Source: Verrucomicrobiota bacterium (lineage in GTDB: Bacteria; Verrucomicrobiota; Verrucomicrobiia; Limisphaerales; J093). From it: 64,000 nt of DNA. This document shows positions 1 to 64,000 of this stretch, one piece after another. The position numbers and the translations under genes are program-made. The stretch spans positions 1 through 64,000 of the forward strand of contig JAKLFY010000021.1 of assembly GCA_022710935.1 (NCBI GenBank), given 5' to 3'. Each line of letters starts with the position of its first letter. Within the stretch, counting starts at the first letter, position 1. The notes beneath the pieces are model-generated. The model saw only the letters and a program-made list of their open reading frames with translations. It was not told the DNA's origin and made no database searches.

Positions 1-2
1 GG

Positions 3-185
3 AGTCTCTGGCTTTGGATTGCGGTGATCGGGGTCCTCGCCATCGTGTGGCTTGCGCTGAAGCGGCTATGCTCTCCGAAAGATGAGCACGCAGATTGCCA
101 GCACGAGTTCGAGTGGTGTGACCAGGTGGCAGACACAAACATCTACAGGTGTCGGAAATGCGGCATGCTGAAAGGAGGAGTGTGA
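3..185 (+). CDS. C-terminus of a small membrane protein with a zinc-ribbon-like tail (5' partial)
   Basis: Reading frame 3 is open from the window edge to a TGA at 183-185 and gives 60 residues. The first 20 or so are strongly hydrophobic (WLWIAVIGVLAIVWLAL), which looks like one transmembrane helix. After it comes a short soluble tail with a Cys/His arrangement, CQHEFEWC followed by CRKCG, that resembles a small zinc ribbon. The start lies outside the window. I do not recognise the family. Similar tiny membrane proteins are common in prophage lysis or structural regions, which would fit the phage-like relics downstream, but that is only context. No gene can be supported between here and 430. 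Confidence 0.5.
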   Translation, partial: SLWLWIAVIGVLAIVWLALKRLCSPKDEHADCQHEFEWCDQVADTNIYRCRKCGMLKGGV

Positions 186-430
186 ATCTGGCATGCCGAA
201 CATTAGCGAATTGAGCCAACGGCATCGCCGGCCCGCCGCCTCTGCGCCTGGGATTCCCTCCCGCGGCCCGACGGATCGTGACTGATTCGCTCGGCGTTCT
301 CCTCGCGCCGAGGCGCCGGCCAGGCGCTGCCGGAACGCCCCGATGGCAGCGTTCTATCCTGCGTGAAGGTGGGCCGGCTTCTCGACGTGTTCTCGCAGGC
401 GACCTGAACCCGCGCTCATCGGCCCAGAAC

Positions 431-835
431 GCCTCGCCAACGACGGTCATCGGTCCGCCAAACAGCGTGACACATGTCCTCGATGAGTTCTGGCGCGATG
501 CGCTGGACGGGGAATGGGTCTGCTCCGTAGCCGGCACGCGGGGGCCCGGAAGCAGGTCGAGCCGGCGCCCGTCACGTCAGACCCGACCAGCGGCACGATC
601 CCGACCGGGTACATGGTCTGGAACGTCACCGACGGCGCGCTGAAGCGGCACGCCGGGGCATACTCGTGGGAGATCGCCATCGGGTGCCAAGGCCACCGTC
701 AAGGTCGGCTTCCACGGCGCGACGCCCACGGTGCAGCGGGCCGGGGCCGCACGCGCTGCCGTCACTTACGCCTCGCAGACCATCAGCGCCCCGCCGACGG
801 AGGCGCAGGAGGTCGAGGACGGGCTCGTCGGCCAG
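431..835 (+). pseudogene. Phage tail-like protein, relic copy 1 (two frameshifts)
   Basis: Conceptual translation in three successive frames gives a protein homologous to the copy at 2636-3085. The first frame reads TVIGPPNSVTHVLDEFWRD; after a frameshift near 545 the second reads SGTIPTGYMVWNV; after another near 690 the third reads AGAARAAVTYASQTIS. Bases 440-515 match 2774-2849 with a single mismatch. The first shift is best explained by loss of one T from a TGG codon in the segment matching GTPGTW, a motif common in phage tail/fibre proteins. The end is taken where similarity fades; no convincing start remains. Function is not recoverable; tail or head-fibre decoration protein is an inference from motif style. 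Confidence 0.6.
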
Positions 836-954
836 AGATCGGTGCGGATATCCTCCCTGCTCGCACCTCGCCATCATGCCTTTGCCACGAGAACAGAACC
901 CCGTGCAGTTTTCAGACACGCTGTTGGACCGAACTGACCGCTGCCACAAAGGCA

Positions 955-2190
955 TCATTTCACGGCTTCTGGCTTGCGCTGCCGCACAGTGGCCAGCAAA
1001 CCAATGGCCGCCATGACCGCGAAGACGGCACCGGCCAGAAACGTGGCCGACGGCCCAAGAGCGCTCCATAGAGCGCCGGCAATGACACTCGCCAACAGCA
1101 ACGTGCTGCCACTCACAAGATTGAATACCCCGAAACCCGTCCCGCGTAGCTCTGGGGGGGCAGTGTCCGCAACAAGTTTCGATAACAGCCCCTGCGTAAA
1201 GGCCATGTGCAGGCCCCACAGCGCGGCGCCCCCGAGCACAAACAACGGCGATACGGCAGAGGCGAGCATGAAATCCGCGGCAATCAGCAGAGCCAGTCCG
1301 AGGAACAGCAATGTGCGCTGGCTGACTCGGTCGGCGGCGGCCCCGGCTGGGTAGGCGGCTCCGGCGTAAAAGACGTTCATCACGATCATCACAAGCGGCA
1401 CGTACCTGAGTTCGAGCCCGGCATCCTGGGCGCGCAGCACAAGAAACGCTTCGCTGAAGCGCGCCAGTGTAACAACCGCCCCCAGCAGCACAACCAGCCA
1501 GTAGCGCCACGGCAAACGTCGGACATTCGCAACCGTGAACGGGGCCGTGGGGCCGTGCACGTGTGCGCGCTCGGGTTCGCGCACATAGATCATCAGCAAC
1601 GCCACTGCGGTGAAAGCGGGCACCACTGCAGCCCACATCACTGCTCTGATGTCATTGGCGAGCCAACTCATGAGCGCGACTGCCAGCAGCGGGCCGACCA
1701 ACGCGCCAACCGAATCGAGCGCCTGGCGCAGCCCGTACGCCGCGCCTCGCAGTTGCGGCGGCGTCATGTCGGCCACCAGCGCGTCGCGTGGTGCACCGCG
1801 GATCCCTTTGCCGACGCGATCGACAAAACGCGCCGTGAATACCCAGCCGATTGAGGTGGCGAGCGGGAAAACCGGTTTGGTGAACGCCGCGAGTGCGTAG
1901 CCGAGAACCGTCAGGAACTTGCGTTTGCCCAAGTAATCGCTGAGGGTGCCCGAGAAGACCTTCATGACGGCGGCGGTCGCTTCCGCCACGCCCTCAATCA
2001 CGCCGACCGTCACCACGGAAGCCCCCAGCCCAGTGACCATAAACACCGGCAGGAGGCTGTGGATCAGCTCCGAGGAGGCATCCATAAGCAGCGAGCCGAA
2101 GCCCAAGGCCCAAATGCCTGCGGGCAGAGCCCGCCAGGCCGCAGGCGGGCTGTTGGGACGCGGCGAACCACCTGAATGTCGGGAGTGCAC
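955..2190 (-). CDS. MFS transporter
   Basis: A 411-residue protein with about twelve hydrophobic segments, the normal size for a major facilitator superfamily permease. Loop 2-3 carries a motif-A-like sequence, SGTLSDYLGKRK, and the next loop reads DRVGKGIRGAPRDALVAD, a signature typical of MFS drug/metabolite exporters. A second motif-A-like sequence, AGAAADRVSQRT, occurs in the C-terminal half. It should act in the inner membrane as a proton-coupled exporter; the substrate cannot be told. It lies alone on the minus strand between two copies of a phage-like gene on the plus strand, so it may be cargo of the decayed element or the remaining chromosomal gene at that spot. The N-terminal 20 residues are Pro/Ser-rich and the start might lie downstream. 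Confidence 0.9.
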   Translation of the reverse strand: MHSRHSGGSPRPNSPPAAWRALPAGIWALGFGSLLMDASSELIHSLLPVFMVTGLGASVVTVGVIEGVAEATAAVMKVFSGTLSDYLGKRKFLTVLGYALAAFTKPVFPLATSIGWVFTARFVDRVGKGIRGAPRDALVADMTPPQLRGAAYGLRQALDSVGALVGPLLAVALMSWLANDIRAVMWAAVVPAFTAVALLMIYVREPERAHVHGPTAPFTVANVRRLPWRYWLVVLLGAVVTLARFSEAFLVLRAQDAGLELRYVPLVMIVMNVFYAGAAYPAGAAADRVSQRTLLFLGLALLIAADFMLASAVSPLFVLGGAALWGLHMAFTQGLLSKLVADTAPPELRGTGFGVFNLVSGSTLLLASVIAGALWSALGPSATFLAGAVFAVMAAIGLLATVRQRKPEAVK

Positions 2191-2236
2191 GTTCAGTGGC
2201 GCCTCTCGTAAACTGGCACAGGACGCCAGTCAAGAG

Positions 2237-2296
2237 ATGCTGAACCCACAAGGAACGAAGGCTTGGGATCATTCAGGTTCCTTGTGTCTCAGCATG
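2237..2296. repeat. Imperfect inverted repeat between MFS gene and phage-like gene
   Basis: CACAAGGAAC at 2247-2256 is exactly complementary to GTTCCTTGTG at 2277-2286. Pairing resumes outside it (TGCTGA against TCAGCA) after a short mismatch. No T-run follows on either strand. It lies upstream of both divergent genes, so it is more likely an operator-like or recombination-scar structure than a terminator. Confidence 0.4.
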
Positions 2297-2632
2297 GCAC
2301 ACCACCGATTGTTCGGTCGTTGGTGCCCCACCTGCACCACCGGCCAGAACTTGGTCGTGCAGTGGGACCCGACAAGCGACACGCGCAGCTTCACCCCACC
2401 GACCGAGACACTCGCGCCGTCCACCCACCACACTCTGTTGGTCATCACCACGACCGGGGGAGTTGAACTGGCGCAAATCACTGTGACGGGCGCCTCGGGA
2501 CCAGCCACCATCGCCAACGCCGACCTGGTCGCGGCGCTTGGCTCCCAGATCACCTTCAGCCTGCGGGCCTACTCGCAAAGCAGCGGGTTCCGCAGTCTCG
2601 ACTATGGTGAAATCACCGTCCGCAAAACCTGA
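2294..2632 (+). CDS. Phage-like structural protein, unknown
   Basis: A 112-residue reading frame starting at an ATG and ending three bases before the next gene. The sequence is rich in Thr/Ser and beta-type residues (LVVQWDPTSDTRSFTPPTET, then HTLLVITTTGGVELAQITVTG) and has the look of a phage tail or baseplate accessory protein. The frame is open further upstream but there it only mirrors the opposite-strand MFS gene, so the ATG at 2294 is the first sensible start; the gene may be truncated at its 5' end. Immediate linkage to the tail-like copy at 2636 suggests one former operon. I cannot name the family. Confidence 0.5.
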   Translation: MAHHRLFGRWCPTCTTGQNLVVQWDPTSDTRSFTPPTETLAPSTHHTLLVITTTGGVELAQITVTGASGPATIANADLVAALGSQITFSLRAYSQSSGFRSLDYGEITVRKT

Positions 2633-2635
2633 CCT

Positions 2636-3085
2636 ATGGCTACCATCCCTCCACACCCGCGACTGAAAGATGTCGAGAACGCCGCCAACTTCATGGCCCC
2701 GGTCCAGGACAACTTCGAGGTCCTGGCCGTCGACGTGGCGAAGTGGGAACCCACCTACCAGAAAGGCTCGCCGACGACCGTCATCGGTCCGCCAAACAGC
2801 GTGACACATGTCCTCGATGAGTTCTGGCGCGATGCGCTGGACGGGGAATTCCGGTGCACCGTGGCCGGCACGCCGGGGACGTGAATCCAGATCCAGCCGG
2901 CGGCGGCGGCGGCGGACCCGTCATCAGGCACTATCCCGACCGGGTACATGGTCTGGAACGTCAGCGACCCGCCGACGCGAGCGGAAGTCCAGGCGCTCAA
3001 TGACGGCTTGATCGCGGCGATCACGCGACTCAATGAGATCCGGGCTGCTGCCATCGAGATAGGACTGGTCAAGGGCGCGACGTAG
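2636..3085 (+). pseudogene. Phage tail-like protein, relic copy 2 (in-frame TGA)
   Basis: ATG at 2636 opens a frame that continues coherently to a TAG at 3083-3085 (149 codons) except for a TGA at 2882-2884. The stop falls in GTPGT-stop-IQIQP, where copy 1 and the motif style predict Trp, so a TGG to TGA change is the simplest reading. The downstream part includes SGTIPTGYMVWNVS and a C-terminal helix-like stretch ending GLVKGA, shared with copy 3. A start four bases after the stop of the preceding gene points to an old operon. It is probably an inactivated tail/fibre protein; programmed readthrough cannot be excluded but nothing supports it. Confidence 0.6.
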
Positions 3086-3171
3086 CCTGTGGCGCAGCAC
3101 GCTGCCAGTCAGCGGTCCCAGAACGCGCGCCTCACACATTCCATATTTCCTGAATTCCGGGACCGACCCCT

Positions 3172-3360
3172 TTACAGTTCCTTCAGTTGGTCCGCCGGTC
3201 TTCGGCGGACCTCCTCCAGTTGCTCGGCTCTCCTGGCGATTTCGGCCTTGAAGAACTCGTGCTTCTTACGCTTGGAGAGCGCTGCGTACGAGAAGCGGGC
3301 GAGTTCAAATTGTACCTGAAGTCTATCAAGCTCCGTGAGAAACTGTGCGACCGTTATCAT
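3172..3360 (-). CDS. Small hypothetical helical protein
   Basis: A 62-residue frame beginning MITVAQFLTELDRLQ, almost entirely predicted helix with many charged residues (SKRKKHEFFKAEIARRAEQL), which reads like a genuine small coiled or helical protein rather than a shadow. A weak Shine-Dalgarno-like AGGGCG lies just upstream of the ATG. No family is recognised. It sits between the phage-like relic and a lipoprotein gene on the same strand. Codon pattern is less GC-extreme than that of the housekeeping genes, consistent with foreign origin. Confidence 0.4.
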   Translation of the reverse strand: MITVAQFLTELDRLQVQFELARFSYAALSKRKKHEFFKAEIARRAEQLEEVRRRPADQLKEL

Positions 3361-3484
3361 ATCGCCCTACTACGGAATCACATACCTGGTGCGGTGCCCT
3401 GTCGAAGGTCAGCAGCAAATGCGCCTTTCTGGAATGCGGGTGTGAAAACGGGGTCCGCAACCACCGAAAAGGCAGGGCGCAGCG

Positions 3485-3970
3485 TCAATCATTAACGTAT
3501 TGAATGACCACGGCCTTCGTGACCTTGTTCCTAACGGGCGTGGTAGTGGAGCCTGAAGAACTGTATCTCGTCGACCCTTGGTATTGTGCGGTGTTGCCGT
3601 AGCTTTGAATAGTCCCCGTTGTATTCGCCGTGCCACTCTCCCCGGAATTCCAGTAGCCGACAATCTCGGAGCGTGAATCGAAGATGATGACGGCGTGACC
3701 GCCGACCTCCTTCGCCTTCTTGGCGAGCGCACCGGTTTCATTGGCCCTGACCAACCAGCCGTCCCGTCGCGTGTCATCAATGACTCCGATCACTTTGAAT
3801 TTCCGCGGCGGCGTCCCCATCGTCCAGATGTCAACACCATCGACCGTCTTCTTCGCACCGCCGTTACCCTGTTCCACCTTGGAGCCTTCATACGCGGTGT
3901 AGTTGGTTGATGCGCAACCGACGAGCAAGCCAATTAACGTGATGCCGAGAGCCCGAGACCAGGATTTCAT
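3485..3970 (-). CDS. Hypothetical lipoprotein
   Basis: A 161-residue protein with a clear lipoprotein signal: MKSWSRALGITLIGLLVGCAS, with the lipobox LVGC, so it should be lipidated and anchored in the envelope. The mature part has a small alpha/beta region around KFKVIGVIDDTRRD and GGHAVIIFDSRSEIVGYW, reminiscent of small lipoproteins that contain a YdgH- or DUF-like fold, and then a low-complexity Ser/Thr/Gly tail. The family is not identified with confidence. It ends 124 bases from the small minus-strand gene at 3172-3360 and has no obvious partner. Lower GC than the neighbouring housekeeping genes suggests it belongs to the accessory region. Confidence 0.75.
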   Translation of the reverse strand: MKSWSRALGITLIGLLVGCASTNYTAYEGSKVEQGNGGAKKTVDGVDIWTMGTPPRKFKVIGVIDDTRRDGWLVRANETGALAKKAKEVGGHAVIIFDSRSEIVGYWNSGESGTANTTGTIQSYGNTAQYQGSTRYSSSGSTTTPVRNKVTKAVVIQYVND

Positions 3971-4215
3971 GGGGCAATGGTAGAAGCCTGATCTCAGGCT
4001 GGCAACCAGGTTCTCCTGGGCGGCAAACCGACAACTGTCATCAAGGATAAGAAGAAATAATGGGTATGCGTAGCGCGCTTGTCTGCTTCACCCAGAACGC
4101 GGACAGGAAATCGGCATCCGCTCGTTCTCGCCCTAACTGCCCACTGGGAGCGGCCGAAAGGCCCCGGCTGCGGTGTTCTATCGCACCTAGCCGGGAAGCG
4201 GGCTTTTCGGGTGGT

Positions 4216-4392
4216 TCTCGCGTCGGGGACGCCCAGCTTGCTGTGACCCTGGCTTCCCAGACCATCAGCGACCGTTCGGCGCAGGCGGAGCTTCAGGCGC
4301 TCAATGACGGTCTGGTCGCAGCCATCACCTTGCTGAATAAACTGCGCGCTGCCGTGGTCGAGAAGGGCTTAGTCAAAGGAGCGGAGGAGTAA
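4216..4392 (+). pseudogene. Phage tail-like protein, relic copy 3 (C-terminal fragment)
   Basis: The last 55 or so codons before the TAA at 4390-4392 read AQLAVTLASQTISDRSAQAE and then QALNDGLVAAIT and KGLVKGAEE. They match the C-terminal ends of the relics at 431-835 (ASQTIS) and 2636-3085 (QALNDGLIAAIT, GLVKGA). The upstream part of the same frame is not similar to anything in the other copies and has no tail-protein character, so this is a 5'-truncated duplicate, not an intact gene. Confidence 0.55.
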
Positions 4393-4547
4393 CGCGCCCG
4401 CCTGGCGTAGACAATCAAGGAGTGGGGCCGACCCATTTGTCGGGGGCTCCCCCATAGACCTTGTACCACGCATCAGCGAAATGGCCCCCGGCGTCGGTGA
4501 ATGGAGCTTCAAATATAGGCCTTCTTCCAGTTGACTGTGCGACCGCC

Positions 4548-5849
4548 TCAACCAGCAAGCGAAGTGCAAAGCCCATGGCGACGCGCCTGCTTCGCTACCC
4601 AAATGCTCTTGATCAAAACCCTGGGTGACTCCCCCCCTTCCAAGCACAGAGGCTTCGGGTCCCAGGCAACAAGCGCCGCCCAATTCCCGGCGTGAACAGC
4701 AGCGGCAATGCCAAGCGAACTGGTGCGACACCAGATTCCGAAATCATAGTGCATCTCTTGGCGATTCGCCGCGCCTGCGAGAGATTCGATTTCGTTGATT
4801 GCCCGTCGCATTGCCGCCGGCGAAAGCGACGGTCCGAAGATCCGCCGCATCTGAACATCGCCGCATGGCACGCCGGCTTGGTCCGGTATGAACACGTAGG
4901 AACCACTCTCCGCTTCTCCCGCCGGAACGCCCCGCTGGACCGCCTTGCGCTGCTCCCTACGGTCTAGCAACGCCGCAATCGTCTCGGCACGCGGCGGCAG
5001 TCCACCAAAACCGAGATTGCCGTAATAAGCACCGCCCCAAGGGTCGGCTTGGGCGGATTCCCATAGGCGCCTCTTGGATCTGCTGTGCCATGCACTCAGT
5101 TCGGCAGCAGCCGTCGCGTCAGTATCCCGTATCGTGGGCTGATCATCAGGTCGGCCGTTAAACAACGTAAGGAGGAGCGCTAGTCGGGCCGCTATTAGGG
5201 GGTCCTCTTGCTTCGCAAGCAATGCGTGAATATCTTCGCTCAAATCGAAACCGAGAGGGCGGCCCGCGAACCTTAACCGGCGCATCAGGACGGTCCGGAG
5301 GCTTTCCGCCCATTGCACCCTGGCAGTCTCCGGTACTTCCCGGGTGTGAAAAGCCCTGGGTGTGCCTACCTCGCAATCCGCGCAGAGCAACTCTCTCCAG
5401 AGGCTTGGTTGCAGCCATAGCTCTCCAGCCATACGACCGACACACGTCAGAGTATCATGGTCACATCCAGCACCGAATAGACTCGGCCTCCCTGAAGTGG
5501 GCACCAGGACAGAGCCGTCGGGAGAGAGGCTCAGCAAATGGTCATAGTCTTCCCAAACACCGCAGACGAGACAATCATCAGGCTCAAAGACATCCTTCGC
5601 TGCCGAGTCAAACGGATCGAGGAGCGATCGCAGGCACACGTCATAGGCCTCGCAATCATCGACTTTCGCCACAGCCCATAGACGCGGGTAGAAGCGCCCT
5701 ACTCGCGCCATCCTTCCTGCGGCACCGGACATCACTCCAAGTGCCAACGTCGCAGGCAGGGATGGACTACAGGCCATCGTGTCTGCAAGTTCTTCAACGA
5801 GAACGCGGGCTGGATCCGGCAGCGCTTGAGTCGGATACTCGGGCGACAT
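4548..5849 (-). CDS. DUF3987-like protein, probably degenerate
   Basis: A 433-residue frame whose N-terminus (residues about 5-50: ALPDPARVLVEELADTMACS, then ATLALGVMSGAAGRMARV) matches the start pattern of DUF3987 proteins, which are primase/helicase-associated proteins of phages and integrated elements. A later segment (LLLTLFNGRPDDQ, then AELSAWHSRSKRRLW) resembles their C-terminal helical region. The central P-loop-bearing part expected of that family is not visible, and the last 150 residues look unrelated, so this may be an internally deleted or shuffled version. It lies between the tail-like relics and the tRNA, which fits an integrated-element replication gene. The DUF3987 link is an inference from pattern memory. 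Confidence 0.5.
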   Translation of the reverse strand: MSPEYPTQALPDPARVLVEELADTMACSPSLPATLALGVMSGAAGRMARVGRFYPRLWAVAKVDDCEAYDVCLRSLLDPFDSAAKDVFEPDDCLVCGVWEDYDHLLSLSPDGSVLVPTSGRPSLFGAGCDHDTLTCVGRMAGELWLQPSLWRELLCADCEVGTPRAFHTREVPETARVQWAESLRTVLMRRLRFAGRPLGFDLSEDIHALLAKQEDPLIAARLALLLTLFNGRPDDQPTIRDTDATAAAELSAWHSRSKRRLWESAQADPWGGAYYGNLGFGGLPPRAETIAALLDRREQRKAVQRGVPAGEAESGSYVFIPDQAGVPCGDVQMRRIFGPSLSPAAMRRAINEIESLAGAANRQEMHYDFGIWCRTSSLGIAAAVHAGNWAALVAWDPKPLCLEGGESPRVLIKSIWVAKQARRHGLCTSLAG

Positions 5850-5983
5850 GGTATTCGCTGAGTGATCGTGCCGCGGTCAACCGGAGTCTGTCAACTGCGC
5901 GGAAGGCGCATGGTTCGCCGCCAACATGTTCTCGCCGCCGGACTTGAACCTGCGCTCGTCCGATCCCCTCTCGGCGCCAAAAT

Positions 5984-6043
5984 ATTTGGCAATTATTTGG
6001 CAATGGTGCAGAGTGGTGCACAGGAGTGCACAGTGTTGCACGG
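5984..6043. repeat. Short tandem repeats in helical phase near the tRNA
   Basis: Two copies of ATTTGGCAAT at 5984 and 5995 are followed by four T/GTGCA-centred units at 6006, 6016, 6026 and 6036, an exact 10-bp period. Regular spacing on one DNA face is typical of protein-binding iterons or recombinase arm sites. The upstream bases 5930-5955 on the minus strand contain a T-arm-like GGTTCAAGTCC. No gene can be supported in 5850-6255. Confidence 0.5.
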
Positions 6044-6128
6044 AGAGGCGGGAATTCAGGAACAGTGCCAAGAGAGCAGAAAAGCCGCTGAAGGCCAGCG
6101 GCTTAAGTCGTTGCGGCGCAACGTAAAT

Positions 6129-6202
6129 TGGTTGCGGGGGCTGGACCCCGCAGACGCGGGGCCAACGATCCCGCAGCCGCAGGATTATGAGCCTGACGAG
6201 CT
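6129..6202 (-). repeat. Partial, disrupted duplicate of the adjacent initiator tRNA
   Basis: Bases 6129-6145 are identical to 6256-6272 (tRNA 3' end with CCA) and 6185-6202 are identical to 6294-6311 (anticodon and D-arm region). The T-arm part between them is replaced by a longer segment that holds a perfect hairpin, CCCCGC-AGAC-GCGGGG, at 6146-6161. It cannot be a functional tRNA. A partial tRNA copy beside the real gene is what integration or imprecise loss of an element at a tRNA leaves behind. Confidence 0.6.
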
Positions 6203-6209
6203 TTACAAT

Positions 6210-6245
6210 AAAAAACTGAGCGCCAGGATCTTACATCCATGGCGC
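6210..6245 (-). terminator. Rho-independent terminator of tRNA-fMet
   Basis: Read on the minus strand, downstream of the tRNA, a hairpin GCGCCA.GGAT with complement ATCC.TGGCGC and a short CTTAC-type loop spans 6220-6245. It is followed by six T residues (6215-6210). Position and shape fit transcription termination of the tRNA gene. Confidence 0.65.
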
Positions 6246-6255
6246 CCAGCAAAAC

Positions 6256-6332
<77 letters not shown>

Positions 6333-6476
6333 ATCCCGAAGTGAGGAGACAATATGTTCAAGCGCCTTGCGAGTGCAAGCGCTTTTGCGCACCTGTCCAG
6401 CCCGCATTGGAGGACGTGTGGGAGTGCGCGGCTTGGTCAGGCGCTGCACGCTTCGGAATTTCGTCGGACAACAGGC

Positions 6477-7661
6477 TCAGAAACGTTCGACCAGTTTATC
6501 GATCAGAAACGTGCTCTCGCGCAGGGCCTGACCGCAGAAGGGGCCGAACCACTCGCTGATCTGCCGGAACTCGCGGCAAAACCGGTCGGCGTCGGCGTTG
6601 TCGATGAGGTCCCGTGCCGCCCCGACCGACTCGATGAACTCCTTGAGCAAGGCGCGCCGTTGAGGCGACGCCAGGATGATGTCGGCGTACAAGCCCGGAT
6701 CCTGGGCGAAGAGCCGCCCGACCATTCCCATTTCCAGGCGGTAGATCGGGCTCGAGAATTCGAGCGTTCGTGCAAGGTTGACCTGGCGCGCCGCCAGGAA
6801 CCGTCCGAAGGCGAACGTGGCGAAATGCCGGAGCCCCTGGACCAGGTCCATGACGGCGTCGTGCTCCTCGGCCGCGATGGTCATGATGATGTTGCCCCAG
6901 GCAGCCAGTTGATCGAGCAGCCATTGGCACCCGTCCGCGTCGCGTCCGGGAGTCGCCACGACAATTTGCTGGTCCATGCTCGATGTCGATGGCCCGAACA
7001 ACGGGTGCAGGCCGATGACCGGTCCGGGATGCGCCGCTTTCATGGCGTCGACAGGGGCGCACTTGATGCTTGTGATGTCCGCCAGAATGCAGCGGGGCGG
7101 CAGGTGCGGACCGAGTTGTTTGATGACGTCCGTTGTGAGAGAGATCGGCACGCTCACCAGGGCCAGATCGATCTCCGCGCACAGATCTCGAACGCGCGGC
7201 CAGTCATCCACGTCCAGCAGCCGGGTTTCGTAGCCCGCCTCGCCAAACCAGCGCGCGAAATAGTGTCCCATCTGGCCCCGCCCGCCGACGAGCAGGACGC
7301 GGCCGCCGGGCCGCACGCCGGTGGCGGCGGCGCGCACCGTCTGGCGCATGCGCGATTGCCGCAGGATGCACCGATAGAGCTCCTCGACGTGGTTGGGGTC
7401 CAGACCGGCCTCCTTCGCCTGGTCGCGCCGCTCGGAGATCAGGTTCTCCTCGCGCGCCGGGTGATAGACCGGCAGGCCCGCGGCCCTCTTGATGGCGACG
7501 GCGCTTTGGGTCAGGGCTTGCCGGCGACCGAGCAGATCGACGATCCGCTCGTCGATCGCGTCGATCTCCCGGCGCAGATCTGCGAGCGTCGAGGCGCCGC
7601 TGGCGCTCTGCGCCGACGCGGGCGTCCCGCCGGACTGCGATTCCGTTTGCATCTCACTCAT
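6477..7661 (-). CDS. tyrA: Bifunctional chorismate mutase / prephenate dehydrogenase (T-protein)
   Basis: A 394-residue fusion that makes 4-hydroxyphenylpyruvate from chorismate for tyrosine synthesis in the cytoplasm. Residues about 25-108 are an AroQ-type chorismate mutase (LADLRREIDAIDERIVDLLG, then RAAGLPVYHPAREE). Residues 122-131 hold the NAD-binding VLLVGGRGQMG, and the rest follows the E. coli TyrA plan closely: VSVPISLTTDVIKQLG, GLHPLFGP, LRHFATFAFG, SSPIYRLEMGMVGRLFAQDP. The start ATG at 7661 overlaps the rimO stop by 8 bases, a better choice than the longer upstream frame, which only shadows rimO. It is the last gene of a coupled operon. A second, shorter prephenate dehydrogenase lies at 53478-54368. 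Confidence 0.95.
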   Translation of the reverse strand: MSEMQTESQSGGTPASAQSASGASTLADLRREIDAIDERIVDLLGRRQALTQSAVAIKRAAGLPVYHPAREENLISERRDQAKEAGLDPNHVEELYRCILRQSRMRQTVRAAATGVRPGGRVLLVGGRGQMGHYFARWFGEAGYETRLLDVDDWPRVRDLCAEIDLALVSVPISLTTDVIKQLGPHLPPRCILADITSIKCAPVDAMKAAHPGPVIGLHPLFGPSTSSMDQQIVVATPGRDADGCQWLLDQLAAWGNIIMTIAAEEHDAVMDLVQGLRHFATFAFGRFLAARQVNLARTLEFSSPIYRLEMGMVGRLFAQDPGLYADIILASPQRRALLKEFIESVGAARDLIDNADADRFCREFRQISEWFGPFCGQALRESTFLIDKLVERF

Positions 7662-9198
7662 AAACACGTTCCCCGAAAAGGTCGTAGTCCGCGTGATCCA
7701 GGATCCGCACCGACACGAATGCGCCGAGCGGCAGACGCCCCGGCACGTACACGCGACCGTCGATTTCGGGAGCGTCCGCCTCGGTGCGCCCCACCGCGCA
7801 AACGCCCCGCATCCACGACGCCTTGGCGCGTCCGCGAACACGGGCGAGGCCGTTGTTCCAAGGCAGATCCTTGACTGCGTCGAGGCGGGCCGCGTCCAGC
7901 GTCCCCTCGATGAGGACGCGCACATGGCGGCCGAGCTGGGAGGCTCCGTGTTCGCGCGCGATCTCTTTCTGGACGGCCATCGCCCGATCGCGGCGCCGCT
8001 GCCGGATTGGCTCGGGCACCTGCTTGGGCATCCGGCCTGCGGCTGTGCCCTTCTCGGGCGAGTACGCGAACACCCCCATGCGTTCGAACCGCGTTGTGCG
8101 GATGAACTCGAGGAGGGTCTTGAAATGGGCGTCCGTCTCGCCCGGGAATCCGACGATGAACGTCGTTCGCAGGACGATGCCCGGGATGCGGGCTCGTATG
8201 CGGCGCAGCAGGTCGGTGATGTGCTGCGGCGGTGTCCTGCGCCGCATCTCTTCGAGGATGACCGGGTGGATGTGCTGGATGGGGATGTCGACGTAGCGGG
8301 CGACCTTGCGGCACTGGGCGATCGTCTCGATGAGCGCGTCGGTCCAGTGCGCCGGATGGGTGTAGAGGAGCCGAATCCAGAAATCTCCCGGCAGATCGTT
8401 CAGGGCGCGCACCAGGGAACAGATCGTTTCGGCGTGGGCCGGCAACGCCCGGGTTGCCTCGCCGAACCGCCTGGGGTCGGCCATGGTCCGGCCGTCCGGC
8501 CTGGGCCGCAGATCCAGGCCGTAACAGGTCGAGTCCTGGGAGATGAGATTCAGTTCCTTTGCGCCCTCGGCCAACAGACGCCGGGCTTCCTCGACGATGT
8601 CGTGTTGCGGGCGGCTCCGGTGGCTGCCGCGCATCCGCGGGATGATGCAGAAGCTGCACGCGTGATTGCACCCCTCCGCGATCTTCACGTAGGCCAGATG
8701 GCGCGGGGTCAGCCGGAATCGCGGCGTGCCGCAATCGGGGATGAAGACCGGACGGCGGCTGACGGTCAGAACGGGCCGGGCGTCCTTGACCTTCTGCAGC
8801 CATGCGTTCCGACGGGCCACGGCTTTTCGCACGATCCGGGCCACCGCCGTGACCTGATCGATCCCCATGAAGGCATCCACCTCTGGAAGCGCTTTGGGCA
8901 GATCGTCCCGGAACCGCTGCGGCAGGCAGCCGGACACGATGAGCGCCTGGTTTGGCCGCAGAGTGTCGCGGATCCGGGCGGATTCGAGGATGGCATCGAC
9001 GCTCTCCTCCTGGGCATCGGCGATGAACGAGCAGGTATTGACGATGACGGCGTCGGAGGCAGCGGGATCGTTCGTGATCTCGCATCCATCCCGCAGGAGC
9101 GCCCCGAGCATGATCTCGGCGTCCACCAGGTTCTTGGCGCAGCCGAGCGAGATCAGTCCAACCCTGAGCGGGCGGGCCTGGTTTTCATGTCCGCTCAT
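7654..9198 (-). CDS. rimO: Ribosomal protein S12 methylthiotransferase
   Basis: A 514-residue radical-SAM methylthiotransferase that would methylthiolate the conserved Asp of ribosomal protein S12. The N-terminal MTTase domain has LGCAKNLVDAEIMLG. The radical-SAM cluster is Cys177/181/184 in EGCNHACSFCIIPRMRG. ISQDSTCYGLD and a C-terminal TRAM-type domain ending DYDLFGERVYE complete the RimO pattern. It is longer than the usual 430-450 residues because of two insertions, one before the cluster and one at about 240-275 (PDGRTMADPRRFGEATRALP). The ATG at 9198 overlaps the preceding stop (ATGA), arguing for translational coupling with the HTH membrane gene. Confidence 0.95.
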   Translation of the reverse strand: MSGHENQARPLRVGLISLGCAKNLVDAEIMLGALLRDGCEITNDPAASDAVIVNTCSFIADAQEESVDAILESARIRDTLRPNQALIVSGCLPQRFRDDLPKALPEVDAFMGIDQVTAVARIVRKAVARRNAWLQKVKDARPVLTVSRRPVFIPDCGTPRFRLTPRHLAYVKIAEGCNHACSFCIIPRMRGSHRSRPQHDIVEEARRLLAEGAKELNLISQDSTCYGLDLRPRPDGRTMADPRRFGEATRALPAHAETICSLVRALNDLPGDFWIRLLYTHPAHWTDALIETIAQCRKVARYVDIPIQHIHPVILEEMRRRTPPQHITDLLRRIRARIPGIVLRTTFIVGFPGETDAHFKTLLEFIRTTRFERMGVFAYSPEKGTAAGRMPKQVPEPIRQRRRDRAMAVQKEIAREHGASQLGRHVRVLIEGTLDAARLDAVKDLPWNNGLARVRGRAKASWMRGVCAVGRTEADAPEIDGRVYVPGRLPLGAFVSVRILDHADYDLFGERVYE

Positions 9199-9731
9199 CG
9201 CGCGCCGGACGGGGCCCGCGCGGCGCCCGGGTTCGGGAGCGCGAGGGTTTCGGCCAGATTGGATCGTGCGGGCTGGTACTGTCCGGGCTGGATGCCCGCC
9301 AGCGGATCGCGGGCCTGCTGCTCCTCGATGCTGCGCACGATCGTCAGCACGATCCCGAGGATCAGCAGGACGCCCAGCGCGGGCAGCACGATGCGCCACC
9401 GGATGCGGGAGAGGATCAGCATGAGGGCGTCGAGCGGGCCTTTCTGCTGACCGATCAGGCTCGGGTGTTCGCGGAACTTTTCCGTTTGCGCCAGCTCGGC
9501 ATCGAGGGTCTCGAGGATCGACGCCTCATCGATCTTCAAGAGCCTCGCGCAGGTGCGCACGAATCCCCGGATGTAGACCGGGGCGGTGAACACGTCGTAG
9601 TTCCCTTCTTCGAGGGCCTCGACATGATCGGCCCGCATCTTGGTGGTATCGGCAACTTGCTGCACCGAGAGGCGGCGGGCCTCACGGGCGGTGCGCAACT
9701 GCTCGGCGACGGTGGCCATATCGCCCGCCAC
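9195..9731 (-). CDS. RodZ-like helix-turn-helix membrane protein
   Basis: A 178-residue protein with an N-terminal HTH_25-type domain at about 5-75 (EQLRTAREARRLSVQQVADT, then YDVFTAPVYIRGFVRTCARL). This is the hallmark of RodZ-family cytoskeletal adaptors. One transmembrane helix follows at about 113-133 (RIVLPALGVLLILGIVLTIV). The periplasmic part is short and Pro/Ala-rich, without the C-terminal DUF4115 domain of full RodZ. The family links MreB to the cell-wall machinery, but the minimal form here could also be a regulator. It opens the operon with rimO and tyrA; HTH_25 genes next to rimO-type genes are a recurrent arrangement. Confidence 0.85.
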   Translation of the reverse strand: MAGDMATVAEQLRTAREARRLSVQQVADTTKMRADHVEALEEGNYDVFTAPVYIRGFVRTCARLLKIDEASILETLDAELAQTEKFREHPSLIGQQKGPLDALMLILSRIRWRIVLPALGVLLILGIVLTIVRSIEEQQARDPLAGIQPGQYQPARSNLAETLALPNPGAARAPSGAR

Positions 9732-9827
9732 TTAAGGACATCCGAACGGCGTTGACAATCACGGAAAGAGGGGGGGCGGAAAGAGGGGAGACACGCACAG
9801 AAGAATCCACCGGCTCCGCGGATCCTC

Positions 9828-9872
9828 AGCCCGGATGTTGCATGAAGCTCCGCGGCGTCTCGCATCCGGGCT
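9828..9872. repeat. REP-like inverted repeat, family 2 (copy a)
   Basis: AGCCCGGATG at 9828-9837 pairs exactly with CATCCGGGCT at 9863-9872, enclosing a segment with CTCCGCGG. A close relative in opposite orientation is at 37097-37137. It lies in the 234-base gap between the sulfatase stop and the HTH gene. Confidence 0.6.
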
Positions 9873-9965
9873 CTCTCCCCTTGCGCCGCGTGGAGGCACG
9901 CGGCCTGCACCATGCCTCGCGCCGTGTGGGGCCTGCCTCCCGTGACGGATGCGCCGCAGGCCGGG

Positions 9966-11423
9966 TCACCGTCCGGATGCCGGCCCTCCGCGCCCGGGTT
10001 CGCGCACGCCGGCTCCGAGGCGTTGGGCGAGCGCGTCGCCCAAATCCCCGCGCGCCCTCTCAGCCAGCGCTTCGAGGCGCCGGACCACCTCCGGATGTTC
10101 CGAAGCGACGTCACGCGTCTCGCCGATGTCTGTGTCGAGGTCGTAGAGCTCGGGGCGCTCGATCTTGTGCTGCACGTACTTTGCGGGCTGGCCGTCCCGT
10201 CCGGGCGGCTGCCCAGCCAGGGTGCGATACGTGTGCGGCAGGAGCAGTTTCCAGGGACCGCTCGAGACCGCTTGGAGCTGGCCGTCCGCGAAGTAGAAGA
10301 AGAAGGCCTCGTGCGGACTTTGCGCGTTGGGTTGGCTGGACAACAGCGGCCAGATGTCGAGGCCGTCAATCCGGTGCGCAGGCAAATCGGCGCCGGTCAA
10401 CCGCGCGATTGTGGGGAAGAGATCGATTGTCATGGCCGGTTCGCCGCAGAGCGCGCCCGCCGGGACGTGACCGGGCCAGCGGGCGATGAAGGGCACGCGG
10501 ACTCCGCCTTCCCAGCAGGTTCCCTTGCCTTCGCGGAGCGGCCCGGCGGATCCGGCGTGGTTGCCGTACGAGAGCCAGGGCCCGTTGTCGGACGTGAAGA
10601 TGACCAGCGTGCGCTGGTCCAGCCCGTGGCGGTTCAAAGCCCCAAGGATCCGCCCGACAGACCAGTCGATCTCGGCGATTACGTCACCGTAGAGACCGGC
10701 GGTCGTCTTGCCTTCGCGCTTCTCGCTGACGAACAGCGGGACATGTGGCATGCTGTGCGCCAGGTAGAGCAGAAAGGGGCGGTCCTTGCTTCGTTCGATG
10801 AACCGCACGGCGCGTTCCGTGTACCGCGTGGTGAGCTGCGTCTGGTCGGGCATGATTTCCTTGACCTGATCGCCCTCGATCAGCGGCAGAGGCGGGTAGG
10901 TTCCCGGCTTGGCCTCCGGGTGGTTGGGCCACATGTCGTTCGAATACGGCAGGCCCATGTACTCATCGAAGCCGTGGTGGATCGGGAGGAACTGGCGGTG
11001 ATCACCCAGGTGCCACTTGCCGAAGATGGCGGTCGCATACCCCCGCGGCTTGACCAATTCGCCCAGCGTGACCTCCCGCGGGTGAATGCCGATCGGGGAA
11101 CCGGGCCCGAGCGCGCCGGCGATGCCAATCCGATTCGGATAGCACCCGGTCAACAAGCCCGCCCTCGAAGCGGAGCAGACGGCCTGCGCGACATAAAAGC
11201 GCGTGAATCGAATGCCCTCGGATGCCAGACGGTCAATGTGCGGCGTGGCATATCCCCGGGCGCCGAAAACCCCCACGTCGCCGTACCCCATGTCGTCGCA
11301 AAAGATGATGACAATGTTGGGGGCTGAGGGAGGCGCTGCGGCCTCGACGGCGCAGAGGGCAAGGGTCGAGAGGATCGCAAGCCCGAAGGCTCGACGCCAA
11401 AACGAACATCGGGTGTTGGGCAT
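9966..11423 (-). CDS. Exported sulfatase (formylglycine-dependent)
   Basis: A 485-residue type I sulfatase with a signal peptide ([16 protein letters not shown]). Metal-binding Asp43-Asp44 lie in [15 protein letters not shown]. The sulfatase signature [11 protein letters not shown] has Cys83 as the residue that would be converted to formylglycine by FGE/anSME. Later motifs GKWHLG, HSMPHVP and TSDNGPW fit the family. It probably hydrolyses sulfate esters of polysaccharides in the periplasm or outside the cell, and such enzymes are typically abundant in Verrucomicrobiota and Planctomycetota. The substrate cannot be told. No maturase is seen nearby. It reads toward the RodZ-like gene but a REP-containing gap separates them. 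Confidence 0.93.
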
Positions 11424-11477
11424 AAGGACCTGGTAAACAGACGTCCCGAGCCGGTGGTTTGTTCAATTATTATTATT

Positions 11478-11505
11478 GGGGTCACATCTTCATTTTTGAC
11501 ATTTG
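11478..11505 (+). repeat. 28-bp repeat, copy 1 (outer end of Uma2 cassette)
   Basis: A 28-base unit beginning GGGGTCACATCTTC and ending TGACATTTG is identical to 12409-12436 and to the reverse complement of 12522-12549. GC-rich CGCCGCCGCC sequence follows in copies 1 and 2. Copy 1 and copy 3 form perfect inverted ends around the Uma2 gene. Confidence 0.85.
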
Positions 11506-11628
11506 TGCTGACTGCGCCGGCCCGGGGCCGCACTGCCCGGTCTCGATGACTCTGGTGCGGGACCGGTCGTATCGACCGCGCCGCCGCCGCCGCCGACCCA
11601 GCCCGCCGGATCACCCCGCCAGTTCCCC

Positions 11629-11646
11629 CCACATGTGCACATGTGG
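11629..11646. promoter_or_regulatory. 18-bp perfect palindrome upstream of the Uma2 gene
   Basis: CCACATGTGCACATGTGG is a perfect palindrome about 87 bases upstream of the Uma2 start and inside the repeat-bounded cassette. It could be an operator or recombination site. No clear promoter boxes are visible around it. Confidence 0.4.
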
Positions 11647-11732
11647 ACCATGAAGAGGTGACTTCATGGATGGCGAAAGCCAAAAAGCCGCCCTTGCCAG
11701 TTGCTGCATGTCAGGACTAGGTTTGCCTCGTT

Positions 11733-12395
11733 ATGACCGTCGTCAGGGCCAAGCCCAGTGTGTCCGGAAGCCGTGCCAACCAGCCGTTGCCGCTGGAAAA
11801 CGGCGAATGTCTGCACTCGCGGGAGTTCCTGCGGCGCTACAACCGGATGCCTCAGGTCAAGAAGGCCGAGTTGATTGAAGGAATCGTCTATATGGGTTCA
11901 CCCGTCAGCATCGGCCACGGCAAACCGGACGCCATCATTCAGGCGTGGTTGGTCACCTACGCCAGCCGGCATCCTGGGACTGAAGCATTGGCCAACACCA
12001 CCGTGATTCTTGACCCCGAGAACACGGTGCAGCCCGACGCTCTTCTCCGCCGTCTGCCCGAACACGGCGGAGCAAGCGGCGTGAACGAAGACGGCTATCT
12101 CACAGGTCCACCTGAACTCATCGTGGAAATCGCGGTAAGCTCCGCCTCGATTGACCTGCGGGACAAGCGGCGTGCCTATTGCCGCAACAGAGTGCCCGAA
12201 TACTTGGTTTGGGTCGTGGCTGAACAGCGGGTCGAGTGGTTTGTCCTCGAAAACGACGAATACATGCCGCAACAACCGGATGCCCAGGGCCTGCTGCGCA
12301 GCCGGGTGTTCCCTGATCTCCGGCTTCCGGTTGCAGGCTTGTCGGCTTGCGACGCGGCGACGGTGTTGGCAGCTCTGGCGCAGCCCAAAGGCTGA
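11733..12395 (+). CDS. Uma2 family (DUF820) putative endonuclease
   Basis: A 220-residue protein of the Uma2 family, which has a PD-(D/E)XK restriction-endonuclease-like fold. Recognisable elements are LIEGIVYMGSPVSIGHG at about 47-63, VQPDALLRR with Asp102, PELIVEIAVSSASIDLRDKR with Glu132 and a following Lys, and VPEYLVWVV near 154-162. The biological role of this family is poorly known; copies are numerous in cyanobacteria and Planctomycetota/Verrucomicrobiota. Here the gene stands alone and is enclosed by 28-bp inverted repeats, which suggests it moves or is moved as a cassette. The ATG at 11733 keeps the whole conserved region; an RBS is not obvious. Confidence 0.88.
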   Translation: MTVVRAKPSVSGSRANQPLPLENGECLHSREFLRRYNRMPQVKKAELIEGIVYMGSPVSIGHGKPDAIIQAWLVTYASRHPGTEALANTTVILDPENTVQPDALLRRLPEHGGASGVNEDGYLTGPPELIVEIAVSSASIDLRDKRRAYCRNRVPEYLVWVVAEQRVEWFVLENDEYMPQQPDAQGLLRSRVFPDLRLPVAGLSACDAATVLAALAQPKG

Positions 12396-12408
12396 CCCGG
12401 TGTGCTCT

Positions 12409-12549
12409 GGGGTCACATCTTCATTTTTGACATTTGTCTGCTGACCGCGCCGCCGCCGCCGACCCCGCCCGCCAGATCCGCCCGCCAGATCCGCCCGCCA
12501 GATCCGCCCGCCAGATCCGCGCAAATGTCAAAAATGAAGATGTGACCCC
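12409..12549. repeat. Fold-back element: 28-bp inverted repeats around four 13-bp tandem units
   Basis: The 28-bp repeat at 12409-12436 and its exact inverse at 12522-12549 enclose 85 bases of GC-rich sequence. This contains four tandem copies of CGCCCGCCAGATC (12466-12517). The structure can form a long hairpin and resembles a small MITE or a REP doublet. It lies just behind the Uma2 stop and before the next gene. Confidence 0.8.
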
Positions 12550-12597
12550 ATGGCGCTCGAGCTTGTCGGGCGTCAAAACCAGGATTAGGGTCGCGGC

Positions 12598-14109
12598 GTG
12601 ACGTCTTCCAAGCCGCGCTGGCTCGCTGCGCCCTCGATCGGACGGCGCGGGAGGCTGGCTGTTGGCGCGTGCCTGACGCTGGTGGCGTTGGCCCGCGCCG
12701 CCGCGGGAGGGCCTGAACTCGATTATTTGTTTCCCGCCGGTGGACGGCAGGGGGCGCGATTCGAGGTGATTGGCGGGGGCAAACTCGATCCGTGGCCGGT
12801 CGGGGTGTGGACTGATGACGCCGGCATCCGGTTTGTTCCCGGTCTCACCAATGGCGTGTTTCAGGTCGCGATCGATCCGGGTGTGGCCCCGGGCGGGCAT
12901 CTGGTCCGGGTTTACACGTCCGAAGGCGCATCGAAGCCGGCGTTGTTTGTGGTGGGCGCCGATCCGGAGGTCACCCGTTTCCCGGAGTCGCCCGCCAACC
13001 GGATGCACGGCGCGGCGCCACCGGCGGCGATCCCGGTCACACTCAACGGCCAGCTCAGATCGGCGGATGCGCCGCTGCTCTTTCCGATCGAGGCCGGGGC
13101 GGATCGGGTCGTGCGAGCGCGATTCATGGCCAGCGCGCTCGATTCGCCGGCGCAGGCAAGTCTCGCTCTTTTGAAGGACGGCACGCCGCTTGTGGCCACG
13201 CTCGACCCGGCGAGACGCGACTTTGAGCTTCGTTGTCCGATCGTGGCCGGCGGCCCTCTTTCGCTCGAAGTCACCGCACTGGCCGGCAGTTACCTGGGCG
13301 ATGCCGCGGTCTTTCGCGTCCAGGTGACGGATGATCCGCTGGTGCCGATTCCCCGATCGCGCGCGACGAGCGCCAGCTCGGAGGGGGTCACGGCCTTCCG
13401 TCCGATGACAAGTGCGCGGACGCTTGCGATTCCGGGCCAGACCCGCGGGGTGATTTCGCCCGAAGGCCGGGTGATCCACTACAGCTTCAGCGCCCATCAG
13501 AACGAACAGTTCCGTTTTCTGGCGAAAGCCGGCAGCATCGGCTCCCCGCTGGCGCCCGTTGTGCGGGTCCTGGACCTGGATCGCACGGTGCTGGCCGAGT
13601 CGCTTCCCGGAACCGATGCGGAGATGGTGTGGATTGCGCCCAGCGACGGTGAACATCTCCTGGCCGTGACGGACGCGGACGGTCGTGGCGGGACGATCTA
13701 TGCCTTCCAGCTCGAAGTGGAGGAGCCTCAAGCCCACTTCAGCGCCGTTCTCGAGGACCACGCCTTCCAGCTCAGGCCGGGCGGGTCATGCGTATGCGAC
13801 GTGCGGGTTTTGCGCCCTGTGTCTTCAGACACTGTCGTGCGCGTCTCGGCGATCGATCTGCCGGACGGCGTTACGGCCGGCTCCGTGCACGGCGCCGCGG
13901 GGCTCGATCGGGTTCGTCTGGTCCTGTCGGCCGGTGCCGCGGCCAAGCCGTCCAGCGGCCCGTTCCGGATCATGGTGATGACGACTGGCGAGACGCCGCC
14001 TCGGGTCGAGTTCGCCCGGTTCGCCCTCGAACCGCGGCACACGGATGGACGCACGCTTGCAGTCCGGGACTGCGATCAGCCTTGGCTGACCGTTCGGCTC
14101 GGGGAGTGA
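12598..14109 (+). CDS. Secreted protein with pre-peptidase C-terminal-like beta domains
   Basis: A 503-residue exported protein starting at a GTG, with a signal region (RLAVGACLTLVALARAAAGG). After it comes ELDYLFPAGGRQGARFEVIGGGKLDPWPV, a segment widely seen at the start of planctomycete/verrucomicrobial secreted proteins carrying PPC domains. Two beta-sandwich stretches follow, one around VIHYSFSAHQNEQFRFLAKA to MVWIAPSDGEHLLAVTDADG (a PPC-like pattern). No catalytic domain is visible. Related proteins normally sit beside DUF1549/DUF1553 cytochrome-like genes, which are absent here. The GTG start follows directly on a repeat element, and an alternative start inside the signal is possible. 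It is convergent with hypB. Confidence 0.75.
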   Translation: MTSSKPRWLAAPSIGRRGRLAVGACLTLVALARAAAGGPELDYLFPAGGRQGARFEVIGGGKLDPWPVGVWTDDAGIRFVPGLTNGVFQVAIDPGVAPGGHLVRVYTSEGASKPALFVVGADPEVTRFPESPANRMHGAAPPAAIPVTLNGQLRSADAPLLFPIEAGADRVVRARFMASALDSPAQASLALLKDGTPLVATLDPARRDFELRCPIVAGGPLSLEVTALAGSYLGDAAVFRVQVTDDPLVPIPRSRATSASSEGVTAFRPMTSARTLAIPGQTRGVISPEGRVIHYSFSAHQNEQFRFLAKAGSIGSPLAPVVRVLDLDRTVLAESLPGTDAEMVWIAPSDGEHLLAVTDADGRGGTIYAFQLEVEEPQAHFSAVLEDHAFQLRPGGSCVCDVRVLRPVSSDTVVRVSAIDLPDGVTAGSVHGAAGLDRVRLVLSAGAAAKPSSGPFRIMVMTTGETPPRVEFARFALEPRHTDGRTLAVRDCDQPWLTVRLGE

Positions 14110-14143
14110 GGGCGGATCCGCGAGTCAGGAGCGGGCGGCGCGG

Positions 14144-14977
14144 TCAACGTTTCGCGGATGCGCGCTGCTGTTCGAGGTATTCGATCCAGGCGGGCATGCC
14201 ATCGCCGGTGCGCGCGGACAGCTCGAAGATGCGGGCATGGTGGGCGATTCGATGGAGGGCTGCGAGGGCCTGGGCGCGGTCGAACCCGGCGGCTGCGGCG
14301 AGGTCGGACTTGGTGACGACCGCCACATCCGCCGAGTGGAACATGGGCGGGTACTTGAGGGGCTTGTCTTCTCCCTCGGTTGTGGAGAGGAGGACGATGC
14401 GCAGGTCTTCGCCGAGGTCGTAGGCGGCGGGGCAGACGAGGTTGCCCACGTTTTCGATGATGAGGACATCGAGCGCGTCCAGGTCCAGTCGCTCGGCGGC
14501 CTTGGCGATCATCTCCGCCTCGAGGTGACACACCGTGCCGGTGGTGACCTGCACCACGGGAATCCCGGCCTCGCGCAGGCGCGCGGCGTCGTTGTCCGTC
14601 GCAAGATCGCCGACGATGACGCCCACACGCAGGCGGGACGCCAGGATGGCGGCGGTTTTTTGGATCAGGGTGGTCTTGCCCGAGCCGGGTGAGGAAAGGA
14701 CGTTGAGGACCAGCAGTTTCTTGGCGCGGAAGAAGCCGCGGTTGCGTTCGGCCAGGCGCTCATTTTTCTCGAGCAGGCCGCGCTGAACGGCGACTGTCTG
14801 GCGCCCGGGCGGGAATGCGGTCGCGTCGTCATGCGCATGGCTGTGAGGCGCCCCGCCGCCTCCATGCTCGTGGCTGTGCCCGTCCCCGTGGTGAGTCGAA
14901 TGGCTGTGCGCCGCGGAGGCCGGACGGCCTCCGATTTTCACCTCACCCCCGATCCCGCATCCACATTCTTGACACAT
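14144..14977 (-). CDS. hypB: Hydrogenase/urease nickel incorporation GTPase HypB
   Basis: A 277-residue SIMIBI-class GTPase that delivers Ni to NiFe-hydrogenase (or urease) apoproteins. The N-terminus CQECGCG is the high-affinity Ni site. Residues about 24-49 are His-rich ([17 protein letters not shown]), a nickel-storage segment. The P-loop is [11 protein letters not shown] at 94-104. [11 protein letters not shown] and the [13 protein letters not shown] segment supply further metal and switch residues. The start is the ATG at 14977, two bases before the hypA stop; the longer frame merely mirrors hypA. No hydrogenase structural genes or other hyp genes are in view. Confidence 0.96.
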
Positions 14978-14978
14978 G

Positions 14979-15320
14979 CTAGGAAAACTCGATCGATGCC
15001 AATTCCATCTCTGTGCCGCGGCGCAGCTCTCCGCTGACGGCGTGGCAGTGGGGACATTGGCCCAAAAAGTCGGGTGTGGCAAACTCAACCGCGCAATGCG
15101 CGCACCAGCAGGTGGCCGGCACCTCCTCGATCTCGAGCTCCGCGCCGTCGGCGGGAGTCCCCTGGCACACCATGTCGCAGGCGAACCGCAGCGCGTCCGG
15201 GACAACGCCGCTCATGGCGCCGACCCGCAATCGGATGCGATGCACGCGCTCGCCGCCCGAGGCGCGGGCGGTTTCGACCGCCATGCGGACGGCGTTTTCC
15301 ATGAGGCTGACTTCGTGCAT
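14979..15320 (-). CDS. hypA: Hydrogenase maturation nickel metallochaperone HypA
   Basis: A 113-residue protein, the normal HypA length. It starts [10 protein letters not shown], whose His2 binds nickel, and has a zinc site of two CxxC pairs (CAHC near 73-76 and CPHC near 89-92). It hands Ni to the HypB partner encoded immediately downstream. The start ATG lies just beyond the fumarase subunit stop, so the four genes fumarase alpha, beta, hypA and hypB look co-transcribed. The longer upstream frame is a shadow of the fumarase gene and was discarded. Confidence 0.95.
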
Positions 15321-15322
15321 GG

Positions 15323-15898
15323 TTAAAGGCGTTTTGCCAGCTCGGCGCGGCTGGCGGCCTCGATGTCGCGATGCAGCGAATGCCCGTGGGCGTCCATGGT
15401 GACGACCGCCGGAAAGCGCTCGACCTCGAACTCCCAGACGGCTTCGGGCGCCCCGAATTGTTCGAGCAAGTGGACTGCGCGGACGCGATTGACGCACTCG
15501 GCCAGGACCTGGGCGGCGCCGCCAACGGCATGGAGGTAGACGCACCCGTGAGCGGCGCAGGCTGCCAGCGTGCGTTCTCCCATCCCGCCTTTCCCAATGA
15601 CCCCGCGCAGGCCGAACTTCGCGATGATCTCCGCCTGGTACGGTTCCTCCCGGGCCGATGTGGTCGGGCCGGCCGCAACGACCCGCCAGGCGCCGTCGGG
15701 GTCCTTCAACACGACCGGGCCGCAATGGTAGAGGATGCCGCCGCGCAGATCGACGCCCGGCGGCAAGGCGCCGCCCCGAGCCAGATACTTGTGCACGGCA
15801 TCGCGTCCGGTGAAGAGGAGGCCGGTGAATTCGATCTCGTCGCCCACGCGGAGCGCGCGGATGTGCTCCTCGGTCAAGGGAAAGGAGAGGGGGATCAT
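15323..15898 (-). CDS. Class I fumarate hydratase, beta (C-terminal) subunit
   Basis: A 191-residue protein similar to the C-terminal half of Fe-S fumarases and to TtdB. It has LRVGDEIEFTGLLFTGRDAVHKYL, then LYHCGPVV, AAGPTTSAREEPY and GVIGKGGMGERT, the usual beta-subunit signatures. With the alpha subunit it forms the oxygen-sensitive hydratase that interconverts fumarate and malate; L-tartrate dehydratase is the main alternative assignment. I start at the ATG at 15898, seven bases after the alpha stop; an ATG at 15925 would overlap alpha by 20 bases. It is the second gene of a tight minus-strand operon. Confidence 0.9.
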   Translation of the reverse strand: MIPLSFPLTEEHIRALRVGDEIEFTGLLFTGRDAVHKYLARGGALPPGVDLRGGILYHCGPVVLKDPDGAWRVVAAGPTTSAREEPYQAEIIAKFGLRGVIGKGGMGERTLAACAAHGCVYLHAVGGAAQVLAECVNRVRAVHLLEQFGAPEAVWEFEVERFPAVVTMDAHGHSLHRDIEAASRAELAKRL

Positions 15899-15905
15899 GG
15901 GCGGG

Positions 15906-16784
15906 TCAGTAGAGCCATCGTTCAATTCCGCCGTCCGGATTCAGCCTCACGCCCTGTCGGCGGTAGGCCCAACACATGTAGCTGACGCTGACGAAGAAGG
16001 AGGCCGGCAGGCGGTTGATTGCGCCAATCTTGACGCCCAGCAGGGTGGTCCGACCGCCGAATCCCATCGGCCCGATCCCCAGGGCGTTCGCTGTGTGCAG
16101 GATGTCCTGTTCCAGTCGATCCAATTCCGGGACCGGATTGCGGTCGTCCAGGAGACGCAGGAACTGTGTCTTCGAGAACGCATAGCTCGTGGCCCGGTCC
16201 CCGCCCAGGCAAACCCCCAGAACTCCCGGTCCGCACCCTCGCCCCTGGGCCTGGACCACGGCATCGAGGATGACCTTGCGACACCCGTCGAGGTCGCGGT
16301 CCGCTTCGAGCCGCTCGCAGGGGAGGGAGTACTGCGAGCCCACGTTCTCGCATCCGCCTCCTTTGAGGATGAGGCGGACATCGGTCCCGGGCGAGGGGTG
16401 CTGGTGGAAATGGAGCGCGGGCGAGCCGGGCCCGAGGTTGGTGCCGTCATTCCTGCCGGTGAGGGTATCGACCGAGTTGTGCCGCAACCAGCCGTTTGCT
16501 GTGGCCTGCCGCACCGCTTGGCGGGCCGCGGCGGCGAAGGCGATCTCGTCGAAACCCACCGGGACGTCGGCGTAAAAGAGAATGCTGCCTGTATCCTGGC
16601 AGATCGGCTGGGACTTGCGGCGGGCCAGTTCGATGTTCCGTTCGATGATCTTGAGAGCCGACTCCGCGATTGTGCCCTGGCGCTCGAGTTCGAGGGCCCG
16701 GGCGATGGCCCGTTGGACGTCCTCGGGCATTTCGGCCGAGGTGCGGCGAAGCAGCTCGATGAGGGACTCCTGCAACACTCTCAC
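15906..16784 (-). CDS. Class I fumarate hydratase, alpha (Fe-S) subunit
   Basis: A 292-residue subunit carrying the [4Fe-4S] cluster of class I fumarases. Cys62 is in CQDTG, with Cys145 in KGGGCENVGS and Cys192 in GVLGVCLGGDRATS as candidate ligands. HNSVDTLTGRND and IGPMGFGGRTTLLGVKIG are also family-typical. It leads the operon fumarase alpha-beta-hypA-hypB with spacers of a few bases. It would operate in the TCA cycle or in anaerobic fumarate formation; tartrate dehydratase cannot be fully excluded from sequence alone. An obvious promoter is not visible in the 430 bases upstream. Confidence 0.92.
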   Translation of the reverse strand: MRVLQESLIELLRRTSAEMPEDVQRAIARALELERQGTIAESALKIIERNIELARRKSQPICQDTGSILFYADVPVGFDEIAFAAAARQAVRQATANGWLRHNSVDTLTGRNDGTNLGPGSPALHFHQHPSPGTDVRLILKGGGCENVGSQYSLPCERLEADRDLDGCRKVILDAVVQAQGRGCGPGVLGVCLGGDRATSYAFSKTQFLRLLDDRNPVPELDRLEQDILHTANALGIGPMGFGGRTTLLGVKIGAINRLPASFFVSVSYMCWAYRRQGVRLNPDGGIERWLY

Positions 16785-17219
16785 GACCGGTTCAAACTAG
16801 CGGTCGCCCCTGAGGGTGTCAACGTGGCCGGCACGGGCGCGCGCAGATCCGGTGCATGTGGGTGGTGTCGGTGTTCTGTCGCCCGGTGAGGGCACCGGGC
16901 CAGGGTTTTTGGACATGATTCCCACCGAGAAGCTCCAGATGCGCTGGCGCAGATCGGGGCATTGCGACCGGTCTGCATTGTCAAACAAGGCATCCCTCCC
17001 GCGGGTTGCGACCCCGGTGGCGCGCAAAAACCAGAATTAAACTAAAATTAGAGCTTGCTATTTGCTCCGAAATCGGCATTTTCCCGCGGTCTGTCAAATA
17101 AGCAGCCTCCACGGCATGGAAAATCAGTCAGGTGAACTCGGTTCAGTGATGATTTGAACCCCGATAATCGGGAACAGTCTGGAGAGAGCACAGACACGTC
17201 AGGAATAGCGGAACATCAC
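16785..17219. other. Intergenic region with REP copy and AT-rich leader of the RRM gene
   Basis: No gene. Bases 16881-16900 are the REP family 1 inverted repeat GCCCGGTG-AGGG-CACCGGGC. From about 17036 the sequence becomes AT-rich (AATTAAACTAAAATTAGAGC) and then forms a long leader up to the RRM start. This is where a promoter and a structured 5' region for that gene are expected; no textbook -35/-10 pair is certain. Confidence 0.5.
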
Positions 17220-17555
17220 ATGAACACCAAGTTGTTTGTCGGGAACCTTTCCTTCAACACCACCGAAAACGACCTGCACGACGCCTTCGCCGCGCACGGT
17301 ACCGTGGTCGAAGCGAATTTGATGGTCGACCGCATGAGCGGGCGCCCGCGCGGATTTGGCTTTGTGACCATGAGCACCCCCGAAGAGGCGCAGAAGGCCA
17401 TCACCGCCATGAATGGCGCCTCTTTGGATGGTCGCGCCTTGACCGTCAACATCGCCCGTCCCAAGGAAGAGCGTCCTCCCGGCGGTGGCGGACGCCCGCG
17501 CCGTGATTTCGGCGGTGGCGGCGGCGGCGGCGGTGGCGGTCGGGGCCGGTACTAA
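17220..17555 (+). CDS. Small RRM-type RNA-binding protein with glycine-rich tail
   Basis: A 111-residue protein: one RNA-recognition motif at about 1-80 plus a Gly/Arg-rich tail. RNP2 is [10 protein letters not shown] and RNP1 is RGFGFVTM, the hallmarks of the RRM fold, with a tail of [10 protein letters not shown] type ending GRGRY. The layout matches the cold-inducible Rbp proteins of cyanobacteria and similar proteins in Verrucomicrobiota and Planctomycetota. They probably bind mRNA in the cytoplasm. The ATG at 17220 begins MNTKLFVGN as is normal for the family; an upstream in-frame extension has no family character. A long AT-rich leader and a strong terminator flank the gene. Confidence 0.93.
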
Positions 17556-17565
17556 GTTTCCGACG

Positions 17566-17591
17566 CCATAGGTTCCTTCGGGAGCCTATGG
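17566..17591 (+). other. Stable stem-loop with TTCG tetraloop
   Basis: CCATAGGTTCC-TTCG-GGAGCCTATGG forms an 11-bp stem (one G-T pair) closed by a UUCG tetraloop, ten bases behind the RRM stop. No T-run follows, so it may protect the 3' end of the mRNA or serve as a protein-binding hairpin rather than terminate. Confidence 0.55.
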
Positions 17592-17644
17592 ATCGAGGGA
17601 TGCAGGCGGACCCTTTTCGAGGGTAACGCCTTCACCCTTTGCAG

Positions 17645-17697
17645 AAAGCCCCCAGAGGCTCTCCCGAGGGAGAGCCTCGAGAGGGGCTTTTTCTTTT
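17645..17697 (+). terminator. Rho-independent terminator after the RRM gene
   Basis: A long GC-rich hairpin (outer GCCCC with GGGGC, inner AGGCTCTCCC with GGGAGAGCCT) is followed by TTTTTCTTTTCTT. It ends at the stop of the convergent isomerase gene and may serve both directions. Confidence 0.85.
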
Positions 17698-17699
17698 CT

Positions 17700-18566
17700 T
17701 CACTTGCGTCGGGCGCTCCGGGTCCGGGTGATCTCGCGCATGAACTTGACGCTGGCGGCGGTGTTCTCGTCCGATCCGTGACATTCGATCGAAACGATCC
17801 CATCCCAGCCTGTTTCACGGAGGTAATCCATGCAGCGTCTGATGTTGTCCGCGTTGACGCCGCCGCCCACCGGCACGATCGAGCTTCCGATGCCGGTTTC
17901 CTCGCCGCGCGCCGCCGCGGCCAGGTCGGCGCTGACGTCCTTGATATGGCAATGGACGATGTAAGGGCGGAGGGCTTTGCAGTAATCGAGCGGGTCGTGG
18001 CCGGCGATGAACGTATTGCCGGTGTCGAAGTTGCAGCGGAGCCACTCGGAGTCGAATTGTTTGAACAAGCGCTCCATGAAATCGAGGTCGTTTGTGTACG
18101 GCCCATGCGGTTCGACGTTGATGACGACCTTGTAGTCCTCAGCCCAGGACAAGCACTGCCGATAGTTGTCGCACGTGATTCGGAAGACCTCCTTGCGGTT
18201 CAGACCGGGCGTCTCGAACGCGCCGTCGACGGTGTCAACCATCGGGCAGCCCAGCTCGGCGGCGAACCGGATGCTCTGGGTGACGTATTGAACCCCGAAC
18301 GCCGATCCATTCGGCCCCATCATTGGGTAGGAGCCGTCGATCTGCGAGACCTTCAGACCCAGGCCGTCGAGAAAGCGACGGATGGCGAGCGGATTGGATT
18401 GAAGCGAGACGCCGGGATCGTACCCGAGAGCGGCGATAAAGTTCTGGCCGTGAATGGCCGCGAATTCGAGGTGCTTGAGACCGGTGGCGGCGATCTTCTG
18501 ACAGGCGCCCTCGAAGCCGACGCTCAGGGGCCTCCAATTGTCGGTATGCAAACCCAAGTGAATCAT
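17700..18566 (-). CDS. TIM-barrel sugar phosphate isomerase/epimerase-like protein
   Basis: A 288-residue protein of the xylose-isomerase-like TIM-barrel superfamily (AP_endonuc_2). Family-typical pieces are LKHLEFAAIHGQNF, VVINVEPHG, LRCNFDTGNTFIAGHDPLDY, VHCHIKDV and GIVSIECHG, which supply the metal-binding Glu/His/Asp residues. Members isomerise or epimerise sugars and inositols; the substrate here is not predictable. The start ATG at 18566 gives MIHLGLHTDNWRPL, a natural N-terminus without signal; the open frame upstream has no family similarity. It is convergent with the RRM gene across the shared terminator and stands alone. Confidence 0.9.
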   Translation of the reverse strand: MIHLGLHTDNWRPLSVGFEGACQKIAATGLKHLEFAAIHGQNFIAALGYDPGVSLQSNPLAIRRFLDGLGLKVSQIDGSYPMMGPNGSAFGVQYVTQSIRFAAELGCPMVDTVDGAFETPGLNRKEVFRITCDNYRQCLSWAEDYKVVINVEPHGPYTNDLDFMERLFKQFDSEWLRCNFDTGNTFIAGHDPLDYCKALRPYIVHCHIKDVSADLAAAARGEETGIGSSIVPVGGGVNADNIRRCMDYLRETGWDGIVSIECHGSDENTAASVKFMREITRTRSARRK

Positions 18567-19398
18567 GCCTCTCTGGTACGCCCCGGCATCTCCAGCGTCA
18601 ACCCGATTCATTCGCTTCCCAGTTTGCCGGGCGCACCTCAGGTTTTTCGGGGCGCGGACTTCAGTCCGCTTGCACCTTGACTGACCGTGGCGAAGGCGGA
18701 GTGAACTCCGCGCTCCTTTCCGCCTCCCGCGTGGTTGTTCGCGCCTCGCGGGAGGCGAAGAACCCCTGCGGGGAAGCACCAGCCAATTGTGAGACACCAC
18801 GCTCGTGTGGCGTGATGCCGCCCGGTGAGGGCACCGGGCCTACACCGGATCGAGACGCCCGGTGTGGGCCGCGTGCCCCCACGCGGCGCAAACTCGATTC
18901 CCACCAACAACCTCCAGGTACGCAGCGCGGCAAAGCCGCAACCAACGCAACGGGAACCTCACGCACGTCCGGCGGCGACGCACGCGCCGGTCGCCGCGCT
19001 GCGCCGGCGCTGCTGCGCAGCGCTGGAGAACAGAAGTGCGGAAATCGTGCCAGAAATGCAAGACTGTGACCGATTGCAGTACGGAGACCATGGGATTCGT
19101 TCCTGCCTTTGCTGCCTGCCTTTTTGACCGGTGAAATGTGTTGTTTACAAGTCAAGTTCTTGTGCTGCGTTAAAGGGGTCAAGGATTCTCCGGCGCCGCA
19201 CAGCCTTGCTCAACCCGCAGAGCCAAAGCGCCAGAGGACTAGCGCAGTCTCCGGCAGCCGCGGGACTGGCGCCTTTGCGGGCGTCTCCGGACCGCGCGCA
19301 GCGTTTTGGAGTGCGGCAGTCTTCTGCCGCTCTGAGACGCTCGCGAGCGATCTGGCGACACGCCTCACTTCGGTCTGAGGCGAAGCCTCGCTAATCCG
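18567..19398. other. Long non-coding, repeat-rich intergenic region
   Basis: I see no credible gene. It contains two adjacent hairpins (GCGGACT/AGTCCGC at 18654-18669 and GCGGAGT/ACTCCGC at 18696-18711) and the REP family 1 palindrome at 18820-18839. Further along are several GC-rich short inverted repeats, and at 19372-19394 half of the REP family 3 unit (GGTCTGAGGCGAAGCCTCGC). The phrase GTCAAGTTCTTG at 19153 recurs near 24621. Short frames here read like Arg-rich shadow translation. Confidence 0.6.
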
Positions 19399-22300
19399 CT
19401 ACTGCGGCGACACGACCAGCCGAAAGAACCGGACGGCGGCCTCGACGCGATTGGTGATCGAGATCAACCGGTCGGCGGGCAGTTGAGGCACAAAGGCGAT
19501 CCCGGTCCACACGCTGCCTCCAGGCATGCTGTTGGCTTCCACCCGACACGCCACGTTCGAGCGCGCCACGAACGCCAACACGACACTGGCCGCCTCGGTG
19601 CCCAGGCTGACACGCTCGAATCGGAGCGCACTCGATGCGTCCCGCGGGTCCGTGCCGGTCTGGAATTCCTGGCGGTTGTCCAGCCCATCGCGGTCGGCAT
19701 CCTCGACGGCATCGGCGGCGTTGGCAGGATCCAGCGCGTGTGCGAGTTCCCAATGATCCGGCAGGCCATCGCCGTCGCTGTCACGGTGAGCCGGCGGAAG
19801 AGGCGCGCCGGGTGTAGGTGGGGCGGCACACCAATTGCGGGCGTCGGCGGAGTCCGGCAGGGCGTTGGCCCGTTGGAGCGACATACCGCCGCCATCCGCC
19901 AGCGCCGGCCAGGGCCGCTCATCATCGTAGGTCAACTCGAACACGGTGGACGCACCAGGGTATCGCAGGGTCAGGGTCTCGCCTGCGTTGTCGAGGCGGC
20001 CGGTATATCGGCCGTGCGCCTCGATTCCCGGGAAACGGGCAGGGAGTTGGAACGGGTCCTGGGCGAGCACGAGAAACGCCCCAGGCGCCAAGGTGGCGCC
20101 GTTGGTGAAGGCAAACGCGATCCCTCGAGTGAAAGCCAGGCCGGTGAGATCGAGTGCGGCGATCCCCGTGTTCTGCAATTCGAGGAACTCGAAGGCATCG
20201 TCGGTTACTCCGTCGCTCGAGGCGGGATGATAATGCAGTTCGGTCAGCACGAGTGCGGTCCAGTCCTGGGACGCCGCCTCGAAATTCGCGGTGATGCTCA
20301 GCATGTTGGTGAGCTTGACAATCGCCACGCGGTTGGTTGTGGCCAAACCCGTCCAACCCACGAACCGCCGGCCCGGCCCAGGAATCGCTTCGAGAGTGAT
20401 CGCGGCATCGCAGAAGTACGTCCCTCGCCAGGGGTAGGGCGTGGCGCCCGCGCCGGGCAGGTTCGAGTCGACGGTCAGACGGTTGACCCGGATTCGATCG
20501 ATGGCGGGATCGGTGACATTGACTGTGATTTGGACCGTGCCAGTGGGGGCGAGGGCGCTGACGCAGTGCTGGCGCATTCGGCTCGCTCGATTCTGGGCGA
20601 ACGACCGCAACACCTGGACCCGCTCTTGCCAGGTCGACACGATGCCGCCGCACGACCGCCAGCGCCGCAAATGTTCGCCCATCGCCGGTCGCAGCTCGGC
20701 CTCCATCGCGTTGACCAGCGCAACCGCGCGAGCCGGGAGAAATGACGAGTTGAGCAGGTCCGCGGCGGTGTTGAGGAAATCGCGTTTGAAATCCGGGTTG
20801 CGGATCAGGGCGCGCAGGAAGGCTGTCGCCCAAGGGTTGTCGAAGCCGGACCGGTCCGTGGGCGACAACGCGACGGCCAGCGTGTCTTCGGTGTAACCCG
20901 CCGACCACGGGTGCCCCGCGCCCAGGTCAACGTCGAACAACAACCAGCGCCAGCGCCCGTCGAGGCCATGCGGTTGGGTCAGGTCCGTCGCGGAAAGCCG
21001 CCGCCGCCACACGCGCGTGTTGTTCTGGGGCCAGTCGATGTTCGCGAAGTAGATTTCGCAGAGCTGGTAGAGGATGAAGTCGTCCATGTCGAACCGTGCC
21101 TGGACGTAACTGTAGTTTGCCGAGACGGCGAGATCGTGTGTGGAGACGTAATCGCGCAGGGCGCGGAAGACCGTGTTGTCGCCCGCGTTGCCTTCATCGA
21201 GCACGCCCGTGCCATGCAGAATCACCGCCTCGGAGGGGTCCAGTCCATAATGCTCACGGAGATACTGCGGATCCTGCTCCTCGCGCAACGTCAGCACGCC
21301 CCAATACTCGCCATCGAGGAAAAGGGACACCGGGCGGGAGGACATGACATCGAGCCCCAGGCCAGCCACGAGCCGATGGCACCAATCGTCGCGCATCATC
21401 GCCACGTCCCAATCATTGCCGGCGTTGCGCAGGCGGAGGTGGCGAAACTCGACGAGCGGCGCGCCATCGCCAAGTCGCGCCAGGCCGGGGAACAGAGCGT
21501 GTTCGATCGTGTTTTCCTTGCCGGTCTCGCCGCGCGCTTTCAGGCCAAACGATTTCTGCCGGAACGAGCGCGAGGACTGCCCCTTGATGTCCAGGATCAC
21601 CGGCTCGCTCCAGGCCAGCAAACCATCCGGCGCGAAGCACTCGACGTCTGCAGCCCTTTCCCACGCCGGGCCGCGCTGGGTGTAGTTCGCGGGCGTGTGC
21701 CCCGTGAGCGCCTCGCCGGGATGGCTGGCCACGTACTGGTCGAAGACCGCGCCCAGCATGTAGATGCCGCGGTAGTAGTCGAAGAGACCGTTGGTCTCCG
21801 TGACGATCGAAAGGGTGGGAAGCCCATCCGTTCGGAGCGCCGCAGAACCGATCCAGTACGTCTGCGTCCCCACCGGACCCGGCAACGCGCCCGGCCGGAA
21901 CGCCCGGGCGCGAACGACCGTGGCCTTGCGCACCTTGCCCAGAGGGGCCCTCCAGCCGTCGGTATGCTGGTTGGCCGTGGCGATGCCGCTGATCATCGAT
22001 AACACGTTCGCGTCGCCCTCTCGACTGCCGACTTCGACCGGTGCCGTGAAGAGGGGCGAATCCTCGGTCGGCTCCCCACCGTCCAACGTGTATCTGACCA
22101 CAGTGTCGGCTTCGGTTGGGGCGAGGGCCAGTTGGAGAGGATCAGGATAGAAACCGGCGGGATGCGAGAACCACGGACGATCGAATACAACACTGTCGTA
22201 GCCCTTCTGCGGAGAGTTCGACTGCGCCGGCGTCGCGTCCGCCAGGAACTTCCACGGGCCTGTCCCGTTCGGCATCCGCCCCAGACTGACGTCTCGGCGC

Positions 22301-23880
22301 GACCGCGTCGCCGCCACCGTATCGCCTCGCGTCCCGTCCGGTCGCGTCAACAGCAGCGTCTCGCCGTCCGGGTCGATGCGGAAATTCGTGTGCAGCCAAG
22401 CCGGGTTGCTGGCGCGGTCCTTGCCTGACGCGAAGACGCGCAGATACCCGTGCGGCGCGAGTGAGATTGCCGGAAAGATCCAGCGATACGGTGCGCGCGG
22501 ATCGTCCGAAGCGCCCCAAGCCTTGAGGTTTGCCGGTTGTTCGCTGGCGTTGAACACCTCGAACCACGAGGGCGAATCCCCGTCGTCGTCAGTCGCTGAC
22601 TCGTCGTTCCAGCCGACGATCTCGTTCAACACAACGCCATTGGTCAGGACGGGCGACGGGGGCGGCGACGCCAGCAGCGCGTCCATCTCGATCAACCGTG
22701 GACCCGCGGACGTGGCCCGCGTCAATTCGACTCGGAATCGACTGCCCTCGACCACGTCTCCGGCGAACCGGCGGAGCACTTCGCCAGCCCGGCCCGCATT
22801 GTCGAAAAAGTCGCGCTCTTCGCCGTCCACGAGAAAGCGCACGAGCTCCAGGTTGCGCCATACGCCGGCGTCATTGCCACCTTGGATCAGTCGATACCCT
22901 TTCACACAGAGCGGCCTGTCCGTCGCCCACGCCACGTAATCCACCGTCTCGCCGCCGTCCCCCATCGCCTCCGTGCCGTTGTCCTGGACACCCCCGTCGG
23001 CAAAGGCGAACGCATCGGCTGCGAGGCTGCCGTTGGCATTGCCGAAGGCGTCTTCGACTCGGTCGATCCCATTCTGCCGGCTGCTGACCGCGAACTCGAT
23101 CGCCAGCCCCGGACCTTCGTCGTCCGCGGCCGCGCCCGCACGACCCGTGAGAAGGTTGTTGGCCGCGTTGAAGGCCAGGCGGTCCAGGAACTCGATGGTC
23201 GTCGTCTCGGGCGTGCCGAAGCCATCGATTTCGATCAGACGGGGTCCACCGTCGGAAAGGCGCGTCAACTCGAGACGAAAAGCGCGCAGGCCCGTTGTGA
23301 CCCCCGTCAGGTCTTGATCGGTGATGAGCAGCGGCGCGTTGGCCATCACTCCGTTGCGCAAAGGCACCTGGCCACCGCTGATCAGCCAGAAATCCAGACC
23401 GTCCGCGCTGGCCAGCAAACGATAGGCCGAGGTGCCGCGATACGCGCTTGCGCCGTCCTGCGAAAGCCGGATCTCAATGCGGTTCAGATTCACCGGCTCG
23501 CATGTCTGCCATTCGATCGTATCGACATGACCCGACCCTGGTCCATCGGCGAAAATCGACGTGCCCGGTTCGACCCAGGGCGGCAGCGCGCCAAAGCCCA
23601 GCGCCATACGCGGATCCGAATCGCCACAACACGAGTTGTGCTGGGGCGACGAGAAGATCACCTGCGCCCCGCGCGATACATCGAACAGGTCGTCGCTCGT
23701 TCCCCCACCTCCGACCGTGCTGAACACCGGCCCCGCCGCCGCCTGAGCCAGCAGCAGCGCAACCACCGGAAGAATGCAATGCACGGGGCGCACAACAACC
23801 ACGACGCCCCAGAACCTACATCGCCTCGCATGAAAACGGAATGGCGAAACCAATAGGCGCAATCTCTGACATCTTGACAT
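19399..23880 (-). CDS. Large secreted CotH-kinase/lamin-tail multidomain protein
   Basis: About 1490 residues, exported (hydrophobic VHCILPVVALLLAQAAAG). Domains in order are: two discoidin-like beta domains, each ending in PRLIEID or PRLIEMD; a lamin-tail domain (VVLNEIVGWND to TNFRIDPDGETLLLTRPDG); a chitobiase-type sandwich (TVVRYTLDGGEPTEDSPLF); a CotH-type kinase core (DIKGQSSRSFRQKSFGLKAR, then RNAGNDWDVAMMRDDWCHRL); a second lamin-tail domain; and calcium-binding thrombospondin-3-like repeats (DSDGDGLPDHWE). Such proteins are common in Limisphaerales; CotH domains phosphorylate proteins or act on surface polymers. The start is uncertain: ATG 23880 is chosen, since longer frames overlap the divergent antitoxin gene; GTG 23790 would also work. 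Confidence 0.88.
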   Translation of the reverse strand: MSRCQRLRLLVSPFRFHARRCRFWGVVVVVRPVHCILPVVALLLAQAAAGPVFSTVGGGGTSDDLFDVSRGAQVIFSSPQHNSCCGDSDPRMALGFGALPPWVEPGTSIFADGPGSGHVDTIEWQTCEPVNLNRIEIRLSQDGASAYRGTSAYRLLASADGLDFWLISGGQVPLRNGVMANAPLLITDQDLTGVTTGLRAFRLELTRLSDGGPRLIEIDGFGTPETTTIEFLDRLAFNAANNLLTGRAGAAADDEGPGLAIEFAVSSRQNGIDRVEDAFGNANGSLAADAFAFADGGVQDNGTEAMGDGGETVDYVAWATDRPLCVKGYRLIQGGNDAGVWRNLELVRFLVDGEERDFFDNAGRAGEVLRRFAGDVVEGSRFRVELTRATSAGPRLIEMDALLASPPPSPVLTNGVVLNEIVGWNDESATDDDGDSPSWFEVFNASEQPANLKAWGASDDPRAPYRWIFPAISLAPHGYLRVFASGKDRASNPAWLHTNFRIDPDGETLLLTRPDGTRGDTVAATRSRRDVSLGRMPNGTGPWKFLADATPAQSNSPQKGYDSVVFDRPWFSHPAGFYPDPLQLALAPTEADTVVRYTLDGGEPTEDSPLFTAPVEVGSREGDANVLSMISGIATANQHTDGWRAPLGKVRKATVVRARAFRPGALPGPVGTQTYWIGSAALRTDGLPTLSIVTETNGLFDYYRGIYMLGAVFDQYVASHPGEALTGHTPANYTQRGPAWERAADVECFAPDGLLAWSEPVILDIKGQSSRSFRQKSFGLKARGETGKENTIEHALFPGLARLGDGAPLVEFRHLRLRNAGNDWDVAMMRDDWCHRLVAGLGLDVMSSRPVSLFLDGEYWGVLTLREEQDPQYLREHYGLDPSEAVILHGTGVLDEGNAGDNTVFRALRDYVSTHDLAVSANYSYVQARFDMDDFILYQLCEIYFANIDWPQNNTRVWRRRLSATDLTQPHGLDGRWRWLLFDVDLGAGHPWSAGYTEDTLAVALSPTDRSGFDNPWATAFLRALIRNPDFKRDFLNTAADLLNSSFLPARAVALVNAMEAELRPAMGEHLRRWRSCGGIVSTWQERVQVLRSFAQNRASRMRQHCVSALAPTGTVQITVNVTDPAIDRIRVNRLTVDSNLPGAGATPYPWRGTYFCDAAITLEAIPGPGRRFVGWTGLATTNRVAIVKLTNMLSITANFEAASQDWTALVLTELHYHPASSDGVTDDAFEFLELQNTGIAALDLTGLAFTRGIAFAFTNGATLAPGAFLVLAQDPFQLPARFPGIEAHGRYTGRLDNAGETLTLRYPGASTVFELTYDDERPWPALADGGGMSLQRANALPDSADARNWCAAPPTPGAPLPPAHRDSDGDGLPDHWELAHALDPANAADAVEDADRDGLDNRQEFQTGTDPRDASSALRFERVSLGTEAASVVLAFVARSNVACRVEANSMPGGSVWTGIAFVPQLPADRLISITNRVEAAVRFFRLVVSPQ

Positions 23881-23907
23881 TATATTGTTAAGCATCATGA
23901 TGTACAC

Positions 23908-24153
23908 ATGAGAACCACATTGACGCTCGATCCCGATGTTGCCGCCAAAGTCAGACGAGGCGCCTCTCAATTGGGTAAGCCTTTGAAGGAGGTCATCAAC
24001 GCGGCACTGCGCCTCGGCTTGGATCAGGTTCTCAAACCGCCTGCCGCCAAGCCGTTCCGGACCCAGCCACGCCCCCTGGGCCTGCGCCGTGGCTTGAGCT
24101 ACGACAACATCGCTGAACTGCTCGCTCGGGCTGAAAGCGAGGACTACCTGTGA
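23908..24153 (+). CDS. Ribbon-helix-helix antitoxin (VapB-like)
   Basis: An 81-residue protein beginning MRTTLTLDPDVAAKVRRGAS, a classic ribbon-helix-helix DNA-binding N-terminus, followed by GKPLKEVINAALRLGL. The acidic C-terminus (NIAELLARAESEDYL) would wrap the toxin. It overlaps the PIN gene by four bases, the usual antitoxin-toxin coupling. Just upstream lie TTGACATTATATTG and the palindrome CATCATGATG, plausible promoter and autoregulatory operator elements. The product should neutralise the downstream toxin and repress its own promoter. It is divergent from the CotH gene, so the operator may affect both. Confidence 0.9.
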   Translation: MRTTLTLDPDVAAKVRRGASQLGKPLKEVINAALRLGLDQVLKPPAAKPFRTQPRPLGLRRGLSYDNIAELLARAESEDYL

Positions 24154-24587
24154 TCCTCGTGGACGCCAACCTGCTCCTCTACGCCGAGGACAGCCTCTCC
24201 CAACACCACGAAGCCGCACGCCAGTGGTGGGACGAGCAACTCAGCGGAGCCGATCCGGTCTGCCTCTGCTGGCCGGTCCTCACCGCCTTCATTCGCATCG
24301 GCACAAACCCACGCTTGCATCAGCGGCCACTCACCTTGCAGGAGGCCTGCGATCGTGTGCAGAGCTGGTTCGGCCAACCGTGCACACGACTCATCTATCC
24401 CACAGAGCAGCATTGGACCCTATTCCGGCAGATGTTGGCCGAGGGAAACGCGATCGGCAATCTGACCTCCGACGCCCACCTCGCCGCAATGGCAGTCGAA
24501 CACAATTGCGTCCTGTGTTCGACGGACGCCGATTTCGCCCGGTTTGCGCGCCTCGAGTGGATCAACCCTGTCCAGGCCGAGCGCTAA
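24150..24587 (+). CDS. PIN-domain toxin (VapC-like ribonuclease)
   Basis: A 145-residue PIN-domain protein starting at a GTG that overlaps the antitoxin stop (GTGA). Asp5 in ILVDANLLLYA, Asp108 in NLTSDAHLAAMAVEHNCVL and Asp126/128 in STDADFARF form the acidic active site. The segment CWPVLTAFIRIGTNPRL matches the COG1848-type PIN subfamily. It should be a Mg-dependent RNase that cleaves tRNA or other RNA when freed from the antitoxin. It is intact in length and motifs, so probably functional. It lies 67 bases from a MITE insertion. Confidence 0.92.
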   Translation: MILVDANLLLYAEDSLSQHHEAARQWWDEQLSGADPVCLCWPVLTAFIRIGTNPRLHQRPLTLQEACDRVQSWFGQPCTRLIYPTEQHWTLFRQMLAEGNAIGNLTSDAHLAAMAVEHNCVLCSTDADFARFARLEWINPVQAER

Positions 24588-24654
24588 AGTGACTCTTTAT
24601 TTGAAATCCGCTGCAAACGAGTCAAGTTCTTGCGCCGCGCAGCGGCGCCCCTTA

Positions 24655-24938
24655 GGGTCTGTGCAAAAATTACTTCCGGTTTTGGCGGGAGCGCCACCGG
24701 GCCAGATGCGAGGCTCGAGGGAGGGAGTGTATCCGCAGAGACACTCGACCGACCGAGGAACGAAGCAGATGGCCCGGTGCCGCCCCGCCCCGCAGGGCTG
24801 GGGGGCTTTGGCTCGCTGGTCCCGCGGTTGCGGGATTGCTCCTCGGTCACAGACCGCTTCGGGTATGCTCCCTCGTCGCGCCTCGCCAGCGAGCCAAATC
24901 CCCTCCAGCAAAACCGGAATTAATTTTTGCACAGACCC
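24655..24938. mobile_element. 284-bp MITE with long terminal inverted repeats and TTA duplication
   Basis: The left end GGGTCTGTGCAAAAATTA and the right end are inverted copies; over about 34 bases the arms differ at only a few positions. The element is flanked on both sides by TTA (24652-24654 and 24939-24941), a likely target-site duplication. The interior also pairs imperfectly (GCGAGGCTCGAGGGAGGGAG with an inverse near 24865-24890), giving a fold-back structure. It codes for nothing. A TNA-type 3-bp duplication is known for IS5-group elements, so an IS5-like transposase is the inferred driver. Confidence 0.75.
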
Positions 24939-25031
24939 TTAGCGAGGCGTCGACTGCCGGTGACGAAGGGCAAGGCTCAACCCCGACAATCTGGCAACGT
25001 GCCGCGTTGGTCTAAGGCGCAGCCTCGCTAA
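24939..25031. repeat. REP-like repeat, family 3 (copy b)
   Basis: It starts TTAGCGAGGCGTCG and ends GGTCTAAGGCGCAGCCTCGCTAA, with CTGCCGGTGACG inside. The full unit recurs at 44398-44490 and its right half at 19372-19394. Its first three bases coincide with the target duplication of the adjacent MITE. Confidence 0.6.
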
Positions 25032-25120
25032 ACAGTTGCCCCCCCCGGATTCCAGTGACAAGGGCTGTCTGCCTTTTTGGTTGCGGCCCGGCCGCGCTTC
25101 GATGTATGTCGCCCGGGCTT

Positions 25121-26854
25121 ATGAGATCCTGGCTTTCTGCAATTGCGTTGGTTCTCGGAGGGATGATCCACGCCCGGGGCGAGGTGCTTCGCTCTTCGGA
25201 CGTCGTGTTCATGTACAGCGGCTCAGCCCAGACATACCGCGAGTACGGCGCCACGGTCCTGGCGTGGGGCGGCAAGCCGACTCCGAAGTCGCTGGCCGAG
25301 GCCGCGGGTGTGACGTGGTTTGGCAGCGTGGGCATGGTGACCGAGTTCAGCGCTTACCATAACCGTTTGCCCGAACGCTTCGAAGAGGGGCTGTGCCGCG
25401 ACGCGGATGGACATCCGGTGAAGGTTCCGTGGCTTACCGATCACCAGTCGAAGGGGGTGCCTTACTGGTGGTGTTGCACGCGGCAGCCGCTGTTCCGCCA
25501 GTTCCTTCGCGATCGTGTTGTCGAGACCGTTCGGGCGGGAGCGCAGGGACTGCATATCGACGATCACCTCGGCACGGCGGGGGGGCTATGGCTCGGGATT
25601 TGTTTCTGTGACCGGTGCGTTGACGAATTTCGCGCCTATCTCGCGGGATTACCGGCGGCCGACCTCGGTCTCCTGGGCATCCGGGAACCTGCTTCGTTCA
25701 ACTTTCGTGACGAGGTCCGGAGGTGGATTGCCGCCGGGGGTGCCGAGTCGAAGCGCAAGGCGACCGGGCATCCGCTCTGGCGTCATTGGTCGATCTACCA
25801 GGGACGCGGTGCGGCGGCCTTCATGCTCGAACTGCGGGAGCTTGCCGCCCGGACGGCGGGCCGCCCCGTTCCGGTTGGGGCGAATGCGGGTCTGCTCTGG
25901 CCGGGCCACCTGGTTGATTACCGGGCGCTCGATCTGTTCACCGCCGAGACCAATCACCGCGCCGAAACCCGGAAGCCGAGCGATCTGCCGCTGGTGGCCT
26001 ATCGCCTGGCGGAGTCGATGGGCCGGCCCTACGCCGCGACCGCGAGCGGCGAGGACTGGGCATTCATCAAGGAGCACAACCTGCCCGGCCTTGTCCGATG
26101 CTGGATCGCGTTCTCCTACGCGGCCGGCCAGCGGTTGATGGCGCCGCACCGCCAGTGGTGCCATACATCCGAGAAAGGGACCCATTGGTACGACGGCCCA
26201 TCCGAGAAATTCGCCCCGCTTTACCGCTTTGTTCGGGACCACGCGGGGTGGTTCGACGGCCATGCGACGCACGCCGACGTCGGTGTCGTGTTTCCCTACG
26301 GAAGTTTCGTCAAGAACCCGCGCCGGTGGTTCGACCTCTGCAATTCGCTGGCGGCGGCCAACCTCGGCTATCGACTGCTCGTCGCCGGCGACGAGACCGT
26401 GGATCATCCGCTGAAAGAGGCTGAGATCGAGGCCTGCCGCGCCCTGATCACAGTCGATACCGGCGAACTGCTGTCGGAGGATCGCCAACGGCTGGCGCGA
26501 CCTGTGCCCGGCCAGCGTCGATTCGAGTCAGTGGACGCGGCGCTCGATGTTGTGGCACCCGCGGCGAAAGTGGACGCGGCCCGCCCGGTGCGTGTGCTGT
26601 GCCGAACGCGCGCCGGGTCGGCGGTGATCCACGTGTTGAACTACGACTACGATCCGAGCCTCGATGATGTGACGCCGGTCGAGGACGTTCGGCTCATGAT
26701 CGATGCATCCGCATTGGGTTTGACGAAGGTGGATCGGGCCACGCTGCTCACCCTGGACGGCTCTGAAACACGCGTCGAGTGTCGGGATGGCCAGGTGACG
26801 ATTCCCCGGCTCGGTCTCTGGGCCCTGGTCCGGCTGGAAAGCGGCCGAGAATGA
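25121..26854 (+). CDS. Secreted glycoside-hydrolase-like TIM-barrel protein
   Basis: A 577-residue exported protein (signal MRSWLSAIALVLGGMIHARG). It has a TIM-barrel style N-terminal half with VETVRAGAQGLHIDDHLG, CFCDRCVDEFRAYL, DLFTAETNHRAE and ASGEDWAFIKEHN, where conserved Asp/Glu at strand ends suggest a hydrolase. The C-terminal region (VGVVFPYGSF, YRLLVAGDETVDH, AVIHVLNYDYD) resembles the trimerisation and beta domains of beta-galactosidase-like enzymes. No CAZy family can be assigned from sight. The ATG at 25121 gives a clean signal peptide; the frame opens earlier but without signal character. Upstream lie the REP family 3 repeat and the MITE. Confidence 0.75.
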   Translation: MRSWLSAIALVLGGMIHARGEVLRSSDVVFMYSGSAQTYREYGATVLAWGGKPTPKSLAEAAGVTWFGSVGMVTEFSAYHNRLPERFEEGLCRDADGHPVKVPWLTDHQSKGVPYWWCCTRQPLFRQFLRDRVVETVRAGAQGLHIDDHLGTAGGLWLGICFCDRCVDEFRAYLAGLPAADLGLLGIREPASFNFRDEVRRWIAAGGAESKRKATGHPLWRHWSIYQGRGAAAFMLELRELAARTAGRPVPVGANAGLLWPGHLVDYRALDLFTAETNHRAETRKPSDLPLVAYRLAESMGRPYAATASGEDWAFIKEHNLPGLVRCWIAFSYAAGQRLMAPHRQWCHTSEKGTHWYDGPSEKFAPLYRFVRDHAGWFDGHATHADVGVVFPYGSFVKNPRRWFDLCNSLAAANLGYRLLVAGDETVDHPLKEAEIEACRALITVDTGELLSEDRQRLARPVPGQRRFESVDAALDVVAPAAKVDAARPVRVLCRTRAGSAVIHVLNYDYDPSLDDVTPVEDVRLMIDASALGLTKVDRATLLTLDGSETRVECRDGQVTIPRLGLWALVRLESGRE

Positions 26855-26891
26855 CTGCATCCAAAGGTCGCCCGTAGAATGTCAGGACTCT

Positions 26892-27007
26892 CCATGAACC
26901 ATGGTTGCGTAGCCGTCCCGCATCGCGGGATCAGACGGCGCCATCTCGCTCCGTCGAAGGCAGGAATCAGCGCCGACTCACGTCGGCGGCTACAGAGCGG
27001 TTCATGG
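26892..27007. repeat. Inverted-repeat element in a duplicated upstream region
   Basis: CCATGAACC at 26892-26900 pairs with GGTTCATGG at 26999-27007. Inside it, GTAGCCG pairs with CGGCTAC, and a TCCCGC/GCGGGA hairpin follows. The element is bracketed by a 13-base direct repeat, GAATGTCAGGACT, at 26877-26889 and 27030-27042; the second copy carries the AGGA ribosome-binding site of the next gene. It looks like an insertion with a duplicated flank. Confidence 0.55.
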
Positions 27008-27049
27008 TCCCCGTGCGCATTCAAGCGTTGAATGTCAGGACTTCCCATA

Positions 27050-28108
27050 ATGACTCCTCGCCGCGCATTCCTGAAGACCGTCGGAGCCGGCCTTGTGGCC
27101 GCGCCGTTCGCCACGTCCTGCGTCTCGCGCCCTTTGCCTCCTGATCCGATCAAGCCGATTCGAGGCAGTTGGATCAGCGTCTGGTGGGACGATCGCCGGC
27201 ATTTCTACTGGAACGATGCCTGTCTCCAGTTCAGCGCCGAGCAATGGCAGGCGGCGATCAAGGACGTGGCGGACATTGGCATGGAGTACCTCGTCCTGCT
27301 GGCCATCGCGAAGGGCGGCAAGGCGTTTTACGACACGCCGCTGCTGCCGAAGCTCGAAATGGCGTGTCCCGATCCCATCGAGGCCATGCTTGCCGCCGCC
27401 GACCGGTATCGGGTGAAGTTCTTCATAAGCAGCGACTGGTACGGTGAGTGGGACGCCGCGGCGCTCAGCGATCCGGATCGTGCTCGCAAGCGTTTTCAGA
27501 TGATGGAGGAGATTGCGGGGCGATACAGCCATCACCCGAGCTTCCACGGCTGGTATTGGCCCAACGAGGCCTGTCTGGCGCCCTCCTTTGCGGATGCCTT
27601 CGTTGCCTACGTGAACGCCAGCAGTCGCGAGGCGCGGCGTCTGACGCCGAACGCGAAAACGCTCACGGCGCCGTATGGCACCCACCGCGCGGTTTGCGAC
27701 GACACGTTTGTGCGCCAATTGGAGGGGTTGGACGTCGACGTCATTGCGTATCAGGACGAAGTCGGGTGCCTGCGGATGACCCCGGACGAGAGCGCGCGCG
27801 CATTCGCGGCGCTGCGTCGGGCGCACGATCGGGTCCCGCAACGCGCACTGTGGGCCGATGTCGAGACGTTTGCCTGGGAAGGGCCGCCGAACAAGCAGAC
27901 CAGTCCGCTCATCCCAGCCCAGTGGGAACGGGTGCGGGCGCAACTCGAAGCAGTGTCGCCGCACGTCGACACGATCCTGATCTACCAGTACCAGGGGCTC
28001 ATGAACCGGCCGCGGAGCCGGGCCTTTGCGGGGCATCCCGACTCGACACGCCTTTATCTGGACTACGTCCGCTGGCTCAGATCGGGAGGGAAGCGAGATG
28101 CGGGCTAA
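27050..28108 (+). CDS. Tat-exported DUF4434-like TIM-barrel protein
   Basis: A 352-residue protein with a Tat-type leader (RRAFLKTVGAGLVAAPFATSC), which ends in a Cys that could also be lipidated. The mature part resembles the DUF4434 glycosidase-like barrel: WISVWWDDRRHFYWND, WQAAIKDVADIGMEYLVLLA, YRVKFFISSDWYGEWD, HHPSFHGWYWPNEACLAPSF and DVDVIAYQDEVG place acidic residues at strand ends as in hydrolases. An AGGA Shine-Dalgarno lies eight to nine bases before the ATG at 27050. Partnered in tandem with the barrel protein upstream, it probably works on polysaccharides; the substrate is unknown. Confidence 0.8.
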   Translation: MTPRRAFLKTVGAGLVAAPFATSCVSRPLPPDPIKPIRGSWISVWWDDRRHFYWNDACLQFSAEQWQAAIKDVADIGMEYLVLLAIAKGGKAFYDTPLLPKLEMACPDPIEAMLAAADRYRVKFFISSDWYGEWDAAALSDPDRARKRFQMMEEIAGRYSHHPSFHGWYWPNEACLAPSFADAFVAYVNASSREARRLTPNAKTLTAPYGTHRAVCDDTFVRQLEGLDVDVIAYQDEVGCLRMTPDESARAFAALRRAHDRVPQRALWADVETFAWEGPPNKQTSPLIPAQWERVRAQLEAVSPHVDTILIYQYQGLMNRPRSRAFAGHPDSTRLYLDYVRWLRSGGKRDAG

Positions 28109-28157
28109 GTCCTTCGATCCATAAGTCCGCTGACGGACTTATGGCCTCAGGACTTAG
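28104..28157. terminator. Nested hairpin between convergent genes
   Basis: An inner perfect stem CCATAAGTCCG-CTGA-CGGACTTATGG (28119-28144) sits inside an outer pair CTAAGTCCT/AGGACTTAG (28104-28112 and 28149-28157). A third pair, CTTAGTGCC/GGCACTAAG, reaches to 28228, into the end of the prepilin-like gene. There is no T-run. A bidirectional terminator or a REP-like repeat are both possible. Confidence 0.45.
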
Positions 28158-28221
28158 TGCCGTGTGAGCAACTTGATGTTTCGCAGTTCCGAATACGCGA
28201 TCGTATTTGTGAACCGAGGCA

Positions 28222-29124
28222 CTAAGGTCCGCCATAGCCCGGACCGTTGAGGACGTCGTTGGGGCGGGGCCATTTGCGGGCATCGAGAAAATCGAGGAAT
28301 TTCTGCATCTTAATGAACTCGGCCGTGCCGCCGACCCGGCCGACCATGGCGCCGCCACCCCTTGAGACATTGCCGGTGTATTTGCCGACGCCCGCGTGCC
28401 GCTGGGAGACGACTTCGCCCGCCGTCTCGGGAGCATTGCCCAGATCGTTGAAGTAGAAGCCATCGGTCTCGTTCTGTTCCCACAGCATGATGTCCGTGGG
28501 TTTGAAATCGGTGGTCTTGTAGGTTTGGCCGCCTGAGATTGCGCCGGCCTTCGGGCCGACGTAGCCACCGATGGTCCCGTTGAAGCAATACGAACTGAGC
28601 TTGACCCACCGGGCCATCCACCAGGTCTTGAACTGGCCGCTGCCGCGCTGGGCGACATCCTTCGGACACCACAAGACGTGGTAATCGGACAGGAATGGCC
28701 CCAGGTGTCCGACCTTGAAGAATGCGACCTGGTTGCTGAACTGGACCGAGTTCACGTCCCTCCCCGCGGCGCTCGGCATGTAGGTCGGTCCGCCCGCGAT
28801 GCGCCCGTTGTTGGGGCCGGCATAGGCCCAGCCGTCCGGACCGTTATTGGCGGTCCCGTCGACGCCTCCCCAGGTGCAGTGGGCCATGTGATCCCTGTTG
28901 TCCGTGGCGTACATCTGATTCGCCAGGAGGATTTGACGGACGTTGTTAAGGTCCGCCGTCGCCTGGGCGCGGTCTTTGGCCCTCGAGAGGGCCGGGAGCA
29001 GCATGCCGGCCAGGATCGCGATAATGGCGATGACGACCAGCAACTCGATGAGGGTAAAGGCCAGCGCGCCGTATCGGCCGCGGTGAGCCGCAAAATCAAG
29101 TTCGTTTTTCATGGCAAGGTTCAT
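28222..29124 (-). CDS. Prepilin-type N-terminal cleavage/methylation protein (pseudopilin-like)
   Basis: About 300 residues with a type IV prepilin leader: positively charged start, then [35 protein letters not shown]. The Phe-Thr-Leu-Ile-Glu motif is cut and methylated by PilD-like peptidase before assembly in or export through a pseudopilin system. The C-terminal part ([47 protein letters not shown]) belongs to the H-X9-DG-like proteins that are hugely expanded in Verrucomicrobiota, Lentisphaerota and Planctomycetota. The role of these is unclear. I start at the ATG at 29124; 29112 is equally possible. Transcribed divergently from the propeller gene at 29256. Confidence 0.88.
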
Positions 29125-29255
29125 GGTTACATCTGCTTCTGTGCTGTCTTGACTCCAGTTAACTGAACGCCCGCGAGAATGCAAGTGTGCGTTTTCAAGC
29201 ACAGCAGCGGGCCCAGGCTTCGAAGTTTCAAGGCGTTCAGAACGTCCGATCAGGC

Positions 29256-31814
29256 ATGCATTGGCGATACACCGGCGGATTGGGATGTCTCATGGCTGCG
29301 CTTTGGCCTTTGGCGATCGGTCGGGCCGATTGGCCGCAGTTGCATGGCAATGCAGCGCACGACGGCAGGTCGGAAGCCAGCCTGCGCCCGCCTTTTCGCC
29401 TCGCCTGGGTTCGCGAGTTCGTGGGCGAACGCCTCGGCACCGCGATGGAACCGATCGTGTCCGGCGGGCGGGTCTTCGTGGCGACGCATCAAGGGAACCT
29501 CTATGCCCTGGGGGCGGTCTCGGGCCAGGCCCAGTGGCGGTTCGCCGCGCATGGGCCACTGCTCCATTCCCCATCCGCGTGGGGCTCGATGGTCTTCGTT
29601 GGCAGCGTGGATGGGCGCCTCCATGCGCTCGAAGCGGACACGGGCCGGCTGCGGTGGTCCCTCGAGGCAGAGGACGGCGGGTTCGCCGCGGCTCCGGTGG
29701 TTGGGCAGGGCGCGGTCTTTATTGGCTCTCGTGCCGGGCGCTTCCTCGCGGTCGAGGCGGCGACGGGCGCGGTGCGGTGGCGACAGATGCTGCCGGCTCC
29801 GATCCGGCAGACCGCGGCCCTGGGGGCGGACCGGGTTTACGTGACTGCCGAGGACTTGCGGGTGCGCTGTTTTCTCGCGACCGACGGGCGGTTGATATGG
29901 GAGTCGGCGGCCCTGTCGGGCCAATCGGCTCGTGACTATTACCCCGTGGCGGTTTCGGCGGGCGGACGATCCCGAGTCCTCATCCGCACCAATCCCGCGC
30001 GGAACATGGCGCAACAGATTGCGCGTGACCGATCCATGCTGTGTCGGGAGGCGGGCATTGACGACAGCGACTGGCGCAGGATCGAGGAATGGGTCACGAG
30101 CGATCGGTCTCGAGGGACGCCTGAATTGTGGGTGCGCGAGCAGAAGGCGGTCGCCGACTATCTCCGACGCGACCGCGCGGCGCAGTCGCTATTCGTGCTG
30201 GATGGGGAGACTGGGGAAGAGGGGCCGCCGCCGCCTGTGCTGTGGATCGGCGGTTGTCAGGGCGTGGGTGCGCCGGCGGCGCTGACCGGGGACGGTCGGC
30301 TGGCGGTCCTATACCGCAGCGCCTACGGGAATTGGAATCTGGGGGTGGCGCCGCTGGTTGCACTGGGGTTGCTGGACCTCGATCAGAACACCATCGAGCC
30401 GCTCTTTCACGACCGCGGGGCCCGTCCGCCGTGGAACACGTTTTGGGGGACGGCGGACGAAAGCCAGCATCTTACGGTTGCGGGCTCGACGGTCTTCATT
30501 GTGCACCAGGGAACGTTGAGCGGTTTCGACCTGCGGACGACGAACCTGTTCGCGATCCACGGCGAACGGGACACCTTCGGCGGTCTGCGCAGCCCGCCTT
30601 GGGCGCGGAACGAATGGCACGGACCGGCTCGCGGCGGCGTGGCCATCGAGGGCAATCGGGTCTATTGGCTGACGGGGAGCCGGCTCTTCTGTCTGGCGGC
30701 CGGCGAAGCGGGGCCGGCCAGCGAGGTGGCCGCGACGCGGGCGGCGGAGGTGCCGGTGACCAGTCCGGGGCCACCGCCGGCGGCGCCGTCGCGGGAGCAG
30801 TTGCGCCAAAGGCTGGCGGAGGGTGTGGAGGTTTTTCTCGAACGCAGGTGGGCGCCGCTCTGTGTCGAGCCCGGTCTGGCGGGGCGCGAATTCCTGTTCG
30901 ACCACTCGGGTGTGGCGTTCGAGTCGCTGGCTTGGGCCTATCCGCATTTGCCGAACGCGTTGCAGGAGCGGACGCGGGCCTGGGTGGCGAAAGAGCTCGA
31001 AACCCATCCGCCATTCGAGCAGTCGGCATGGTATGCGTTGGGCTCGGGCGAGCCTCGGGAGTGGCATGCGGTCGCGCCGCAAGAAAGGACTCGGCTGGGT
31101 CACGACCGCCGCTTTCACCCCTTTGGGAACGTGGCAGCGGTCGCGCTGTGTGTGGAACGTCTGGGGCTGGCCGGGACACTGCGCGAGCTCTGGCCGCGGA
31201 TCCGGGCGAGTTTCGACGACTTCCGGAACTCCGGCTGGCGGCTCGATCCGAATCAAGGCGATCTGTTCGCCAACCGCTACCTCGCATCGTGCTTGGCGCT
31301 GGCGAAACTGGCGGTCGAGTGCGGCGATCCGGAAGCCGCTGGGGCGGCCCAGGCTCAGGCACGGGCGATCGGCGAAGCCCTGATCGCCTGGTGGGAGCGG
31401 GCGGGTGCGACAGGGACCCTCACGCAGTTCAAGGGCCCGGCCGAACTCGATCCGTTCATCGGCAAGGGCGACGCCCTCTCGTTGCGGCTGGCGCCGCATC
31501 GGCACAAGCTGGGGTTGTTCCACGACCTGACGCCACCCGTTGCTCAGTGGATCAGGCGGGGGGCACCCGCGGCGGCTGACTCGGTCTGGAGCGTGTTCAC
31601 GACGCTCGATGCAACCTGGCCGTTGGTGGGCGAGGAGCGTCAGGTGCATTTCGGCGAGAATTTCAGCGATCCGCCCGACCTGGCGATGGACGGTTTCCGG
31701 GCGTTGGCTTGGCTGCGGGAGGCCAGGGGCGAGGAATTGGCGTGCCGAGTTGACTTGCCGTGTTGCCGGGCTGACCTGTATTACCTGCTCAAGCTGGCGC
31801 TGGCCCTGGAATAA
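29256..31814 (+). CDS. Exported PQQ-like beta-propeller protein with helical C-terminal domain
   Basis: An 852-residue exported protein (signal [16 protein letters not shown]). Residues about 30-520 form a PQQ-like (WD40-like) beta-propeller with repeated blades such as [39 protein letters not shown] and [20 protein letters not shown]. The last 300 residues are helix-rich (alpha/alpha type; [26 protein letters not shown]). PQQ-binding catalytic residues of alcohol dehydrogenases are not evident, so a scaffold or lectin-like role is likelier than a quinoprotein. Nineteen bases separate it from another propeller gene downstream, suggesting one operon. Confidence 0.85.
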
Positions 31815-31832
31815 GCGGCGCCACAAGTCACC

Positions 31833-33416
31833 GTGGACACACCAGATCGCAGCGCCCGGTCCGAACGGGCAGTCATCGACCCGGATACGCCGTGGTATCA
31901 GACGCCCTTTTTCGGGCGTGTGATTGCCCTGGCGTTCCCGCCCTTGGGCCTCGTCCTGCTTCGCGCCAATCGCAACCTGACACGCCGCCATCGAATGCTC
32001 GCTGCCGGGGCGCTCATTCTCTACCTGGTTCCATACACCGTGGCCGTCCTCTGGCTGCTGGTCGCCCTGGGCGGCCTGCAAGTCGAGTGGCGAGGCGGTC
32101 TGGGCCCGAGTCTTGTCCGGCGAAAGACCGCGCCGAATTACCTGGAACTCGAAACGGACCGCGCCGCCCAGGAGGCCAGGCTGGCCCAAGCCGCTCCGAC
32201 CGCGCCGGCACCGGACGCGTATTGGACGGATTTTCGCGGACCGCGGCGGGACGGGCACTACACCGAGCAGCCGATCCTGACGGAGTGGCCTGCGCAGGGG
32301 CCGCCTGTGTTGTGGCGCCAGCCTTGCGGTGGGGGCTACGCGTCGTTTGTTGTCGGCCAGGGCCATGCGTTCACCATCGAGCAACGGCGCGATGAGGAGG
32401 CGGTCGTTGCTTACGACCTCGACACGGGGATCGAGCTCTGGGCCCATCGGTATCCGGCCCGATTCAACCACTGGATGGGGGGCGAGGGACCCCGCGCCAC
32501 GCCGACCTATCATCAGGGGTTGATCTACAGCCTGGGCGCGGCCGGCGAGTTGTGCTGTCTGGGCGCGGCGAACGGACGGTTGCTGTGGCGCAAGGATATC
32601 CTGGCCGACAACGGGGCGGCCAACCTGCTGCACGGAATGGCGACGTCTCCGCTGATTGTGGACGATCGCGTGATTGTTCTGGCTGGAGACGCGGCTCCGG
32701 GCAAATCGGTGGTCGCCTACCACCGGCTAACCGGCGCGCGGATCTGGTCCGTCCTCGACGACAAGCAGGCGTATGCGTCTCCGCTCCTGACCGATTTGGC
32801 GGGCAGGCAACAGATCGTGATCGCGTCCGCGACACGGGTGGCAGGCCTGAATCCCGAGGATGGCGCCCTGCTCTGGGACTATCGGTGGCGGGTCCCGAAC
32901 GACAACAGCATCTGTTCCCCGCTCATCATCGGGACGAACCGGTTCCTGATCTCAGCCGGATACGGCGCGGGCTGCGCGCTGGTCGAGATCGCTCGAGGCA
33001 CCAATGGCCTGAGTGCGACCGAGATCTGGCGGAATCGCAATCTGAAGAACAAGTTCAATCCCTCTGTCGTATGGCAGAACCACGCCTACGGGCTCGATGA
33101 AGGTGTCCTGTGCTGCGTCGATCTCGACACGGGCCAGCGGCGGTGGCGCGACGGGCGCTATGGCTACGGTCAGTTGCTGTTGGCGTCGGGCCATTTGATC
33201 ATCCTGAGCGGCGAGGGCCAGCTCATCCTGGTGCGAGCGGATCCGCTGGGCCTGGTCGAGCTGGCTCGGGTTCACGCCCTGAGCGGCAAGACATGGAATG
33301 TTCCGGCGCTCGCTCATGGCCGGCTGCTCGTGCGCAACGGGGCTGCCATGGCCTGCTTCGATCTGCGCCCGTTTGGCGCGCTGACCCCCGAAGGGGCATC
33401 GAAGCCGGCGCCTTGA
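31833..33416 (+). CDS. Membrane-anchored PQQ-like beta-propeller protein
   Basis: A 527-residue protein starting at a GTG. Residues about 25-85 include two hydrophobic segments (VIALAFPPLGLVLL and AAGALILYLVPYTVAVLWLLVALGG) that anchor it in the inner membrane. From about 125 a WTDFRGPRRDGHYTEQPILTEW opening leads into a beta-propeller with blades such as AVVAYDLDTGIELWAHRYP and VVAYHRLTGARIWSVLDDK. This opening is typical of the outer-membrane-protein-assembly (BamB)-like and PQQ_2 proteins frequent in Planctomycetota and Verrucomicrobiota. It probably acts on the periplasmic face; the partner is unknown. It follows the other propeller gene closely and precedes mqnA by 46 bases. Confidence 0.88.
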   Translation: MDTPDRSARSERAVIDPDTPWYQTPFFGRVIALAFPPLGLVLLRANRNLTRRHRMLAAGALILYLVPYTVAVLWLLVALGGLQVEWRGGLGPSLVRRKTAPNYLELETDRAAQEARLAQAAPTAPAPDAYWTDFRGPRRDGHYTEQPILTEWPAQGPPVLWRQPCGGGYASFVVGQGHAFTIEQRRDEEAVVAYDLDTGIELWAHRYPARFNHWMGGEGPRATPTYHQGLIYSLGAAGELCCLGAANGRLLWRKDILADNGAANLLHGMATSPLIVDDRVIVLAGDAAPGKSVVAYHRLTGARIWSVLDDKQAYASPLLTDLAGRQQIVIASATRVAGLNPEDGALLWDYRWRVPNDNSICSPLIIGTNRFLISAGYGAGCALVEIARGTNGLSATEIWRNRNLKNKFNPSVVWQNHAYGLDEGVLCCVDLDTGQRRWRDGRYGYGQLLLASGHLIILSGEGQLILVRADPLGLVELARVHALSGKTWNVPALAHGRLLVRNGAAMACFDLRPFGALTPEGASKPAP

Positions 33417-33462
33417 AATCTCGACCTGGATCTGACGGTGACGGATCGAGTAGGATGTCGCC

Positions 33463-34269
33463 GTGTCTGTTGCGCCTGATCCGGATCGAGCTGCCGCGGA
33501 ACCACCCTTGCAGGTGGATCTGCGGCGGGTGGGGAATGTCTCTTTTCTGAATGCCGTCCCGTTGACCTGGGGTTTCGAAACGCGGATGCGTTTCGCAACA
33601 CCGTCCGGCCTGGCGGCCCTCCTGCGTCGCGATGAACTCGACGCCGCCGTAGTCAGCATCACCGAGGTGCTGCTCACCGACCGGTATGACCTTCTGGACG
33701 GGCTGGCCATCGCCGCGCGCGGCGAGGTCAAGAGCGTGTTCCTCGCCCATCGTTCGCCTCTCGAGGCCGTGCGCGAGGTGTTTTGCGACACGGCATCGTT
33801 GACAAGCGTGAACCTGCTCCGCGTGCTGCTCGCGGAAAGGGGGTCGCGTCCCCCGTTCCGTCCGCTGCCGAACTACCGCATCGTCGAGGATTTAGACGCC
33901 GTACTGCTGATCGGCGATCGGGCAATCGAGTTCTCCCGACGCCCCCATCCGCACCGCATCTGGGATCTCGGCGCGGCGTGGTTCGAGCGGACGGGCCTTC
34001 CTTTTGTGTTTGCCGGCTGGGCGTTGCGACGCGGCGCGCACACCCCCGCTTTGCGCGATGCCCTTCGCGACATGGGCGCGCGGGGCGTGGCTGCCTTGCC
34101 GCGCATCGTCGCGCAACGCACCGACTTCGACCTCGAGTTCCGGCGCCAGTATTTTCGCCGGCACGTCTACTTCGAGCTTGGGCCCGACGAAAAGCGCGGT
34201 CTGTGCCGGTTCATGGACGGACTGCGCGCCCACGGCCAGGCGCCGGTCTTCGAGCCGCGATTCGTTTAG
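33463..34269 (+). CDS. mqnA: Chorismate dehydratase MqnA (futalosine menaquinone pathway)
   Basis: A 268-residue protein of the MqnA/MqnD periplasmic-binding-protein-like fold, the length of MqnA. It opens RRVGNVSFLNAVPLTWGFE, matching the conserved start of MqnA, followed by DELDAAVVSITEVLL, CDTASLTSVNLLRVLL, LIGDRAIEF and WDLGAAWFERTGLPFVFAGWA. The enzyme dehydrates chorismate to 3-(1-carboxyvinyl)oxybenzoate, the first step of the futalosine route to menaquinone. GTG start at 33463. Other mqn genes are not in view. The presence implies menaquinone-based respiration and drains chorismate like the tyrA genes in this window. Confidence 0.93.
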   Translation: MSVAPDPDRAAAEPPLQVDLRRVGNVSFLNAVPLTWGFETRMRFATPSGLAALLRRDELDAAVVSITEVLLTDRYDLLDGLAIAARGEVKSVFLAHRSPLEAVREVFCDTASLTSVNLLRVLLAERGSRPPFRPLPNYRIVEDLDAVLLIGDRAIEFSRRPHPHRIWDLGAAWFERTGLPFVFAGWALRRGAHTPALRDALRDMGARGVAALPRIVAQRTDFDLEFRRQYFRRHVYFELGPDEKRGLCRFMDGLRAHGQAPVFEPRFV

Positions 34270-34336
34270 CCCGCATTCCTCACCAACTTTTGATGTCATG
34301 TGACCGGTCACCGTCACATTTCACCTGAAATGCGGG

Positions 34337-35248
34337 CTAATCCATTGCGACGCGCATCCGCTCGAGCCACTCGGGCACGGCCTTCCAGGGATCGGCGGCT
34401 GACTCGTATTCGAGCGCGACGAACCCCTGGTAATTCGCCTGCCGCAGGATGGCCATCACACGGGCCAGGTCGGTCGGTTCCTTGCCCTTCCCGGCGCGGT
34501 TGATCTCGACCTTGACCTGGACGTTCACCGCGTAGGGCGCCAGCCGCGCCATGTCGTCGTACGGATCGCCCGGTCCGTAGAAGTTGCCCGAGTCGAGATT
34601 CACACCCACCCAGGGGGACTGGACGGCCTGGACGATTTCGAGCAGCACGGCGACGTCCGCCACAATCCCCCCGTGGTTTTCGAGGCCGAGCCAGATGCCT
34701 TTGCCGGCCGCGTACGCGCCGCACTCTTCGAGCGCGCGCACGCACTGCTTTTTCGCCGTCGGAAGGTCGATGCCCTTCGGGGCGCCGGCAAACACGCGGA
34801 TGTGCGGCGCGCCCATCACGGCGGCGTGATCGATCCACCGCTTCACGGCGGCGATTTCGCGGTCGAGGTCGGGGCCGTCCGGCTGCGCGAAGTTGTTGCC
34901 CACGGCCGTGCCGCTGATCGCCAGGCCGCGGAGAAACGCGTGGCGCTTGAGCCCCACCAGGTAATCGTTTCCGAATTCCTTGGGGAAATAATAGCTCGTC
35001 AACTCCGTGCCCACACAGCCGTGATCCGCGCAGAAATCGATGAAGTCGTTCAGGGTGATCCGGCGCGCCGCCTCCCTGGCATTGAAGAAATCGCGGAACG
35101 AGTAGGCCGCCAGGCTCAGGCGCAACTGGGATTTGCCCTTGCGCTCGAGAGGCGGAACGGCGCTCAAGCGCGGCAGGCAGGCCGCGGCGCCGGCGGTCGT
35201 CACGGCGGCGGCGGCCGCCCGTCCAAAGAAACAGCGACGTGTGATCAT
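34337..35248 (-). CDS. Tat-exported sugar isomerase/epimerase-like TIM-barrel protein
   Basis: A 303-residue protein with a Tat leader (MITRRCFFGRAAAAAVTTAG). The mature part is an AP_endonuc_2 TIM barrel: LRLSLAAYSFRDFF, IDFCADHGCVGTELTSYYFP, GIWLGLENHGG, VGVNLDSGNFYG and FVALEYESAADPWKAVPEWL. Glu, Asp and His at the strand ends fit metal-dependent sugar isomerases or epimerases. Exported versions of this family are characteristic of Verrucomicrobiota and Planctomycetota. It is followed on the same strand by no close gene; the sialate esterase upstream ends 92 bases away across a GC-rich hairpin (CCCGCC-GGGA-GGCGGG), so loose co-transcription is possible. Confidence 0.9.
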   Translation of the reverse strand: MITRRCFFGRAAAAAVTTAGAAACLPRLSAVPPLERKGKSQLRLSLAAYSFRDFFNAREAARRITLNDFIDFCADHGCVGTELTSYYFPKEFGNDYLVGLKRHAFLRGLAISGTAVGNNFAQPDGPDLDREIAAVKRWIDHAAVMGAPHIRVFAGAPKGIDLPTAKKQCVRALEECGAYAAGKGIWLGLENHGGIVADVAVLLEIVQAVQSPWVGVNLDSGNFYGPGDPYDDMARLAPYAVNVQVKVEINRAGKGKEPTDLARVMAILRQANYQGFVALEYESAADPWKAVPEWLERMRVAMD

Positions 35249-35340
35249 GCGAGTCCTCGGGTCTGTGATGGGGCGGTGTGTCTTGGGCCAGGCCGCCCGC
35301 CGGGAGGCGGGCAGCCCTGTGTCCGGGAGGCCCTTCTTTG

Positions 35341-36924
35341 TCACGGGGTCTTGGGGGCGGTGAGCATCGGGAAGTCGTCCGTGCGGAACGGCGATGCCGG
35401 CAGACCGCATTGGCTGAACAGGTTCACAACCGGATAGTCCGCCCAGCCATAGCGCACGGCAGTCGGCTGGGGCACGGACGGACTGCTGACGACGACCTTG
35501 TTGCGTCCCTGGATCTCCGCCTTGGCCCACACGAACCGGCGGTCCGGTCCCGCAATCGCGAATCCGGTCAACTCGCCGCCGCGGGCTTCGAGCCCGCCGC
35601 CGACCGAGTCAAACTTGACGACGGCGCGTCCGCCCGAGAAGCGCGCGCTTTTGTAGACGGGGCTCAGACCGTCAATCCTCTCGTGATAGGCGATTGCGCG
35701 GGCGGCCAAAGCCAGCCGTTCGCCGACAGGCACTTTCCTGGTCGGATGGATGTCGTCCTTGTCACCCACATCGGTGATGACGGCGACGCCGACCTTGCGC
35801 AGCGTCTTGGCGACGTGCATTTGGGCCTCACGCAGCTCTGCCCAATCGCTCTCGACCGGTTCGGCGGCAATCGCCTCGAGCGTGCGCTTCTTGTTGCGGT
35901 CCCATGGCGCCAGTTGGACGGCGAGGAAGGTGAAATCGCCCTGACCCCAGTCGCGGCGCCAATTGCGGATCATGTCGGCGAACAAGGTCCGATACTGCCA
36001 GGCGCGGCCCGCATTGGACTCGCCTTGGTACCAGATGGCCCCGCGGATGCCGTAAGGAACGAGCGGGGCGATCATGCCGTTGTACAGCTCGGCGGGGCGC
36101 CACGGGTCCCAGGGACGACCTTTTTCGAACTTCTGGCCGGCCTTGTCCGCCTCGGCCTTTTCCTGTTCCCATTGCGCCAGGGCCTGGTCGTAGTTCTTCT
36201 TCTGCGCGGAGTAGGCATCCAGAATGTCTCGTTGGTAGCCTGCGTCGGCTTCGAGCGCAGCCTGGCTCATCCAGACCTCCGCCGGCGATCCGCCCCACGA
36301 GGTGTTGATCAGTCCCACCGGCACCTGGCGGGACCGTTCGAGCGCGCGTCCGAAATAGTAGCCGACAGCCGAGAAGTTGGGCACGGTGGCGGGCGAGCAG
36401 AGCGCCCACTTGGCAGGCACGTCGTCGACCGGCTCGACCGCCTTCTTCTTCGGCACAGTGAAGAGCCGGATCCGGGGGTTTTCGGCCGAGGCGATGTCCG
36501 CTTGCGGCTCGAACGAGCGGTGGAGTGGCCACTCCATGTTCGATTGGCCGCTGCAAATCCAGACCTCGCCCACCAACACATTGCCAATCTCGACCCGCTG
36601 CTTGCCGGTCACAACCATCGGGTCGGGTCCCCCGGCCCGCTCCGGTCGCAGCGTGACAGCCCATCGCCCGTCTGCGTCGGCCGTCGCCTTGACCGTCTGT
36701 TTGCGGAACTGGACGCTCACCGCCTCCTGCGGATCGGCCCAGCCCCAGACCTTGAGAGGACACCCCTGCTGCAAGACCATGTTGTCGCTGAACAGCCCGG
36801 GGAGCCGGACGTCGGCGCGCAGACCGCTGAGCGGGAGCAGCCAAACGGCCGCCACCAGAGTCAGCAGCGTGACAGACAGGGATTTGGGAAAACCAACAGA
36901 TCCAGGATTCGATAAGCAACGCAT
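35341..36924 (-). CDS. Exported sialate O-acetylesterase-like SGNH hydrolase
   Basis: A 527-residue exported esterase (signal LLTLVAAVWLLPLSGLRA). It has the SASA-type SGNH layout: an N-terminal beta domain (LFSDNMVLQQGCPLKVWGWA), catalytic Ser in VWICSGQSNMEWPL, NTSWGGSPAEVW, the second block IWYQGESNAGRAWQYR, and the Asp/His end in DVGDKDDIHPTRKVPVGERL. It would remove acetyl groups from sialic acid or xylan-type glycans in the periplasm. The ATG at 36924 gives MRCLSNPG and a good signal; upstream bases in the same frame hold only repeats. It fits with the glycan-degrading neighbours. Confidence 0.93.
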   Translation of the reverse strand: MRCLSNPGSVGFPKSLSVTLLTLVAAVWLLPLSGLRADVRLPGLFSDNMVLQQGCPLKVWGWADPQEAVSVQFRKQTVKATADADGRWAVTLRPERAGGPDPMVVTGKQRVEIGNVLVGEVWICSGQSNMEWPLHRSFEPQADIASAENPRIRLFTVPKKKAVEPVDDVPAKWALCSPATVPNFSAVGYYFGRALERSRQVPVGLINTSWGGSPAEVWMSQAALEADAGYQRDILDAYSAQKKNYDQALAQWEQEKAEADKAGQKFEKGRPWDPWRPAELYNGMIAPLVPYGIRGAIWYQGESNAGRAWQYRTLFADMIRNWRRDWGQGDFTFLAVQLAPWDRNKKRTLEAIAAEPVESDWAELREAQMHVAKTLRKVGVAVITDVGDKDDIHPTRKVPVGERLALAARAIAYHERIDGLSPVYKSARFSGGRAVVKFDSVGGGLEARGGELTGFAIAGPDRRFVWAKAEIQGRNKVVVSSPSVPQPTAVRYGWADYPVVNLFSQCGLPASPFRTDDFPMLTAPKTP

Positions 36925-36981
36925 GGGAACTAATCCACCGCAAGCCGACGCGTTCGTCAACGGAGAAAGCCTCCGCTGTAG

Positions 36982-37137
36982 GCCCGGTGGCCTCACCGGG
37001 CGGCATGACGCCGACAACAACCCGCCAGAACAACCGGGTGCGCCGACGGGCATGTCGCGCCATGTTGATCGGCTCGCACCGTCTGGTTGGCACACAGCCC
37101 GGATGTCAGACTCCGCGGAGCTACGAAACATCCGGGC
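36982..37137. repeat. REP family 1 (copy c) and REP family 2 (copy b) side by side
   Basis: GCCCGGTG-GCCT-CACCGGGC at 36982-37001 is family 1, with flanks (GGCATGACGCC) shared with the copy at 18820-18839 in inverse orientation. GCCCGGATGT at 37097-37106 with ACATCCGGGC at 37128-37137, enclosing CTCCGCGG, is family 2. Both lie in the gap between two minus-strand genes. Confidence 0.6.
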
Positions 37138-37175
37138 CTAAGACGATGGCGACACGAGCTTGAGGCCTACGACCC

Positions 37176-39416
37176 CTAGAACTCGACAGCCAACGCGCGC
37201 GGGCTCGACGTGTTGCTGAACCGGATCCAGAGGAGGCGCTGGTCCGGATCCCAAGACCAGTCATCCAACTGTTGCCCGGCGAGGGTCACGGTTTTCGGCG
37301 CGTTGGCGGCGTGCAGCAACACGATCGCCGGCGTGCCGGCCACGCCTTCCACATGCCAGCACCTCGGGTCCGCGACAGAGGCGGCGGAGGCGGCGGGGAG
37401 CGTCTTGCAGGCGGATGCCAGGACCGCCGGAGCGGGCGGAGTGACCTTGTCCAGATCGAGGAGGAACCAGCGGCTGCCCGGATCGAGCGTGACCTCGAGG
37501 CGCACTTTCAAGTCGGGATCGAACAGGTTCACAAAACGACCGCGCAAGGTCTTGGGCGCACCGCCGACCGACTCGTCGAGGCCCGCCGCGACGACGTAGG
37601 GGCCGCGTTCGAGAACCAGGTAGTTCGTTTCGCGCCATTGCCGTGGCGACTTCGAGGTGGCGGCTTTGACGCTTGCGATGACGTTCGAGTCGCCTTCGGC
37701 GCTGGCCGCGGCGCGGGCTGGATTCTCGCGCCGCCACAGGACGGCGCCTTTGCCCACGGCGCGGGGGGCGTCTTCCGCCGGCGCCGGCGACTCGACGCCT
37801 CCAGCCAGTCCGAGTTGTTCGAAGAGGTGAATCCGAGGAGTCGCGTACTGTCGCCCTTCGGTATTCCACCACTCGCGCACCCGGTTGTATGGATCGGAAT
37901 CATCGTCCCAGACCACGAGCACGCCGCCGGCGCGGACCCAATCCGCCAGGGGTCGATGCGCTTCTTCGGACATGGGTTTCTGTCCGTGATAACTCAGGAG
38001 GAGCACGGCGAAGTTCTTGAGGGAATCGGGCGATGTGATGTTCTCGATCACAACGGGGGCGACGGGCATTCCGCGCTTCAACAGAGGCAGGGCGAGTCCA
38101 TAGACGTGGCTCAGGTGCGGATCGCTCGGGGCGGGGTCGCCGCGCTGGAACATGAGCGAATCGCTGACAAGGATGCCGAGCCCCTCGGTGCCGCAGTCCC
38201 AGCGGACGCTGGTTTGCCGGAGATCGTTCAAGGCGTTGAAGACCGTTTGAAGCTCGGCGGCATAGGCTGGCGGGATCGGTTCGCGCTCCCGCGGATTGCC
38301 CTTCTTGGGGTAGCGCCCGCCAAAGACGCGCTCGGGCCAGGGCGCAACCTCGTACTGCCAGACATCGGGCTGCAGCAACGAGGCCACCAGGGTGGATTCC
38401 CAGTTCGTGCGATAGTCCTCCCAATCGTGATCGGGATTGTCCTCGATCGGGTCGTTTAAATACCAGACGGTCCGGCCCGTCGAGCGGACGAGGTCCTGCA
38501 TCGAGCCGTATTCGAGGAAGGCGGTCTCGAAGGTGCGTTCCTTGAGCTTGCCGCGAAAGAGGTTCGGGGTGCGCGACGTGCCGGTCCAGACCTGGGCGAT
38601 GTAGCCGTCGCACCCGTTGAGCTGGCCCAGACTCGACTCCGGGCTCACGATGCGCCAGTGGGCGTAGTTGAGCAGGCTGTGGGACGGGACGTAGCAGCGG
38701 ACTCGCTTGCCTGTTCGGCGGTTCCAATCCTGGACGTAGTCGAAGACCTGCTGGAGCGCCCGGCGATAAAGAAAGTACTTGAGCTTCGACGCGCGCCATT
38801 GGGCGTCGGCGCTGCTGTGCGGCGGTTGCCAATCTTCGAGGTAATGGGCGCGCCACGCGCGCTTGAAGCCCTCCGAGTAACCGCCACGGACCCAGAACTC
38901 GGGCTCTTCGAGGTGGATGGCGTCGACGCCGGCATCGAGGGCGCGCTGGACGCCGACGCACAGGAACCGCCCGTAGTTCTCGCCGGGGCACATGTAGTAG
39001 ACGTCGCCGCCGTGGCTGATCTTCCGGCCCTCTCGGTCGGTCTGGGCCTCGTCCTCGTGGTTGACGCCGTCGAAGCGCCCGTACAGATAGTCCTGGTAGT
39101 TGCCCCACGACACGCCGGTCATGACGTGAATCCGGTAGCCGCGATCCCGCCACGTCCGGATGCGTCCACCGAGGCCCGGATCGATGCCGTACACGATCGC
39201 CACGTCCGATCTCAGGTTGCCGTTCGGGCTCCAGCCCTGACCGGTCTGGAAGCAGGTCCGCTCGAGTTGCGCGAGCGGATCCTCGGGGAAGGCGGGCGGC
39301 AGGTCGGCGGCGAGGAGGCCGCACGTCAGGAGGGCGCCAGCCAGGCCGGACATTGCACAAAAACGCATCTGTTCTGATCTCGATGCTTGCGGGACTGGCG
39401 TCGCGGGGCGGGTCAT
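37176..39416 (-). CDS. Large exported glycoside-hydrolase-like protein, unknown family
   Basis: A 746-residue protein with a signal (MRFCAMSGLAGALLTCGLLAA). The N-terminal 350 residues look like a TIM barrel: VAIVYGIDPGLGGRIRTWRD, MTGVSWGNYQDYLYGRFDG, DAGVDAIHLEEPEFWVRGGYSE with paired Glu, CYVPSHSLLNYAHWR and GCDGYIAQVWTGTS. A glutamine-amidotransferase-like flavodoxin fold (LLSYHGQKP, then GGVLVVWDDDSDPYN) and a C-terminal beta domain follow, the plan of beta-galactosidase/GH42-like enzymes. The start at 39416 overlaps the DUF1080 stop (ATGA), so the two are translationally coupled; an internal ATG at 39368 sits right at the signal. Substrate unknown. Confidence 0.82.
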   Translation of the reverse strand: MTRPATPVPQASRSEQMRFCAMSGLAGALLTCGLLAADLPPAFPEDPLAQLERTCFQTGQGWSPNGNLRSDVAIVYGIDPGLGGRIRTWRDRGYRIHVMTGVSWGNYQDYLYGRFDGVNHEDEAQTDREGRKISHGGDVYYMCPGENYGRFLCVGVQRALDAGVDAIHLEEPEFWVRGGYSEGFKRAWRAHYLEDWQPPHSSADAQWRASKLKYFLYRRALQQVFDYVQDWNRRTGKRVRCYVPSHSLLNYAHWRIVSPESSLGQLNGCDGYIAQVWTGTSRTPNLFRGKLKERTFETAFLEYGSMQDLVRSTGRTVWYLNDPIEDNPDHDWEDYRTNWESTLVASLLQPDVWQYEVAPWPERVFGGRYPKKGNPREREPIPPAYAAELQTVFNALNDLRQTSVRWDCGTEGLGILVSDSLMFQRGDPAPSDPHLSHVYGLALPLLKRGMPVAPVVIENITSPDSLKNFAVLLLSYHGQKPMSEEAHRPLADWVRAGGVLVVWDDDSDPYNRVREWWNTEGRQYATPRIHLFEQLGLAGGVESPAPAEDAPRAVGKGAVLWRRENPARAAASAEGDSNVIASVKAATSKSPRQWRETNYLVLERGPYVVAAGLDESVGGAPKTLRGRFVNLFDPDLKVRLEVTLDPGSRWFLLDLDKVTPPAPAVLASACKTLPAASAASVADPRCWHVEGVAGTPAIVLLHAANAPKTVTLAGQQLDDWSWDPDQRLLWIRFSNTSSPRALAVEF

Positions 39417-40015
39417 GGCTTGGCCGGGGCCAGGGGCCGAATCCGGATGTTGCGAAAATCGAACGCTCTCTCTTCCGCCTGGATGCCGATGTAACCCTCG
39501 GTTGCATCGAGCGCATCGCTTTCCCAGGCCCGCTCGCCGTCGACATCGAGCGTGATCTGTTTCCCCTTCACTTCGATGCGGAACTTGACCCACTGATTGA
39601 GCGGGAGCCTGGGCGTCTCGGACGGCACGACCGGTCGCGTCCCCTTCACCAGCCCGCCCAGGGCATCGTATCGCAAGTTCACCTGCCAGCCATCCTTCGG
39701 CCACGGTTTGCCTTCGAGGCCGGCGCGGATGAAGATGCCGCTGTCGTACTGGGGCACGAGGGCGCGCCACTCGAATTCGAGAACGAAATCGCGGTATTGC
39801 TTCTCGGTGCGGAGCCATCCCATCCCGCTCACGAGCCGCAGGTTGCCCTCGACCACGTCGAACTTGGTGTCGTGGACGCCGACCCAGCCGGAGAGGTCTT
39901 TGCCGTTGAAGAGGGGATCCCAGTTGTCCTTGCCGGACTCAGCCGCCGATGCGGAACTCGAGATCAGGGCGCAGAGCACGAGCGTTTGCGCCAAAGGGGA
40001 CGGAAGCGTTTTCAT
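39413..40015 (-). CDS. Exported DUF1080 (3-keto-disaccharide hydrolase-like) protein
   Basis: A 200-residue exported protein (signal QTLVLCALISSSASA) of the DUF1080 concanavalin-like family. FNGKDLSGWVGVHDTKFDVV, LRTEKQYRDFVLEFEWR, YDSGIFIRAG, NQWVKFRIEVKGKQITLDVDG and GYIGIQAEERAFDFRNIRI are all family hallmarks. Members hydrolyse 3-keto-glucosides made by oxidoreductases, and the Gfo/Idh/MocA gene divergent from this one is a fitting partner. The stop overlaps the start of the large hydrolase, and both lie on the same strand with no gap, so they form one operon. Confidence 0.93.
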   Translation of the reverse strand: MKTLPSPLAQTLVLCALISSSASAAESGKDNWDPLFNGKDLSGWVGVHDTKFDVVEGNLRLVSGMGWLRTEKQYRDFVLEFEWRALVPQYDSGIFIRAGLEGKPWPKDGWQVNLRYDALGGLVKGTRPVVPSETPRLPLNQWVKFRIEVKGKQITLDVDGERAWESDALDATEGYIGIQAEERAFDFRNIRIRPLAPAKP

Positions 40016-40129
40016 GGGGCGCCACCCTAGTCAGGACTGCCGCCGAAATCCAGCGGCAACTCGCCCGGATCGTTCACAAGCTCCTCGCTAAACGTTGACA
40101 GACCGCGGATGCGGGAGTGAACTCAGGCC

Positions 40130-41524
40130 ATGCCCACGTTCAACCTGCCCTCCCCGGCCCCGTCTGTCGCCGCTGCGCCTTCGTCCTTTGTCCCCGCCGG
40201 CCTCGCATCGAGGCGCGCCTTTCTCCGGCAGTCGACCCAGGCGGTCGCGGCGACCGCTTTGGCGGCGGTGTATCGTCCCGGCTACACCGCGGAACGGAAC
40301 ACGCTCAAGATCGCCCTGATTGGCTGTGGCGGACGCGGGACGGGCGCCGCCGCCAACGCCCTGCGGACACAAGGGCCAACGCAGCTCTGGGCGATGGCGG
40401 ACGCCTTCGAGGACCGGCTCAACAGCAGCCTGGCGACGCTTTCCGCGCAGTTCCCGACGCAAGTCGCGGTCCCTGCCGAACGCCGTTTCACGGGCCTCGA
40501 CGGGTTCAAGAGGGCCATGGACGCCGTGGACCCGGGGGACGTTGTTCTCCTGGCCACGCCACCTGCGTTCCGCCCGCTGCATCTCGAGTACGCGGTTGAA
40601 CGGGGGCGGCACGTGTTCATGGAGAAATCGTTCGCCGTCGATGCCCCGGGCGTTCGGCGCGTCCTGAAAGCGGGCGAACGCGCCGCGGAGAAGAACGTGA
40701 AGGTGGCAGGCGGCCTGATGTGGCGGCATGACCTGGCGCGCCGGGCCGTGATCGACAGGATTCACGGCGGCGAAATCGGCGAGCTGGTCCTGCTCCGCAC
40801 CTACCGCATGCATGGCGCGGTGGGGTTCAGCCCCAAGCGCCCCGGCCAGAGCGAACTCGCCCATCAGATCGCCAACTACAACAGCTTCACCTGGCTCAAC
40901 GGCAGCTTCTTCGTCGACTGGCTGATCCACAACATCGACATCTGCTGCTGGGCGAAGAACGCGCTGCCCGTGACCGCGCAAGGCATGGGCGGACGCCAGA
41001 CGCGCACCGAACCGGATCAGCTCTTTGACCAGTACTTCGTCGAGTACGCGTTTGCAGACGGGACGCGCCTGCTGGCGCAGGGCCGGCACATCAACAAGTG
41101 CTACGATATCTTCTCGGACTTCGCGCACGGGACCCGGGGATCCGCGGTGATCATGGAGAGCCTGGCGTCGCCCAGGCCGCGGCTCTATGCCGGCCACGCC
41201 CAGACGCGGGCCAACGAGACGTGGCGCTACAGCGGGCCCGAGCCCGACCCGTACCAGGTCGAGCAGGACCTCTTCTTCGCCGCCATTCGCGGGGACAGAC
41301 CCTACAACGAGACCGAACGATGCGCCCACGCCGTAATGGTTGCCATCCTGGGGCGCATGGCGTCCGAATCGGGTCAGATGATCGCCTACGAGGACGCTCT
41401 GGCGTCGAACCTCGAACTGGCGCCCGGCCTGGATCAGTTCACGCTCGATTCGAAGGCCCCGGTCGAGCCCGACGCCCAGGGGCGGTACCCGATCGCCATG
41501 CCGGGCCAGACGAGGGTCATTTAG
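40130..41524 (+). CDS. Tat-exported Gfo/Idh/MocA family oxidoreductase
   Basis: A 464-residue NAD(P)-dependent sugar oxidoreductase. A Tat-like leader (SRRAFLRQSTQAVAATALAA) precedes the Rossmann motif IALIGCGGRGTGAAANAL. The catalytic region has RGRHVFMEKSFAVDAPG (EKP-type lysine), VAGGLMWRHD and FVDWLIHNIDICCWA with the conserved His. Exported members are characteristic of Planctomycetota and Verrucomicrobiota and oxidise glycosides, for example to 3-keto sugars. It is divergent from DUF1080 and the large hydrolase, which suggests a joint oxidise-then-cleave route. The ATG at 40130 places the Tat twin-Arg at residue 28. Confidence 0.93.
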   Translation: MPTFNLPSPAPSVAAAPSSFVPAGLASRRAFLRQSTQAVAATALAAVYRPGYTAERNTLKIALIGCGGRGTGAAANALRTQGPTQLWAMADAFEDRLNSSLATLSAQFPTQVAVPAERRFTGLDGFKRAMDAVDPGDVVLLATPPAFRPLHLEYAVERGRHVFMEKSFAVDAPGVRRVLKAGERAAEKNVKVAGGLMWRHDLARRAVIDRIHGGEIGELVLLRTYRMHGAVGFSPKRPGQSELAHQIANYNSFTWLNGSFFVDWLIHNIDICCWAKNALPVTAQGMGGRQTRTEPDQLFDQYFVEYAFADGTRLLAQGRHINKCYDIFSDFAHGTRGSAVIMESLASPRPRLYAGHAQTRANETWRYSGPEPDPYQVEQDLFFAAIRGDRPYNETERCAHAVMVAILGRMASESGQMIAYEDALASNLELAPGLDQFTLDSKAPVEPDAQGRYPIAMPGQTRVI

Positions 41525-41772
41525 GTTTCGGACGGTTCACGGTTGACGAACGACCGGCGCTCTCGCTCGGGCTTGGCGCAGGCAGGCGGTGCTTCAGCAG
41601 GGCTTTGCGCGGGACGTGACCGGCCATCGTTCATGGAGATTGACTTTCGGGTTGGGGACAACATGTCCACTGCGGAATACTGAAGCATTTGTCGGGGACG
41701 AGGACCTCCCCACTCCACCTCCGATTCGACGAAGGCTGCTCCTTTTTCAAGCCAAGCACTTTAGACTTGGAA

Positions 41773-42264
41773 ATGGCGGTGTGCCGATTAGCTTTGCCGC
41801 CGGTGCGTTACTGTGTGCTTTTGCTCTGCCTGCCGCTCCTGGCGAGTCCGCTGGTGGCCGCGCCCGCCAAGCCGGCGAAGATCGTCAAGGTCCTCCCCCA
41901 TTATGTGGATCTCGATGGGCGGATCGCGCTTGCCCCGAGTCTGTTCGAGCGCGATGCCTACCAGGCCGTGCTGCGCCAGGACCGCACCCTGTGCTCGGGC
42001 CTTCGTTTCGACGTCCGGTGGAAAGCCAGGTCGTCGCCAACCGCCAAACTCAGACTGCGTCTCGAGTTGGTGACCTCGACGGGGAGCCGCGAGCGTCCGC
42101 TGGTGCTCGAAACGCCAGTCCGGCCAAAGTCTTTTGGGGGGTGTTGGGCGCGGTTGGGGCTCGAAGGCGAGGCGTTCCGCAGCGCGGGCGAGGTGATCGC
42201 GTGGCGCGCCACCCTGTGGAACGGAGATCGACTCGAAGACGAGCAGCGCTCTTTCCTGTGGTGA
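41773..42264 (+). CDS. Hypothetical exported protein
   Basis: A 163-residue protein with a signal peptide (VRYCVLLLCLPLLASPLVAA) and a small beta-type mature domain (KVLPHYVDLDGRIALAPSLFERDAY, then RLRLELVTSTGSR and VIAWRATLWNGDRL). The pattern of two hydrophobic-strand pairs resembles small verrucomicrobial proteins of unknown function that have conserved WNGD-type turns. It ends three bases before the CAP-domain gene, so the two are likely co-transcribed. The start chosen is the ATG that gives the signal peptide; the frame opens further upstream. No family is named. Confidence 0.72.
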   Translation: MAVCRLALPPVRYCVLLLCLPLLASPLVAAPAKPAKIVKVLPHYVDLDGRIALAPSLFERDAYQAVLRQDRTLCSGLRFDVRWKARSSPTAKLRLRLELVTSTGSRERPLVLETPVRPKSFGGCWARLGLEGEAFRSAGEVIAWRATLWNGDRLEDEQRSFLW

Positions 42265-42267
42265 GGC

Positions 42268-44355
42268 ATGCCATTCATGCAAGCCACAACCGTGTCAATC
42301 CCTTTCGCCAAAGTTGTTCTCCTCTGTCTGCTGGCCTGTCTGCCGATCCGCGGCGCGGGGCGGACGATTGCGTACGGTGATCCGCCCCGATCTCCGCGGC
42401 CGGGGGAGGATTGGCGAGGCGCCCGGCGGGTGGCGCTCGCCCATTGGGGTGGAGCCGGGTTTGCGATCAATCTATCGAGCCGCGAGGAATCGCGCATCGC
42501 CCACAACACCCTCTACGCCGCCGGGGAATACGCAGACTCCGCCTGGGATGGGAGCGTGTCGAATTGCGTGGCCGGGACGACCGCCTCGACCTTCAAGGAG
42601 CTGACGCTGCTTCGAGTCAATTACTTCCGCGCGATGGCAGGCGTGCCATCGACGGTTGTTTTGGAGAACACGTTCAACAGCAAGAACCAGGCGGCCGCTC
42701 TGATCATGGCCGCCAATGACATGCTGAGCCACACACCGTCAGCCGAGTGGCATTGCTACACCGCCGCCGGTCAGGAGGCGGCGGGCAACTCCAATCTCGC
42801 CTTGGGATCGTCCGGGCCCGATGCTATCAGCGGCTACATCCAGGACGACGGCGCAAACAACTACCCCGTCGGACACCGCCGCTGGGTGCTCTACCCCCAG
42901 ACGCGGTTAATGGGCACCGGCGACATCCCCCCTTCGGCCACGTGCTGGGGCGCAAACGCCAACTGGATCCTCGATGGGCACTTCTTCGATCCGCGCCCGG
43001 CCACGCGGGACGGCTTTGTCGCGTGGCCCCCGCCGGGTTTTGTGCCCTATCCGATTGTCTTCCCACGATGGTCTTTGTCTTACGGCGATGCGGATTTCAG
43101 CGGTGCGACCGTGAGCATGAGCGAGGGCGGTGTCCCGCTCGCGATCGTGGTCGAGCCGATCGAGACCGGCATGGGCGAGAATACCCTGGTCTGGTATCCG
43201 GCGGCTTTCGACCCGACCTCCGCGTCGGGTTGGCCGCGTCCGGCCGCCGACACGACCTACGCGGTCGCGATTTCGAATGTGCTGGTCGGGGGCAAACCGA
43301 CGAGCTTCTCGTACTCGGTGACGGTGTACGACCCCCAGGTGGCAGGCCCAGACACGCAGTGGGCGACTGTCACGGGGCCCAACCCGGCGGCGTTGAATCA
43401 GCCCAACCTCTACTCGATCACCCCCCTGCCGCGCGCGACCGGCTTCCAGTGGTTGTGCGGACGCCCCTGGGCGCTGAACGTGGTCGAAGGTGCCGAGAGT
43501 GGTCTGGGCGGTTTCACGGCGAGGACAAGTCCGGACTACGATCTCCTCGTCACGGTGCCCTCGTACGCCGGCACGTTTTACAGGCTGGCGCATCCGGCGC
43601 CGACTGACCAGATCCTCACCTACCAGCGTCTCCTGCTGCCGGGCGCGGGGGCTCAGGTGTCGTTCCGCAGCCGGCTCACCCTGGCCACCAGCGGTCAGCA
43701 GGCCAAGGTGCAGATCTCGCCCGATGAAGGCTTAAGCTGGCGTGACGTTTACGCCCAGGCCGGCACCAACGACGTCGAGGGCGTGGGCGAACTCGACTTT
43801 GTCAATCGCACAGTCTCCCTGGCTTCGTTTGCCGGACGCCCCATCCTGCTGCGGTTCAATTACCAGGTCGACCCAAACCGGGCCTACTACGTCAACACGG
43901 ATGTGGACGCTGGCTGGCACTTCGACAACGTCAAATTCACCGACACGCAGGAGCTGCGCAATCCCGTCACAGCACCGGCCAACGCGGATCTCACATTCTC
44001 CTTTGGCCCACTCGAGACGGGCGATTACGTTCTTTGCGCCCGCGCGCAGTACTTCAACCGGTACTACTCCGAATGGGGAGCCGTCAGCAGGGTCAACGCC
44101 AAGAACCTGCCCGTGCCAACACTCGAAATCTCCGGTCCCCCACGTCTCGAAGGCGGCCAGACGATCGTCGAATTCCAAGTCACAAACTACCGATCGACGC
44201 TCGTTTTCGATCTCATGCGTGCCACCAATCCGGGCGGCCCCTGGCAGGCCGACAGCCAGGCCGCGCTCGAGGTCGTCTCCGCCAACACACGCTTCCGCCT
44301 CTCGAGCCCGTCGACCGCCCCCGGGCCCGTCTTTCTCCGCGTGCGCGCGCGCTAG
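42268..44355 (+). CDS. Exported CAP/SCP-domain protein with C-terminal beta domains
   Basis: A 695-residue exported protein. Residues about 105-225 match a CAP (SCP/Tpx-1/PR-1) domain: LLRVNYFRAMAGVPSTVVLE, AAALIMAANDMLSHTPSAEW and the GHRRWVLYPQTRLMGTGDI block. Then come beta-sandwich segments and a MAM-like region (RLLLPGAGAQVSFRSRLTLA, AKVQISPDEGLSWRDVY, GWHFDNVKF) and a C-terminal VFDLMRATNPGGPW tail typical of verrucomicrobial surface proteins. CAP domains bind sterols or lipids or act as proteases; the function in bacteria is mostly unknown. A signal at about 10-30 (KVVLLCLLACLPIRG). It follows the small exported gene by three bases. Confidence 0.82.
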   Translation: MPFMQATTVSIPFAKVVLLCLLACLPIRGAGRTIAYGDPPRSPRPGEDWRGARRVALAHWGGAGFAINLSSREESRIAHNTLYAAGEYADSAWDGSVSNCVAGTTASTFKELTLLRVNYFRAMAGVPSTVVLENTFNSKNQAAALIMAANDMLSHTPSAEWHCYTAAGQEAAGNSNLALGSSGPDAISGYIQDDGANNYPVGHRRWVLYPQTRLMGTGDIPPSATCWGANANWILDGHFFDPRPATRDGFVAWPPPGFVPYPIVFPRWSLSYGDADFSGATVSMSEGGVPLAIVVEPIETGMGENTLVWYPAAFDPTSASGWPRPAADTTYAVAISNVLVGGKPTSFSYSVTVYDPQVAGPDTQWATVTGPNPAALNQPNLYSITPLPRATGFQWLCGRPWALNVVEGAESGLGGFTARTSPDYDLLVTVPSYAGTFYRLAHPAPTDQILTYQRLLLPGAGAQVSFRSRLTLATSGQQAKVQISPDEGLSWRDVYAQAGTNDVEGVGELDFVNRTVSLASFAGRPILLRFNYQVDPNRAYYVNTDVDAGWHFDNVKFTDTQELRNPVTAPANADLTFSFGPLETGDYVLCARAQYFNRYYSEWGAVSRVNAKNLPVPTLEISGPPRLEGGQTIVEFQVTNYRSTLVFDLMRATNPGGPWQADSQAALEVVSANTRFRLSSPSTAPGPVFLRVRAR

Positions 44356-44397
44356 CGTGGATTTCGTTGTCATCTTCCCGGTCGTGAGAAATCCGGG

Positions 44398-44490
44398 TTA
44401 GCGAGGCGTCGGGTGCCGGTGATCGTGGTCGCTACCCGGCCGCCACGAGCCCTCCGCGCGCCTCCTCGGTCTGAGACGAAGCCTCGCTAA
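44398..44490. repeat. REP-like repeat, family 3 (copy c), supplying a stop codon
   Basis: It runs from TTAGCGAGGCGTCGGGTGCC to GGTCTGAGACGAAGCCTCGC and TAA. The final bases CTA at 44487-44489 are the stop codon (TAG) of the minus-strand serine hydrolase, so the repeat overlaps the gene end. Confidence 0.65.
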
Positions 44491-45989
44491 TGCTCGACCC
44501 GTCCGATCAGTTGCGGTTGTTTGGTGGGGCCGAACGAGACATTGACTTCCTGATCGAACGCGACCTGGTCGCCGGAGAACCGGAGCTTGAACGCGGCGAC
44601 GAAGGGCGTTTCATAGGCGCACATCTTCACGGTGTACGTGTCGTCCGCTGTCCAGGCGCCGCTGACGCCGACGGGCTGATCGGGGTAAGGTCCGAACGGA
44701 TGGCGGGCGTTCTTCCAATCGCCCTTTCCGCAAGCCACGCGGCGTTCGACCCCGCCGATCCGAGTCGCGAGCGTGACGCCCTGGCCGTCGGCTCCGACAT
44801 CGAGTCCGACCGACTCGAGCTTCTGCTCGTTGGCAGGGAACGCGAAGCGTTTGCCCGAGACCGATGATGCCATCGGAGACGAAGGCTGGCCTTGCGCCGG
44901 CGGCAGTTCGAGGCCAGCCAGCCTGCGTTCGAGCGCCCTCTGAGTCTCGGGATCGGCGGGCAGCGCCTGCGCGCCCAACGCAGGCAGAAGCCGGTCCCAG
45001 ACGAGATTGAGGACCTGCTGCATGTCTCTCACGCCGCCCGTGATCGCAATCACTGCATCCAGGCGGGGCACAACCACGCAGTACTGGCCGAATGCGCCGT
45101 CGCCGCGATAGGCGCCGTGGCGGCTGCGCCAGAACTGGTAGCCATAGCCCTGGTCCCAGTCGCTGTTCGGATTGCTGCCGTTCGCCACCTGGAGGCCGGT
45201 GGCGGCCTCGACCCACGCGGCCGGGAGCAGAGGCTTGCCGCCCCATAGGCCCTTCTGCAAGTAGAGTTGACCGAACCGCGCGATATCCTCCGTCCGAACG
45301 CTCAATCCATAACCCCCAAGCGTGATCCCCTCGGCATTGGCGCCCCAAGTCGGATTCTCGATCCCCAGCGGCTCGAAGAGTCGCGGGCGCAGGTAGTCCA
45401 GCACGGTCTCGCCCGTGACCTTTTGAACGATCGCCGACAGCATGAAGGTGGCCGCCGTGTTGTATCTGAAGTGCGTGCCGGGCTTGTGGGGCACCGGGTG
45501 ATCGAGAAAGAGTTTGACCGTGAGCTTGCCCGTGCCCCAAACGGGTTCGTCCTGATGCCCCGTCGCCATCCGGAGCAGATCGCTGATGCGCATCGCCTTC
45601 AGGTTCGCGCTCGGCTCGGCAGGCGCCTGATCGGGAAAGAACTTCAGGACCTCATCGTGCACGCTGAGTTTGCCCTCCGCCACCGCCAAACCTACCGCCG
45701 TCGAAGTGAAACTCTTGCTCAGCGAATAGAGCTCGTGCGGGCTTCGAGGGTTGTAGGGCGCCCACCACCCTTCCGCCACCACGTGGCCATGCCGGACCAG
45801 CATGAAGCTGTGCATCCCCTCGATCTGACGGTCGGCCGCATCGACGAATGCAATCAGGGCTGCGGACGAGACGCCTTGCTGTTCGGGGCTGCTGCGGGGC
45901 AAGGCCAGGGCCGTGTTGGGCGCGGCCGTGCATCGCAGGCTCAGGTAAACAGCGAACAGAATGCAGACGGACTTGAGGAAGTTTCTCAT
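44487..45989 (-). CDS. Exported serine hydrolase (beta-lactamase/class C family)
   Basis: A 500-residue exported protein (signal SVCILFAVYLSLRCTA) of the beta-lactamase/DD-peptidase fold. The catalytic SxxK is Ser89-Leu-Ser-Lys92 in YSLSKSFTSTAVG. The second motif Tyr-Asn is in HFRYNTAATFMLSAIV. RLFEPLGIENPTWGANAEG and DQGYGYQFWRSRHGAYRGDG are also family-typical. Such enzymes act as D-peptidases or esterases, often not on antibiotics. The C-terminal 120 residues form an extra beta domain. The stop is supplied by a REP repeat. It is divergent from the TolB/TPR gene with start regions close together. Confidence 0.92.
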   Translation of the reverse strand: MRNFLKSVCILFAVYLSLRCTAAPNTALALPRSSPEQQGVSSAALIAFVDAADRQIEGMHSFMLVRHGHVVAEGWWAPYNPRSPHELYSLSKSFTSTAVGLAVAEGKLSVHDEVLKFFPDQAPAEPSANLKAMRISDLLRMATGHQDEPVWGTGKLTVKLFLDHPVPHKPGTHFRYNTAATFMLSAIVQKVTGETVLDYLRPRLFEPLGIENPTWGANAEGITLGGYGLSVRTEDIARFGQLYLQKGLWGGKPLLPAAWVEAATGLQVANGSNPNSDWDQGYGYQFWRSRHGAYRGDGAFGQYCVVVPRLDAVIAITGGVRDMQQVLNLVWDRLLPALGAQALPADPETQRALERRLAGLELPPAQGQPSSPMASSVSGKRFAFPANEQKLESVGLDVGADGQGVTLATRIGGVERRVACGKGDWKNARHPFGPYPDQPVGVSGAWTADDTYTVKMCAYETPFVAAFKLRFSGDQVAFDQEVNVSFGPTKQPQLIGRVEH

Positions 45990-46098
45990 AATACGCTCGA
46001 AGGCGAGCTTGCCCAAATCCGCGCCGGACGTCTGCCAGAAAGTTGTTGATGGTTTCGGTTTGTCTTGTCCGCAGGTTCCTTCCATTCTGGCCGCCGTG

Positions 46099-48366
46099 AC
46101 GTGGGGTGGCGAAAGATCTCTGGCCGCCTTTCTGATCGCGGCCGGCGCACTGAGCGCGTATCGCGGGTCGTGCGATGACGATGCCTGGTCCCTGTTGACC
46201 GGGCCGGGTCCATGCGCGCCCATCGAGATTCAACACCCCCTGCTGCGCGCGGTCATGCCGACCAACATGCCTGCCCCCGCGGTGCTGTGGAATACGAACA
46301 GCGCCGGCATCGACCGCTGGGCAGTCGGGATCCGAGCGGGCGGGCAGAGGTGGGTCTATGACCGAATCCAGCCGATCTGGCGTCCGCCTGAATCGGACTG
46401 GCTACGCATCAAAGAGGCGGCGCGAGGCGATCCGATCGAGTTGATTGTGGCCGGCGCGGGGCCCGGCAAGGGCGGGCCGCCGTTGGCCCGAGGCACCGTT
46501 CAGTTCAGTGTCTCTCCTTGGGCGGTTGAAACGCCCTTGTTCTACCGCGAGGTGAATCTGCCTTTTGTCGATGCGGTCAAGGACCCATCGAAGATTCGCT
46601 GGCGGTTCGGCGCTCTGGACCGGCCCACCGCGCCTCCGGTGGTGCTCGAGAACCTGCCGGTCTGCGGCAACTGCCACTCGTTCAGCCGGAACGGCGAGTA
46701 CCTGGCGATGGACGTCGACTACGCCAACAGCAAGGCCTCCTATGTCATTACCCGGACGGCTCCGGAGATGCGGTTGGCGACGAGCGATCTGATCACCTGG
46801 AACGACTACCGTCCTGAGGACGGACGCCAGACCTACGGTCTGTTGTCGCAGATCTCTCCCGATGGCCGCTATGTCCTGAGCACCGTCAAGGACCGCTCCG
46901 TGTTTGTTCCCCGGCCCGGTCTGGCCTTTTCGCAGCTCTTCTTTCCGCTCAAGGGCATCGTGGCGGTCTATGACCGGCAAACCAGGCAGTTCTTCTCGCT
47001 GCCGGGCGCGGACGATCCCGCCTTCGTCCAAAGCAACCCCACGTGGAGCCTGGACGGAGAATGGGTTGTGTTCGCCCGGAACCGGGCCTACGAACTCGAA
47101 AAGGCCCGCGACACAGGCCGCATTCTCCTGACGCCGGAGGAATGCGAAGAGTTCCTCGAACGCGGTCGGGAGTTTCGATACGACCTCTATCGCGTCCGGT
47201 TCAACGGCGGGGCCGGCGGCCTCGCCGAACCGCTGCGCGGGGCCTCGGCCAACGGGCGCAGCAACTTCTTTCCCAAGTACTCGCCGGATGGACGGTGGAT
47301 TGTCTTCTGCCAGGCCTCGAATTACATGCTGCTCCAGCCCGATAGCGAGCTGTTCATCATCCCGGCGGACGGCGGCGAACCCAGGCGGCTCGAGTGCAAC
47401 CTCGGCCGCATGAACTCCTGGCACACCTGGTCCCCGGAGGGGCGCTGGCTGGTCTTCTCGTCCAAAGAGCACTCGGATTACACCCAGCTCTACCTCGCGC
47501 GCATAGCCGAGAATGGCGAGGCCAGCCCGCCGGTCTGGCTCGAACACATGGTCGCGCCCGGACGCGCGGCGAACATCCCCGAGTTCGTTGCATTGCGTCC
47601 GGACGCCATCGGGCGGATCCGCGAGCAGTTTCTCGACGACTACTCTTTCACCCGCGCCGGCAACGAGTTCTACCGGGCTGGCGACGCCGATCGGGCGATC
47701 GAGAAGTTCGAAATCGCACTCTCGATGAATCCGGACAACGCCATGGCCCATCAGCGGTTGGGTTTCCTGCTGTTCCGGGTCAGGAACCGGCTGGCCGAGG
47801 CGATCGATCACTCGCGCACTGCCGTGCGGCTCGAACCCCAGAACGGATTCGCTCATTTTGATTTGGGGGCCGCCCTGGCGGCCCAAGGCGATCTGACCAA
47901 CGCCGCCGTTCACCTCGAGGAATCGGTGCGCCTGTTGCCCCGAGGCTTCGACCGCCAATACAACGTCGTCGATATGCGCCTTGCCTGGGCCGAGGTCGGT
48001 TACCGGCTCGAACGCTACGCGCAGACCGTTTCAGTGCTCGAACCTGCCCTCGAACGCGCCCCCAGCCACGCCCGCGCCAACTACCTCATGGCCATGGCGA
48101 GGGCCTGGCTCGACGAAACCTCGACCACCACCCCCTTCTTCAATCGCGCGGTCCAATCCGAACCGCGCCTGGCACGATTGCCCGACTACCACGACCTGCT
48201 CAGTCGCAATTACGTCAACCAGGGGCTTTACGCCGAGGGCCTGGCGGCTGCCCAGACCGCACATCGGCTCGCCCTGGCCGCCGGACGCGCGCAACAGGCT
48301 GCCAAACTCGAACGGCGCATCGAGTTGTGCCGGAGTCGCCTGGCCGGGGATTCGAAGAACAAGTGA
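46099..48366 (+). CDS. TolB-like beta-propeller plus TPR protein
   Basis: About 755 residues if started at GTG 46099, which gives a signal-like N-terminus (ERSLAAFLIAAGALSAYRG); an ATG at 45961 would overlap the divergent hydrolase gene. Middle residues contain WD40-like PD40/TolB repeats: LLSQISPDGRYVLST, SNPTWSLDGEWVVFAR, FPKYSPDGRWIVFC and HTWSPEGRWLVFSS. An N-terminal VCGNCHSFSRNGEYLAMD has a CxxCH-like haem or metal motif. The C-terminal 200 residues are TPRs (DADRAIEKFEIALSMNPDN, EAIDHSRTAVRLEPQNGFAH). It is likely a periplasmic protein-complex component; the exact role is unknown. Confidence 0.85.
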   Translation, partial: TWGGERSLAAFLIAAGALSAYRGSCDDDAWSLLTGPGPCAPIEIQHPLLRAVMPTNMPAPAVLWNTNSAGIDRWAVGIRAGGQRWVYDRIQPIWRPPESDWLRIKEAARGDPIELIVAGAGPGKGGPPLARGTVQFSVSPWAVETPLFYREVNLPFVDAVKDPSKIRWRFGALDRPTAPPVVLENLPVCGNCHSFSRNGEYLAMDVDYANSKASYVITRTAPEMRLATSDLITWNDYRPEDGRQTYGLLSQISPDGRYVLSTVKDRSVFVPRPGLAFSQLFFPLKGIVAVYDRQTRQFFSLPGADDPAFVQSNPTWSLDGEWVVFARNRAYELEKARDTGRILLTPEECEEFLERGREFRYDLYRVRFNGGAGGLAEPLRGASANGRSNFFPKYSPDGRWIVFCQASNYMLLQPDSELFIIPADGGEPRRLECNLGRMNSWHTWSPEGRWLVFSSKEHSDYTQLYLARIAENGEASPPVWLEHMVAPGRAANIPEFVALRPDAIGRIREQFLDDYSFTRAGNEFYRAGDADRAIEKFEIALSMNPDNAMAHQRLGFLLFRVRNRLAEAIDHSRTAVRLEPQNGFAHFDLGAALAAQGDLTNAAVHLEESVRLLPRGFDRQYNVVDMRLAWAEVGYRLERYAQTVSVLEPALERAPSHARANYLMAMARAWLDETSTTTPFFNRAVQSEPRLARLPDYHDLLSRNYVNQGLYAEGLAAAQTAHRLALAAGRAQQAAKLERRIELCRSRLAGDSKNK

Positions 48367-48942
48367 GCGGCAGGACGGCTGTTTCCAGGAATCGTGAGCA
48401 CCGCGAATCGGAAAGCTCCAAGACTTGGACCCGTGAGGGCGAGAAAAGCAGGGCCGCAACCGGAGGTCATGTCGCGCTCGTAAAGCCGGCCGCAAGCCGG
48501 CGCTCCGGGGCCTCACCACCCCGCAGTCCGCGTGTCGAGGGGCGCAGCCTCTGCCGGTCTCTTCACCACGAAGAACACGAAGAACACGAAGGCGAGAAAC
48601 AGAAGCCTCTTCGTGCTACTATGCCCCAGAATCTGCCCAGCCGCCGACGAATCTCGGTTGCGGCTCTGACGCTTCGTGCCCTTCGTGCTCTTCGTGGTGA
48701 AGACCTCTGTTTTTTGCTTGCACGCCCTTGTAATGTCTTCAGATTTGGCGCATGGCCATCCGTAAGGTTTTCAACACCCGTGCGGTGTCGTGCGCCCAGT
48801 GCGTCAGAAAGGAGCTTGACGCATGCCGACGCAGCCTGCGGAAGGCTTATCCACAAACCAATAGTGCGCCGTCCGGGCATCGCCTCGAGACGCGCACGAC
48901 AACGGAGTAACCCACAAGAACCAACACCATAGATAGGCAACC
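48367..48942. other. Intergenic region with fold-back element
   Basis: No gene is supported. The stretch holds a GCCGGC-CGCAA-GCCGGC hairpin at 48485-48501 and the fold-back element at 48560-48703. Behind that lies the leader of the large surface-protein gene, where no obvious promoter boxes can be named. Confidence 0.5.
48560..48703. repeat. Fold-back element built on CACGAAGAA units
   Basis: The left arm 48560-48592 (TCTTCACCACGAAGAACACG...) consists of tandem AACACGAAG units. The right arm 48671-48703 is its inverted copy with three or four mismatches (CTTCGTGCTCTTCGTGGTG). Arms of 33 bp enclose about 78 bp. Elements of this look are scattered through many bacterial genomes and give spurious frames reading HEEHEEHEGE. 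Confidence 0.7.
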
Positions 48943-51900
48943 ATGAAAAGAACAACACTCATAGGCCTAGCCGCCTCGGTGTTCCTGCTCGCCGGCGCGA
49001 TCCAGGCCCAGCCCTTCACGGGGATAGACCTGGGCTCGCCCCTGCTGCTCGGTTCGGCAACCGACAACGGGGATGGCACCATGACAATCGTCGGCGGCGG
49101 TTCGGACATCTGGGGCGCGGCCGACTCGGGGTACTACTACTACACAACCATCAGCGATCCTGCCTGGGATGCGGTGGTGCGGGTCCGCGACCTGGTCAAC
49201 AACGATGACGCCGGCACCGGAACAATCGGTGACGACGGGTGGACCAAGTGCGAGTTGATGGTGCGCATGCCGGACGAATGGTCGGGGATGCCGATGACCG
49301 ATGACCCGTTCATCGCCAACATGACGACCCGGAGCGGCGGTCAGAACCAGGTCGCGCCCCAGTGGCGCACGGCCCGCGCGGGCAACGCGGATTGGAACTC
49401 CATGGGCCTGACCATCCGTCCGTCTTATCCAAACACCTGGCTTAAGATCGAGCGACGCGAAGCCCTGTTCACCATCTATTATGGCACCGACGGCACGACC
49501 TGGAACAAGTACGTCGACATTGACACGTCCAAGAGCGATCTGGTCGGCTCGGACAACTCGACCACGTTCGGCACGGCTTGGCCGGCAGAGGTTTATGTCG
49601 GTATCGCCGTCACCGCCCACTACGACGGGGACCCGACGGGCGGCATCGCCACCATCTCGGATCTCAAGGTGACCCCGATCACGACACCGCCCAACCTCCA
49701 GATCGTCAAGGACGTCGAGGACACTTCGGCGGTCGCCGGCACGGCGGCCCTGTTCGAGTTCGAAGCCGTCAATACCGCAATCCCGAACGGCTATGTCTCA
49801 TCGTACCAATGGTCTCGAAATGGAACCGCCATCCCTGGAGCAACCGGCTCGAAGCTGAACATGATCGTGGGAGCCGGCGACAACGGCGCCAAGTTCAAAT
49901 GCCAGGCCTCTTTCGCTGGCGCAACGATCGACAGCCGCGAGGCCACTCTCACCGTCACGGACGGGACCACCTACGCCGGCTACGCGAAGTGGGAGTTCTG
50001 GGACGGCTCGAGCCGGGGACCCATCAACTCCGGGAATTGCGATCCGGCGGACATGACCATGACCGCGACCGGCTTCGAGACGCCGACGAACTTCTCGGAC
50101 ACCTATGCCTCGCGGGTGAGCGCCTGGTTCTACCCGCCCGCCGATGGCAAGTACGTGTTCTTCGTTGCTTGCGACGACGATGCGGATCTGTTCCTCAGCA
50201 CCGATGCCCAGCCGGCCAACAAACGGATGATCGCTCAAGAAACCTCGTGGGCTGGAGCGCGCGTCTGGGTCGGCGGCACCGGCAACCTCAACCAGAAACG
50301 CTCCGATCGGTGGTCGCCCGATGACGGCGTGACCACTCCGGGCGCCGAGGGCTACGATCTGGTCAAAGACACGCCCTATTATATCGAAGGCGTGTTCCAC
50401 GAAGGCGGCGGCGGCGACAATTTCGCCGTCACATACAAACTCATCGACGATCCCGATCCGGTGGACGGCGATGCCCCCAAACTGGCGGGCTCCGTCATCC
50501 GTTATATGACCTGGGCGGTGACCAAGCTCGATCTGATAACCGATTTGCAGGATACTACCGTGTTCGAAGAGCAGCTCGCTCAGTTCGAAGCCGTGTTCGA
50601 TACGGACAGCGAGACACTGCCCGAGTTGCAGTGGCAGCGCAAAGCCCCCGGCGGCGCCACGTGGGAGAATCTCGGTGGCGTGATCCGGGCGACGCAGTCG
50701 ACCTACTCGTTCACGGCTCGGCTCACCGACAACGGCGCCAAGTACAAATGCATCGCCACTTTGCCTGGTCCGGCGATGACCAAGGAGACCGCCGAGGTGA
50801 CGCTGACCGTCAACGCGGCCATGTTCATTACCGGCCTCGTGAAACAGGAGCTGTGGGGCCCGGCCACGTCCGACATTTATACCCGCCCGGGTGTCGAGGC
50901 CGGCACTGAAGGCGCACCCTGGAGCACCAGCTACATCAACTCCTTCGCGACAACCGACTTCGCTGACTACTACGTGCAGCGTCTGAGCTGCTTGTTCGTG
51001 CCGGAAGTCACCGGCCTCTACGTGTTCTTCATCTGCTCGGACGACGACAGCGATCTGTTCCTGAGCACAGACGCCGATCCCGCCAACAAACGGCTCATCG
51101 CCCAGGAAACGGCCTGGAGCAACAATCGACAGTGGGTCACGAGCGGCGGCGGGTCGAACTTGACCCAGAAGAGGTCCGATACCTTCGTGGACCCCACCAC
51201 CAGCGAGTCGCCAGGTGCCGCGGGCTTCGACCTCACCGCAGGTAAGAGGTACTACATCGAGGCCGTCCAGAATGAAGGCGGCGGCGGCGACAACCTCGCC
51301 GTGACCTACATGATGATAGCTCCGACCTATGAGGATGAACCTGTGGACGGCGCCTACACACGGCTCACCGGCGACCGCGTCGGTGTCCTGGTCCCCGCGC
51401 CGAAGAACCTCCAGATCACGGCCCAGCCGCAGGACGTGACGGCCCACGGCTGGGATCGGGCGATCTTCAGCGTCGACGCCACCGCGGAGGCCTTCTACCC
51501 GCCCACCTACCAGTGGCGGCGCAACGGCACTCCGATCCCGGGCGCCACCGCCAAGGTCCACTCGCTGCTCACCAGTGCAAGCGATAACGGCGCCAAGTTC
51601 GATTGCGTGGTATCCCTGGCGGGGTATCCGACTCCCGTCACATCGAGGGAAGCGACGCTTACAGTGCTCGGCGATGCCGTGTTTGTTGCCGGCTCGCTCA
51701 TGGAAGAGCGCTGGGCCAGCGCGAATCGCGATGCCGTCAACATCGGCAATGTCGGCGTGCCCAGCGAAGTCAACTACTGGACAAGCTTCGAGGGACCGAT
51801 CGACGTGGCCGACAACTTCTCGCGGTCCGTCAGCGGCATCTTCATCCCGGCGGTGACGGGCGAGTACGTGTTCTTCACATGCTCGGATGACGACAGCGAC

Positions 51901-52428
51901 CTCTACATCAGCACAAACGATCAGCCGGCTACCAAGCGCTTGGTCGCCCAGGAACAGGGCTGGAGTGGTAGCCGTCAATGGCTCACCGCCAATGGCGGAG
52001 CGGCCAGCATGAAACGGTCGGATAGCTGGTCGCCCGACGGCGGGACGACAATGCCTTACAGCGAAGGCATCCACCTCGAAGCGGGCGTCCGGTACTTCAT
52101 CCAGGGCGTGATGCACGAAGGCGGCGGCGGCGACAACCACAGCGCCACCTTCAAGGTGGAGCTCGCGTCTGCCGATCCTCTGGCCGGCGACGCGACTGCC
52201 TTCGTCTCGGGCGTGATTGGCCGCATGGAACCTCCGGCAGTCGAGCCCATCGAGATCAGCATCGCCAAGAATACGGATGGCACGATCACGGTGAGTTGGA
52301 CCGGCGGCGGCACACTCGAGGCTGCCACCAGCATCCTCGGACCGTGGCAGGAAGTGTCATCCACATCGCCGTACACCTTCACGCCTCAGGCGGGTGTCCC
52401 GGCGATGTTCGGCAGGGTCAAGAAATAG
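48943..52428 (+). CDS. Large exported surface protein with three tandem Ig/PA14-like modules
   Basis: A 1161-residue exported protein (signal TLIGLAASVFLLAGAIQA). Residues 24-245 form a lectin/DUF1349-like beta domain. Then come three modules of about 280 residues (about 246-525, 526-818, 819-1097). Each consists of an Ig-like domain (YQWSRNGTAIPGATGSKLN; YQWRRNGTPIPGAT) followed by a PA14-like domain with a calcium-style acidic loop: YVFFVACDDDADLFLSTD, YVFFICSDDDSDLFLSTD and YVFFTCSDDDSDLYIST. Each module ends with HEGGGGDN or NEGGGGDN. The C-terminal ITVSWTGGGTLEAATSILGP is a domain common in Limisphaerales exported proteins. It probably binds glycans at the surface. A strong terminator follows. 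Confidence 0.92.
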   Translation: MKRTTLIGLAASVFLLAGAIQAQPFTGIDLGSPLLLGSATDNGDGTMTIVGGGSDIWGAADSGYYYYTTISDPAWDAVVRVRDLVNNDDAGTGTIGDDGWTKCELMVRMPDEWSGMPMTDDPFIANMTTRSGGQNQVAPQWRTARAGNADWNSMGLTIRPSYPNTWLKIERREALFTIYYGTDGTTWNKYVDIDTSKSDLVGSDNSTTFGTAWPAEVYVGIAVTAHYDGDPTGGIATISDLKVTPITTPPNLQIVKDVEDTSAVAGTAALFEFEAVNTAIPNGYVSSYQWSRNGTAIPGATGSKLNMIVGAGDNGAKFKCQASFAGATIDSREATLTVTDGTTYAGYAKWEFWDGSSRGPINSGNCDPADMTMTATGFETPTNFSDTYASRVSAWFYPPADGKYVFFVACDDDADLFLSTDAQPANKRMIAQETSWAGARVWVGGTGNLNQKRSDRWSPDDGVTTPGAEGYDLVKDTPYYIEGVFHEGGGGDNFAVTYKLIDDPDPVDGDAPKLAGSVIRYMTWAVTKLDLITDLQDTTVFEEQLAQFEAVFDTDSETLPELQWQRKAPGGATWENLGGVIRATQSTYSFTARLTDNGAKYKCIATLPGPAMTKETAEVTLTVNAAMFITGLVKQELWGPATSDIYTRPGVEAGTEGAPWSTSYINSFATTDFADYYVQRLSCLFVPEVTGLYVFFICSDDDSDLFLSTDADPANKRLIAQETAWSNNRQWVTSGGGSNLTQKRSDTFVDPTTSESPGAAGFDLTAGKRYYIEAVQNEGGGGDNLAVTYMMIAPTYEDEPVDGAYTRLTGDRVGVLVPAPKNLQITAQPQDVTAHGWDRAIFSVDATAEAFYPPTYQWRRNGTPIPGATAKVHSLLTSASDNGAKFDCVVSLAGYPTPVTSREATLTVLGDAVFVAGSLMEERWASANRDAVNIGNVGVPSEVNYWTSFEGPIDVADNFSRSVSGIFIPAVTGEYVFFTCSDDDSDLYISTNDQPATKRLVAQEQGWSGSRQWLTANGGAASMKRSDSWSPDGGTTMPYSEGIHLEAGVRYFIQGVMHEGGGGDNHSATFKVELASADPLAGDATAFVSGVIGRMEPPAVEPIEISIAKNTDGTITVSWTGGGTLEAATSILGPWQEVSSTSPYTFTPQAGVPAMFGRVKK

Positions 52429-52452
52429 GCAATTGACCGAGTTCGCTCACGA

Positions 52453-52482
52453 GAGGCCGGGATTTCCCGGCCTCTTCTTTTT
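52453..52482 (+). terminator. Rho-independent terminator of the surface-protein gene
   Basis: GAGGCCGG-GATTTC-CCGGCCTC (52453-52474) is a perfect hairpin followed by TTCTTTTT. It lies 25 bases behind the stop codon. Confidence 0.9.
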
Positions 52483-52537
52483 CATGCCTTCGGAGCATTG
52501 ACGGGCGCGGCGCGTCTCGTATGTTCACCCCCATCTT

Positions 52538-53467
52538 ATGAATTCCATGCTTGCTGCAATTCGCCGTTCCGCTCTGTTGGGCCTGGTCGTTGTCCCTTGT
52601 CTGGCTGCTGTCACCGCGGCAAGGGCCGCCGAAGGCGGCGTCACCGCCCCCGGCGCGAAAGTCGAACGGTTGGCTGGCGACTTCAAGTTCACCGAGGGAC
52701 CAACGGCCGATGCCGCCGGCAACGTGTTCTTCACGGACCAACCCAACGACCGCATTCTCAAGTGGAGCCTCGATGGCAAGTTGTCGATCTCCATGCAGCC
52801 TGCCGGTCGGGCCAATGGCATGTGCTTCGACGCGCAAGGGCAGTTGCTTGCATGTGCCGACGAGCACAACGAACTCTGGTCCATCAGCCCGGACGGCAAG
52901 AAGACCGTGCTGCTGAAGGAATACCAAGGGAAGCGGCTCAACGGCCCGAACGACGTCTGGGTGCGGCCTGGCGGCGGACTTTACTTCACCGATCCTTTCT
53001 ACAAGCGCCCGTGGTGGCAGCACACCCAAATGCCCCAGGACGGCCAGCACGTCTATTACCTGGCTCCCGACGGCAAGACACTGAGCCGCGTGGCCGACGA
53101 TCTGAAGACGCCCAATGGCATTGTCGGCACGCCCGACGGCAAATCGCTGTTCGTCGCCGATCTCGGCGCGGGAAAGACCTATCAGTTCGACATCCAGGCG
53201 GACGGGCGGCTCGCGAACAAGCGGTTGTTCTGTGAGCTGGGATCGGATGGCATGACCCTCGACAGCGAAGGGAATCTCTATCTCACCGGCAAGGGGGTTT
53301 CCGTTTTTGACCGCACGGGCAAGAAGATCGATCAGATCGACGTGCCGGAGCCCTGGACCGCCAACGTCTGCTTCGGCGGGGCGGACCGCCGGACGCTTTT
53401 CATCACCGCAAGCAAAGGCCTGTACGCCATCGGCACCCGCATCGCGGGCACCAGGCAGGGGAAGTGA
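52538..53467 (+). CDS. Exported SMP-30/gluconolactonase-like protein
   Basis: A 309-residue exported six-bladed beta-propeller (signal LLGLVVVPCLAAVTAARA) of the SMP-30/gluconolactonase/LRE family. Metal-binding and conserved pieces are FTEGPTADAAGNVFFTDQPN (Glu), NGPNDVWVRPGGGLYFTDPF, TPNGIVGTPDGKSLFVADLG and LGSDGMTLDSEGNLYLTG. It hydrolyses sugar lactones in the periplasm, fitting with the sugar oxidoreductases in this window. It ends ten bases before the second prephenate dehydrogenase gene, so it may be co-transcribed with the aromatic operon although its function is unrelated. Confidence 0.92.
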   Translation: MNSMLAAIRRSALLGLVVVPCLAAVTAARAAEGGVTAPGAKVERLAGDFKFTEGPTADAAGNVFFTDQPNDRILKWSLDGKLSISMQPAGRANGMCFDAQGQLLACADEHNELWSISPDGKKTVLLKEYQGKRLNGPNDVWVRPGGGLYFTDPFYKRPWWQHTQMPQDGQHVYYLAPDGKTLSRVADDLKTPNGIVGTPDGKSLFVADLGAGKTYQFDIQADGRLANKRLFCELGSDGMTLDSEGNLYLTGKGVSVFDRTGKKIDQIDVPEPWTANVCFGGADRRTLFITASKGLYAIGTRIAGTRQGK

Positions 53468-53477
53468 CGGCTTGCCT

Positions 53478-54368
53478 ATGCTCGGCCCGGTGTTGTTCCA
53501 GAAAGTCACGTTGGTTGGTGTCGGTCTGCTGGGCGGGTCGCTTGGCCTTGCGTTGCGTCGTCGCCGGCTGGCCGCGGTCGTCACGGGCTGCGTGCGGAGG
53601 GCGGCCGGCGTCGACGAGTGCATCGAGGCCGGGGCGGTGGACGAAGCGACACTCGACCTCGAAGCCGCGGTCCGCGATGCCGATCTGGTCGTTCTCTGCA
53701 CACCGATCGGCCAGATGGCCCAGCTCGCGGCTCGCTTCGGCCCTGCTTTGAAGCCCGGCGCATTGGTCACCGACGTCGGGAGCGTCAAAGCCAGCGTCGT
53801 GCGGGAGGTCGAACCGCTGGTTGCGGACGCCGGCGGGCTGTTCCTCGGCAGCCATCCGATGGCCGGCGCGGAAAAGGCGGGGGTTGGCGCGGCGCGGGCC
53901 GACCTCTACGAAGGCGCTGTGTGCGTCATCACGCCGACCGCGCGCTCGGACAACGGGGCTCGCGAGAAGATCGAGGCGTTTTGGAAGGCCCTGGGTTCGC
54001 GCATCCTGGTGTTGTCGCCGGAACAGCACGACGATCTCGTCAGCCGATCAAGTCATCTCGTGCAGGTGGTCGCCGCGCAGTTGGTACACTATGTCCTCGG
54101 GCCTGACCGTCCTCCCGAACAGCGGTTGCTGTGCGCGGGTGGTTTTCGCGACGCCACCCGGATCGCCTCGGGCTCGCCCGAGATGTGGCGGGACATCGCC
54201 CTCGCGAATCGCAAGAGCCTCGCCCGGTCCCTGGATGAGCTGGTGGTCGAGCTGCGCGCGGTGCGCCGGCTCATCGAGGATGGCAACCAGGAGGCCTTGG
54301 GCAGTTTCTTCGCCCGAGCCAAGCAGCGTCGCGACGCCTGGATCGGCTCGAACACCTCGCCCGAGTAG
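53478..54368 (+). CDS. Prephenate/arogenate dehydrogenase (monofunctional)
   Basis: A 296-residue NAD-dependent dehydrogenase of the TyrA family without a chorismate mutase part. The Rossmann motif is VTLVGVGLLGGSLGLAL, then DADLVVLCTPIGQMAQL, TDVGSVKASVV, FLGSHPMAGAEKAG and SRSSHLVQVVAAQL. It makes hydroxyphenylpyruvate or tyrosine precursors and starts the run tyrA-aroA-cmk-plsC. The ATG at 53478 follows the gluconolactonase stop by ten bases; the longer frame is a shadow. The fused TyrA at 6477-7661 is a more E. coli-like paralogue, so tyrosine synthesis is doubly encoded here. Confidence 0.93.
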   Translation: MLGPVLFQKVTLVGVGLLGGSLGLALRRRRLAAVVTGCVRRAAGVDECIEAGAVDEATLDLEAAVRDADLVVLCTPIGQMAQLAARFGPALKPGALVTDVGSVKASVVREVEPLVADAGGLFLGSHPMAGAEKAGVGAARADLYEGAVCVITPTARSDNGAREKIEAFWKALGSRILVLSPEQHDDLVSRSSHLVQVVAAQLVHYVLGPDRPPEQRLLCAGGFRDATRIASGSPEMWRDIALANRKSLARSLDELVVELRAVRRLIEDGNQEALGSFFARAKQRRDAWIGSNTSPE

Positions 54369-54370
54369 CC

Positions 54371-55654
54371 ATGCCGCTGCCCGATCTCATCGCCATCGAG
54401 CCCTTGGCCGCACCCGTGCGCGCGGAGGTGACGGTCCCGGGCTCGAAGAGCGTCACCAATCGCGCCTTGGTGCTCGCCGCGCTGGCGTCCGGGACAACGA
54501 CGCTGCGCGGGGCGCTCTGGAGCGAGGACACCCGGCTCATGGCCGAGGCCCTGCGGCGGCTCGGCTTCGCCGTCGAGGTTGGGCCGGATCCGGACGAATC
54601 GAGCAATCGCACAATCGTGGTCGAGGGCCGCGGCGGCGCGGTGCCGCCGGGGGGTTCGTTGGCTCAGCCGCTCGATTTGGATGTGGGCAACGCAGGCACC
54701 GCCGCCCGGTTCCTGGCCGCCCTCGTTTGTCTCGGTACGGGTGTCTACCGGCTCGAGGGCTCGCCGCGAATGCACGAGCGACCGCAGGCCGACCTCTTTG
54801 CCGCTCTGCGGGAACTCGGATATCAAATCGACGCCCCCAATGACCGTCTGCCAGCCCGGATTCATGGCGGCGGGATCCGCACGGGATCCTGCCGGGTGCG
54901 GATTGATCAGAGCTCGCAGTTCGCTTCGGCCCTGCTCCTGAGCGCGCGCGCCGGCGGATGGACCGTGCAGGTCGAGGGAGAAAGCGCCGACGAAGCCCCC
55001 TATGTGCGCATGACCAGGGAACTCGTCAGCCTGTTTCCCCCGCGCGGCGGTGAATGCGCCATCGAGGCCGACGCCTCGAGCGGGAGTTATTTCTGGGCCG
55101 TCAACGCGCTGGGCGCGGATCAACACACCCCGAACCATTGCGTCCGCGTCGCCCGGTGGCCAAGCTCCGGCTGGCAGATCGATGAACGCTTTCCGCACTG
55201 CATCCCTTTGCCTGCCGAACTGTCGCGCCAGAGCGACCTGGGCGACAGCATCATGACCGCGATTGTCCTGGGACCGCTCGCACCGCATCCGACGGCTTTC
55301 ACCCATTTGGGCCGGCTTCGGGTCCAGGAATGCGAGCGGGTGCGCGCCCTGCGCACCGAGCTGGAACGGTGCGGCGCGGCCATCGAGGAAGAGGGCGACA
55401 CCCTGCGCATCCTGCCGTCCGCCCTCCACGGCGCCGACATCGAAACCTACGGCGATCACCGCATGGCGATGTGCTTCGGGATTCTGGGGTTGAAAGTCCC
55501 TCGAATCAGAATCAAGAATCCGGCCTGCGTGAAGAAGACATTCCCGGATTTTTTTCGGAAGCTGGCGGCCCTCCCTCCCGGGGGCCTCGGAGCAACAGTC
55601 CGGGATGCGCGCACGGGGTGTGTTTTGTCGCCCGGAGATCTGACGGCTGAGTGA
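54371..55654 (+). CDS. aroA: 3-phosphoshikimate 1-carboxyvinyltransferase (EPSP synthase)
   Basis: A 427-residue EPSP synthase, which joins shikimate-3-phosphate with PEP in the shikimate pathway. Characteristic blocks are VPGSKSVTNRALVLAALASG with the catalytic Lys, DVGNAGTAARFLAALVCLGT, LEGSPRMHERPQADLF, GDSIMTAIVLG and ADIETYGDHRMAMCFGILGL. The start is two bases behind the dehydrogenase stop, and the end overlaps cmk (GTGA), so both are translationally coupled. The -KTFPDFFRKL- near the end is the normal family terminus. It appears intact. Confidence 0.96.
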   Translation: MPLPDLIAIEPLAAPVRAEVTVPGSKSVTNRALVLAALASGTTTLRGALWSEDTRLMAEALRRLGFAVEVGPDPDESSNRTIVVEGRGGAVPPGGSLAQPLDLDVGNAGTAARFLAALVCLGTGVYRLEGSPRMHERPQADLFAALRELGYQIDAPNDRLPARIHGGGIRTGSCRVRIDQSSQFASALLLSARAGGWTVQVEGESADEAPYVRMTRELVSLFPPRGGECAIEADASSGSYFWAVNALGADQHTPNHCVRVARWPSSGWQIDERFPHCIPLPAELSRQSDLGDSIMTAIVLGPLAPHPTAFTHLGRLRVQECERVRALRTELERCGAAIEEEGDTLRILPSALHGADIETYGDHRMAMCFGILGLKVPRIRIKNPACVKKTFPDFFRKLAALPPGGLGATVRDARTGCVLSPGDLTAE

Positions 55655-56367
55655 GGAGAGAAGCTGTTCCCGTGAAGGCCCCTGCATCGCCAATTGTCAT
55701 TGCCATTGATGGCACCAGCGCCAGCGGCAAGAGCACCAACGCCAGGCTGGTCGCCAAGGCCCTGAACTTCGTGTACGTCGATACCGGGGCCATGTATCGC
55801 ACCCTGGCCTGGTACTGCCTCAAGAAGCGGGTGGACATCCACGACGCCAAAGCAGTCGCCGACCTCTGCCGGCGTTGGAAGACCAAATTGATCTGCATCG
55901 ACGGCCAGACGCGCCTCCTGGTCGACGGGTATTACCCCGAAAGCGAGATCCGAACCACCGAGACCAGTGCTGCTGTCCCTCACGTCGCTGCCGTTGCCAA
56001 AGTGCGCGCCTGGATGAAGCGCACCCAGCGCGCCTGTCTCCAGTTCGGCAGCCTCGTCATGGAAGGCCGCGACATCGGCACAAACGTCTTTCCCGAAACC
56101 GACTACAAGTTCTACCTGGATGCCTCGCTGGAAGAGCGAACGCGCCGACGGGTGGCCGATGGGGTGCGTGAGAACCTGGCTGCCCGCGATGAGCGTGACA
56201 GCCAGCGCGCCGCCGCGCCGCTCATGATACCGCTGGGCGCGGTGATCGTGAATAACTCGGGCCAAACGCCCGAGGAAACCAGCGCTTTCATCCTGGCCGA
56301 AATCCGCCGACGCCAGCAAGCGCGGCGCGACCGGGTGGGTCCTCGTTCGAGTGCTGAGGCAACGTAA
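55651..56367 (+). CDS. cmk: Cytidylate kinase
   Basis: A 238-residue (d)CMP kinase. The P-loop is IAIDGTSASGKSTNARLVAK, followed by FVYVDTGAMYRTLAWYCL, GSLVMEGRDIGTNVFPETDYKFYLDA and AARDERDSQRAAAPL. The GTG at 55651 overlaps the aroA stop; a second GTG at 55672 would also give a sensible start. Gene order aroA-cmk is widely conserved in bacteria, and plsC follows, as is typical of the aroA-cmk-plsC-rpsA neighbourhood; rpsA is not in this position here. Product acts in nucleotide metabolism. Confidence 0.95.
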   Translation: MRREAVPVKAPASPIVIAIDGTSASGKSTNARLVAKALNFVYVDTGAMYRTLAWYCLKKRVDIHDAKAVADLCRRWKTKLICIDGQTRLLVDGYYPESEIRTTETSAAVPHVAAVAKVRAWMKRTQRACLQFGSLVMEGRDIGTNVFPETDYKFYLDASLEERTRRRVADGVRENLAARDERDSQRAAAPLMIPLGAVIVNNSGQTPEETSAFILAEIRRRQQARRDRVGPRSSAEAT

Positions 56368-56418
56368 ACCAGGCCCCGCTCAGCGCCGAGGCGGCTCGAG
56401 CCCGCATTCGAGTGTGCG

Positions 56419-57072
56419 ATGAATCTGACCTACTACCTGGGGTGGCGACTGGCCCAATTGGGTTCGAAGACCTACTTCCGCGGACGCGCTTACCATGCCG
56501 AGAGGGTCCCAGCCCAGGGGCCGGTCATTCTCGCCGCCAACCATGCCTCGTATGTCGATCCCCTCCTCATCGGGGCGCCCCTCGCACGCGACATCCATTA
56601 CCTGGCCCGAGCCTCTTTGTTCCGACAGCCCTTCGCCAATTGGCTGCTCCGTTCCGTCAACACGGTCCCGGTCGAGCGCGACAGCGGCGGAGGCGCCGGC
56701 CTCAAGGCCATCTTCGAGCGATTGCGCGCCGGGGCGGGAATTCTGCTCTTTCCGGAGGGGACCCGCACCCGCGACGGACGCCTTCAACCGGCCCGCTCCG
56801 GGATCGGCCTGGTGGTGATCAAATCCGATTGCCCCGTCGTGCCGGTCCGTGTCTTTGGCAGCTTCGAGGCCTACGGACGTCACATGCGGTTGCCCCTGCC
56901 CAAGCCGGTCGTTGTGAAGTTCGGGTCACCGCTCGATTTCACTGCGCTTCGCCTCGAGGCCCGGACCTGTTCCAAGGAACGACTCAAGGCCATCTACCAG
57001 CAGGTGGCGGACGGGATCATGCAGGCGATCGCCCGGCTCGAACCGTGCGCCGACCGCACCCGGTTCCCGTGA
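56419..57072 (+). CDS. plsC: 1-acyl-sn-glycerol-3-phosphate acyltransferase
   Basis: A 217-residue PlsC-family acyltransferase. The HX4D motif is NHASYVDPLL, with FRQPFANWLLRSVNTVPVER and LFPEGTRTRDGRL as substrate-binding blocks, and VVPVRVFGSFEAYGR following. It should acylate lysophosphatidic acid at the inner membrane. It lies 51 bases behind cmk. The next gene on the strand begins the defence island about 130 bases further on, so this gene marks the boundary between core and accessory DNA. Confidence 0.94.
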   Translation: MNLTYYLGWRLAQLGSKTYFRGRAYHAERVPAQGPVILAANHASYVDPLLIGAPLARDIHYLARASLFRQPFANWLLRSVNTVPVERDSGGGAGLKAIFERLRAGAGILLFPEGTRTRDGRLQPARSGIGLVVIKSDCPVVPVRVFGSFEAYGRHMRLPLPKPVVVKFGSPLDFTALRLEARTCSKERLKAIYQQVADGIMQAIARLEPCADRTRFP

Positions 57073-57201
57073 GGCTGGGAGCCGGGATTCTCCTTGAATG
57101 GCATCTCTTTGACAGGCACACTGCGGCCACGTCGAAAAAGCGAATGACTGTCGGTTCTGGGCGGCCTTGCTGGGCATCAGCAACCTAGTCGTACCCACAC
57201 A

Positions 57202-60200
57202 GTGACTCTCCCTCGTCCCAGCGGTGGTGAACTGTTCATCGTGGACAACAGCGACGAGTCCTGGAAAGGACTGCGCTACCTCCACGACTGGACGGAGATC
57301 GCCAGCGCCTTCGACATCGCGACCGGCTTCTTTGAGATCGGGTCGCTTCTCGCCCTCGACGGCAAATGGCAGAAACTCGATAAGATCCGGATCTTGATGG
57401 GCGATCAGGCCACGGCGCGGACGCGGCAGGCCATTCTCGAAGGATTACGGCAGCAGGTCTGCCAGAAACTCGACGCCAGTCTTGAGGGGGAGAAGGAAGC
57501 CAACGACTTGCTCGCCGGCGCGGCGGCGATCGTGCAGGCGATGCGGGAAGGGAAGATCCAGTGTCGGGTTTACGTCAGGCGTAAGTTCCACGCCAAAGCC
57601 TACATCACCCAGCCCCGCGTGGCCGTCATCGGCTCAGTGGCGCTCGTTGGCTCCAGCAACTTCACCGTGCCGGGCCTGACGCAGAACGTCGAACTCAACA
57701 TCCAAATCCGTGCGCCCGGCGATGTTTCGCAACTTCAGGCCTGGTACGAGCAGCACTGGCAGGAAGCGGAGGAAATCACGCCCGACGTCATCAAGGTCAT
57801 TGAGCGTCACATTGCCGAATACGCGCCGTTCGAGGTTTACGCTCGGGCGCTCCAGGGATTGTTCGAGCATCACACACCGAGCGAAGCCGAGTGGGAGAAC
57901 GGCGAATCCAGAATCTATCCCGTTCTCGACCACTACCAGAAGGAGGGCTACCACTCGCTGGTCAACATCGCCCGCCAGCACAACGGCGCTTTCCTGTGCG
58001 ATGGCGTCGGTTTGGGCAAGACATTCGTAGGCTTGATGCTGATCGAGCGGTTGGTCATGCGTGACAAGAAGCGGGTCATGTTGCTGGTTCCCAAGTCTGG
58101 CCGCGTGGCTGTGTGGGAGCGCAATATCCGACGTTACCTGCCCCATCTTCTGAACGGCTTCCTGCCCTTCAAAATCTACAACCACACCGACCTCATGCGC
58201 AGCCCCAGCGCGGGTGGCCGCGATTTCCCCTCCGAGTTTCAGCAGATCAAGGAACAGGCGGACGTGGTGGTGATTGACGAAGCGCACCACTTTCGCAATC
58301 GCGGCCTGGCCAACGCGGAAGATGGCACCATCCGTTCCCGCTACTGGCAGCTTTACGACATCCTCGGGAAGAAGACTCTCTTCTTGCTCACCGCCACGCC
58401 TGTCAACAATGCCCTGACAGATTTCCAGCACCAGATTGAGCTGTTCAGCCGCGTGGACAATCCGGCGGCGTTTGCCGGTGCGCTTGGCATCCACAACCTC
58501 GCCGGCCATTTCCAACAACTCGAAAAGGCGATGAAACGCCTTGTGGCCGGGCAGGAGCATGGCGAGTTGTTCCAGGTGAATCAGGCCGAGGCCGAGAAAG
58601 TCCTGTTCGACGACAAGCTCTTCCGTGCGCTGGTCGTGCAGCGCAGTCGGGCCTACGCCCAGCAGAGCCAGATTCAGCACGGCGGCACCGAGGCTGTTTT
58701 TCCGGCCAAGGAACCGCCAAGAGTAGCGGCGTACTCAGTCAAGAAGACCTACGGCCACCTGCTGGGCAAGGTCGAAGCCGCCTTTTCCAAACCCGAGCAG
58801 CTCTTCAGCCTGGCGGTCTACTACCCGTTGGCGAAATGGAAAGGCGACCCGGCAGCCCTGAATGTCTTCGATGAGAATCGGCAGAAGCAGGTTGTTCGCC
58901 TCATCCGCATCCAGTTCCTGAAACGCTTCGAGAGTTCCATTTACGCGTTCGAGACCTCCTGCCAGAACCTGCTCCTCAAGTTGCTGGCGTTCTTGCGAAA
59001 GAACTCGACGGCGCAGTCCGAAACGAAACGCCTCCAGCGTTGGGAGGCCCAGAACGCCGAACTGCTCGAGCATGTCAAACAGCGGCGCGCCGAGTTCCAG
59101 GAGGAAGACGAGAGCGAGGAAGTCGATGCGTCAGAACTCGGCGACGAGTTCCTCGATGACTTCGAGGTTCTTGACCGGAACAACTATGACCTGCCGGAAA
59201 TCTTCGACGAAACCTACGCGGACCTGGAACAGTTGGTGGACTTCCTGGAAGAACTCAAGCTCTTCAACGCGAGCCACGACAACAAATTGCAGTCCCTCAT
59301 CAAACTTCTGAAGTCGGACGCGGTTCTGAAGAGGCACAAGGTCCTCATCTTCTCCGAGTTCATGACCACCGCCCGCTACTTGCGGCGCGAATTGCAGGGC
59401 GCGGGCATCGAAGGCGTGGACGAGATCGACAGTGGCAGCAAGACCGACCGTGGGGATGCCATCCAGCGGTTCGCGCCGTATTACAACGGCACGACGAGCG
59501 CCGAACTGGCCGCCGCGGGCCAGAAGGAAACCCGCATCCTCATTTCGACGGACGTGCTTTCCGAGGGCTTGAACCTCCAGGATGCCACGCGCCTCATCAA
59601 TTACGACCTCCACTGGAATCCCGTCCGCCTCATGCAGCGTATTGGCCGCGTGGATCGCCGGTTGAATCCGGAGATTGAAACCAAGATCGTTGCGGACCAC
59701 CCGGACCATGCGCCCCTGCGCGGCAAGGTTGTTTATTGGAATTTTCTCCCCCCCGACGAACTCGACGATCTTCTCCGGCTTTACCACCGGGTGTCGAGCA
59801 AGACACTGCGCATTTCCAAGGTCTTCGGCATCGAAGGCAGGAAGCTTCTCAAACCGGAGGATGATTACGAGGCCCTGCGCGATTTCACCCATGCCTATCA
59901 GGGCGCGCTCACGCCGCTCGAGCAGATGCACCTCGAGTTCCAGAAACTGCTCGCCGAGAATCCCGGTCTGCAACAGCGCCTCGACCAGTTGCCCGGCCGC
60001 GTCTTCAGCGGCAAGGAACACGCGAAGCCGGGCGCGAAGGCCCTCTTCCTGTGCTACGCCCTGCCCGCTGAAGACAAAGCGCTGGGTAGCGCCACGGCTG
60101 CCCCTGCCACCGGCGGGGGAGCACGCCAGGGTGAGGAGGCAGCCACTTGGACCACCGAAGCAGGCAAGGCCGGCTGGTACCTGTACGACCTCGCCTCCGG

Positions 60201-60402
60201 CAAGATCCTGGAGCAGCCGGAGGAAATCGTCGCGTTCATCCGCAGCACGCCGGAAACGCCCCGGCGCGTGGCCTTGTCACAGGCCGAGCTCCATGAGGTG
60301 CGGCTGAAGGTCGAGAAGCACATTAAGAATACTTACCTCAAGCAGGTCCAGGCGCCGGTGGGCGTGAGTCCCGTGCTGCAATGCTGGATGGAATTGAACT
60401 GA
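57202..60402 (+). CDS. PLD-nuclease / SNF2-type helicase fusion (defence)
   Basis: A 1066-residue protein. The N-terminal 200 residues carry a phospholipase-D/HKD nuclease motif (His130-x-Lys132 in KFHAKAYITQPR and GSSNFTVPG at 150-158). A superfamily-2 helicase follows: GVGLGKTFVGLM with Lys near 273, DEAHHFRNRG at 359-368, LTATPVNNAL, TDVLSEGLNLQDATRLINYD and NPVRLMQRIGRVDRR. This is the motor/nuclease of restriction-like systems (type ISP, DISARM DrmD-like). A Gly/Ala/Glu-rich run near 955-970 (APATGGGARQGEEAA) looks like an inserted repeat. The gene begins 130 bases after plsC and precedes the ATPase by about 30 bases. Confidence 0.92.
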   Translation: MTLPRPSGGELFIVDNSDESWKGLRYLHDWTEIASAFDIATGFFEIGSLLALDGKWQKLDKIRILMGDQATARTRQAILEGLRQQVCQKLDASLEGEKEANDLLAGAAAIVQAMREGKIQCRVYVRRKFHAKAYITQPRVAVIGSVALVGSSNFTVPGLTQNVELNIQIRAPGDVSQLQAWYEQHWQEAEEITPDVIKVIERHIAEYAPFEVYARALQGLFEHHTPSEAEWENGESRIYPVLDHYQKEGYHSLVNIARQHNGAFLCDGVGLGKTFVGLMLIERLVMRDKKRVMLLVPKSGRVAVWERNIRRYLPHLLNGFLPFKIYNHTDLMRSPSAGGRDFPSEFQQIKEQADVVVIDEAHHFRNRGLANAEDGTIRSRYWQLYDILGKKTLFLLTATPVNNALTDFQHQIELFSRVDNPAAFAGALGIHNLAGHFQQLEKAMKRLVAGQEHGELFQVNQAEAEKVLFDDKLFRALVVQRSRAYAQQSQIQHGGTEAVFPAKEPPRVAAYSVKKTYGHLLGKVEAAFSKPEQLFSLAVYYPLAKWKGDPAALNVFDENRQKQVVRLIRIQFLKRFESSIYAFETSCQNLLLKLLAFLRKNSTAQSETKRLQRWEAQNAELLEHVKQRRAEFQEEDESEEVDASELGDEFLDDFEVLDRNNYDLPEIFDETYADLEQLVDFLEELKLFNASHDNKLQSLIKLLKSDAVLKRHKVLIFSEFMTTARYLRRELQGAGIEGVDEIDSGSKTDRGDAIQRFAPYYNGTTSAELAAAGQKETRILISTDVLSEGLNLQDATRLINYDLHWNPVRLMQRIGRVDRRLNPEIETKIVADHPDHAPLRGKVVYWNFLPPDELDDLLRLYHRVSSKTLRISKVFGIEGRKLLKPEDDYEALRDFTHAYQGALTPLEQMHLEFQKLLAENPGLQQRLDQLPGRVFSGKEHAKPGAKALFLCYALPAEDKALGSATAAPATGGGARQGEEAATWTTEAGKAGWYLYDLASGKILEQPEEIVAFIRSTPETPRRVALSQAELHEVRLKVEKHIKNTYLKQVQAPVGVSPVLQCWMELN

Positions 60403-60433
60403 CTGCCCGCCTTCGCGACGATATAAAGTGCCC

Positions 60434-61678
60434 ATGCGCTCTGACTTCGTGCCTATCAAAAGACTTTGGCTCAAGCGGTTTCGCAGCATCCTCGCGGCAC
60501 GCCTCGGGTTCGAGAACCCCCTGTTCCTGGTCGGCAAGAACGGCGCCGGCAAGAGCAATGTTCTCAAGGCGCTCGAGTTCCTCAGTGAATGCATGACCAC
60601 GCCGCTCGGTGCGGTCTTCAACAACCAAGGCGGCATTGAAGCCGTCCGCCACCGTTCCGGCACGCAGAGCCGCCCGCCGAACATGGCCGTGCGCGTGGAT
60701 TTCGATTTCCGCAACGGCGGACGATCCGCGGGATGGTATGCCTTCGAGATTCGCGCCAAGGAAGGCTACGAGTTCGACGTGGTGCGCGAGAAATGCGTGG
60801 TGCAGACGGGTGGCCAATTGAGTTGGTTCGATCGTTCTCACGGTTCGCTCACAAGCAGTGTGCCCAGCATCGAGCCGGCCGTGGATCCGCAGGCACTGCT
60901 CCTGCCCCTGATGGGCGGCACGGCTCAATTCGCGCCAGTGACGAGGGGCTTGAGCGGCATCCGGGTGTTTTCCATCCAGCCCAAGGCGATTCTCGAACTC
61001 CAAGACCCGGATTCCGGCTCCATCCTCAAAGCCGACGGCAGCAATCTGGCCAGTGTCTTGAAGTCGCTGTGGAAGGACGAGGGGAAGATGGAGCGCCTGT
61101 GTGAGTTGTTGCGCACCGTGGTGCCAGGGACAGCGACCGTTCGCCCCATCAAGCACGGCAAGAAGCTCTCTTTGGAGTTCCGTCAGGAGTGGAGCGAGAA
61201 CGGCGGGCCGCGAAGCAAATCGCGCAGAGCCGCCAGCAAACGCACCGTGGCCCATGAGGCCTTCTCGATGTCCGACGGCACCCTGCGCACCCTGGGCATC
61301 CTCACGGCCTTCCTCCAGCCCAACCGTCCCACACTCGTCGGCTTGGAGGAGCCGGAGTCCACCATCCACCCGGAGGCGCTCTCGTCCATTCTGGAAATGA
61401 TCCGGTCCTTCTCGCGCGACACCCAAGTGCTCGTCACGACCCACAGCCCTGAGTTGCTTGACGCCAAGTGGATTGAACCGGAGAACCTTCGTGTCGTTTC
61501 CTGGGACAAGGGCGTGACGCAGGTTCTGCCCTTGGGCGAGGCCTCCGTGGCCACCTTGCGGGACCATCTGATGGGCGCCGGGGAACTGCTCCGATCCAAC
61601 GCGCTGCATCCGGTGGACTTCTTTGCCGACGCACAGGATCCGAACCAGATGGAGCTGTTCGCCGACGCAACGCCATGA
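60434..61678 (+). CDS. OLD-like AAA family ATPase
   Basis: About 414 residues with an ABC/AAA_21-type ATPase core: Walker A LVGKNGAGKSNVLKALEF near 33-50, signature-like FSMSDGTLRTLGIL, Walker B PTLVGLEEPESTIHPEAL with Glu following, and a switch His in VLVTTHSPELLD. This is the ATPase half of two-gene systems that pair an AAA_21/15 ATPase with a TOPRIM-like nuclease (PARIS-like) or DUF4276. The stop overlaps the next start (ATGA), where the remains of a DUF4276 gene begin. ATG 60434 is preferred; GTG 60428 is an alternative start. It sits inside the helicase-methyltransferase cluster. Confidence 0.9.
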   Translation: MRSDFVPIKRLWLKRFRSILAARLGFENPLFLVGKNGAGKSNVLKALEFLSECMTTPLGAVFNNQGGIEAVRHRSGTQSRPPNMAVRVDFDFRNGGRSAGWYAFEIRAKEGYEFDVVREKCVVQTGGQLSWFDRSHGSLTSSVPSIEPAVDPQALLLPLMGGTAQFAPVTRGLSGIRVFSIQPKAILELQDPDSGSILKADGSNLASVLKSLWKDEGKMERLCELLRTVVPGTATVRPIKHGKKLSLEFRQEWSENGGPRSKSRRAASKRTVAHEAFSMSDGTLRTLGILTAFLQPNRPTLVGLEEPESTIHPEALSSILEMIRSFSRDTQVLVTTHSPELLDAKWIEPENLRVVSWDKGVTQVLPLGEASVATLRDHLMGAGELLRSNALHPVDFFADAQDPNQMELFADATP

Positions 61679-61818
61679 TTCAGCCGATCGTCGAAGGTGT
61701 CGGCGAAGTGGAAGCGGTGCCCGTGCTGCTTCGGCGGTTGAAGGAGTATCGTCTCCTGCTCTTGGCGCTCGGCTTCGCGCCTGCCCACTGGCCGGCAATA
61801 GGACCAGAAGCTCCGTGA
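61675..61818 (+). pseudogene. Truncated DUF4276 family gene (effector remnant)
   Basis: ATG at 61675 overlaps the ATPase stop (ATGA) and gives 47 residues. The first 24, MIQPIVEGVGEVEAVPVLLR plus RLKEY, match the highly conserved start of DUF4276 proteins (about 200-230 residues in this family, from memory). Then the frame passes into unrelated LLLLALGFAPAHW and stops at 61816-61818, four bases before the methyltransferase start. Nearly all of the gene is missing. DUF4276 is normally the partner of AAA_21-type ATPases, so the pair appears disarmed. The truncation could have happened when the methyltransferase gene arrived. Confidence 0.75.
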
Positions 61819-61821
61819 CCT

Positions 61822-64000
61822 ATGGCTCCCCGCGACCGTCTCCGTTCACTCAGCAACTTCGCCGACCTCATTCGCTACCTTGAGGAGGAACTCGCCTGGC
61901 CGCTCCAGCAGTACGGCTTCGATGAACTCACGTTCGCCTACGAAGCCGACGAACTCGGCTTGCGGGAAGAGGATGCGGCCAAGGTCAGGAAGATCCACCA
62001 ACTCCGCCCCCTCGCCTCGGGTCAGCCGTGGGGCATCTTCTTCATCGAGTTCGAGAAGAAGCGCCTGCCCGTCGTGGTCCTTCGCCGAATCCTCAGCATG
62101 CTCGTCGTCAAGAAACGCGCCTCGGCGAACAAATCCGAGCGCGCTGCATGGCAACCCGAGGACCTGCTGTTCGTTTCCGCTCTCGGCGACGAGACCACGG
62201 ACCAGCGTGAAATCGCCTTCGCCCATTTCCATCAGGAATCCGGCGACCTCCCCACGCTCCGCGTGCTCGGCTGGGACGGCGGCGACACCCCGCTCAAGCT
62301 CGAGCACGTGGACGCCACTCTGCATGACAAACTCCGCTGGCCGGCGGACCCGCGCGACCTCTCCACGTGGCGTGCCCAATGGACCCGCGCCTTCCGCCAT
62401 CGGGTCGGCCACGTCATTCGCACCGCCGACGGCCTGGCTGAACGCCTCGCGGCCCTGGCACGAGGCATCTGCGCCGCCGCGCAGACCATGATGGCGCACG
62501 AGACCGAGCGCGGCGCCCTCACCAAACTCTACAAAGCCTTCCAGACCGCCCTCATTCACGACCTCACCCCCGAGAGCTTCGCCGACACCTACGCGCAGAC
62601 CATCACCTACGGTCTCCTCACCGCCGCCATCTCACGGACCGAGATGAGCGCGGGCACCGCAGGCACCTTCGTCCGGGCGGAGGACGTTTCGGACATCGTG
62701 CCGGTCACGAACCCGTTCCTGAAGGAAATGCTCCAGACCTTCCTCAAGGCGGGCGGGCGCAAGGGCGGGATTGATTTCGATGAACTGGGCATTCAGGACG
62801 TTGTCGAACTCCTGCGCGGCGACGAGACGGACCTGCCTGCCATTCTGCGCGATTTCGGCAACAAGAACCCCGATGAAGATCCGGTCATCCACTTCTACGA
62901 GCACTTTCTCTCCGCCTACAACAAGAAACTCAAGGTGCAGCGCGGCGTCTTCTACACGCCGCCGCCAGTCGTCTCCTACATCGTCCGCAGCGTTCACGAA
63001 CTCCTCCAAACCGAGTTCGGCCTCGCCGATGGCCTCGCCTCCACGGTGACGTGGGGAGAGATGGTCAAACGGAATCCCGAACTTAAACTCCCGCCGCTGA
63101 CGGACGAGCCGGATGAAAAGCGCGCGATTGACCCGGGCGAGTTCTTCGTTCAGATCCTCGACATCGCCACCGGCACAGCCACCTTCGTCGTCGAGGTGAT
63201 TGATGTGGTCCACCGCCACCTAAAGGCTCAGTGGGACATGGGCGGCCTCGCCGCCATGCCGCGTATTCCCTCGCCCGCGGGGGCGGGAGAGGGTGGCGCG
63301 CCAGCGCCGGGTGAGGGTCCTGGGTCCCAGCCCTCAACCTTCAACCACTATTGGAACGTCTACGTCCCCGTCTGCCTGCTGCCACGCCTTTACGGTTTCG
63401 AGTTGATGATGGCGCCCTACGCCATCGCCCACATGAAGGTCGGTCTCAAACTCTACGAGACCGGCTACCGGTTCGGCAGCGCCGAGCGCGTCCGCATCTA
63501 CCTCACGAACACGCTCGAACCCAAAGTCAGGCAACTGCCGCAGATTGGTTTCGACGCGCTCGCTCACGAGGCCGCCGCTGTCAACGAAATCAAATGGTAC
63601 AAGCGATTCACCGTCGTTGTCGGGAACCCGCCATATGCTGGAATCTCCTCGAACATGACTGACTACGCACAGCGGATCGTGGATGCCTACAAGACCGTGG
63701 ACGGCTCCGCGTTGAAGGAACGAAAGCTCTGGCTGCAGGACGACTACGTAAAGTTCATCCGCAAGGCGCAGACAACCGTCGAGAGCGCCCGAGTCGGAAT
63801 CCTCGGCTGCATCACGAACCACGGCTATCTCGACAATCCAACCTTTCGGGGGATGCGCCAAAGTCTCATGGCTACATTCCCGCAGCTTCGCCTGCTTGAC
63901 CTCCACGGGAACTCCAACAAGAAGGAGCAGTGCCCTGACGGTTCGGAGGACAAGAATGTCTTCGACATTCGCCAGGGCGTGGCCATCTGCCTTGCCACGC
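61822..64000 (+). CDS. N6-adenine DNA methyltransferase, type ISP/Eco57I-like (3' partial)
   Basis: ATG at 61822 opens a frame of 726 codons that runs off the window. The SAM motif I is LDIATGTATFVVEVIDV near residues 444-458 and the catalytic NPPY is GNPPYAGIS near 601-609, an N6-adenine methyltransferase. YTPPPVVSYIVRSVHELLQ precedes them, as in type ISP and type I HsdM enzymes. The N-terminal 200 residues (WGIFFIEFEKKRLPVVVLRR) have an E-x-K flavour and could include a nuclease-like domain. A Gly/Ala/Pro-rich insert at about 477-497 (SPAGAGEGGAPAPGEGPGS) looks like repeat DNA read in frame. It forms a methylation partner to the helicase. Confidence 0.88.
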   Translation, partial: MAPRDRLRSLSNFADLIRYLEEELAWPLQQYGFDELTFAYEADELGLREEDAAKVRKIHQLRPLASGQPWGIFFIEFEKKRLPVVVLRRILSMLVVKKRASANKSERAAWQPEDLLFVSALGDETTDQREIAFAHFHQESGDLPTLRVLGWDGGDTPLKLEHVDATLHDKLRWPADPRDLSTWRAQWTRAFRHRVGHVIRTADGLAERLAALARGICAAAQTMMAHETERGALTKLYKAFQTALIHDLTPESFADTYAQTITYGLLTAAISRTEMSAGTAGTFVRAEDVSDIVPVTNPFLKEMLQTFLKAGGRKGGIDFDELGIQDVVELLRGDETDLPAILRDFGNKNPDEDPVIHFYEHFLSAYNKKLKVQRGVFYTPPPVVSYIVRSVHELLQTEFGLADGLASTVTWGEMVKRNPELKLPPLTDEPDEKRAIDPGEFFVQILDIATGTATFVVEVIDVVHRHLKAQWDMGGLAAMPRIPSPAGAGEGGAPAPGEGPGSQPSTFNHYWNVYVPVCLLPRLYGFELMMAPYAIAHMKVGLKLYETGYRFGSAERVRIYLTNTLEPKVRQLPQIGFDALAHEAAAVNEIKWYKRFTVVVGNPPYAGISSNMTDYAQRIVDAYKTVDGSALKERKLWLQDDYVKFIRKAQTTVESARVGILGCITNHGYLDNPTFRGMRQSLMATFPQLRLLDLHGNSNKKEQCPDGSEDKNVFDIRQGVAICLAT

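Follow-up and report, generated by a model that had tools for sequence, protein, structure and literature searches.

A Uma2 gene between probable remnants of two TIRYT miniature elements in a Verrucomicrobia-group genome

The window analysed here, a stretch of 64,000 nucleotides from a Verrucomicrobia-group bacterium, contains a Uma2-family gene that is bracketed by perfect inverted repeats. The explanation of this arrangement that we favour, with a probability of roughly three in four, is that the bracket is made up of two miniature remnants of a TIRYT element lying around an acquired Uma2 gene, and that the difference observed at this site in a sister species is due to recombination or deletion at directly oriented TIRs. 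An earlier note on this DNA had described the gene as a single cassette bounded by repeats and had suggested that it is mobilised in trans. Recombination or deletion at the TIRs is the better supported of these two explanations, and in place of the proposed Uma2 cassette a transposon family can now be identified.

The repeats themselves are exactly as they had been described. Perfect copies of the 28-mer are present at 11478-11505 (+), 12409-12436 (+) and 12522-12549 (-), against an expectation of 0 (100 shuffles), and the gene that they surround is intact. The match between the outer arms continues to 29 bp, with positions 11477 and 12550 included, and that between the two direct copies to 30 bp. 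The coordinates of the different features of this locus are given in Table 1. On its strand, the decayed repeat at 11638-11666 is second in the window only to the perfect copy, and the next match reaches 17/29. The region 11476-11626 corresponds to the decayed left end of the intact element TIRYT-A (described below), with which it aligns at 74.5% over 153 bp in the copy from the sister species (E 1e-25). This region represents the 3' coding end of the transposase gene on the minus strand, of which about 150 bp are retained within miniature element 1, and the transposase C-terminus ending in SKMKM is still readable there by tblastn. In view of the decayed inner TIR and the transposase remnant, the segment 11477-11666 is a decayed miniature element of its own, and Uma2 is located between two directly oriented miniature-element remnants. 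The perfect inverted arms are then the left end of element 1 and the right end of element 2, and the bracket that they form is a by-product rather than the boundary of one cassette. The target duplications that a transposed unit had been expected to leave are not visible at 11476/12551; a T precedes 42 of the 50 TIR ends inspected in both TIR families.

Table 1. Features of the Uma2 locus and its surroundings (positions in the window)
Feature	Position	Strand	Remarks
Left flanking gene, sulfatase	9966..11423	-	about 92-93% identical and syntenic in the sister species
TIR copy 1, TGGGGTCACATCTTCATTTTTGACATTTG, at the outer left of miniature element 1	11477..11505	+	same position as the left TIR in the sister species
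Miniature element 1, decayed, 190 bp	11477..11666	+	left TIR intact, right TIR decayed
Decayed inner (right) TIR of miniature element 1	11638..11666	-	21/29
Segment homologous to the Uma2 locus of G013, 81% at the nucleotide level	11684..12400	+	spans the space between both miniature elements
Uma2-family PD-(D/E)XK putative nuclease gene, 220 aa	11733..12395	+	PF05685 match
TIR copy 2, at the left of miniature element 2	12408..12436	+	
Miniature element 2, 143 bp	12408..12550	+	TIRs perfect at both ends; same orientation as element 1
Tandem array with a 13-bp unit (CCGCCCGCCAGAT x 4.3), within miniature element 2	12465..12520	+	
TIR copy 3, at the right of miniature element 2	12522..12550	-	
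Right flanking gene, for a 503-aa protein assigned to no Pfam family	12598..14109	+	90% identical and syntenic in the sister species

The repeat is also found elsewhere in the genome to which the window belongs (G000), which is a metagenome assembly of 7.5 Mb in 259 contigs with a contamination estimate of 4.3%. A 22-bp core of the repeat occurs in this genome at 23 places when up to 2 mismatches are allowed, and a looser pattern gives a count of about 24 elements for this TIR family, dispersed through the genome and for the most part miniature derivatives. Many family members are inverted pairs of 90-200 bp, viz. miniature elements, and others are single ends. One element of the family, TIRYT-A, is intact (1,115 bp, C179:38104-39218; TIRs at 38106 (+) and 39191 (-)), and it encloses the gene for an IS200-type Y1/HUH transposase (359-aa ORF; PF01797, E 7e-14), in whose sequence an HFH motif and the tyrosine motif YVHLNPVR can be read. 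The match of this protein to the NCBIfam model REP_Tyr_transpos (E 5e-18) is, at 65.5 bits, below the cut-off of 80. The final codons of the gene (...QLSKMKM-stop) fall inside the TIR and, as the transposase gene ends within the repeat, the repeat represents the end of the element. All three copies in the window start with GGGGTCAC, which fits the TIR consensus GGGGWSAS, and the miniature elements in the genome match both ends of TIRYT-A, so that several short segments with both ends of the autonomous element are present in it. Judged by its sequence, the 28-mer of the window is the TIR of a TIRYT element with miniature derivatives and a putative tyrosine transposase that is REP-associated-like. 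The suspected tie between the repeat and an IS200-type transposase has thus been borne out by the intact copy with the same ends on C179. However, the genome search that had been proposed for the 28-mer gave no support for an association with Uma2, as the elements of this TIR family are found genome-wide and mostly without Uma2, and the repeat is therefore not specific for this gene. In the earlier note, a 28-mer found mostly away from Uma2 together with a lack of empty sites was to count against the proposal; this is largely the situation found, and what is supported of the proposal is the link to the transposase rather than the cassette, mobilisation in trans being unlikely.

Other elements of this kind are also present in the genome. 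The repeats of a second family (GGGGTCGCATCT...) surround a Y1 gene of their own at C180:37751-38856; the TIR family of this second TIRYT element (GGGGTCGCATCTAAATAGTTGACA) is found at some 25 places in the genome, and the element is syntenic in the sister species. A third repeat flanks a Y1 gene at C194:138716. TIRYT-A is intact in the sister species as well, where its 1,115 bp align exactly from TIR to TIR and its immediate flanks differ. The right flank of the sister's TIRYT-A is found in G000 at a distance of about 13 kb from the copy there, on one contig with it, so that a rearrangement is as likely as transposition between the sister genomes.

The sister species (G012; MAG Verrucomicrobia bacterium ADurb.Bin006) is also represented by a metagenome assembly and is about 91-92% identical in this region. 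The sulfatase gene and the gene for the 503-aa protein are adjacent in it, as in the window, and the spacer between them holds a single element of 127 bp, whose outer TIRs are the same, but lacks Uma2, for which no match was found in this genome at E <= 1e-20. Miniature element 2 of the window aligns end to end with this 127-bp element at the same site; the 13-bp array is missing from the sister's element. The comparison with relatives that had been suggested for finding an empty site has thus revealed an occupied one, and this argues against the segment having arrived whole, as a single unit. Such a unit could also have been present in the ancestor, and a deletion between the directly oriented TIRs, which are 931 bp apart, could then have removed it in G012. 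An outgroup with the same synteny was not found, the sulfatase gene adjoining the 503-aa gene only in G012, and Uma2 may have been gained in this species or lost in its sister. At the locus L077, a nearby sulfatase is 23% identical and was not accepted as orthologous. In either case, we infer that the difference between the sister species arose at the TIRs. According to the explanation that we favour, the TIRYT element would spread in this genome chiefly in the form of miniature elements with internal deletions, two of which would have come to sit in direct orientation in the spacer that follows the sulfatase gene. Uma2, acquired horizontally, would have been placed between them, and recombination or deletion at the direct TIR copies at 11477 and 12408 (30 bp) would explain why one of the sister species has the gene and a further element that the other lacks.

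The Uma2 gene itself shows a nearly full-length match to PF05685 (98.4 bits against a cut-off of 27, E 4e-28, profile positions 3-172 of 172), and its homologues have a patchy distribution, being found in 24 of the 320 genomes of the order. The identity of Uma2 with its homologues in G013, G088, G262, G244 and G283 is 74-79%, whereas that of RimO is 60-64%, or 60-63% over its main aligned part. A higher conservation of Uma2 than of RimO across families suggests horizontal transfer of this Uma2 subfamily, and from these comparisons the Uma2 gene at this locus looks to have been acquired horizontally. A plasmid collection contained only two distant cyanobacterial matches to Uma2, at about 50% identity. 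According to Makarova et al. (PMC2701414), Uma2 is a likely solo toxin, which in most cases is found in cassettes of paralogues. No such repeat is present near the remaining two Uma2 genes of G000, and enclosure by such a TIR pair is seen at none of the 29 other Uma2 homologue loci in the order. The sole perfect 22-bp pair among these 29 loci is that at L110 (GGGGTCAG... repeats; G003:C38 near 833220-833855), and as its GGGG ends face Uma2, the gene is placed between two elements and not inside one. The TIR repeat is thus not a general vehicle of Uma2.

If the segment 11477-12550 were nevertheless a non-autonomous mobile insertion cassette, with Uma2 as a passenger moved in trans by the TIRYT transposase of C179, then its outer TIRs, perfect over 29 bp, its size of 1.07 kb, near that of the 1.11-kb autonomous element, and the presence in the genome of an intact transposase with matching ends would be accounted for. 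A comparable segment is C224:14600-15929, lying within C224:14594-15935, where family-B TIRs and 89 bp of a transposase start enclose a gene with an N_methyl domain (pilin-like). This unit is the best candidate in G000 for a passenger-carrying element; in the comparison for its empty site, the right flank was found in G012 and the left flank was not. However, we regard the movement of the Uma2 segment as a cassette as unlikely, as the segment is present in a single copy only, on its left it comprises a decayed element that has an inner TIR of its own, the sister site is not empty but holds a miniature element with the same outer ends, and Uma2 homologues elsewhere lack enclosing TIRs. Further, in G001, TIR pairs of another family enclose DUF1559-like and methyltransferase-like genes (named by sequence resemblance), and G003 retains the DUF1559-like gene in place with a TIR content differing from that of G001. 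As this gene is kept in both genomes despite the difference in TIRs, enclosure by TIRs alone does not imply movement. It is more improbable still that the segment descends from a full TIRYT element in which an inserted Uma2 gene replaced most of the transposase gene, the 143-bp part being formed later; the 150 bp of transposase 3' end next to the outer TIR on the left side and the similar total length are in accordance with such an origin, but to the right of Uma2 no transposase remnant is found beyond the miniature element, the decayed right TIR sits to the left of Uma2, and element 2 has a left TIR of its own.

Differences between the two sister species that coincide with TIRs are also seen elsewhere. 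One example is a PIN-domain gene located at C1:55141-56053 between two miniature elements in inverted orientation. The PIN gene and one element are absent in G012, and the break lies within the end of the neighbouring gene, truncating it at a TIR, which suggests that this was a loss in G012. In a survey of chosen regions of these two multi-contig metagenome assemblies, which is partial and subject to selection, G000/G012 alignments stop at or near a TIR in C101 and C194 versus C135, C190 versus C65, C196 versus C178, C224 versus C197, C206 versus C127 and C224 versus C166. Among the regions compared, TIRs thus often coincide with breakpoints between these genomes. At C135:2500-8500 of G012, a miniature element joins flanks that are found on separate G000 contigs (C194 and C101); this junction is a rearrangement or a large indel with its breakpoint at the miniature element. 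On C132 of G012, a stretch between two copies of one miniature element is partly duplicated in comparison with the single-element site on C217 of G000. Gene-containing element pairs within 1 kb were seen twice, against 0.07 expected for 24 elements under a rough uniform random model, so that the pairing is more than coincidental and might stem from a process by which genes come to lie between elements. Least probable of all is that two elements inserted by chance on either side of a pre-existing Uma2 gene which the sister lost by an unrelated deletion: elements of another family in G001 do also flank DUF1559-like and methyltransferase-like genes, but the sister difference ends at TIRs at both the Uma2 and PIN loci, and the number of close pairs exceeds that expected.

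At the Uma2 and PIN loci alike, the sister species differ at TIRs by a nuclease gene together with one miniature element. A speculative extension, which we consider unlikely, is that TIRYT elements in this lineage repeatedly gain and lose single nuclease-type genes (Uma2, PIN) between neighbouring miniature copies, and may serve as a gene-swapping site for solo toxin-like genes, either by transposase-driven recombination or by recombination through TIR homology. For this Verrucomicrobia-group lineage, the present analysis provides an annotated TIRYT system comprising an intact transposase, its TIR, miniature copies and two TIR families in two sister species.

Of the known systems, the TIRYT genes are described as being flanked by long TIRs with the consensus GGGGWSAS, which form moderately abundant families and often occur as dimers (Di Nocera et al. 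2013, PMC3733652; Quentin et al. 2018, PMC6006769). The elements described here resemble TIRYT/TIRtron (PMC3733652) in having a Y1/HUH gene with long TIRs, in the overlap of the TIR with the 3' end of the gene, and in the occurrence of family members singly or in dimers, and they differ from it in their miniature derivatives, in which as much as 150 bp of the transposase end is retained. TIRYT/TIRtron elements probably correspond to the TnpA-REP subclass 2.1 of Quentin et al. 2018 (PMC6006769). A C-terminal HTH is expected for this subclass; Pfam detected none in the TIRYT-A transposase even at E 5, its C-terminus (LKLEELAELSGG...AIRRVRQQI) being DnaA_C-like by eye only. Dispersed short inverted doublets together with a full-length Y1 transposase as their presumed mover are shared with REPINs and RAYT (Bertels and Rainey 2011, PMC3116915), in contrast to which the repeat here is a TIR and not a palindromic REP hairpin, and only about 24 elements are present. 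Lastly, the locus is similar to mobile insertion cassettes such as MIC231 of Bacillus cereus (PMC3913671), where a passenger gene without a transposase lies between IS inverted repeats. In a cassette of this kind the passenger lies between the inverted repeats of one element and is transposed with them, whereas here the arms are derived from two separate remnants, the segment is present in a single copy with no transposed copy or empty site found, and the corresponding site in the sister species holds a miniature element.
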